Shown piece by piece: positions 1 through 38,780 of a stretch of 38,780 nucleotides of DNA; within the stretch, counting starts at the first letter, position 1; the number at the start of each line of letters is the position of its first letter. The notes under the pieces are model-generated. The model was not told the origin of the DNA, made no database searches, and worked only from the letters and a program-made list of their open reading frames with translations. The translations under genes were made by a program, and so were the position numbers. Source of the DNA: an uncultured Bacteroidota bacterium (lineage in GTDB: Bacteria > Bacteroidota > Bacteroidia > Bacteroidales > F082); the NCBI GenBank assembly GCA_937901015.1, contig CALCGQ010000304.1, positions 1-38,780 on the forward strand, in the 5' to 3' direction.

Positions 1-67
1 TCATGTGGAATTTTTGCAAAAGAGAACGGGATTAAGAATAGAATTATAAAGCTATAACGTCATTATT

Positions 68-3000
68 ATGATACAAATGAAAAAAATTCTACTAACAATA
101 ACAGCAATGATGGTTATTGTTTTTGGAGTAGTTGCTCAGGAACGAACGGTATCCGGTATTATAACATCAACGGAAGATAATATGGGCTTACCCGGAGTAT
201 CAATCATTATTAAAGGTACATTGACCGGAACAGTAACCGAAATGGAAGGCGAATATTCCCTTTCTGGTGTTGTTGAGACTGACACTTTGCTTATTAGCTA
301 TATTGGCTATGAACCACAGGAGGTTGTTGTAGGACAACAAAAAGTTATAAACATAGCAATGGAAGTGTCTGTAAACCAGCTGGGAGAGGTTATTGTTACT
401 GCATTGGGAGTAAAACGTCAACAAAGAGAAATTGGATATTCCACCCAGAAAATAGATGTGGACATTGTAGCCCAATCCAACACTCCCAATGTGCTGGATG
501 CCATAGCAGGAAGATCTGCAGGTGTAAATATTTCACAGGGAGATGGTGTAGATGGAGGATCAACCAGAATAACAATCAGGGGAAACAACAATCTTTCAGG
601 TAATAACCAACCATTAATTGTTGTTGATAATGTTCCCATGGAGAACCCTCCCGGACTAGAAAATATTGGCAGGGGTACCGACTGGGGAAATGCAATTGGA
701 GACATTAATCCATTGGATATTGAAGACTATACAGTGCTTAAAGGTGGAGCAGCTTCTGCCCTTTATGGATCAAGAGGAGCTAATGGCGTAATACTTATAA
801 CAACAAAAAGAGGTAAAGAAAAGAAAGGTATTGGTGTAACTTACAATTTTAGCCATAAAATCATACAGCCCTACCGTTTCCGTGAAGTACAAAATAAATA
901 TGGTCATGGTGGTCCAATTTCACTTACACCTGCTTCTTTTCCAATGAATGGAGACACATTATTATATCCTGGAATTTATAGTACCGACAATTTGATTTTA
1001 AACCAGGAAGGTGAAACATCATCTTCATCCGCTGAATTTGGATATTATGGATCTGCCGTATCATGGGGGCCAAAAATGGAAGGTCAAAAGGTTCAGTGGT
1101 GGGATGGAGAAATGAGAGATTATTCACCACAACCCAATAATTATGAATCTGCATTTCATAATGGATACACTCAAACTCATAATATATCTGCATCCGGAGG
1201 AAGTGACCGTGGTTCCATGCGCGTGTCAATCACACGACAGGATCATGAGGCAATAATTGACAATAGTAACTACGATCGTACAACAATCAACCTTGGAACC
1301 AACTTAAAGATCTCTGATAAGGTAAGGGCCGACATTTCATTATCATATATAAACTATAACCGCCTTAATAGTCCCATACTAGGTGAAGAGGGCAATTCCT
1401 TCAGCAAGGGCTACTTATATTCATGGCCAAGAAGCTATCAGGGAATAGATAGAGAAAATTATGCCAATGAGGACGGTTCAAGAAATCCTCAGGAGGGCTA
1501 TCCATTTTACTATGTTAATCCACATTTGTGGTGGAACTATTACAACAACAATACTACTCAACAAAGAGATAAGTATTTGGGGGCATTAACTCTAACTTAT
1601 GATATAACATCATGGCTGAATTTACTCGGCCGTGTGGGTAGGGATTTTACACTTGAGCAATTTGAAACACGGAACAAACCAACAGATGTAATAGGGTTGA
1701 AGGAAGGCTATTATGGTAAAAGCTTAACCCGAACTTATTCTGATATTTTCGAGGCGTTTTTGACAGCTGAAAAAGAGAATATTTTCAATTCAAAAATTAA
1801 TGTGAAATTAATGGTTGGTACCAGTAGATGGGATTATGATTATTATTGGATGAAGGGCCATTCTGGAACATGGTACTATCCCAATATGTATATGTTTGGC
1901 AATTTTACAGAAACCACATATACCACCGATGAATTTGGCAACACAATTATCGATCGCCCCGGAGACTTGGCAAGCAAAATGGTAACCCAAGATACCCTGA
2001 ACAGGGAAAGAAATAACTCTGTTTTCTCTTTTCTAAATTTATCATATGATAATTACCTTTTTGTGGAATTAACTGGTAGAAACGACTGGTCGTCAACCCT
2101 GCCACAAGGAGACAATTCATATTTCTATCCTTCGGTTTCCGTCAGCTTTATTGCATCAGAAGCATTTAGTTTTGAAAATAGATTGCCGTGGATGAATTTT
2201 GTAAAACTACGCGGTGGTATTGCTCAAACAGCTACTGATGCAGAGCCATATCAGCTGGACTTTTATTACAGAACAGGATTTTTTGGAGGACAACAAACCT
2301 CCTCGTTTCCAAACACAATTCCTCCATACAACCTTACACCACAGAGGGTTAATGCATACGAAGCAGGTCTGAATCTGGGATTTTTTGAAAATAGAATAGA
2401 CTTTGATTTTACTTATTATTATACTTACTCCTATTCTCAAATTCTTCCTGGCTTACCCATACCTCAATCTTCGGGAGCCTCCGCTATTACGATAAATGAA
2501 GGAGTGCTTACCAATGAAGGAGTTGAAATCGTACTAAACGCTGTCCCCATCCAAACCCCTAACTTAGTGTTCAAAACAGGTATAAATATCTCCAGAAACA
2601 GGAACCATATCGTTAGTCTTGGTGAGTATGCCGATGTATATCCCCTTGCTGATATTTGGGGACTAAACGGGCCTGCCATGTCTTTACGCGAAGGAGATGA
2701 GTTTGGGACTATCTATGGTTACGATTATGTTTATCATGAAAACGGTCAGCCAATCGTAAACGACGAAGGCACCAAATATCTGATTACCGATACAAGGGTT
2801 CCCATAGGAAATGCTTCTCCTCATTTTATGGGAGGCTGGTATACAGAACTATACTATAAGGGGTTTAGATTAGGAACTCTTATTGATACAAAATGGGGCG
2901 GTGATATTTATGCAGGATCTTATGTTATTAACCTTCAAACCGGACAAAGTCCAGAGACTCTTGTAGAGAGAGAAGGTGGTGGGCTTCCTTATACAGATCC

Positions 3001-3397
3001 CGATGGTAATACAAGGAATATTGGTGTTATACTTGAAGGTGTTCATGAAGATGGATCTCCAAATGATAATGTGGTACATTATTATTATAAATACATGCCA
3101 AATGCCGGTGGGTGGGGTAAAATTATTTCCACTCCTGGAATAGTTGAAAATACATGGGTGAAAATGCGTGAGATCTCTTTATCCTATTCTGTTCCATATA
3201 ATCTAATTCGTAAAACAAAGGTATTCCAGGAGCTGAGACTATCTGTTGTGGGAAGGAACCTGTTTTACATATATACTACTTTGCCTGATAAAATTAATCC
3301 GGAAGGAATTATGGGTTCTGGAAATGCACAAGGTTTTGAATGGGCATCAATGCCGAGTTCCAGATCCATAACTTTTGGTATAACCGCTTCTTTCTAA
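68..3397 (+). CDS. SusC/RagA-family TonB-dependent outer membrane transporter
   Basis: Signal peptide, carboxypeptidase-like N-terminal domain (GVSIIIKGTLTGTVTEMEGEYSL), plug motif (VLKGGAASALYGSRGANGVILITTKRG), C-terminal aromatic F; followed by SusD. Confidence 0.97.
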   Translation: MIQMKKILLTITAMMVIVFGVVAQERTVSGIITSTEDNMGLPGVSIIIKGTLTGTVTEMEGEYSLSGVVETDTLLISYIGYEPQEVVVGQQKVINIAMEVSVNQLGEVIVTALGVKRQQREIGYSTQKIDVDIVAQSNTPNVLDAIAGRSAGVNISQGDGVDGGSTRITIRGNNNLSGNNQPLIVVDNVPMENPPGLENIGRGTDWGNAIGDINPLDIEDYTVLKGGAASALYGSRGANGVILITTKRGKEKKGIGVTYNFSHKIIQPYRFREVQNKYGHGGPISLTPASFPMNGDTLLYPGIYSTDNLILNQEGETSSSSAEFGYYGSAVSWGPKMEGQKVQWWDGEMRDYSPQPNNYESAFHNGYTQTHNISASGGSDRGSMRVSITRQDHEAIIDNSNYDRTTINLGTNLKISDKVRADISLSYINYNRLNSPILGEEGNSFSKGYLYSWPRSYQGIDRENYANEDGSRNPQEGYPFYYVNPHLWWNYYNNNTTQQRDKYLGALTLTYDITSWLNLLGRVGRDFTLEQFETRNKPTDVIGLKEGYYGKSLTRTYSDIFEAFLTAEKENIFNSKINVKLMVGTSRWDYDYYWMKGHSGTWYYPNMYMFGNFTETTYTTDEFGNTIIDRPGDLASKMVTQDTLNRERNNSVFSFLNLSYDNYLFVELTGRNDWSSTLPQGDNSYFYPSVSVSFIASEAFSFENRLPWMNFVKLRGGIAQTATDAEPYQLDFYYRTGFFGGQQTSSFPNTIPPYNLTPQRVNAYEAGLNLGFFENRIDFDFTYYYTYSYSQILPGLPIPQSSGASAITINEGVLTNEGVEIVLNAVPIQTPNLVFKTGINISRNRNHIVSLGEYADVYPLADIWGLNGPAMSLREGDEFGTIYGYDYVYHENGQPIVNDEGTKYLITDTRVPIGNASPHFMGGWYTELYYKGFRLGTLIDTKWGGDIYAGSYVINLQTGQSPETLVEREGGGLPYTDPDGNTRNIGVILEGVHEDGSPNDNVVHYYYKYMPNAGGWGKIISTPGIVENTWVKMREISLSYSVPYNLIRKTKVFQELRLSVVGRNLFYIYTTLPDKINPEGIMGSGNAQGFEWASMPSSRSITFGITASF

Positions 3398-3434
3398 TTT
3401 TATAATTATCAATCTGCAGTTAAAAACAGTAAAA

Positions 3435-5075
3435 ATGCATAATATGAAATCATCACTACCATATATAATTTGCGTGTTTATTCTATCACTATTCTTTGCT
3501 TCATGTACGAAGGATTTCGATGAAATAAATACTAATCCCCATGGTTTTACAACTGCCAGTGATGGATCGCTTTTTAATGGTGTAATCCAATCGCTGGTAT
3601 TAAGTGGAAATGAACAATTCTATATAAATAATGAAATATTATATAAACAAACTCAGCTTGCTTCTTTAACAAGGGAAGCCTGGGGAAACTTTACCCTTGG
3701 TACCGAAAGTATGTGGGGCGATTATTATCATACCCTCTCTGCCATTCGTGAACTTGAGAAAAGGTTCGATGAACTACCTCCATCTGGTGAAAGAGATAAT
3801 ATGAGAGCCATGTTAAAAGTTGCTCTCGCCTACAAAACATTTAAGATGACGGATATTTTTGGCGATATGCCTTTTTCATATGCAGGATATGGTTTTAAGG
3901 ATTTGGAATATCTCCGACCTAAATTTGACTCACAGGAATACATTTATAAGTACTTATTAGATGAACTAAAATGGTGTGACGAAAACATTGATATCAACGC
4001 CGTTACTGAACAACCTTTTCCTACCTTTTCCGCATTCGACCCCTTATTTAGAGGTTCCGACCAAATGTTAAACTGGCAAAAACTTGCAAACTCTCTAAGG
4101 CTAAGATATGCATTGCGAATGAGTGAAAAAGAACCAGAGCTTGCTGGAGAAATTATTAGAGAGATTGTTGAAAACATCAGACCTCTATTTACAGGATATA
4201 ATTTGCAGGGCTATATTGGCGAAAGTGCATGTATCTGGCCATCACAAATGGGATTTAAAAACGAAAGCCTTAACTGGTCGTTCAGAGAACATAAAAACCT
4301 TCGTATGGGTTCTAATATATGGCACCAGCTTTCCTCTCATGATAGTATTGATGGCAGTGGAATTTTTGATCCAAGAGCATATGTCTTTTTTGAAGGAAAT
4401 AATCTTAACCAGTGGGTAGCTTACCCTCAAATACCCCAAATAAACACGCCTCCATCTGGTGGGATACCATATGATTCACATCGCGATCAGGTTGGAGCAT
4501 TCGGCATAAAAGGTGATGATTGTATTTATTCACCATTTAATTATTTTACTGTCAGAGATGAGGATTTTATGCCAATCCCTATAATTACTGGTGCTGAAGT
4601 TCATTTCATACTGGCTGAGGCATATTTTAGAGGTATTGGACTTCCTCTTGACCCAGATCAGGGAGAAACTGAATATTTGAATGGCCTTAGTTCCTCTGTT
4701 GATTGGTGGATGGAAACTGCCAGCAAATCTAAGCTACCATTGTCAGGTATTGCATTTCCTGATAAGATACAAATACCATCGGGTTTAGGTCCTTTTTCCG
4801 TACAAAATGTATTTGGATTATGGAATGTAACAACGGATGAAGAAAAGCTTGCTTTTATATATACTCAGCGTTGGCTGGATGCATTCAGGCAACCTTGGGA
4901 AGCATATGCTTTGGCTCGAAGAACAAAAATGACTCCACGAGTAGGTGATCAAATCAATCATTACAGAATGCCCTACCCTCCTTCTGAAGTAGAGTATAAC
5001 TCAGTGAACTGGACCGAAGCAATTACAAATCAAGGAGGTGATTCACCGGAAATTAAAATATGGTGGATACCTTAA
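3435..5075 (+). CDS. SusD/RagB-family outer membrane lipoprotein
   Basis: Lipobox ...FFASCTKDFDEINTNP typical of SusD-like proteins; directly downstream of SusC (37-nt gap). Confidence 0.95.
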   Translation: MHNMKSSLPYIICVFILSLFFASCTKDFDEINTNPHGFTTASDGSLFNGVIQSLVLSGNEQFYINNEILYKQTQLASLTREAWGNFTLGTESMWGDYYHTLSAIRELEKRFDELPPSGERDNMRAMLKVALAYKTFKMTDIFGDMPFSYAGYGFKDLEYLRPKFDSQEYIYKYLLDELKWCDENIDINAVTEQPFPTFSAFDPLFRGSDQMLNWQKLANSLRLRYALRMSEKEPELAGEIIREIVENIRPLFTGYNLQGYIGESACIWPSQMGFKNESLNWSFREHKNLRMGSNIWHQLSSHDSIDGSGIFDPRAYVFFEGNNLNQWVAYPQIPQINTPPSGGIPYDSHRDQVGAFGIKGDDCIYSPFNYFTVRDEDFMPIPIITGAEVHFILAEAYFRGIGLPLDPDQGETEYLNGLSSSVDWWMETASKSKLPLSGIAFPDKIQIPSGLGPFSVQNVFGLWNVTTDEEKLAFIYTQRWLDAFRQPWEAYALARRTKMTPRVGDQINHYRMPYPPSEVEYNSVNWTEAITNQGGDSPEIKIWWIP

Positions 5076-5122
5076 GAAATTAAAAAAATGAGATAAAATA
5101 ATATGTACTAAACTACAAAATC

Positions 5123-7645
5123 ATGAAAAAAGTCTACAAAGTATTCTGGCTTACGCTGTTAGTTTTATTTTTCTTGCAGCCTTTATTTTTAATCTCCCAA
5201 TCAAATCAATATCTGCATTTTGACATGGAAGATGATTATGTTATTCTAAATGAAGCAGGGCAATATATTCCTGGTGGTACCGAATTATCTATTACAGGTT
5301 GGTTTTATTGCGATGAATTATCCTATGGACAAGGTTATATGGGATTCAGATCTGGATCAGGAAACGGTGAGTTTTATATGATTCAGTTAAATAATGGTGT
5401 GATGGAGTGTAGGTTAAAAACCACCACAGGACTCCATGAATATGTAGGACCGGCGGGTACTGCAATTCCACAAATATGGCAGCATTTTGCTTGGGTATAT
5501 GATGGCAGTGCAGTGTTGTTATATGTTAATGGTGTACTTAATGGTAGCTCACCAGCATCAGGTGTATTTTCAAGCTCTGATGTACCTTTTGGAATAGGAA
5601 AAAGCTTACTCGGCGGATTTAATTTTGTTTACGGTGGCCGTGTTGATGAAGTTAGTGTTTGGGATAAAGGATTATCACAAAGCGAAATACAAGATATGAT
5701 CGATAATGAGCTTACAGGAACCGAAGATAATTTGCAACTGTACTATAAATTTAATCAGGGTGAACCTGGTGGTAATAATACATCTATCACACATCTTATT
5801 TCTGAAACTGGAAGTGGTGAACGTGATGGTGAGTTGATGAATTTCGCTTTAACCGGAACAACTTCCAATTTTAACGGTACTCTTGATCCTGGATATCAGG
5901 CCATATCTTTTCCACAAATACCTCATCACCTTACAACAGATGCTCCATTTGAACTAGAGGCAACAGCAACATCAGGTCTTGAGGTCCTTTTTGAAGTAAT
6001 ATCTGGCCCTGCTACTGTTGATGGTAACACATTAACTCTAACTGGTGTGGAAGGAGAAGTTATTATTGAAGCCACACAACCTGGTAACGGAACTTATGAT
6101 CCGGCTGCCCCTGTACAAAATAGTTTTCTCGTAATTGATCCAGCTAATCATGTTCCGGATATTGATGCTCGTAATCCTTTAGCCGGAGATGTATTGGTTC
6201 CCGAGCTTGGATATATCCAGCTAGCCACAGTTGCCACAATAGATTATCCTGATTTATTTTGGGTTACAGATGTAAGATTTGCTGTTAATGGTCAAATCCT
6301 TGATCCTACTGATTGGGGCGATGGTTATTTTTCAGGATGGTGGCCTGTACCTTCCTATGGAGACTATGCAATAACTATTACTGCCACAAATAATTATGGC
6401 TATACAGCAACCGAAGTTGTTAATATAAGTGTTGTTAGTGATGTTAGTGATATTGAAGTACTTGCCGTTGATGATGTATGGCTAAAACCTGATAATCCTT
6501 CGGAAGTTGTTGATGCCGAGTTACCTAGTTATATGGGTGCCTTTGGTCAAATAGTAGCCACACTTGAAGTTACCTGCCCAACAGGTGGTTGCGGTGAGTG
6601 GGACAGGGTTGCAAGTATTGATGCCAGAGGTTATGATGGAAAATGGGTGGAAATCATCAGATACATTACCCCTTATGGAGTGGCATGCTCACATACAATC
6701 GACTTAACAGATTATATGTCGATACTACAAGGAAAGGTTTCTTTCAGATTAAATTGTAGCACACTTGATAATGGATTTTTATATGACCTTAAATTTAACT
6801 TTAACGAAGGTTCTCCTCAATATAATTATAGTTTGATTGATGTGGTGTGGTGGGATACCTACCAATTTGGTGATTATGCAAATTTGCAGCCCGTAGAAGA
6901 GGTTAATCATACATTCGCAGAAAACGCAGAAGCTGCAACATTAAAACTAGTATCTACTGGTCATGGTTGGGGTAACCTAAACACAGGGAATGCTGCTGAG
7001 TTTTATAATGCAACTCATCATGTATGGATAAATGGAGAAGAGACTTTTGAACAACATAACTGGATGGATTGTAATCCTAACCCAGACGCATGCCAACCTC
7101 AGAATGGTACCTGGTATCATGACCGTGCAGGATGGTGCCCTGGAGCCATTGCTCCTTGGTTCGATTATGATATTACGGAATATGTATCCGATGAAACATT
7201 GGGGCTTGATTATGTATTCTATGAAGGATATGTTGACCTATGTCATCCAAATCATCCAGATTGTATTACTGGCGTTACTTGTTCTGATTGTGATGATGGT
7301 TTTAACCCACATTTGATTGTGGCCTGTAACCTTGTTTCATTCTCAGACATGCCTCTTGATGGGGGTGAAATCGTTTCAATCGACGATACTTATTACGACC
7401 TTGGATCGTATATTTCGCTGTTCCCAAATCCGTCCGATGGAATGCTAAATCTTGAATTCCATGGTGATCCTTCTTTTGATAAAGCCGGTGTTAGCATAAC
7501 AAATATTGCTGGAAATGTAATTAATCAGTTTGACTGGAATGGTGAGTCAAAAGCATTAGACCTGAGTAGTCTTTCAAAAGGATTGTATTTCGTAAATATA
7601 AAAGTAAATGACTTTACCGAAGTCAAAAAAATTGTGATTCAATAA
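5123..7645 (+). CDS. Secreted LamG (concanavalin-like) + peptide-N-glycosidase F-like protein with type IX secretion tail
   Basis: LamG-like N-terminus (LSITGWFYCDE...WQHFAWVYDGSAVLLYVNG...RVDEVSVWDKGLS); PNGase F-like blocks GGCGEWDRVASIDARG...VEIIRYITPYG, STGHGWGN...AEFYNATHHVWING, WYHDRAGWCPGAIAPW; C-terminal LFPNPSDGMLNLEF...KGLYFVNIK T9SS sorting domain. Confidence 0.88.
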   Translation: MKKVYKVFWLTLLVLFFLQPLFLISQSNQYLHFDMEDDYVILNEAGQYIPGGTELSITGWFYCDELSYGQGYMGFRSGSGNGEFYMIQLNNGVMECRLKTTTGLHEYVGPAGTAIPQIWQHFAWVYDGSAVLLYVNGVLNGSSPASGVFSSSDVPFGIGKSLLGGFNFVYGGRVDEVSVWDKGLSQSEIQDMIDNELTGTEDNLQLYYKFNQGEPGGNNTSITHLISETGSGERDGELMNFALTGTTSNFNGTLDPGYQAISFPQIPHHLTTDAPFELEATATSGLEVLFEVISGPATVDGNTLTLTGVEGEVIIEATQPGNGTYDPAAPVQNSFLVIDPANHVPDIDARNPLAGDVLVPELGYIQLATVATIDYPDLFWVTDVRFAVNGQILDPTDWGDGYFSGWWPVPSYGDYAITITATNNYGYTATEVVNISVVSDVSDIEVLAVDDVWLKPDNPSEVVDAELPSYMGAFGQIVATLEVTCPTGGCGEWDRVASIDARGYDGKWVEIIRYITPYGVACSHTIDLTDYMSILQGKVSFRLNCSTLDNGFLYDLKFNFNEGSPQYNYSLIDVVWWDTYQFGDYANLQPVEEVNHTFAENAEAATLKLVSTGHGWGNLNTGNAAEFYNATHHVWINGEETFEQHNWMDCNPNPDACQPQNGTWYHDRAGWCPGAIAPWFDYDITEYVSDETLGLDYVFYEGYVDLCHPNHPDCITGVTCSDCDDGFNPHLIVACNLVSFSDMPLDGGEIVSIDDTYYDLGSYISLFPNPSDGMLNLEFHGDPSFDKAGVSITNIAGNVINQFDWNGESKALDLSSLSKGLYFVNIKVNDFTEVKKIVIQ

Positions 7646-7657
7646 GATAATAATTGC

Positions 7658-7715
7658 AAAAACAAGGTCAATGATAGGAGTGTTTCATTCCTTTCTTGGC
7701 CTTGTTTTCTTTTGT
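7658..7715 (+). terminator. Probable Rho-independent terminator after the LamG/PNGase-like gene
   Basis: Long imperfect stem AAAACAAGGtcaatgatAGGAGTG-ttt-CATTCCTttcttggCCTTGTTTT followed by a T-rich tract (TTTTCTTTT), 12 nt past the stop codon. Confidence 0.7.
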
Positions 7716-7838
7716 GACAAATTAGAATTACTGTCACCAAGTAAAATCAGTATCCCCTTAAAAATATCATACGAAATATAATCTAGAGATATTACATTAT
7801 GATAAATTATGGTGCCTCACATAATTTATTGGTTTTCT

Positions 7839-7846
7839 TATATTTG
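7839..7846 (+). promoter_or_regulatory. Candidate Bacteroidota -7 box (TATATTTG)
   Basis: Matches TAnnTTTG, 33 nt upstream of the ATG at 7880; no convincing -33 element. Confidence 0.45.
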
Positions 7847-7879
7847 TTATGTTTTTTGTACCCCCTACAATTATAAATT

Positions 7880-10816
7880 ATGAAAAAATATATTTTCCTT
7901 TTTATTTTATCATTAGCCACAACATTAGCTTTCTCTCAATGGACAAATGATCCACTAAATAATAGTGTTGTAAATAGCATGAGTGGCTCACAGGCGGTTC
8001 CACACATTGCTTATGATGCAGTAGGTAATTTTTATGTTGGTTTTTATTCCAATGATGCAGGGAATTATGATATCCGCCTTCAGTATTACAATTTTGCAGG
8101 CGTGGCCCAGTGGGCAACTAATGGTTTATTGGTGAGCAGTCATACTCAAAATAGCTGGATTACCGAATGGGATTTAAAAGTTGATAACACTGGAAATTGT
8201 GTAATGGCTTTCAATGATGTTCGCGATGGTAATGCAAATGTTTATGCGTATGCAATATCACCAACAGGGACATTTTTGTGGGGTGCAGATGGTATACAGT
8301 TGACCAGTGATTCTCAAGACGAGTTCGTTCCAAGTATATCAGTTACAGGTTCCAATAATGCAATTGTTGCATGGTCACGACCAACAGTGGCTGAAGCTGA
8401 AATCGTTATGCAGAAAATTACTCCTTCTGGCACATTGAGTTGGGGAAGTTCTGGCATTATCTACCAAACAGGCACACAAAGCTATACAGGCGCCCGTGTG
8501 TTGGGCATAACCGGCGACAACTATCTAATGGGATTTTATAAGGAAACAGGAAATTTCCCGGCTCTTACACGACATATTTATGTTCAGAAATTCGATGGTA
8601 CAGGAGCTGCACAATGGGGTAGCGATGTTCTGGCAAGTAATGCAAATGGTATCTCGGCATTCACAAACTTTACAATTGCTTCTGATGGCTCAGACGGAAT
8701 AGTACTTGCATGGATGGATGACCGCAATAGCGATAACAATATTAATGCATCTGTTCAAAGAGTGCTTAGCGATGGAAGTATTTCATGGCCATCCAATGGT
8801 ACATCTTGTATGACCTCAACTTCCAATAGCAATCAGAATCCACAGATACTTGGGGTTAACTCTAACAACGAAACCTTGGTTACCTGGAGTAAGAAAAATG
8901 GAAGTCAAAGCCAAACAGCAATTGCCGGACAAAAATTTTCAGCTGCAGGAGTGCGGCAATGGACAGCCGATGGTATTGAGTTTATTCCAATGAGTTCTGA
9001 TATCTCCGGTGTAATTGGAGGAAGTGTTTTTGATGGTACAGATGCACTTATAACTTATGAAGAATGGGTTTCTGGATCATCTGTAAATTCTCATGTTAAA
9101 GCTCTGGGAGTTGACGACGCTGGAACCATGCAATGGACACCCACAATAACTTTTATGGCTGGAAGATCAACTGAAAAGGTTCATTCAATAAGCTCAACAA
9201 TGTATAATGATATGCTTATTGTTGTTTGGGAAGAGGGAAGCTCATCGGATATATACATGCAAAATATTTATACCGATGGATCAATGGGTGACCCACCGAT
9301 TAGTACTGATGCCACATTAAGTGATTTAATGGTTAATGGTACAACAGTGGATGGATTTAGCCCAACACTATATAATTATAATGTACCTATTCCAACAGGC
9401 GATCCTCTTCCAATTACCGATGCAACAACAAATCATCCGCTTGCAACCAAGGTTATAACCCAAGCAATATCGGTTCCTGGCCAGTCAACAGTATTAATTA
9501 CCGCCGAAGATGGAACAACACAATTAACCTATGTTATTGATTTTTATGTGGCTGGCACTGATGCTACCTTAATTGATTTAACCGTTGGTGGAGTAACCAT
9601 TCCTGGGTTTGCTCCAGATGTGTTTTCTTATGATTATTCGGTTGCAACTGGCGACCCAATACCAGTTATTGGAGCAACCCCAACCGATCCACTGGCTACA
9701 ATGTCAATAAATCAGGCAACATCTTTGCCAGGAGCAGGAACCGTTGTTGTTACTTCAGAAGACGGTTTAACAACCAATACATACACTGTTAATTTCTTAT
9801 ATACTCCTGGAACCGATGCCACATTATCTGATTTACAGGTTGGAGGTGTAACAATCAACGGTTTCGATCCTAATGTATTGAGTTATACGTACGATGTTTT
9901 TTATCCAAGTCCTGCTCCTTATACTCTGGGTATTCCAACTGACCCTTTGGCAACAGTAGATGATACTCAATGCCTGTCGATTCCGGGTGATGCCATATTA
10001 GTGGTGACAGCTGAAGATGGCGTTACGGTATTAACATATACCGTTAGCTTTTCATATCTGGGATGGGATGCTACATTATCGGATCTCACAGTTGATGGAA
10101 CAACCATTCCTGGTTTTGATCCCAATGTAACAAACTACCAATTTTTAGTTCCTGATATTACCCCGATTCCTGTTGTTGAAGGAACAACAACTGACCCATT
10201 GGCGACATTAACCATAACTCAGGCAACTGAAATTCCAGGAGATGCAACATTGTACGTTCTGGCACAAGATGGTGTAACAGAGCTTACTTATACTGTACAT
10301 TTCTATACTTTGGCTAGTGATGCAACGCTATCGGATTTAACAGTTATGGGAATTACAATCGAAGGATTTGATCCTCTTGTAACTTATTATGAAGAAGATG
10401 TTCCTGAAGGTCAGCCAACTCCATTTATTGATGGAACGCCAAATGATCCGCTGGCAACAACTGATGTTACTCAGGCATCTAACGTTCCGGGTGAAGGAAT
10501 AATTCTTGTAACAGCTCAGGATGGTATAACACAAATGACCTATACAGTTAAGTTTAACCTGATCACGGGTGTAGTCGAAAACCCTCTTTCAAATATAACT
10601 TACTTTCCAAATCCCGTTGTGAACAATCTTCAGTTTTCAGGTGTCGAAAGTGTTGTGAAAATTGAAATTTACAATATTCTTGGGGAAGAGGTCTATACTG
10701 CTGAATATGGTTATGGTGACAAAATTGACGTATCTAATATTAAGCAAGGTGTTTATTTTGCCATAATAAGAGATGAATCTGGTAATTCGAATTCTGTAAA
10801 GTTTATTAAGAAATAA
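7880..10816 (+). CDS. Secreted protein with five cadherin-like beta-sandwich repeats and T9SS C-terminal sorting domain
   Basis: Signal peptide; repeats beginning DATLSDLxVxGxTIxGFdPxVxxY...DPLAT...Q...PG...VTAxDGxTxxTYTVxF; C-term ITYFPNPVVNNLQFSGV...NIKQGVYFAIIRDESG. Confidence 0.9.
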   Translation: MKKYIFLFILSLATTLAFSQWTNDPLNNSVVNSMSGSQAVPHIAYDAVGNFYVGFYSNDAGNYDIRLQYYNFAGVAQWATNGLLVSSHTQNSWITEWDLKVDNTGNCVMAFNDVRDGNANVYAYAISPTGTFLWGADGIQLTSDSQDEFVPSISVTGSNNAIVAWSRPTVAEAEIVMQKITPSGTLSWGSSGIIYQTGTQSYTGARVLGITGDNYLMGFYKETGNFPALTRHIYVQKFDGTGAAQWGSDVLASNANGISAFTNFTIASDGSDGIVLAWMDDRNSDNNINASVQRVLSDGSISWPSNGTSCMTSTSNSNQNPQILGVNSNNETLVTWSKKNGSQSQTAIAGQKFSAAGVRQWTADGIEFIPMSSDISGVIGGSVFDGTDALITYEEWVSGSSVNSHVKALGVDDAGTMQWTPTITFMAGRSTEKVHSISSTMYNDMLIVVWEEGSSSDIYMQNIYTDGSMGDPPISTDATLSDLMVNGTTVDGFSPTLYNYNVPIPTGDPLPITDATTNHPLATKVITQAISVPGQSTVLITAEDGTTQLTYVIDFYVAGTDATLIDLTVGGVTIPGFAPDVFSYDYSVATGDPIPVIGATPTDPLATMSINQATSLPGAGTVVVTSEDGLTTNTYTVNFLYTPGTDATLSDLQVGGVTINGFDPNVLSYTYDVFYPSPAPYTLGIPTDPLATVDDTQCLSIPGDAILVVTAEDGVTVLTYTVSFSYLGWDATLSDLTVDGTTIPGFDPNVTNYQFLVPDITPIPVVEGTTTDPLATLTITQATEIPGDATLYVLAQDGVTELTYTVHFYTLASDATLSDLTVMGITIEGFDPLVTYYEEDVPEGQPTPFIDGTPNDPLATTDVTQASNVPGEGIILVTAQDGITQMTYTVKFNLITGVVENPLSNITYFPNPVVNNLQFSGVESVVKIEIYNILGEEVYTAEYGYGDKIDVSNIKQGVYFAIIRDESGNSNSVKFIKK
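9305..10561 (+). repeat. Five tandem protein repeats of about 84 aa (cadherin-like beta sandwich)
   Basis: Repeated TDATLSDL / TDATLIDL / TDATLSDL / WDATLSDL / SDATLSDL starts with aligned DPLAT and EDG/QDG motifs. Confidence 0.9.
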
Positions 10817-11008
10817 CTATACCTCCAATTTTGGGTTAGAGGCAAGAAGTTTAAGACAGTCGGGGCATAAGCATGTTTCATACTTCTTGTTAATAGAATC
10901 TTGTATTATTGATGGTACAACTACTTCAAAACACCAGCATTTACCTGATTTACTACATGTAAAATCTTTACCGCACCTTGGGCATTTTTCGTCTTCAATA
11001 AGTTTCAT
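10817..11008 (-). CDS. Small cysteine-rich CWC-motif protein
   Basis: CPRCGKDFTCSKSGKCWCFE...CLCPDCL; CWC motif; directly upstream of the folB stop codon region on the same strand. Confidence 0.8.
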   Translation of the reverse strand: MKLIEDEKCPRCGKDFTCSKSGKCWCFEVVVPSIIQDSINKKYETCLCPDCLKLLASNPKLEV

Positions 11009-11009
11009 A

Positions 11010-11360
11010 CTAGAAGTTTAGTGTTACGCTTACAAAATCCATTTTTCCTCCTAGAGGTGGATTCATTTTGCGTATTTTCAGTTTAGCTGACTCAACTTGA
11101 GGAAAAGTAGTCTTCACGCTGTTCAGGATTCTATTACCAACATGTTCCAATAACTTGGAGGTAATTTCCATTTCTTTTTTTACAAGAAGAAAAGCCTCCT
11201 GATAGTTAACCGTATCATAAAGATTATCCGATTCTTGTGCTTTTGTAGTGTCAACTGTTAAAAACAAATCAACATTGAATTTAGTACCAATCAACTGTTC
11301 TTCTTTAAAACAGCCGTGATAGGCAAAAAATTCCATCCCTTCTATTGAAATTATCGACAT
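11010..11360 (-). CDS. folB: Dihydroneopterin aldolase
   Basis: ISIEGMEFFAYHGCFKEEQLIGTKFNVDL...DTVNYQEAF...LLEHVGNRI...KIRKMNPPLGGKMDFVSVTL is characteristic of FolB. Confidence 0.95.
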   Translation of the reverse strand: MSIISIEGMEFFAYHGCFKEEQLIGTKFNVDLFLTVDTTKAQESDNLYDTVNYQEAFLLVKKEMEITSKLLEHVGNRILNSVKTTFPQVESAKLKIRKMNPPLGGKMDFVSVTLNF

Positions 11361-11394
11361 GCTAGATAGTTTTTAGTTTCTGATGGTTTACTTT

Positions 11395-12924
11395 CTATTC
11401 TTTTCTTCCTATTTCGTGAAGTCCCTGATCAATTCTTTCAAGGGTTTCTTCTTCGCCAAGAAGCTCAATAATATCAAACAGGTGTGGCCCTTTTAATGCG
11501 CCCACAATCACTAATCTGAATGCATTCATGATCATTCCCATGCCGTAACCCTTATCTTCAATCCATTGCTTAACAACCTTTTCTGTATTTTCTGAAGTAA
11601 AGTCTGGTATTCCGGAGATAACCCCTTTAAGCTCCTCCATCTGATCATAGGAATCAGCTTTCCACCTCTTTTTTACAGCTTTTTCATCATATGTCTCCGG
11701 TCTTACAAAGAAGAAATCCAACTGTCCCCATAGATCCTTTACAAAATTAGCTCTGTCTTTAACCATAGACACCGCATTAACAAGTTGCTCAATTTCAACA
11801 AAGTATCCGTTTTCAATGGCTATGGGCATAAGCAAATTAGCAAGTACTTCATCATCTTCTTTAACCAGATACTGATGGTTATACCATGCTGCTTTAACAG
11901 GGTCGAACTTGGCTCCAGATTTGCCCACTCTTTCCAATGAAAAAGCTTCGGTTAATTCTTCCAGTGAGAATATCTCTCTCTCATCACCCGGATTCCAACC
12001 CAACATTGCAAGCATATTTACAAAGGCTCCTGGAAAATATCCATCTTCTCTAAAACCAGAAGAAATACCTCCTGTTTTTGGATCTGTCCATTGCAATGGA
12101 AACACTGGAAATCCCAATCTATCACCATCACGTTTACTCAATTTACCATTTCCATCAGGTTTTAATAAAAGAGGAAGATGTGCAAATTCTGGTTTTTCCC
12201 AACCAAAAGCATCATATAGTAATACATGTAATGGTAAAGAAGGTAGCCATTCCTCACCTCTTATCACATGACTGATTTTCATAAGATGATCATCAACAAT
12301 ATTTGCAAGATGATAGGTAGGCATTCCATCGGATTTGAACAGGATTTTATCATCAAGAACACTGGTATTAACCTCAACTTTGCCTCTAATAATATCATTC
12401 ATGATAACGGTTTCATCCTCGGGCATACGGAATCTGATTACAAACGGTGATCCTTCGTCAATAAGCTTATTAGTCTCTTCTGCTCCAAGAGTTATTGAAT
12501 TACGAAGTCGTTTTCTTTCTTCATAGTTATAAATGAATGTTTTCTTTTCCGATTCATACTGAATGCGAACAGCGCCTAGTTCTTCTGGGGTATCAAAAGC
12601 ATAATAAGCATGTCCTTTTTCTAATAGCTCCTCGGTAAAACTCTTATAAAGTTCTTTTCTGTCAGACTGTTTATAAGGTCCGTAATCACCACCAACAGTT
12701 ACACCTTCATCGAATGTTAATCCACACCAATTAAATGCATCAACTATATATTGTTCTGCCCCCGGTACAAATCTTGTTTGATCTGTATCTTCAATTCGAA
12801 GTATAAAACTACCTCCGTGTTTCTTAGCAAATAAATAGTTGTATAGTGCTGTTCTAACACCTCCGATATGCAATGGTCCTGTTGGACTGGGTGCAAACCT
12901 TACCCTTATATTACTGTTAGTCAT
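11395..12924 (-). CDS. gltX: Glutamate--tRNA ligase
   Basis: [42 protein letters not shown] (HIGH motif) and KLSKRDGD (KMSKS-type). Confidence 0.98.
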
Positions 12925-13032
12925 TATAAAATTTTTATGCCCGCAAATATAGTTAAGTTTAGTGCAGCTGATAAATGCATATTAGTAGATTAGCCAAAAT
13001 AATGATGATTTTACTTTATGATGATATATTAC

Positions 13033-13040
13033 TATATTTG
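13033..13040 (+). promoter_or_regulatory. Candidate -7 box of the H-NOX operon (TATATTTG)
   Basis: TAnnTTTG match 33 nt upstream of the H-NOX ATG; no clear -33 TTG. Confidence 0.45.
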
Positions 13041-13072
13041 ATCCTAAGTAATAATTAACAATAAGTTACCAT

Positions 13073-13615
13073 ATGAAAGGTGTTATATTTACAGAATATA
13101 TTGAGTTTGTTGAAAATAGTTTTGGTTTTGACCTTGCCCAAGAAATGGTTGAGTCTTCGAATTTGACAAATGAGGGAGTCTTCACAAGTGTTGGAACATA
13201 TGATTCTTCGGAGCTTGTGGCGATGGTTGTAAATCTATCAAAACTGGTAGATATAGGGATATCGGAATTGCTAATAGCATATGGAGAACACTTATTTGGC
13301 CGATTTGCAGAACTATACCCACATTTTTTCATTGAGGACATTACGATTTACGATTTTATAAATAAAATTGATAACTACATCCATGTTGAAGTAAAGAAAC
13401 TTTATCCAGATGCCGAACTCCCCAAGGTTACAACTACATATATTGACAATGACAGGATAGAAATTATTTACTCCTCAAGAAGAAAGTTCGGAGATTTCGC
13501 ACATGGTTTGTTATTGGGAGCAGTTTCGTTTTTTAAAGAAAACATAGAGATCTCAAAACAAATAATAGAAGAAGATGGTTCAGAAGTGAAGTTTATTCTT
13601 ATTAGAAAAGCCTAA
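13073..13615 (+). CDS. H-NOX (heme NO/O2-binding) domain protein
   Basis: MKGVIFTEYIEFV N-terminus; proximal heme ligand context IDNYIHVEVKKLYPDAELP (His104); YxSxR propionate motif YSSRR (133-137); GLLLGAVSFFKE. Confidence 0.93.
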   Translation: MKGVIFTEYIEFVENSFGFDLAQEMVESSNLTNEGVFTSVGTYDSSELVAMVVNLSKLVDIGISELLIAYGEHLFGRFAELYPHFFIEDITIYDFINKIDNYIHVEVKKLYPDAELPKVTTTYIDNDRIEIIYSSRRKFGDFAHGLLLGAVSFFKENIEISKQIIEEDGSEVKFILIRKA

Positions 13616-13619
13616 TGTT

Positions 13620-14993
13620 TTGACAGATCAAAACAAATATGACCAACTTCAAAGGGCTTTTAATAGAGAACGAAAATCTCGAAAAGAGGCCGAAAGAATC
13701 ATTGAGCAAAAGGCTCTTGAGTTATATTATGCTAATAAGGATCTAAAAGAGATAAACAAAACTCTGGAAAACAGAATTATAGAGCGAACCAAAGATATTG
13801 AACGATCCAAACAAGAGCTAATAAAAGCTAAAGTTATTGCTGAACAGGCCACGAGAGCCAAATCTGAGTTTTTATCAAATATGACACATGAACTTCGAAC
13901 ACCACTTAATGGAGTTATTGGACTTTCTGAAATCGTACTTAATGAAGATTTGAGTAAAAATGTGAAAGATATGCTTGAAAACATAAAATTTTCAGCAAAT
14001 CATCTAAGTGGCGTAATTAATGAAATTTTAGATTTTTCAAAAATTGAAGCAGGCAAAACAACATTTGAAGAAATAGAATTCAATCTTCCAGAGCTTATCA
14101 ATAGTTCGTACAATAACCTTACGATGTCAGCGAAAAGCAAAGGTCTCGAATTGCTTCTTAATTATGATAAAAAAATACCTAATACAATAAAAGGAGATCC
14201 TGTTAAGCTGAATCAAATACTTAATAATATTGTAGGTAATGCATTAAAGTTTACTGATAATGGGTTTGTTAAGCTTTCCTGTCTGTTAAAAGAACATAAT
14301 AAATCAACAGGAAAAGTTATTATTTCGTTTACTATTGAAGATACTGGTATTGGCATAAAGAAAGAAAACCTTGATGGTGTATTTAAAAGCTTCATCCAAA
14401 GCGACAATTCAGTGTCGAGAAAATATGGTGGTACCGGACTTGGGTTAACTATTACCAGAAATTTCATTGAGTTACAAGGGGGAAAATTGGAAGTTAGCAG
14501 TGAATACGGAATGGGTTCAACTTTTTATTTTGCATTACCCTTTAAATATGTGAGTCATGAAAGCAAAGTGAGCATTAGTGTTAATCCTTTTGAGAATAAA
14601 ACCATTGATGCTACTATTCTTGTGGTAGATGATGTTGCCATTAACCAACTTGTCGTTTCAAAGATTCTTAGTAAGTGGAATGCCGTAGTTGATATTGCTT
14701 CAAGCGGTAAGGAAGCGCTCTATCTGCTTGGTAAAAAAACATATGATTTAGTTCTTATGGATGTACAAATGCCTGAAATGAGCGGAATTGAAGCAACCAA
14801 CATAATCAGAAATGATAAAAAATTTGAACATATTTCAGATATCCCAATTATAGCATTTACAGCTAATGCATTTGATGATTCACAAAGACATGTTATAGAA
14901 TCAGGAATGAATGCTTTTGTTTCGAAACCTGTTAAACCTGAAAAGCTTTATGAAGAAATAACTAAAATTATGGAAGCTACTAATCGAAAATAA
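13620..14993 (+). CDS. Hybrid histidine kinase (coiled coil-HisKA-HATPase-receiver), H-NOX-associated
   Basis: RERKSRKEAERIIEQKALELYYANKDL coiled coil; HisKA FLSNMTHELRTPLNGVIGLSEI; HATPase NIVGNALKFTDNG, DTGIGI, GGTGLGLTI; receiver ILVVDD...LVLMDVQMPEMSG...FVSKPVKPEKL. Begins with TTG. Confidence 0.93.
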   Translation: MTDQNKYDQLQRAFNRERKSRKEAERIIEQKALELYYANKDLKEINKTLENRIIERTKDIERSKQELIKAKVIAEQATRAKSEFLSNMTHELRTPLNGVIGLSEIVLNEDLSKNVKDMLENIKFSANHLSGVINEILDFSKIEAGKTTFEEIEFNLPELINSSYNNLTMSAKSKGLELLLNYDKKIPNTIKGDPVKLNQILNNIVGNALKFTDNGFVKLSCLLKEHNKSTGKVIISFTIEDTGIGIKKENLDGVFKSFIQSDNSVSRKYGGTGLGLTITRNFIELQGGKLEVSSEYGMGSTFYFALPFKYVSHESKVSISVNPFENKTIDATILVVDDVAINQLVVSKILSKWNAVVDIASSGKEALYLLGKKTYDLVLMDVQMPEMSGIEATNIIRNDKKFEHISDIPIIAFTANAFDDSQRHVIESGMNAFVSKPVKPEKLYEEITKIMEATNRK

Positions 14994-14995
14994 TA

Positions 14996-15448
14996 ATGCT
15001 TGAAAATATATCACATAGCGAATTAAATAGTCTTTTTTCTAAATATGCAAATTCGAGTTCTGAACCATTTTTTGTAATTAACTCCAGTTATGAAGTTGTT
15101 TTTGCCAATATGGCAATGGAAAATTATGTCCAAAAGACTATGAAAGAAATGCAGAACTCCTATTTTGGTAATGTTCTTGGGTGCACATACATTGAAAAAG
15201 GTCAAAATGATTGTGGAAATAATTATTATTGTGGCATCTGCAATTTGCGCAATTCTTTCGCCGAATGTTTTAAAACAAAGTCCTCAGAAATATATCAGAC
15301 CGTGGTTCGTGATTTTTTATTAAAAGATGAAAAGATTCTAAAGCAAATACATATTAAGACATACTTTGTAGAAATAGTAGATCGTCCTCATATTGCAGTT
15401 TCAATAATAAAACCGACTAATGATTTTGATTCTGTGAGTATTTATTGA
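14996..15448 (+). CDS. Small PAS-like protein with a four-Cys cluster (C-x9-C-x5-C-x2-C)
   Basis: PAS-like start EPFFVINSSYEVVFANMAMENYV, then GNVLGCTYIEKGQNDCGNNYYCGICNLRNSF; starts 2 nt after the kinase stop codon. Confidence 0.75.
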   Translation: MLENISHSELNSLFSKYANSSSEPFFVINSSYEVVFANMAMENYVQKTMKEMQNSYFGNVLGCTYIEKGQNDCGNNYYCGICNLRNSFAECFKTKSSEIYQTVVRDFLLKDEKILKQIHIKTYFVEIVDRPHIAVSIIKPTNDFDSVSIY

Positions 15449-15471
15449 GCATTAAATATAACCCTTAGATA

Positions 15472-15501
15472 TTGACAGCCAATATATTTTGTATAGATTT
15501 G
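15472..15501 (+). promoter_or_regulatory. Bacteroidota-type promoter (TTG-N19-TAGATTTG)
   Basis: TTGACAG at 15472 and TAGATTTG at 15494-15501, spacing 19; 50 nt upstream of the S9 peptidase ATG. Confidence 0.65.
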
Positions 15502-15551
15502 TAACAGAATCGCAATATCATTAATTTATTATTTACCATAAACATATAATC

Positions 15552-17471
15552 ATGAAACGAAATTTCTTTTTCATCTTTACGATGATTGGTATAATTTTGC
15601 TGGCAGCAAGTTGTACTAATACTGAAAAAAAGCCAATGACAGCTAAACAAATCCCTCTTGAAGATTTTTTCAAGAACCCAGAACAAAACAGTTATCAGAT
15701 ATCACCCGATGGTGATTATTACTCATTTATGGCTCCTTATGAAAACAGGATGAATATCTTCATTCAAAAGCGAGGATCTGATGAAGTAATCCAGTTAACA
15801 AAAGATACCGATAGAGATATAAGTGGATACTTTTGGCCAAATAATGAGAGAATTCTCTATTTGAAAGATACTGGTGGTGATGAAAACTTCAAGCTTTATG
15901 GAGTTAATATTGATAACAGTAATCCCATAGCATACACCGAAATTGATGGTGTTAGAACCCAAATTATTGATGACTTACCAGATATTCCGGGAGAAGTTAT
16001 TATCGGATTAAACGAACGTAACCCTCAGGTTTTTGATCCTTACCGTCTTAACCTTGAAACGGGCGAAAGAGTAATGCTTGCTGAAAACCCTGGTAATATC
16101 CAAGGTTGGATGTTTGATCATGATGGCAAATTGCGTGTAGCATTTGCAATTGTTGATGGTATAAACGTGAGTTTACTATATCGTGAAACTGAAGCTGATG
16201 AATGGAAGAGTGTTCTTACAACCAGCTTTAAGGATAACGTTAGTCCAGAATTTTTCACATTTGATAATAAGAATGTTATCGCTACATCAAATCTTGGAAG
16301 AGATAAAAGTGCAGTTGTTGTATTTGACATCGCCAACGGCAAAGAATTAGAAGTCCTTTATGAAAATCCTGATTTTGATGTTAGCAGCGTTAGTTATTCC
16401 AAGAAAAGAAAGGTTATGACTTCTGCAAATTATACTTCTTCAAAACGCGAAAAACACTACTTCGACAAACAGTATGAAGATCTTTATAAACGTCTGGAAA
16501 AAGACCTCGGTGATTATGAAATTGCCATTACAGGAATAAACAAAGCTGAAGATGTTTATATTATCAGAACATATAGCGACCGTTCTTTAGGTGCATATTA
16601 TATCTATGATATGAACACCGACAAAATGGAAAAAATTACTGATGTGAGCCCATGGATCGATGAAAATGAAATGGCCAATGTAATTCCTGTTAAGTACAAA
16701 ACACGCGACGGACTAAAAGTACATGGATATCTAACACTTCCCAAAGGTTACACTAAGAAAACAGCTAAAAATCTTCCTACAGTTGTTAACCCTCATGGTG
16801 GACCATGGGCTAGAGATGGTTGGGGATTTAATCCTGAGGTTCAGTTTTTGGCAAACCGTGGATATGCTGTTTTCCAAATGAATTTCCGTGGATCAACCGG
16901 TTATGGTAAGAAATTCTGGGAAGCTTCATTTAAAAAATGGGGGCAAGAAATGCAAGATGATATCACAGATGGTACAAATTGGCTAATCAAAAAAGGCGTT
17001 GCCGATCCTGATAGAATTGCTATTTATGGAGCAAGTTATGGTGGTTATGCTACTTTAATGGGATTGGTGAAAGAGCCTAATCTATATGCGGCTGGTGTTG
17101 ACTACGTTGGTGTTTCAAATATGTTCACTTTCATGAAAACAATTCCTCCATACTGGGAGCCTATGTTGAAAATGATGTATGAAATGGTAGGAAACCCAAC
17201 CACAGATAGTGTAATGTTAAGGGAAGTTAGCCCTGCATACCATGTGGACAAAATTGTTGCTCCGCTATTTATTGCTCAGGGGGCAAATGACCCACGTGTT
17301 AATATCGACGAATCAGACCAGATTGTTGAAGCCATGAAAGCTCGTGGTGTTACCGTTGAGTACATGGTAAAGGACGATGAAGGCCACGGATTCCGTAACG
17401 AAGAAAATCGTTTTGATTTCTATCGTGCAATGGAAGCGTTCTTGAAAAAAGAAATGGGAGAAAAAAAATAA
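15552..17471 (+). CDS. S9-family (prolyl oligopeptidase-like) peptidase, lipoprotein
   Basis: Lipobox LLAASCTN; catalytic GASYGGYATLMG; GANDPRVNIDES; DDEGHGFRNEENR. Confidence 0.95.
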   Translation: MKRNFFFIFTMIGIILLAASCTNTEKKPMTAKQIPLEDFFKNPEQNSYQISPDGDYYSFMAPYENRMNIFIQKRGSDEVIQLTKDTDRDISGYFWPNNERILYLKDTGGDENFKLYGVNIDNSNPIAYTEIDGVRTQIIDDLPDIPGEVIIGLNERNPQVFDPYRLNLETGERVMLAENPGNIQGWMFDHDGKLRVAFAIVDGINVSLLYRETEADEWKSVLTTSFKDNVSPEFFTFDNKNVIATSNLGRDKSAVVVFDIANGKELEVLYENPDFDVSSVSYSKKRKVMTSANYTSSKREKHYFDKQYEDLYKRLEKDLGDYEIAITGINKAEDVYIIRTYSDRSLGAYYIYDMNTDKMEKITDVSPWIDENEMANVIPVKYKTRDGLKVHGYLTLPKGYTKKTAKNLPTVVNPHGGPWARDGWGFNPEVQFLANRGYAVFQMNFRGSTGYGKKFWEASFKKWGQEMQDDITDGTNWLIKKGVADPDRIAIYGASYGGYATLMGLVKEPNLYAAGVDYVGVSNMFTFMKTIPPYWEPMLKMMYEMVGNPTTDSVMLREVSPAYHVDKIVAPLFIAQGANDPRVNIDESDQIVEAMKARGVTVEYMVKDDEGHGFRNEENRFDFYRAMEAFLKKEMGEKK

Positions 17472-17479
17472 CCAATCAC

Positions 17480-17518
17480 CCTTACCCCTGTTAGGGTTAT
17501 AAGCTTTGGCAGGGGTAA
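17480..17518. terminator. Probable bidirectional terminator between convergent peptidase genes
   Basis: Perfect 10-bp inverted repeat CTTACCCCTG / CAGGGGTAAG with a 19-nt loop, between convergent stop codons. Confidence 0.7.
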
Positions 17519-17525
17519 GATATTA

Positions 17526-19502
17526 TTAATTAACAACAAATTTTCTCGACATAATTGAACCATCACTGGTAACACTAACAAAATATACTCCAGGTCGAAA
17601 TTGTGAGGTATTAACCTCGAGCAATTCTTCACCGGTTTCCCCATAATACAATTGCTGCCCTTGAAGATTTCTAATCTGAACCTCTTTATTTGATCTATCA
17701 GAGTTCATAAAGTAAATATTTAATTTATTCCTTGTTGGGATGGGGCCCATGGTAAAGAATATTGAACTGCTATTGGTTTCATCAGTAATTGATATATCCA
17801 TTACCTCTTCGAGAGTCCATTCATTGGGATCAACTTCAACATTAACCACATTCTTGCTTACTGGTAGCGAAAAAACATTGAGATTATCTGTTTGTCTAAA
17901 CTGAACAATGGTATCGGTTCCATCTGCAAATATTAATCTAAAGTCCAACAACATATTGTATAAGGATGTATGAAGGGAGGTTGTGGTTTGGGTAGAGCTT
18001 ATGTAAAATTTATTATCATCACCCACCCAATAAGTAAAGCTGTATTGAGGAAATCCCTGTCCATAATACCACTGATCAAAAAACTGTTCAAAATCCATTC
18101 CTGTCATTTCTTCAGCAAGAGCCCTAAAATCTTCTCCTGTTGCTGTACTTCCTCCAAAATCCTGCTGAAAGGATCGAAGGATATCAAAAAACAGATCATC
18201 ATTATGGATTTCATGTCGCAGCATATGTATTATGCATGCGCCTTTATCATATGTCAATGCTCCCGAAAAAATACGCCATTCATTTCCTGGATATATCTGG
18301 TCTTCGGGAATATAAATACTGCCATTATCAACAGACATGGCATGCTGTTGTGTTCCAATGATAAAGTCTTTAGCTGCCTCACTACCCAATAAAAATTCAT
18401 TGGCCAGATAATCAGAGTATACTGCAAACCCTTCGTTAATCCATATGTCGCTCCATGTAGCACAAGTAATATTATCTCCAAACCACATATGTCCTAGCTC
18501 ATGAGCAATCAGGTGAAAACTAAAATTTCCCATGGTCGACATTGTTTGGTGCTCCATTCCACCACCAAGTTGTGTTTCACAATGCCCATATTTTTCATCT
18601 GAGAAAGGATAAAGACTAAATAACTCACAATACAATTCCATTATGCCTTTGGTTTTACCGATGGATTCTCTCTTCATTTCAACATTGGCAGGATTATTAT
18701 ACAGAAAGTTTTGGATCAATAGTGAATCACCACTCATCTGAATTGGATGTGCATATATACTATAGTCGGTATAATCAGCAACTGCAAATGATATCAAATA
18801 ATAGTCAATTGGGTAGTTTGTCTTCCACTCATACCTTTTCATGTTATCACCCACATCCACAATATTAGTTAGTAGTCCTTGTGAGCCCACCATATTAGAA
18901 GCAGAAGTTGTGAAAAAAAGTATTGCTGAATCTGCTTTATCTTCAAGATCCTGCTTTACCGGAAACCAGTCCTTGGCAGCGAAAGGTTCTGATAATGTCC
19001 AGGTTACATGTTTCTGCCATCCAGGAGAATAATCATTTGTTACCCCGCTAAAAAATCCACCTTCTGGAGGTTTCCCGTGGTAATAAATTCGTGCAACTAT
19101 GTCCGAACCAGCCTCAACTTCATTTACAGGAATTATTACATTATCTCCATCCCTATAATAATTATCCATCAATTCACCATTAAAAAGAATGTGTTCAATT
19201 GTTTGTTCTGGGATTAGCTCAAAGGCAAACGTATCCAAATTAACAAGAGCTTTGGCATTAATAAATGCGTTTCCACTAACAAATGTTGTTGTATCACTAA
19301 CCTCAATATCCAGAATGTAAGAAGTAACATCATAATCAAACAGATATTGACTTTGCCAATTGTAATCGGGGTTAAAAATCATTTTATTGGTGTATGCTGT
19401 TGCGTGCGAACATTTCCCTTCATAATTATCATGATTGGTCCACTGTGCTGAAATGGTAATTGATATGATGGAAAAAATAAATATGATTAAAAAACGTTTC
19501 AT
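17526..19502 (-). CDS. M1-family zinc aminopeptidase with T9SS tail
   Basis: GGGMEHQTMST exopeptidase motif; HELGHMWFGDNITCATWSDIWINEGFAVY (HExxH-x18-E); C-term NKLNIYFMNSDRS...FRPGVYFVSVTSDGSIMSRKFVVN. Confidence 0.94.
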   Translation of the reverse strand: MKRFLIIFIFSIISITISAQWTNHDNYEGKCSHATAYTNKMIFNPDYNWQSQYLFDYDVTSYILDIEVSDTTTFVSGNAFINAKALVNLDTFAFELIPEQTIEHILFNGELMDNYYRDGDNVIIPVNEVEAGSDIVARIYYHGKPPEGGFFSGVTNDYSPGWQKHVTWTLSEPFAAKDWFPVKQDLEDKADSAILFFTTSASNMVGSQGLLTNIVDVGDNMKRYEWKTNYPIDYYLISFAVADYTDYSIYAHPIQMSGDSLLIQNFLYNNPANVEMKRESIGKTKGIMELYCELFSLYPFSDEKYGHCETQLGGGMEHQTMSTMGNFSFHLIAHELGHMWFGDNITCATWSDIWINEGFAVYSDYLANEFLLGSEAAKDFIIGTQQHAMSVDNGSIYIPEDQIYPGNEWRIFSGALTYDKGACIIHMLRHEIHNDDLFFDILRSFQQDFGGSTATGEDFRALAEEMTGMDFEQFFDQWYYGQGFPQYSFTYWVGDDNKFYISSTQTTTSLHTSLYNMLLDFRLIFADGTDTIVQFRQTDNLNVFSLPVSKNVVNVEVDPNEWTLEEVMDISITDETNSSSIFFTMGPIPTRNKLNIYFMNSDRSNKEVQIRNLQGQQLYYGETGEELLEVNTSQFRPGVYFVSVTSDGSIMSRKFVVN

Positions 19503-19743
19503 AATCCAATGTTTAAGTTAATGTATCTGCATAAGATTTGAATAAGCAGTAAAACCAGCACAGAATAATTCACATACGATGCTGACCTTGAATTTATATC
19601 TTTGCCGAAAATAAATGGCATAGAATTTTCATGTAAATATACATTGTATATGTGAAAATCTAACGTTTCCTTATATTATGAACACCAATTATAGTATGGG
19701 AACAAATTAAATAATATTACATAAGTTAATCATATAAGTTGTC

Positions 19744-22700
19744 ATGAGTTCCTCCTTCGACATATTAGTAAATAAGCTAAACGGTTTTATACGAAAGTAT
19801 TACAAGAACCTTATTCTGAAAGGGACCATATTAAGTTTAAGTCTTATTTTCTTACTTTTTATCATAATAACCTTCGTTGAATATCTATCGTGGTCAAATA
19901 CAATTACCAGAACTGTTATTTACTATTCATTTATAATATCAGTTTTTTTGATTGTGTCGTACTACATTATAATTCCTCTTTCAAAATTAATTAAGCTCGG
20001 AAAAGTACTTTCTCACAAAGAAGCTGCATTAATTATTGGAGAACATTTCCCAGAGGTTAGCGACAAACTTCTTAATACATTACAGTTAAAAGAAAATAAT
20101 AGCAGCCAAAGTATGGATCTGTTATTGGCTGGAATTGAGCAAAAATCCTCGGATCTTAGTCCTGTTCCTTTTCATAAGGCTGTATTGTACAAAACAAACC
20201 TTAAATATGCAAAATATGCGCTCCCTCCTATTATTCTGATCTTGGCGGTTCTATTCATTGCACCTAGTGTTATCTATGAATCCACCGATCGTATTCTTAA
20301 TCACAACACTGGATATGTGAAACCGCTTCCATATTCACTTGAGTTACAGAATAGTGTTTTTGAGTGTGCTCAACGCGAAGATTTTACAATTTTACTAAAG
20401 GTAACCGGCGAAGAAATACCATCTAAAATATGGATAAGCGAAAACAGTTTTAATTATAGAATGGTTGAAATCAAACCAGGTTTATTTGAATATACAATTA
20501 AAGATATTCTTACTGATGTATATTTTTCGATAGTTACGGAAGACTTTGTAAGCGATAAATATCATATTAAAGTATATCCTCAACCTGTAATTTTCAATTT
20601 CGATGTTGAGCTTATTTACGCACCATATCTTCAAAAACAAAGTGAAAATATTGAAAATATTGGCGACCTTATAATACCTGAAGGCACATTAATAAATTGG
20701 AGCATTTATACTCGTGACACAAAAAATATTTCATTTATTATTGGTGATAGCCTTGATGTGCTTACAAACAATGAGTCAAATGTTTTTAAACATAGTATTA
20801 CTGCAAAAAATGATTTCGATTACACTCTGGTTTCAGAAAATGAATTCATGATTAGTAAGGATTCCATGAGATTCAATATTCAGGTAATTAAGGATGAGTT
20901 TCCCGCCATAAGGGCCAATGAATATAAGGATGAAAACAACTACGGTATAATAAATTTCAGCGGTACCATAAGCGATGACCATGGGTTTTTATCTTTAAGT
21001 TTCTATTATAGAAAAGACAGTATTCCTGAGCTTGGTTGGACCAAAGAGAAGCTATTAATTGATCGCAACTTAAGCCAGCAGAATTTTGACTATATGATGC
21101 TTGCAACTGAATACAATCTGCTTCCTGGTGATGCATTAAACTACTATTTTGAAGTTAGAGATAATGATGCATTTAATGGGTATAAAAGTGCTAAATCTGA
21201 AATGTATAATTTCATGATGCCCGATGCCTCCGAACTTGAAAACAAGATTGATAATTCTTCAGATGAGCTTAAATCAAAATTAGCAGAATCGCTAAAGGAG
21301 ATAAACCAGCTAAATAAGCAAATTGAAGAAACCAGACTAAATCTATTTGAAAAGAAAGATTTGAGCTGGGCTGACAAGCAACAGTTGTCAGACCTTCTTA
21401 AGAAAGAGGAAGCTCTTAAAAAACAACTCGACGACATTAAGAAATTAAATGAAGATATCAAGGAACTCGAAGAGCTGCTTAAGAAGAAAATGAGTCCTGA
21501 ACTTGCAGAAAAACTTAAACAACTTCAGGAATTATTTAATGAATTATTTGACAAGGATCTGGAAAAAGAGCTTGAGAAACTCAAAGAAGAATTGGAAAAA
21601 GAAAATGTGAGTGAGTTTCTTGAGAAGATGAAACAGCAAAATGAAGACCTTAAAAGTGATCTTGAGCAAAACCTTGAATTATATAAGCAGATGGAGTTCG
21701 AGCAGATGATTGAAGAGTCCATTGAGGAGTTGCAAAAATTGGCTGAAAAAGAAAAAACATTAAGCGAAGAAACTGCTAATAAGGAAAACAGTAAAGAAGA
21801 ATCTGCTGAAAAACAGTCAGAAATTCAGGAGGAATTTGCTGAGCTAATGGAAAAACTTGAAAATGCTGATAGCTTAAACAAAGAACTGGAAGAACCATTC
21901 AATGTACAGGTTGACACAGCTACTGCTGGAGATATTAGTGAAGAAATGGAAAAGGCCCAGGAAAATGTTGAAAAAGGCAAGGAGAATAAAGCTTCCGAGA
22001 ATCAGAAAAGTGCCGGAGATAAGATGGAGGATATGGCCGATGGTTTATCAATGATGATGAATGCTGCCATGGAAGAAAAGATGGGTGAAGATGTGGAGCA
22101 GATAAAAAGAATGCTTGATAATTTATTGGATCTAAGTTTTGCTCAAGAAAATTTAATTGGAGAGCTTAATACAACCCTTAAAAATGATCCTAAAAATGAT
22201 GAAATCAGAGAACAGCAAAAAGGTCTAAAGGATGATTTTGAGCTAATCAACGATTCGTTGATGGCAATGAGCAAACGACAGGTGGCCATTAAGCCATTTA
22301 TTGTAAAAGAGTCGGGTAAAATAAACAGCCATATAGATAAAGCTTTAAGAGGTCTTGAAGAGCAAAACAAGGGTAAGGCCTCAGGTGAGCAACAATATGC
22401 CATGACATCAATGAATAACCTGTCGTTGATGCTTGCAGAATCACTGGAACAAATGAAACAGTCCATGCAAATGGCTGCCCAGAAAAAAGGTGGTGGGAAA
22501 TGTAAAAATCCAGGAAAAGGTAAATCTCCATCCATGTCAGAGATAATGAAACAACAAGAAGGTTTGGGTCAGGGAATGAAGGGAAAGATGAAGAAGAGCG
22601 GAAAAGATGGTAAGGATGGGAAAGATGGCTTAAATAATAAAAGTGAAGAGTTGGCACGAATGGCTGCCACTCAAGGTGAAATTCGCAGGATGTTACAGGA

Positions 22701-23085
22701 GTTCGTTGAACAGCTTGAGGGCGAGGGTGGCAATGGTAGTGCGCTTAGTAAGATCCTTGAAGAAATGAAAAAAAATGAAGATGATATAATTAATAGAAGA
22801 GTTACAATGGAAACATTGGAACGTCAAAAGCAAATTGAAACCAGATTATTAAAATCTCAAAAAGCTCTTCAGGAAAGGGAAAAGGAGAAAAAAAGGGAAT
22901 CTAAAGAAGGAAAAAATCGTAATAATAGTAACCAAAATAATAAATCTGAGTATAAGTCAACAAAAGAAAATCAAGAGGAAATTCTTATTACAACTCCTAT
23001 TGAACTTCAACCATATTACAAGAAGCTCCTAAAGGAGTATCTTTATAAACTAGAAACAGAAAAGGATAAGGAAAATGGTAGTTAA
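19744..23085 (+). CDS. DUF4175-like large membrane/coiled-coil protein
   Basis: Two N-terminal TM segments, beta-rich central part, long Glu/Lys coiled coil; resembles the Bacteroidota DUF4175 family in architecture. Confidence 0.75.
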   Translation: MSSSFDILVNKLNGFIRKYYKNLILKGTILSLSLIFLLFIIITFVEYLSWSNTITRTVIYYSFIISVFLIVSYYIIIPLSKLIKLGKVLSHKEAALIIGEHFPEVSDKLLNTLQLKENNSSQSMDLLLAGIEQKSSDLSPVPFHKAVLYKTNLKYAKYALPPIILILAVLFIAPSVIYESTDRILNHNTGYVKPLPYSLELQNSVFECAQREDFTILLKVTGEEIPSKIWISENSFNYRMVEIKPGLFEYTIKDILTDVYFSIVTEDFVSDKYHIKVYPQPVIFNFDVELIYAPYLQKQSENIENIGDLIIPEGTLINWSIYTRDTKNISFIIGDSLDVLTNNESNVFKHSITAKNDFDYTLVSENEFMISKDSMRFNIQVIKDEFPAIRANEYKDENNYGIINFSGTISDDHGFLSLSFYYRKDSIPELGWTKEKLLIDRNLSQQNFDYMMLATEYNLLPGDALNYYFEVRDNDAFNGYKSAKSEMYNFMMPDASELENKIDNSSDELKSKLAESLKEINQLNKQIEETRLNLFEKKDLSWADKQQLSDLLKKEEALKKQLDDIKKLNEDIKELEELLKKKMSPELAEKLKQLQELFNELFDKDLEKELEKLKEELEKENVSEFLEKMKQQNEDLKSDLEQNLELYKQMEFEQMIEESIEELQKLAEKEKTLSEETANKENSKEESAEKQSEIQEEFAELMEKLENADSLNKELEEPFNVQVDTATAGDISEEMEKAQENVEKGKENKASENQKSAGDKMEDMADGLSMMMNAAMEEKMGEDVEQIKRMLDNLLDLSFAQENLIGELNTTLKNDPKNDEIREQQKGLKDDFELINDSLMAMSKRQVAIKPFIVKESGKINSHIDKALRGLEEQNKGKASGEQQYAMTSMNNLSLMLAESLEQMKQSMQMAAQKKGGGKCKNPGKGKSPSMSEIMKQQEGLGQGMKGKMKKSGKDGKDGKDGLNNKSEELARMAATQGEIRRMLQEFVEQLEGEGGNGSALSKILEEMKKNEDDIINRRVTMETLERQKQIETRLLKSQKALQEREKEKKRESKEGKNRNNSNQNNKSEYKSTKENQEEILITTPIELQPYYKKLLKEYLYKLETEKDKENGS

Positions 23086-23563
23086 TAACCAATCAATTAC
23101 GATCGATCTTAAATCTGACAAAATAAGAGATATTGAGCTATTTGTTGATAAAGTATGTGATCAACTTTTTATCAACGACACATATTATGGTAATATCTTA
23201 ATGTCAGTTTCTGAATTATTCAATTACCTTGTTGATAATAACCAGAATGAAAGTATAAATATCACATATAATTCTAATTACGAGAGTATCAGTATTAGCT
23301 TTCATCCTATTGATAATCAATCTATTACCGATCTTTCCGGAGACGTTGATTTTGAGCAATTAATGCATCAAGATGCCAATAAAAATATATTTCTTATTCG
23401 CTCTCTTGTGGACAAAATACATCATGTAAATGAAGGTACCATATCCCTTGAGTTTGATATAAGTGCTCTTCATAATGAGATATATCAAAAGCGCTCCCAG
23501 CTGTTGAAGAACTACTTTAGTAAACAATCGGTTAAAGAAAAAGTTAATAATCACAATGATTAA
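23075..23563 (+). CDS. RsbW-like ATP-binding protein (anti-sigma/serine kinase-like fold)
   Basis: SVSELFNYLVDNNQNESINITY and ANKNIFLIRSLVDKIHHVNEGTISLEF resemble degenerate N and G motifs of RsbW-type HATPases; overlaps the genes on both sides. Confidence 0.65.
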   Translation: MVVNNQSITIDLKSDKIRDIELFVDKVCDQLFINDTYYGNILMSVSELFNYLVDNNQNESINITYNSNYESISISFHPIDNQSITDLSGDVDFEQLMHQDANKNIFLIRSLVDKIHHVNEGTISLEFDISALHNEIYQKRSQLLKNYFSKQSVKEKVNNHND

Positions 23564-23975
23564 TTTTTCTTTTCAGCAAATTGAATATGCTGAATACATA
23601 GAAGAAATAACTACCCGAGATTGGATTAGAAATGTAATCTCTTCAGAGCAAAAAATAGAAGGAGAGATCCATTATGTATTTTGTAATGACCACGAATTAC
23701 TTTCCATGAACAAAAGTTTTCTTGACCACGATACGTATACTGATATAATATCATTTCCATCATCAGAAATTAATAACCTTATCAGTGGGGAAATTTACAT
23801 TAGCATTGATAGAGTTGTTGAAAATGCAAAGAGTTTGAAAGTAAGTTTTGGTAAAGAATTATCAAGAGTAATTATCCATGGCATCCTTCATTTTATGGGC
23901 TACGATGATCACAGCCCCAATGAAAAAAAGCAAATGCGTGAGAAAGAAGATTATTACTTAAATTTGCAACCTTAA
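23556..23975 (+). CDS. ybeY: Endoribonuclease/rRNA maturation factor YbeY
   Basis: HYVFCNDHELLSMNKSFLDHDTYTDIISFP ... RVIIHGILHFMGYDDHSPNEKKQMREKE (HGxLHxxGxDH). Confidence 0.97.
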   Translation: MINFSFQQIEYAEYIEEITTRDWIRNVISSEQKIEGEIHYVFCNDHELLSMNKSFLDHDTYTDIISFPSSEINNLISGEIYISIDRVVENAKSLKVSFGKELSRVIIHGILHFMGYDDHSPNEKKQMREKEDYYLNLQP

Positions 23976-23985
23976 TTTCCACAAT

Positions 23986-24001
23986 TGTTCCACGTGAAAC
24001 A
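23986..24001. promoter_or_regulatory. parS-type site TGTTCCACGTGAAACA
   Basis: 16-bp palindrome; one substitution from the canonical TGTTTCACGTGAAACA ParB-binding site. Confidence 0.88.
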
Positions 24002-24008
24002 AAAGAGT

Positions 24009-25877
24009 ATGTTTGAACAATATGATATCATAGTTGTTGGCGCCGGTCATGCTGGTTCCGAAGCTGCCGCTGCGGCGGCAAATTTAGGTTCGAAGGTACT
24101 ATTGGTAACCATGAACCTACAACGCATCGCATCGATGTCATGTAATCCTGCAATGGGAGGAGTAGCAAAAGGTCAAATTGTTCGAGAAATAGACGCCCTT
24201 GGTGGCTATTCAGGAATTGTTTCCGATAAAACAATGATTCAATTCAGAATGCTGAATAAATCAAAAGGCCCTGCCATGTGGAGCCCCAGGACTCAAAACG
24301 ATAGAGTTCAGTTTGCCATCGAATGGAGAGACATGCTTGAAAAAACTCCTAATCTAGATTTCTGGCAAGACACCGTAACAACTATAATTGTTGAAAAAGA
24401 CAAGGTGATCGGTGTTGAAACGAGCATGGGACAGAAGATATTTGCTAAGTCGGTTATTCTTACTAACGGCACATTCCTTAATGGTAAAATTCATATAGGA
24501 AAAAAGAGTTTTGGCGGAGGACGTATTGGCGATCCATCATCTTGGGGCATTACAGAACAACTTAGAAGTTTAGGATTTGAAAGCGCTAGATTAAAAACAG
24601 GAACTCCAGTTAGAGTTGATGGCAGAACCATTGACTTTAGCAAAATGGAAGAGCAAAAAGGAGATGAATCTCCTGAGGGATTTTCTTTCCTTAAAAAGGA
24701 TAGATTAACAAAACAAAGAAGTTGCTGGATAACATATACATCTCCAATTGTTCATGATGAACTAAAACTTGGTTTCGACGAATCACCTATGTTCGCAGGG
24801 AGAATAGAAGGAACAGGTCCTCGTTACTGCCCATCAATTGAAGATAAAATTGAGCGATTTGCTGATAAAACAAGGCATCAATTATTTGTAGAGCCAGAGG
24901 GTTGGAACACGGTTGAATATTATGTTAACGGCTTTTCATCTTCATTACCTGATCATGTTCAGTTAAAAGCTTTACGGCGAGTTGCTGGTTTTGAAAACGC
25001 TAAAATTTTCATGCCTGGCTATGCAATTGAATATGACTACTTCCCTCCTACACAATTGCAATACACCTTAGAAACAAAACTTATTAGCAATCTATATTTT
25101 GCAGGTCAAATAAACGGAACCACAGGTTATGAAGAAGCAGCTGCACAAGGATTAATGGCAGGAATTAATGCTCATTTAAAACTTGTTGATAAAGATCCTT
25201 TCATATTAAAAAGACATGAGGCCTATATTGGAGTTCTTATCGATGACCTAATTACAAAAGGTGTTGATGAACCATATAGAATGTTTACTTCGAGGGCAGA
25301 ATACAGAATTCTTCTTCGTCAGGATAATGCAGATATTCGCTTAACACATCTATCATTTGATATTGGTTTGGCCAGTAAAGAAAGGTTTGAAACTGTAAAA
25401 AATAAAGAAAAGCAAATAAACGATATTATAAAATTCACAAAAAAACAGAGCATCTCCCCCGCTGAGGCGAATAGTTTAATGGCTAGCAAAAATACATCTG
25501 ATCTTAAACAGAAGATTAAAATATCGGATGTATTATTAAGACCTCAAATAAATATTGATGAGCTTATTCTAGTAAGCGAACAATTCAAAAATGAGATTGA
25601 ACGGATAAATCCATCAAAAGAAACACTGGAGGCAGCAGAAATTCTCATTAAGTATGAAGGATATATTGAGAAGGAAAAAGAGCTTGTTGCAAAACTTTTA
25701 AAACTTGAAGATCTTCCATTAAAAGAAGATTTTGACTATCATAGTTTAGCTTCATTGTCGTCAGAAGCTAGAGAAAAATTATCAAAAATAAAACCGAAAA
25801 CCATAGGTCAGGCATCAAGAATCAGTGGAGTATCTCCATCTGATATAAATGTTATTGCTGTATTTATTGGTAGATAA
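24009..25877 (+). CDS. mnmG: tRNA uridine-5-carboxymethylaminomethyl modification enzyme MnmG/GidA
   Basis: FEQYDIIVVGAGHAGSEAA Rossmann motif; SCNPAMGGVAKGQIVREIDALGG; INGTTGYEEAAAQGLMAGINA. I prefer the ATG at 24009 to the TTG at 23985 given by the ORF track. Confidence 0.97.
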   Translation: MFEQYDIIVVGAGHAGSEAAAAAANLGSKVLLVTMNLQRIASMSCNPAMGGVAKGQIVREIDALGGYSGIVSDKTMIQFRMLNKSKGPAMWSPRTQNDRVQFAIEWRDMLEKTPNLDFWQDTVTTIIVEKDKVIGVETSMGQKIFAKSVILTNGTFLNGKIHIGKKSFGGGRIGDPSSWGITEQLRSLGFESARLKTGTPVRVDGRTIDFSKMEEQKGDESPEGFSFLKKDRLTKQRSCWITYTSPIVHDELKLGFDESPMFAGRIEGTGPRYCPSIEDKIERFADKTRHQLFVEPEGWNTVEYYVNGFSSSLPDHVQLKALRRVAGFENAKIFMPGYAIEYDYFPPTQLQYTLETKLISNLYFAGQINGTTGYEEAAAQGLMAGINAHLKLVDKDPFILKRHEAYIGVLIDDLITKGVDEPYRMFTSRAEYRILLRQDNADIRLTHLSFDIGLASKERFETVKNKEKQINDIIKFTKKQSISPAEANSLMASKNTSDLKQKIKISDVLLRPQINIDELILVSEQFKNEIERINPSKETLEAAEILIKYEGYIEKEKELVAKLLKLEDLPLKEDFDYHSLASLSSEAREKLSKIKPKTIGQASRISGVSPSDINVIAVFIGR

Positions 25878-25880
25878 AAA

Positions 25881-26783
25881 ATGTTTCACGTGAAACAAAC
25901 TGAAAAAAAAATAGATATTACAAACTGTCCTGTATGTGGAAACTCTAAGTTTTCAAAGTATTTGGACACGAGAGATTACTTTTTTACAAAGGAAGAATTC
26001 AGCCTTTCAAAATGTATGGAATGTTCATTTGTTTTTACAAATCCCATTCCGTTAAATCTGTCTAGGTATTATGAAACAGAGGAATATTTATCACATCATT
26101 CTGAAAAAGGTGGCTTAGTATCAAGAGTGTATTCACACATAAGATCTTTAAACATACAAAGAAAATACAATCTGGTTTCTAATTACACAAAAACGGGAAG
26201 TATTCTAGATATTGGTTGTGGGACAGGTGAGCTTCTTGGCTATTTTCAGAAAAAAGGATGGGAGACAAAAGGAATAGAGCCTGATAAAAATGCAAGAGAA
26301 GTAGCAATCAATAAAAATAATATTGATGCTGTTGATGAAATTCTAATCGATAAAATTCCAGGTTCATCGTTTGATGTTGTATCAATGTGGCATGTATTGG
26401 AACATGTACTTGATTTAAATTGTAGAATTAAAGATGTTAAAAGAATTACAAAAAACAATGGCACAATGATTTTTGCATTGCCAAACCTAAACTCACCAGA
26501 TTCAAAAAAATATGGTAAGTATTGGTCTGCATTAGATGTACCAAGACATTTATATCATTTCACTCAGGAATCATTTGAAAAGCTTATATCAAAACATGAC
26601 CTAGAATTAGTCCATGCAGAACCAATGAAGTTTGACGCATTCTATGTAAGCATGTTGAGTGAGAAATATCTTAACAATAAGATGCCTCTTATTTCAGCAG
26701 CCTTAACAGGATTAAAATCAAATAATATGGCAAAGAAGAAGAATAACTATTCCAGCATGATTTTTGTAGTAAAGAACAAATAA
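25881..26783 (+). CDS. Class I SAM-dependent methyltransferase with N-terminal Cys pairs
   Basis: NCPVCGNSKF...SKCMECSF zinc-ribbon-like; ILDIGCGTGELLGYFQKKGWETKGIEPD; SFDVVSMWHVLEHVLD. Confidence 0.92.
   Translation: MFHVKQTEKKIDITNCPVCGNSKFSKYLDTRDYFFTKEEFSLSKCMECSFVFTNPIPLNLSRYYETEEYLSHHSEKGGLVSRVYSHIRSLNIQRKYNLVSNYTKTGSILDIGCGTGELLGYFQKKGWETKGIEPDKNAREVAINKNNIDAVDEILIDKIPGSSFDVVSMWHVLEHVLDLNCRIKDVKRITKNNGTMIFALPNLNSPDSKKYGKYWSALDVPRHLYHFTQESFEKLISKHDLELVHAEPMKFDAFYVSMLSEKYLNNKMPLISAALTGLKSNNMAKKKNNYSSMIFVVKNK
25882..25897. promoter_or_regulatory. parS-type site TGTTTCACGTGAAACA overlapping a start codon
   Basis: Perfect 16-bp palindrome identical to the canonical bacterial parS; overlaps the methyltransferase start codon (ATG at 25881-25883). 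Confidence 0.93.
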
Positions 26784-26793
26784 TAATAAAAAG

Positions 26794-26801
26794 TATATTT
26801 G
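26794..26801 (+). promoter_or_regulatory. Candidate -7 box (TATATTTG)
   Basis: TAnnTTTG match 38 nt upstream of the NtrY-like kinase ATG; no -33 at normal spacing. Confidence 0.4.
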
Positions 26802-26839
26802 AAGAATATGATTTCTAAAGTTAACCCATTTTTTGCATA

Positions 26840-29800
26840 ATGTTGAATTTGCTAAAAAATACGAGAACAACTTACTTTTTTGCTTCTGCTATTCTAATTT
26901 TTCTGCTTTTTCACCTATTTCAACACCTACATCAACATTCTCATTCAACTCAAAGCGAATACGAAAACCTTTCATATAGTTTTGATTATCAATCTATTAT
27001 ATTAATTAATGGCTCTAATTATGCTACAAACCTGATCCATAAAAAAAATTATGTAGATAATTCATCCATAGACAGCACTCTAGAAGCACATAAACTCACA
27101 GGTTTTGTATATGATCATGACAGCATTGTATATTGGAATAATTCTATTATTAACCCTGAGAATTTTTTTAATCTTAAAACAGATAATAATGTTCACTGTG
27201 TAAAACTACCCTCGGGTTGGTATTTATATATCGGTAACATTGTTGATAGTTACACAATCTATATTTTCGATTTAATTAAATCAGATTATCAAATGGACAA
27301 CCCATTGTTAATTCCAGGGTTTATGTCGGAATATAGCTCAAGTGAAAATATCCTCCTTTCATTGGATGAAGAGAATTCATTATATCAGATATACAATAGT
27401 GCGGGAAATTTCTTAATCGGTATTAATTTCGACCATAACAACAATGAAAGTAAACATGGAAACCTTCTTGTATTTACACTATTTATATTAGCAATTATTT
27501 CTATAATAATAGCAATCTACAATTGGATAGACAGATTAAAAAAAATTCAATCTAACCAGGATCTGAAGCTCTTTATTTTTATTCTTTTCATAATAGGAAT
27601 TTGGACTACTCTTTATTTTACAGGATATCCATATGTACTAAAACATACATCAATATTTAATGAATACAATTACAATCTGCCTCTAACAAATTCAACAGGA
27701 GAATTAATAATAAACTCAATATTCTTAAGCATCATTTCCATATTTACCTACCTCATTATTGGAAAGAATGGAAATACTCAATCACCGATTACAATCATTA
27801 TAAAATACACTTTGTTGTGGATGTATTTATTACTCATCTTCTCTTTTATCTATAACACAATACAAAACCCAAACCTTACATATATAACGGAACTTACATT
27901 TAGTGATATAAGTATAATTCTTTCGATATTTATAATAATACTTTTGAATGTATCAATTTATTATACATTATTGGCATACCTCAATCCTCCTAAAACTAAC
28001 AAAATACCATACTTTGTACCGATATTAATTGTCGTCTCTGGTATATTCTTTCTTTACCTGCTAATTGATGTACAGGTAACTATCCTCGCAATAACAATAT
28101 GTATCTCCATTGTTATAATCACCATTAAGTATTTTATTTGGAGACGGGTTGCCGATATATTTTTGAAAAACCTATTACTACTTTTGATTCTTTCTGTAAC
28201 TTCTGCTATACTAATAAATTACTCGCTTACTCAAAAGAAAAATGAATATCAGAAATATGTAGCCATTACTCTTGCTACCACAAATGATATTAAATTCGAA
28301 AAGGAGTTTTCTGCAAATATTACACAACTTAAAAATGATAATATTCTTAATTATATTGTACTAAATGATACAGTTGGTAACCAGGTTGAAAACTATATAA
28401 GATCAAACTATTTCAGCGGGTATTTTAATAAGTATGATCTACAAATTACAAATTGTAGTGATGATGAATTAATAGAAATACAACCCGAAGGAACCATATA
28501 CAATTGTTCAGATTATTTCTATTCGCTAATTGATGAGTTTACAATATCGTCGGTTGATTCCACACTTTATCAATTTAACTCTGAAACTGAAGGCTATTAC
28601 TACATATGCTTTTTAAAAATTCATGATAAAAAAGATAAAAACAATGACAGAAATTTATTCATTGAATTTGTTTCATCGCATGTTCCCGAAGGACTAGGAT
28701 ATCCAGAACTACTTGTTGATAGCAAATCCCAAACATTGAATTTATCCAACTTCTCATTTGCAAGATATTCTGGGAATCTTCTTACATATAAATTTGGTGA
28801 ATATCAATACAATACATACCTTTCAACACAGGACGAATTACAGTACAATACTTTCTCTAAATACAGTAATTCGATTCATTATACCATCAAAATAAATGAT
28901 GAATCATATCTGATTGTAAGCAGAAAAGAAACTTCCATAACAATGAAGATTGTGATCTTTTCTCTAACCTTCATTCTCCTTTCCATAATATCTGTAATTG
29001 TATATTTCATCGCATATGCAAGACGTGCAATTAGCCTATTTAGACTTAATTTTAAAACTAGGTTACAAACATTTGTTATCGCTACTCTAACAATTACATT
29101 TATACTTATCGCCATTTCTACTTTGTTCTATATTGAAGAAAGTACAAAAGAAGAAATGGAAAAGCAGCTATCGGAAAAAACAAATTCAGTACTAATAGAA
29201 TTACAACATAAATTATCTGCTGTATCAGATTTAAGAAATGAGGATAAGGAATTTCTACATCAGCTTCTTCGAAAGTTTTCATTGGTTTTCTTTTCTGACA
29301 TTAATTTATATGACAAATCTGGGCAGCTTATTGCCACATCAAGACCAGAAATTTTTGATAAGAACCTACTTTCAACATATATTAATCCGGATGCATATAA
29401 AGCCATTTTTATTGAAAATGAATTGAATTATATCACAGAGGAAAAAATTGGCTCACTAAGGTATTATTCGTCTTACGTACCCATTAATCTAAATAATTAT
29501 TTCCCCATCGGTATAGTGAATCTTCCATATTTTGCACGTCAGTCAGAATACACTAAATCATACTATATAATGTTATCGTATTTGATAAATATATATGTTA
29601 TAATTGGTATAATTGGTACTCTTATAGCTGTAACTTTTTCAAGGTATTTAACAAGGCCGCTTGTATTACTTCAGGAAAGTATATCCAATATCAGAATTGA
29701 TCAGCAAAATGAGAAAATTGAATGGAACAAAAATGATGAAATAGGATTGCTCATCAATGAATATAACAGGATGGTAGATAAGCTTGAGGAAAGCGCCGGG

Positions 29801-30496
29801 TTATTGGTAAGATCCGAACGAGAAAGTGCCTGGAGAGAGGTGGCAAAGCAAATTGCTCATGAAATCAAAAATCCTTTAACTCCGATGAAGCTAAATGTTC
29901 AATATCTTGAAAAAGCATATAGGAACAACGATCCTGATTTTAAGTCTAAAATTGATTCAATAAGCAAATCATTAATTACACAGATTGATACACTAGATAA
30001 TGTGGCTGAAACATTTTCGAACTTTGCGAAAAACAAACGGTTGGATTATGACGATGTGAATCTAAGAAAAGTAATAACTACAGCTGTTGATCTTTTTAAT
30101 AAAAAATCCAATGTTAGCATAAAAGTAAACTATGAGAATCAAAACGATGTTCTGAATATTCTTGGATTTGAAAAAGACACATTAAGAGCAATTAATAATA
30201 TTCTTAAAAATGCAATACAGTCAGTGGAAAATAAAGATGTTGGCATAATTAATATTAATGTTTCCAACAATGATAATTTTGTGGAAGTATCAATTAGCGA
30301 CAATGGGAAAGGAATAGCTAGTGATATGAAGGCAAAAATTTTCCAGCCATATTTCACCACCAAAACAAGTGGGACAGGATTGGGACTAGCTATTGTTAAG
30401 AATATAATTATTGAAACTGGTGGAGATGTACACTTTGAATCAACAGTAGGTATTGGAACAACATTCTTCTTAAAATTCCCCAGAGTAACCAAATAA
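26840..30496 (+). CDS. Multi-TM NtrY-like sensor histidine kinase
   Basis: About 10-11 hydrophobic segments; HAMP after RYLTRPLVLLQESI; HisKA SAWREVAKQIAHEIKNPLTPMKLNVQYL; HATPase SDNGKGI, GTGLGLAIVKNI. Confidence 0.92.
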   Translation: MLNLLKNTRTTYFFASAILIFLLFHLFQHLHQHSHSTQSEYENLSYSFDYQSIILINGSNYATNLIHKKNYVDNSSIDSTLEAHKLTGFVYDHDSIVYWNNSIINPENFFNLKTDNNVHCVKLPSGWYLYIGNIVDSYTIYIFDLIKSDYQMDNPLLIPGFMSEYSSSENILLSLDEENSLYQIYNSAGNFLIGINFDHNNNESKHGNLLVFTLFILAIISIIIAIYNWIDRLKKIQSNQDLKLFIFILFIIGIWTTLYFTGYPYVLKHTSIFNEYNYNLPLTNSTGELIINSIFLSIISIFTYLIIGKNGNTQSPITIIIKYTLLWMYLLLIFSFIYNTIQNPNLTYITELTFSDISIILSIFIIILLNVSIYYTLLAYLNPPKTNKIPYFVPILIVVSGIFFLYLLIDVQVTILAITICISIVIITIKYFIWRRVADIFLKNLLLLLILSVTSAILINYSLTQKKNEYQKYVAITLATTNDIKFEKEFSANITQLKNDNILNYIVLNDTVGNQVENYIRSNYFSGYFNKYDLQITNCSDDELIEIQPEGTIYNCSDYFYSLIDEFTISSVDSTLYQFNSETEGYYYICFLKIHDKKDKNNDRNLFIEFVSSHVPEGLGYPELLVDSKSQTLNLSNFSFARYSGNLLTYKFGEYQYNTYLSTQDELQYNTFSKYSNSIHYTIKINDESYLIVSRKETSITMKIVIFSLTFILLSIISVIVYFIAYARRAISLFRLNFKTRLQTFVIATLTITFILIAISTLFYIEESTKEEMEKQLSEKTNSVLIELQHKLSAVSDLRNEDKEFLHQLLRKFSLVFFSDINLYDKSGQLIATSRPEIFDKNLLSTYINPDAYKAIFIENELNYITEEKIGSLRYYSSYVPINLNNYFPIGIVNLPYFARQSEYTKSYYIMLSYLINIYVIIGIIGTLIAVTFSRYLTRPLVLLQESISNIRIDQQNEKIEWNKNDEIGLLINEYNRMVDKLEESAGLLVRSERESAWREVAKQIAHEIKNPLTPMKLNVQYLEKAYRNNDPDFKSKIDSISKSLITQIDTLDNVAETFSNFAKNKRLDYDDVNLRKVITTAVDLFNKKSNVSIKVNYENQNDVLNILGFEKDTLRAINNILKNAIQSVENKDVGIININVSNNDNFVEVSISDNGKGIASDMKAKIFQPYFTTKTSGTGLGLAIVKNIIIETGGDVHFESTVGIGTTFFLKFPRVTK

Positions 30497-30559
30497 TACC
30501 AACATCCGTATCGTTAATTCATGGTATAGCAGAAGCTATTTTTACATACTTTTGAAAAT

Positions 30560-32035
30560 ATGAACAGTACAAGTAATCCTGTAAAAAAACTTGCAGGCGA
30601 TACAGCTATTTATGGATTGGGAACCATGGTCCCCAGATTCTTAAACTATCTACTAGTACCACTTTATACCATTTACGTATTCACAAAAGCTGAATATGGT
30701 CAGGTCACACTACTATATTCATATGTGGCAATATTGCTAGTCCTGCTGACCTTTGGAATGGAAACGGCCTTTTTCAGGTATGCAAACAAAAGTAAAGACC
30801 CAAAAAAGGTCTTCAATACTGCAACATCTTCCATACTTATTGTTTCATTGTTGTTTATTCTATTAATCTTTGGTTTTTCATCAAAAATTGCTGAATTAAT
30901 ACAATACCCTTCAAATATTGAATATGTTCAGATCATAGCTTTAATTATAGCAATAGACGCAATTACAGCCATACCTTTTGCCTATTTAAGATATCAGAAT
31001 AAAGCACTTAAGTTTTCATCAATAAGAATAATTAGTGTTGCAATTACCATATCATTAAACCTAATATTTTTGCTATTAATACCGTGGTATTTTGGAGATG
31101 AATACTCGAATCTTCCTCTATACAGATCCACAAATCTTGTAACATTTGTTTTTGTAGCAAATCTTATCGGTTCCTTTTCAACTCTTGTAATGCTAAGCAA
31201 GGAATTCCGAGAATTCCGATTTAAAATTGATAGTATACTAATGGTGAAAATGCTTAAGTATGGACTTCCCATTCTTATAATTTCTCTTTCGTTTATGATC
31301 ACAGAAGTAGCTGACAAAATATTGCTTAAATACCTACTTCCAAATCAAGACACCGCTGATGCTCAACTTGGAATTTATGCAGCATGCTACAAATTAGCAA
31401 TAATAATGATGTTGTTTATTCAGATGTTCAGATATGCAGCCGAACCTTTCTTTTTTGCTGAAGCCAAGAAAAAGGATGCAAAGAAAACATACAGTAAAGT
31501 AATGACATTGTTTATAGCATTTACATGGGTTATTTTTCTTCTTGTTTCAATGAATATAAACTTGTTTAAGTATTTCATTGGAGAGGCGTTTTGGCCTGGT
31601 CTTGCAATTGTTCCAGTAATACTATCAGCTAAATTATTCCTTGGTGTTTTTTATAATCTATCAGTATGGTATAAACTAACTAATAAAACATTATACGGAG
31701 CAGTTATAGCAGTTATTGGTGGTACTACAACAATTATTTTGAATATAATTTTGATTCCTGAATATGGATATATGGGATCTGCATGGGCAAATTTTATCAG
31801 TTACTTTATTATCATGATAATCTCATTTATATGGGGACGTAGTTACTATAAGGTTTCTTATGAATTAAAGAAGATTTTTCTGTATTCTTCCAGCGCCTTG
31901 TTGATTTATTTTTCATCAACCTATTTAGATGTATCAAAACCATGGATTTATTATGGTTTTGTATCAATAATGATTATAATTTATATAACATTAGTTTCGA
32001 TTATTGAAACAAGATCCAATAGAGCAATTTCATAG
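30560..32035 (+). CDS. Polysaccharide biosynthesis / oligosaccharide flippase family protein (MATE/MOP-like)
   Basis: KLAGDTAIYGLGTMVPRFLNYLLVPLYT start typical of Wzx-like flippases; about 12-14 hydrophobic segments. Confidence 0.9.
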   Translation: MNSTSNPVKKLAGDTAIYGLGTMVPRFLNYLLVPLYTIYVFTKAEYGQVTLLYSYVAILLVLLTFGMETAFFRYANKSKDPKKVFNTATSSILIVSLLFILLIFGFSSKIAELIQYPSNIEYVQIIALIIAIDAITAIPFAYLRYQNKALKFSSIRIISVAITISLNLIFLLLIPWYFGDEYSNLPLYRSTNLVTFVFVANLIGSFSTLVMLSKEFREFRFKIDSILMVKMLKYGLPILIISLSFMITEVADKILLKYLLPNQDTADAQLGIYAACYKLAIIMMLFIQMFRYAAEPFFFAEAKKKDAKKTYSKVMTLFIAFTWVIFLLVSMNINLFKYFIGEAFWPGLAIVPVILSAKLFLGVFYNLSVWYKLTNKTLYGAVIAVIGGTTTIILNIILIPEYGYMGSAWANFISYFIIMIISFIWGRSYYKVSYELKKIFLYSSSALLIYFSSTYLDVSKPWIYYGFVSIMIIIYITLVSIIETRSNRAIS

Positions 32036-32204
32036 AAAAATCATATCAATAGCTTATTTTTCACTCAATTTGATAGAATTTACCTATAAATACCTATTTG
32101 TAAGTATGAAAAAGCGTGCTTATAAATATAAACTAATTAAGATTTTAACTAAGTTTGTCATCCCCAAAAACCATTAATGTTTTTATTCACCACATATTTT
32201 AATC

Positions 32205-32831
32205 ATGCTAAGGATATTTAAACCCAAAAAAAAACAAAACCGAAACACAAGAGGTAAAGATTATTACCACCGAGAGAACTTGATCCAAACTCGTGATGAG
32301 TTATCAAAAATTTTAGAATTGTTGGACTCACCTAATATAATCAATACTTCAAATAACTTGGTATTCCACAACAAGGAATTAACAGCAATTACAGTAAACG
32401 ATCTTGAAACTGACTACGGAAAAGAATCCTATATACTGGATCCTGAAAGCGGAATTAATGGCCATGAAATATATTATTACCGTATAATATCTGGCACTTT
32501 TCGTTTTTTACTGCAACTTCATTTCATAGATAATAAATTTTTCTTCGCCGGAACAAAAATTGCTACTGAAAACGAAATGTTACAATCAGACAAAAAGATA
32601 ATAATTGACAGTGTTAAAAAGAGGTATTGTATTGATGAGGATTGCAAAGATGAAACATTTAAAATTAAAGATCCTCAAGGCAATATTCTAACTTCACACG
32701 ACAACATCTTCTATTATATTAAGTATTTGGTTAACAATGAAATTAGCCGTAAACTTCAATCTCAATATTCACAACATGGAGGAAATGGGTTAGGAGAAGA
32801 TTTAGATAGCACTCTTGATGGTTTGATATAA
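32205..32831 (+). CDS. Uncharacterised protein, tandem paralog 1
   Basis: Full-length similarity to the next ORF: FKPKKKQNRNTRGKDYYHRENLIQT..., HEIYYYRI, HFIDNKFFFAGTKI, DPQGNIL, ...STLDGLI. Confidence 0.8.
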   Translation: MLRIFKPKKKQNRNTRGKDYYHRENLIQTRDELSKILELLDSPNIINTSNNLVFHNKELTAITVNDLETDYGKESYILDPESGINGHEIYYYRIISGTFRFLLQLHFIDNKFFFAGTKIATENEMLQSDKKIIIDSVKKRYCIDEDCKDETFKIKDPQGNILTSHDNIFYYIKYLVNNEISRKLQSQYSQHGGNGLGEDLDSTLDGLI

Positions 32832-32924
32832 TATATTGGAAGATATAACTGCATAAAAAAAGGTATTGGACAAATAAATAAAATATCTTATAACACAATC
32901 ATTTTTGGTATAATATATTACAGA

Positions 32925-32956
32925 TTGTGAATTTGAGTAATTTACTATTATATTTG
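32925..32956 (+). promoter_or_regulatory. Bacteroidota-type promoter (TTG-N21-TATATTTG)
   Basis: TTG at 32925-32927, TATATTTG at 32949-32956; 31 nt upstream of the ATG at 32988. Confidence 0.55.
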
Positions 32957-32987
32957 CGATTACTTAAATTCCAATAATTTGTAATAT

Positions 32988-33611
32988 ATGCTATCTTTTT
33001 TTAAATCATCTAAGAAAAAAAATACTCAAAAAGGGAAAGCCTTTTATGAGCGTGAAAATTTAGTTCAAACAATTGAGGAATTAAATGAAATACTTTCAAT
33101 GTTGGATTCAGATGACAACATTAATGGTAAAGATCCCTTACTATTTCAGGGAAAAGAATTCAATACAATCAACAAAAATATTCTGGAAGAGTACTTTGGA
33201 GAAGAGTCTTTTATACTCAATCCAGATAATAATATTTCAGAACATGAAGTTTATTATTACAGAATAACATCTGAGCATCTTAAGTTTCTAATTCAAATTC
33301 ATTTTATTGATAATCAATTCTTTTTAGCAGGTACCAAAGTATATTCCGATTCGCTGTTATCGAATAATGATAAACAAAGAGTAATTAAAAACATTACAAA
33401 TAAATATTATCCAGAAGCAGATTCAAATTTGACAGAATTTAATATTGTGGATCCGGAGGGGAATATATTATGGACCAAAGATGATATTTTTTATCATATC
33501 AACTATTTATACAATAATTCAACCTGTCAGCAACTAAAAAAGCAGTATTTCGGTTTAGGTAAACCACAATCAGGGCAAGAAATAAAAAACACATTGGATA
33601 GTTTAATTTAG
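32988..33611 (+). CDS. Uncharacterised protein, tandem paralog 2
   Basis: Similar to 32205-32831 along its length: KKKNTQKGKAFYERENLVQT, HEVYYYRI, HFIDNQFFLAGTKV, DPEGNIL, ...NTLDSLI. Confidence 0.8.
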   Translation: MLSFFKSSKKKNTQKGKAFYERENLVQTIEELNEILSMLDSDDNINGKDPLLFQGKEFNTINKNILEEYFGEESFILNPDNNISEHEVYYYRITSEHLKFLIQIHFIDNQFFLAGTKVYSDSLLSNNDKQRVIKNITNKYYPEADSNLTEFNIVDPEGNILWTKDDIFYHINYLYNNSTCQQLKKQYFGLGKPQSGQEIKNTLDSLI

Positions 33612-33641
33612 CATATTTGCCATTAAATAAAGTTAATATTT

Positions 33642-34775
33642 TTGGCAGGTATCTATATTCATATTCCCTTTTGCAAGCAGAAATGTCACTATTGTAATTT
33701 CTATTCAACAGTATCACTTAAGTACCGTGATCATTTTGTAGATGCATTGTACCGTGAAATTAATTCTCGAAAAGATTATTTACAATCTGAAGAAATCAAT
33801 ACCATTTACTTTGGTGGTGGAACTCCTTCGATGTTAACAATTGATGAAATATGTGAAATTATTAATAATCTTAAAGATAATTTCAATGTGAGTAACAATG
33901 TTGAAATAACATTGGAATCAAATCCCGACGACCTTAGTAAAGAACAAATTAGCAACCTAAAGAACCATACACCAATAAACAGATTAAGTATTGGTATTCA
34001 AAGTTTTTTTGACGATGATTTAACCTATCTAAATCGAGTTCATAGTTCTGAACAATCAATAAAATGTATTGAGAATTCCATTGCCATGGGATTCGATAAT
34101 ATTACTATCGATCTCATTTATGGAATACCAACATTAACAGAAAAGAAATGGAAAGAAAACCTTGATATTTTTTTCAACTATAATATTCCACATCTTTCAT
34201 CGTACTCATTAACAGTGGAAAAGAAAACAGCACTCGATGTTCTCATTAATAAGAAAAAAATTGCCAACATTGATGAAAGCCAAAGCATAGAGCATTTTAA
34301 AACTTTGGTGGAGACTACTGAAAAACATGGTTTTATACATTATGAGATATCAAATTTTGCCAAAGAGGGATATTATTCAAAACATAATAGCATATACTGG
34401 CTTGGTGGTCATTATCTGGGATTAGGACCATCAGCTCACTCATATAATGGCAAATCACGCCAGTGGAACGTTATGAATATTAAAAAATATTGTGAGGAAA
34501 CTTTAGCTGCAAATATTATTGAAGAAACCGAAGAGCTTAGCAAAGATCAGATGTACAATGAATATATCCTAACATCTTTACGTACCTCATGGGGCTGTGA
34601 TATAGAGCATATTTCAAATGTGTTTGGCGAAAAATATTCCAATCATTTCATGGAAAACATAGAAACTTATATCAAAGAAAATAGAGTAATTCGTAATCTG
34701 AATTCATATACACTTACAAACGAAGGGAAACTATTCGCCGATGGAATAGCCTCATCCCTGTTTTTTGGTCTATAA
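33642..34775 (+). CDS. hemW: Radical SAM heme chaperone HemW (coproporphyrinogen III oxidase-like)
   Basis: AGIYIHIPFCKQKCHYCNFYST (CxxxCxxC); YFGGGTPSML; RLSIGIQSF; GLGPSAHSY. TTG start. Confidence 0.95.
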   Translation: MAGIYIHIPFCKQKCHYCNFYSTVSLKYRDHFVDALYREINSRKDYLQSEEINTIYFGGGTPSMLTIDEICEIINNLKDNFNVSNNVEITLESNPDDLSKEQISNLKNHTPINRLSIGIQSFFDDDLTYLNRVHSSEQSIKCIENSIAMGFDNITIDLIYGIPTLTEKKWKENLDIFFNYNIPHLSSYSLTVEKKTALDVLINKKKIANIDESQSIEHFKTLVETTEKHGFIHYEISNFAKEGYYSKHNSIYWLGGHYLGLGPSAHSYNGKSRQWNVMNIKKYCEETLAANIIEETEELSKDQMYNEYILTSLRTSWGCDIEHISNVFGEKYSNHFMENIETYIKENRVIRNLNSYTLTNEGKLFADGIASSLFFGL

Positions 34776-34946
34776 AGCCTTAGAAACGAATTTTGTTACC
34801 AGATACCCAATTACAGGAGAAAACATCACACTGATAAAGAATGACCATTGTACGCCGATTTTACGCTTCTTCCCAATGGTTTCAGAAACCACAAGTGAAA
34901 AACCATACCACGCAATAAAAATCAAGATTATTAAGTATTCGTTCAT
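34770..34946 (-). CDS. Small 58-aa membrane protein (not in the ORF track)
   Basis: Reverse-complement reading gives MNEYLIILIFIAWYGFSLVVSETIGKKRKIGVQWSFFISVMFSPVIGYLVTKFVSKAL*; two hydrophobic segments split by a GKKRK loop; starts 3 nt after the upstream gene on the same strand. Confidence 0.75.
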   Translation of the reverse strand: MNEYLIILIFIAWYGFSLVVSETIGKKRKIGVQWSFFISVMFSPVIGYLVTKFVSKAL

Positions 34947-34949
34947 AGC

Positions 34950-35504
34950 CTAGTAAAAATATATGAATAAGTAAACTGTAGGTATTGCAATACCCAAAAT
35001 AACCATCCAGGCACCACGTGCACCAATTCCATTACTTCCTCTTGGAATTAAAATTCCTGACAGACCAAGAATTATTAATGCTCCAGCAAAAATATCTGAA
35101 AACCATGTCCAGTATTTAATGGGGTTATAATGCAAATAATTCATTTCTCTAAATAATGGGCGACGCGTAGTTTTTTCAACTAATCCGTTTCCACTAACAA
35201 GATTAATATATATGGTTCCATCTTTAATGAATATCTTAACAAATTCATCATTTGGAAAATAATGACTTTTATAATTACCTGATTCTCCAGTAGGTTCGAT
35301 GATTTTCTTCAGTTCAGCCTTTGTAGGTTTTTCAGATGGAGGGTCGATACGAAACTCCTCAGTCATAACTACAAAATTAGGATTCCAATCATCAATATGG
35401 TTAATTGCTATACCCGATAAGGAATATATTATCACCATTCCGAAAAATAAATATCCGAAATCTCTGTGGACAGCTTTGTTCCACTTACGCCACTTAAATG
35501 TCAT
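34950..35504 (-). CDS. PepSY-associated TM-helix domain protein
   Basis: KWRKWNKAVHRDFGYLFFGMVIIYSLSGIAINH; NYLHYNPIKYWTWFSDIFAGALIILGLSGILI typical of PepSY_TM-like small proteins. Confidence 0.8.
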   Translation of the reverse strand: MTFKWRKWNKAVHRDFGYLFFGMVIIYSLSGIAINHIDDWNPNFVVMTEEFRIDPPSEKPTKAELKKIIEPTGESGNYKSHYFPNDEFVKIFIKDGTIYINLVSGNGLVEKTTRRPLFREMNYLHYNPIKYWTWFSDIFAGALIILGLSGILIPRGSNGIGARGAWMVILGIAIPTVYLFIYFY

Positions 35505-35515
35505 TGATTTGGAAT

Positions 35516-36166
35516 TTAATGGTTGTGTCCGTCACCATCACTATGGTCATGCTCATGCTCTGAATCATCATCGCTAACATCAACAATAGTATAATCTGTG
35601 CAAAGAACCGAATAGAATGATAAATGATCTGTACCAGATGCCTTTATTTCTTCACGAAGAGCATTTACTTTTTGCATTTCTTCATCAATATCAGCACCTT
35701 CGCCACCTTTTTCAACTTTTCCTCCTAGATGTGATCCTTCGCCTTTATCATCTGCCATATCACTTCCAGATTTAATTTCTTCTTCCCACTCACGTAGATA
35801 AGCTTCATCAATTCTTTGTTCTTCAACTATACCAATAATTACGATATTATTTCCTTCTAGTTCAGCATTAAATGCTGCAATTTCTTCATCAGGAGTAATT
35901 TTAATTCTAGCATCAGAAGTTTCGCTTACTAAAAATAAACGCTGTCCACCATGTTTGCATATATGATCAACAGTTCCAGAAAGTTCAATTTTTTTACCAA
36001 CAAAATCTCCTGCCTTGGCTTCAAAATCAGCAACAGCAACAGGTGTAATTTGCTCAACTATAGTCATTGTATCGCCAACTTTATTGGCGTCTGCTTGTTT
36101 GTTACTATTTTCACAAGAAGTTGCAAACAAAGCAATTAGGGTAATAATAAGTAGATAATTTTTCAT
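35516..36166 (-). CDS. Lipoprotein with OB-fold-like domain and His-rich C-terminus
   Basis: Lipobox IALFATSCEN; GKKIELSGTVDHICKHGGQRLFLVSETSDARIKI OB-fold-like; C-term DDDSEHEHDHSDGDGHNH. Confidence 0.75.
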   Translation of the reverse strand: MKNYLLIITLIALFATSCENSNKQADANKVGDTMTIVEQITPVAVADFEAKAGDFVGKKIELSGTVDHICKHGGQRLFLVSETSDARIKITPDEEIAAFNAELEGNNIVIIGIVEEQRIDEAYLREWEEEIKSGSDMADDKGEGSHLGGKVEKGGEGADIDEEMQKVNALREEIKASGTDHLSFYSVLCTDYTIVDVSDDDSEHEHDHSDGDGHNH

Positions 36167-36270
36167 TGTTATAATTATTTTTGGTTGTGGCGAAGATAGT
36201 ACTTATCTATGAAAATGATTAAAAAAATTATTATTAAAATAAATTATGTGTTTATCAACAATAAACAAGC

Positions 36271-37794
36271 TTAATCTTCTGTGCTAATGCTAATTCCATC
36301 GTACTTAACTTCACGTCCTCCAGCATAGGAAATGCTTATAAGAAGTACACCATTTTCATCATATTTTTTCCAGTCCCCGTTTTTACGTCCCATAACGTAT
36401 TTTCCCTGCTTCTTTATTTTTCCATTATTCCAATACCAAGTATGTTCACCATTGGGATTATCATCAACAAATTTACCTTCGTACCTTATTTCATTATCAG
36501 CATAATATGATTTCCACCATCCATTTCTAGTATCCTCAATGTATTCACCTTCATCCCTTGAATCACCAACTTTATAAACCCATAATCCTTCCTTTTTTCC
36601 TTCCAGATAATCTCCTTGGGTGATAATATTACCTTGCTTATCATATTCTGTTAATAAGCCATCGGGTAGACCGTTGTAAAATTGTTCTTTTCTTAATAAA
36701 AATCCATCACTGTAATACCAGTACCAGGTGCTATCAGGATCTCCCAGTATATACTTTCCTTTTTCTTCAAGATTACCATTTTTGTAGTAATACTTCCAAA
36801 TTCCATCTTTCACATCGTTAATGTAATTTCCCTCAGCTTTCATATTACCATCATCATAATATTCCTTCCACATCCCTTGTCTCTGACCTGAATCAAGAAA
36901 AATACCTTCGCCAACTATTTTACCATAACGAAAAATAAACGATTTCTCTACTTCACCATCTTCATTATATTCTCGTCTAACACCCTCAGGAACACCATCT
37001 TTCGTATAAGTTCCTACAACTTTAACTTTTCCATTTGGATAATAATCAGTTCTAACATCTAGTTTTTGAAGTTCTTCGGCCTTTTCGAATTTTTCACCAT
37101 CAACATATTTAGTCGCTGAAAGAAGATTTCCATCTAAATCATATTCTTTAAAATAACCATGTTTTAGTCCATGTTTAAAACTTCCTTCTTTGATCATTAC
37201 TGATTCATCTTCAGTAAACCATAACCATCGACCATGTGGTAAAGTATCCGAATCATATCTATTGATTCTTGATCTATCAAGTATATAGCCTTTTTTGTAT
37301 GTAATTAACTGAATTATATTTCCATTTAGGTCATACTCCCTTGCTATTCCCTCTTCGAGGCCATTAACAAATGGAGTTTTTATTTTGGTTTTGCCATTTG
37401 GAAATAGCACGAGAGAATTTCCTTGCTTTATATCATCAACAAAATTTTCTTTTAATATTTCACTACCCTGATGTGTAGTTCGATAACCATTCTTTTTCCC
37501 GTCAGCATAGTTTATTTCCAGAATTATCCTTCCTTCATCGTCATAAAATTTCCAAAGACTATCAAGTTCAAAATCTAATCTATTGCCTTCTGATTTTAAT
37601 ATTCCACTAGCATAATAGTTCTTCCAATACCCATCTGGTTTACCCTGACGCATAGTGCCTTCGCTAATCTTAACACTATCTTCACCATAAAAAATATTAT
37701 AGCCATTTGGATTAATTCCAGTATCTTCCTGTGATATTAATGGACTATAAATCAGTAGAAATAGAATGGAAAATATTATACTTAGGTTTTTCAT
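36271..37794 (-). CDS. Exported MORN/YwqK-type repeat protein
   Basis: Signal peptide MKNLSIIFSILFLLIYSPLISQ; many degenerate repeats such as GMWKEYYDDGNMKAEGNYINDVKDGIWKYYYKNGNLEEKGKY. Confidence 0.85.
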   Translation of the reverse strand: MKNLSIIFSILFLLIYSPLISQEDTGINPNGYNIFYGEDSVKISEGTMRQGKPDGYWKNYYASGILKSEGNRLDFELDSLWKFYDDEGRIILEINYADGKKNGYRTTHQGSEILKENFVDDIKQGNSLVLFPNGKTKIKTPFVNGLEEGIAREYDLNGNIIQLITYKKGYILDRSRINRYDSDTLPHGRWLWFTEDESVMIKEGSFKHGLKHGYFKEYDLDGNLLSATKYVDGEKFEKAEELQKLDVRTDYYPNGKVKVVGTYTKDGVPEGVRREYNEDGEVEKSFIFRYGKIVGEGIFLDSGQRQGMWKEYYDDGNMKAEGNYINDVKDGIWKYYYKNGNLEEKGKYILGDPDSTWYWYYSDGFLLRKEQFYNGLPDGLLTEYDKQGNIITQGDYLEGKKEGLWVYKVGDSRDEGEYIEDTRNGWWKSYYADNEIRYEGKFVDDNPNGEHTWYWNNGKIKKQGKYVMGRKNGDWKKYDENGVLLISISYAGGREVKYDGISISTED

Positions 37795-37795
37795 A

Positions 37796-38329
37796 TTACC
37801 TGCTTACGCTTCTGCCTTTTAAAACGCGACGTTTCTTTTCATAATTCGACACAAACTCTTTGTTTACCATCAGCACAGTACTGCTACTTGACGGAATAAT
37901 GAAGTAGGTTGTGGTATCATAAACAATACAACCGTAATTATCATTCCAGTTATCTGCTGAAATTTGATACTTAGCATCATCGTTCATATCGAATCTTAAA
38001 CTGCGATTATCGCCGGTTTCAAAAGCTACTCTTAAGAATTCACTTCCCGAACGAATTGCAACTCCCTTTGTTTTTTTTGGAATTATAACTTCTTCATAAT
38101 ATTCCCCATTTTCAAACCTAATTGTGCCTTTTGCTATTTGGGTTTCCTCTTTAGAAAGATTCCTTTTAAGAACTATTTTTTCAGAATTATAAAATTGAAC
38201 TTGTTCAACTTCTAGTTTATTTTCATCTAAATTATAACGTACATCCTCTGTAAAATATATCAAATTTGAACATGATGATATTGCCAGGGTTATCATCACC
38301 ATTACAATTACCACTAAATTTTTCATCAT
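37796..38329 (-). CDS. Uncharacterised lipoprotein
   Basis: Start set at the ATG at 38329 (MMKNLVVIVMVMITLAISSCSN lipobox) instead of 38407, which would overlap nadA. Confidence 0.7.
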   Translation of the reverse strand: MMKNLVVIVMVMITLAISSCSNLIYFTEDVRYNLDENKLEVEQVQFYNSEKIVLKRNLSKEETQIAKGTIRFENGEYYEEVIIPKKTKGVAIRSGSEFLRVAFETGDNRSLRFDMNDDAKYQISADNWNDNYGCIVYDTTTYFIIPSSSSTVLMVNKEFVSNYEKKRRVLKGRSVSR

Positions 38330-38333
38330 AACA

Positions 38334-38780
38334 TTAAATAATTTTAAGCTTTTTAGAAATATCAAGCATTCTAACAATTGGTATTTTAGCCTTTTCCATA
38401 AGATCATTATCCATTTTTATCTCAGGAGTTTCATTTTTCAAAGCTAAGTATAATTTTTCCAATGTGTTCAATTTCATATACGGACAATCATTACAGCTAC
38501 AAGTTTCATCTGAAGGAACTATCAAAAATTCCTTTTCCGGTGATGCTTTTTGCATTTGATGTATAATTCCTGTTTCAGTAGCAACTATAAATTTATTACT
38601 GGAATTTGTTTGAGTAAATTTTAACATTCCGGTGGTGGATCCTATATATTCTGCAAGTTCAAGAACTGGAGCATTACACTCAGGATGAGCAATTATAATA
38701 GCATCTGGGTTTTCCTCCTTGAGTTTAATTATCGCTTCAGTTGATAGTATATCATGAACCTCACATGTACCATTCCACAA
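38334..38780 (-). CDS. nadA: Quinolinate synthase, C-terminal part (5' end outside the window)
   Basis: MWNGTCEVHD...PDAIIIAHPECNAPVLELAEYIGSTTGML...FIVATETGIIHQMQK...CSCNDCPYMKLNTLEKLYLAL typical of NadA. Confidence 0.95.
   Translation of the reverse strand: MWNGTCEVHDILSTEAIIKLKEENPDAIIIAHPECNAPVLELAEYIGSTTGMLKFTQTNSSNKFIVATETGIIHQMQKASPEKEFLIVPSDETCSCNDCPYMKLNTLEKLYLALKNETPEIKMDNDLMEKAKIPIVRMLDISKKLKII

Follow-up and report, generated by a model that had tools for sequence, protein, structure and literature searches.

Three ORFs lie in succession on the forward strand of the window, the whole 38,780-nucleotide stretch of DNA that was analysed. The first, at positions 13073-13615, encodes an H-NOX (HNOB) protein of 180 aa. 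The second, at 13620-14993, has a TTG start and encodes a hybrid histidine kinase of 457 aa, and the third, at 14996-15448, encodes a stand-alone PAS-like protein of 150 aa with a cysteine cluster, here called Cys-PAS. The gaps given by the ORF coordinates are 4 nt between the H-NOX and kinase genes and 2 nt between the kinase and Cys-PAS genes, and the layout of H-NOX, hybrid kinase and 150-aa four-cysteine protein described in an earlier note on this DNA was exact in coordinates and spacing. A candidate promoter of the Bacteroidota type, TTTA-N19-TATATTTG, was found on the same strand at 13010-13040, 33 bp 5' of the H-NOX gene; it is a candidate only, as promoter motifs occurred in the window at chance level in the sigma-70 and TAnnTTTG scans. 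No terminator-like site was found in the scan that accompanied the promoter search. A domain search of the large ORFs of the window returned no response regulator and no GGDEF, EAL or DNA-binding domain, which agrees with the earlier note that no output-domain regulator is encoded here. A lone kinase of 1218 aa at 26840-30496 contains HisKA and HATPase domains, lacks a receiver and has no adjoining regulator.

The product of the first gene matched PF07700 (HNOB) with an E value of 8e-38 in Pfam, and its closest solved relatives by sequence were 6ocv and 6bde/6bdd (E approximately 1e-39). The haem-binding features are kept, with the proximal His104 and the YxSxR motif in the form YSSRR at residues 133-137, and a kinase gene lies in the same predicted operon, as in known H-NOX/kinase systems. 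The protein contains no cysteine and has Phe at the R+5 position, five residues past the motif Arg. In O2-binding H-NOX proteins this position is occupied by Tyr, and NO selectivity is therefore the property expected from the sequence of this H-NOX.

In the second gene, Pfam identified HisKA (residues 80-145), HATPase_c (192-309) and Response_reg (receiver, 333-447) domains. The phospho-acceptor positions His90 and Asp381 are invariant, and the TTG start is backed by an alignment in which relatives begin at the same residue. In the AlphaFold model of the kinase (mean pLDDT 72), residues 4-107 form a single helix and no N-terminal sensor domain is present, so that the protein is modelled as a compact kinase without a sensor domain of its own. 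The coding sequence of the long helix (13620-13940, forward strand) includes a RERKSRKEAERIIEQK motif that also occurs in other H-NOX-linked kinases.

The third gene product alone had no Pfam match. PAS models were matched by three of four members of its family (best E value 2e-6), the AlphaFold model has a PAS topology at moderate confidence (mean pLDDT 65), and Foldseek searches with this model returned PAS/LOV domains. These three lines agree with the PAS-like nature first proposed for the protein, and the four clustered cysteines reported with it were located at C63, C73, C79 and C82 (C63-x9-C73-x5-C79-x2-C82, codons at 15182-15241, forward strand). The model reveals no metal site because the cysteine loop, residues 62-80, has a pLDDT below 50. 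A PDB sequence search with Cys-PAS gave nothing credible, and no published Fe-S PAS protein with the spacing C-x9-C-x5-C-x2-C was found in the readable literature. Several other identities were considered and set aside. HNOBA was not matched by the protein up to an E value of 0.1, nor by its relatives up to 1, and neither the protein nor its relatives matched FIST_N or FIST_C, which speaks against a NosP/FIST protein. An NCBIfam HydE match (E 0.011) fell far short of the cut-off and was taken as chance. LOV photoreceptors carry a GRNCRFLQ-type motif with the adduct Cys; despite high-ranking LOV matches in Foldseek, this adduct Cys motif was absent by inspection.

The neighbourhoods of 61 H-NOX genes were surveyed in Bacteroidota genomes, drawn from samples at family, order and phylum level and from relatives of trio carriers. 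A compact kinase of 446-461 aa with coil, HisKA, HATPase and receiver lay directly 3' of the H-NOX gene at 11 loci. At one of these (G292) the contig stops within the kinase; at all ten readable loci (G000, G057, G034, G016, G492, G377, G442, G508, G927 and G928) a Cys-PAS gene of 132-157 aa followed the kinase immediately. These ten trios come from five families of a single order. At the remaining 50 H-NOX loci, some of them on short contigs, no stand-alone Cys-PAS gene adjoined the H-NOX gene. Within the family of the window, 4 of 149 genomes had a strong Cys-PAS match, and in all four the H-NOX and kinase genes were directly upstream. Retention of the third gene beside H-NOX kinases in relatives had been set beforehand as the test of the earlier note, and its presence at every readable compact-kinase locus supports the third gene as a real conserved component of the H-NOX kinase system. 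A search of genome contigs with a Cys-PAS alignment profile recovered only three relatives that were already known (the single-sequence query recovered none); these three trio relatives are MAGs, one from Marinilabiliales and two from Bacteroidetes.

Intergenic gaps within the trios did not exceed 11 nt, and start and stop codons overlapped at several loci. The flanking genes mostly differed between genomes; the window and G034 have gltX upstream and a gene for an S9 peptidase downstream in common, and G492 and the pair G927/G928, which are close relatives, also have common flanks. Among eight aligned trios, amino acid identity was 36-69% for H-NOX, 42-70% for the kinase and 11-45% for Cys-PAS. 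Judged by these sequences, Cys-PAS diverges much faster than its two neighbours, which is unusual for a core signalling interface. The similarity matrices were correlated, with r values of 0.91 for H-NOX and kinase, 0.86 for kinase and PAS, and 0.75 for H-NOX and PAS (Mantel p 0.0002-0.004); such values fit co-inheritance and are no proof of contact, since shared species history gives the same pattern. In the tree, the core trio PAS domains (five rows) formed a clade with support of 100/93, and three long-branch members were unplaced. The fast divergence of the third protein is what might be expected of a passenger gene, co-inherited with the H-NOX and kinase genes and functionally unrelated to them, but adjacency in ten of ten trios despite changing flanks, with several start/stop overlaps, makes this explanation hardly credible.

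The first, third and fourth cysteines, the last two forming a CxxC motif, were kept in all ten trio proteins. The second was kept in eight and replaced by His in G442 and by Glu in G377, leaving three cysteines in each. This pattern is free of profile bias because six of the ten trios were reached through H-NOX and not through the Cys-PAS profile; in the wider family found by the profile, the first cysteine and the CxxC were present in 58 of 58 members and the second cysteine in 55 of 58, figures that are biased by the search. A strict four-cysteine cluster is ill-suited to the family because of the two trios with His or Glu at the second position. Invariance of the first cysteine and the CxxC, together with a second position that accepts His or Glu, resembles a structural or zinc site, and is the best evidence for the view that Cys-PAS is a zinc-structured or cofactor-free adaptor whose cluster merely stabilises the fold, and which connects H-NOX with the kinase or fixes the geometry of the kinase dimer, with no sensing. 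The protein is also small and divergent in sequence, and zinc binding by the PAS domain of a kinase is known (PMC6624279).

The occurrence of the Cys-PAS domain elsewhere bears on this adaptor explanation, for which the PAS domains of soluble guanylate cyclase offer a likeness. The domain forms the N-terminal part of approximately 29 short kinases and is also found within multi-PAS kinases, and where it is fused to a kinase it lies at the input end. An orphan clade of ten stand-alone Cys-PAS proteins was found away from kinases, with support of 100/100. By sequence, the family appears definable by a pattern of about C-x(8-12)-C-x5-C-x2-C, with stand-alone and kinase-input forms. Because the domain occurs in orphans and in kinases free of H-NOX, bridging to H-NOX is excluded as its general role. 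Because unrelated short kinases carry the same domain at their input end, we consider an adaptor without sensing unlikely, though it is not to be dismissed lightly.

Members of the orphan clade (L035, L037, L039, L040, L045, L046, L054, L065, L066 and L070) are approximately 160 aa long, carry the motif CGEAIGCAYxxEExKDCGxTSxCxxC and have no kinase in the same operon. Short Cys-PAS kinases at four loci (L008, L012, L017 and L021) are located 3' of lipoprotein-like and PepSY-TM-like genes. The window itself has a PepSY-TM-like gene on the reverse strand (34950-35504), preceded by a 216-aa gene, and no Cys-PAS kinase was found there. A plasmid search gave just two weak matches, to diguanylate cyclases.

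A further explanation is that Cys-PAS acts as a thiol/disulfide redox switch that replaces the Cys/zinc site found inside the H-NOX of Vibrio cholerae, where disulfide formation at the zinc site is reversible and the kinase is inhibited (PMC8738867). The window H-NOX is free of cysteine and none of the trio H-NOX proteins has three cysteines, in keeping with such a replacement. However, three cysteines were also missing from most Bacteroidota H-NOX proteins that have no Cys-PAS partner, so no trade-off with Cys-PAS was seen for the Cys/zinc site of H-NOX. A thiol switch of this type is quite improbable.

The earlier note had proposed that the third protein is a co-sensor, an adaptor or an effector of the kinase, and had argued from the missing regulator. 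Among these roles the co-sensor is favoured, because Cys-PAS is the input end of other kinases and the trio kinase has no sensor in its model. The effector argument turned out to be weak, because hybrid H-NOX kinases of the HqsK type use a stand-alone Hpt encoded elsewhere and the genome carries a free Hpt, a 115-aa protein encoded near recA on another contig (C73 of G000, L191:6013-6360), which is a candidate phosphorelay partner. That Cys-PAS is an output protein, reading the state of the kinase and acting elsewhere, would suit its position as the last gene of the operon with no response regulator nearby. The domain search of the protein and its relatives found no output or phospho-acceptor domain, its fused homologues sit on the input side, and a free Hpt is available; an effector role is accordingly very unlikely.

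The closest known arrangement is the H-NOX/HqsK system of Vibrio, in which autophosphorylation of HqsK is suppressed by NO-bound H-NOX and the receiver hands phosphate on to the Hpt protein LuxU, from which it reaches LuxO (PMC6759604). Both systems have hnoX beside a hybrid HisKA-HATPase-receiver kinase, and the parts of such a phosphorelay were found here, namely the HisKA His, the HATPase, the receiver Asp and the free Hpt on another contig as candidate partner. In contrast to HqsK, for which the accessible text mentions no Cys-PAS third gene, the trio has this gene, and its kinase is compact and modelled without a sensor domain of its own.

The proposed convergence of two receptors on one kinase has a parallel in NreABC of Staphylococcus. 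The kinase NreB senses O2 through a PAS domain in which four Cys hold a [4Fe-4S] cluster (PMC4601167), and NreA is a separate nitrate receptor acting on it (PMC9918477). In that system, as would be so in the trio, one cytoplasmic kinase takes input from a four-Cys PAS domain and from a small receptor made as a separate protein. The NreB-type feature seen here is the PAS fold, in a model of moderate confidence; the window protein and eight of ten trios have four cysteines (three in the other two) as candidate cluster ligands. In NreABC, however, the PAS domain lies in the kinase and the receptor acting in trans is a nitrate receptor of the GAF type, whereas here both sensors would be separate and one of them is an H-NOX. 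AirS of S. aureus likewise has a Cys cluster at the kinase input; it holds a [2Fe-2S] cluster that is sensitive to NO and peroxide and reacts with S-nitrosoglutathione (PMC4601167). Its motif C-x7-C-x-C-x17-C does not occur in the third gene product, which has C-x9-C-x5-C-x2-C.

FIST genes near hnoX are already known (PMC8738867). At eight loci of the survey (L154, L156, L166, L168, L171, L172, L173 and L177) the order was receiver, H-NOX, kinase, a gene of approximately 377 aa and a second kinase. The approximately 377-aa product was a FIST_N/FIST_C protein in both loci tested (L154 and L166), NosP-like and far below the NosP cut-off. These two operons resemble the trio in having a second putative sensor gene 3' of H-NOX and kinase, and differ from it in the fold of the FIST protein and in the presence of the second kinase. 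In other Bacteroidota families (L158, L160 and L161), the H-NOX kinase was 950-1328 aa long with a PAS-repeat-like region before HisKA and no Cys-PAS gene after it; these long kinases are possibly the integrated counterpart of the trio.

Soluble guanylate cyclase is built of H-NOX, H-NOXA/PAS, coiled coil and cyclase. As in this enzyme, H-NOX, PAS and a long helix would feed one catalytic unit in the trio, whereas the trio PAS has no HNOBA match in Pfam and the trio parts are separate proteins.

Taken together, the reading that we favour, at somewhat better than an even chance, is that the kinase of the trio belongs to a phosphorelay under H-NOX control and takes input from two trans-acting sensors, with Cys-PAS as a metal or Fe-S sensor subunit and with output to an Hpt encoded elsewhere. 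For the cofactor, the docking, the direction of the signal and the NO response of the trio system we infer the following. Binding of NO to H-NOX would change the activity of the kinase through its long N-terminal helix, as suggested by the Vibrio and Shewanella homologues. Cys-PAS would be an input PAS domain encoded apart from the kinase, with a metal held by its Cys cluster, most probably as Fe-S, and it would dock on the same kinase as H-NOX and report a redox, O2, iron or high-NO state. Phosphate would then pass from His to Asp and on to the Hpt encoded elsewhere in the genome. The genome also encodes NrfA together with an NrfH-like protein, as well as the beginning of a protein of the Hcp family (Prismane), and from these sequences exposure to NO is plausible.

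H-NOX beside a hybrid kinase is known, and H-NOX is usually treated as the sole sensor of its kinase. No paper naming a Cys-PAS protein as an H-NOX partner was found in a literature search that covered few subscription journals. More tentatively, and at somewhat less than an even chance, a separately encoded Fe-S PAS protein and a haem NO sensor may both act in trans on a sensorless hybrid kinase, whose output would either combine NO with the redox, O2 or iron state or cover low and high NO by means of two cofactors. This Cys-PAS protein may then be the founding member of a family of sensor subunits that is common in Bacteroidota both as orphans and fused to kinases. If the favoured reading is true, the trio would be a small soluble system for the study of two-input NO kinases, and a second, Cys-cluster sensor in a conserved operon would mean that the NO kinases of bacteria combine two kinds of chemistry.
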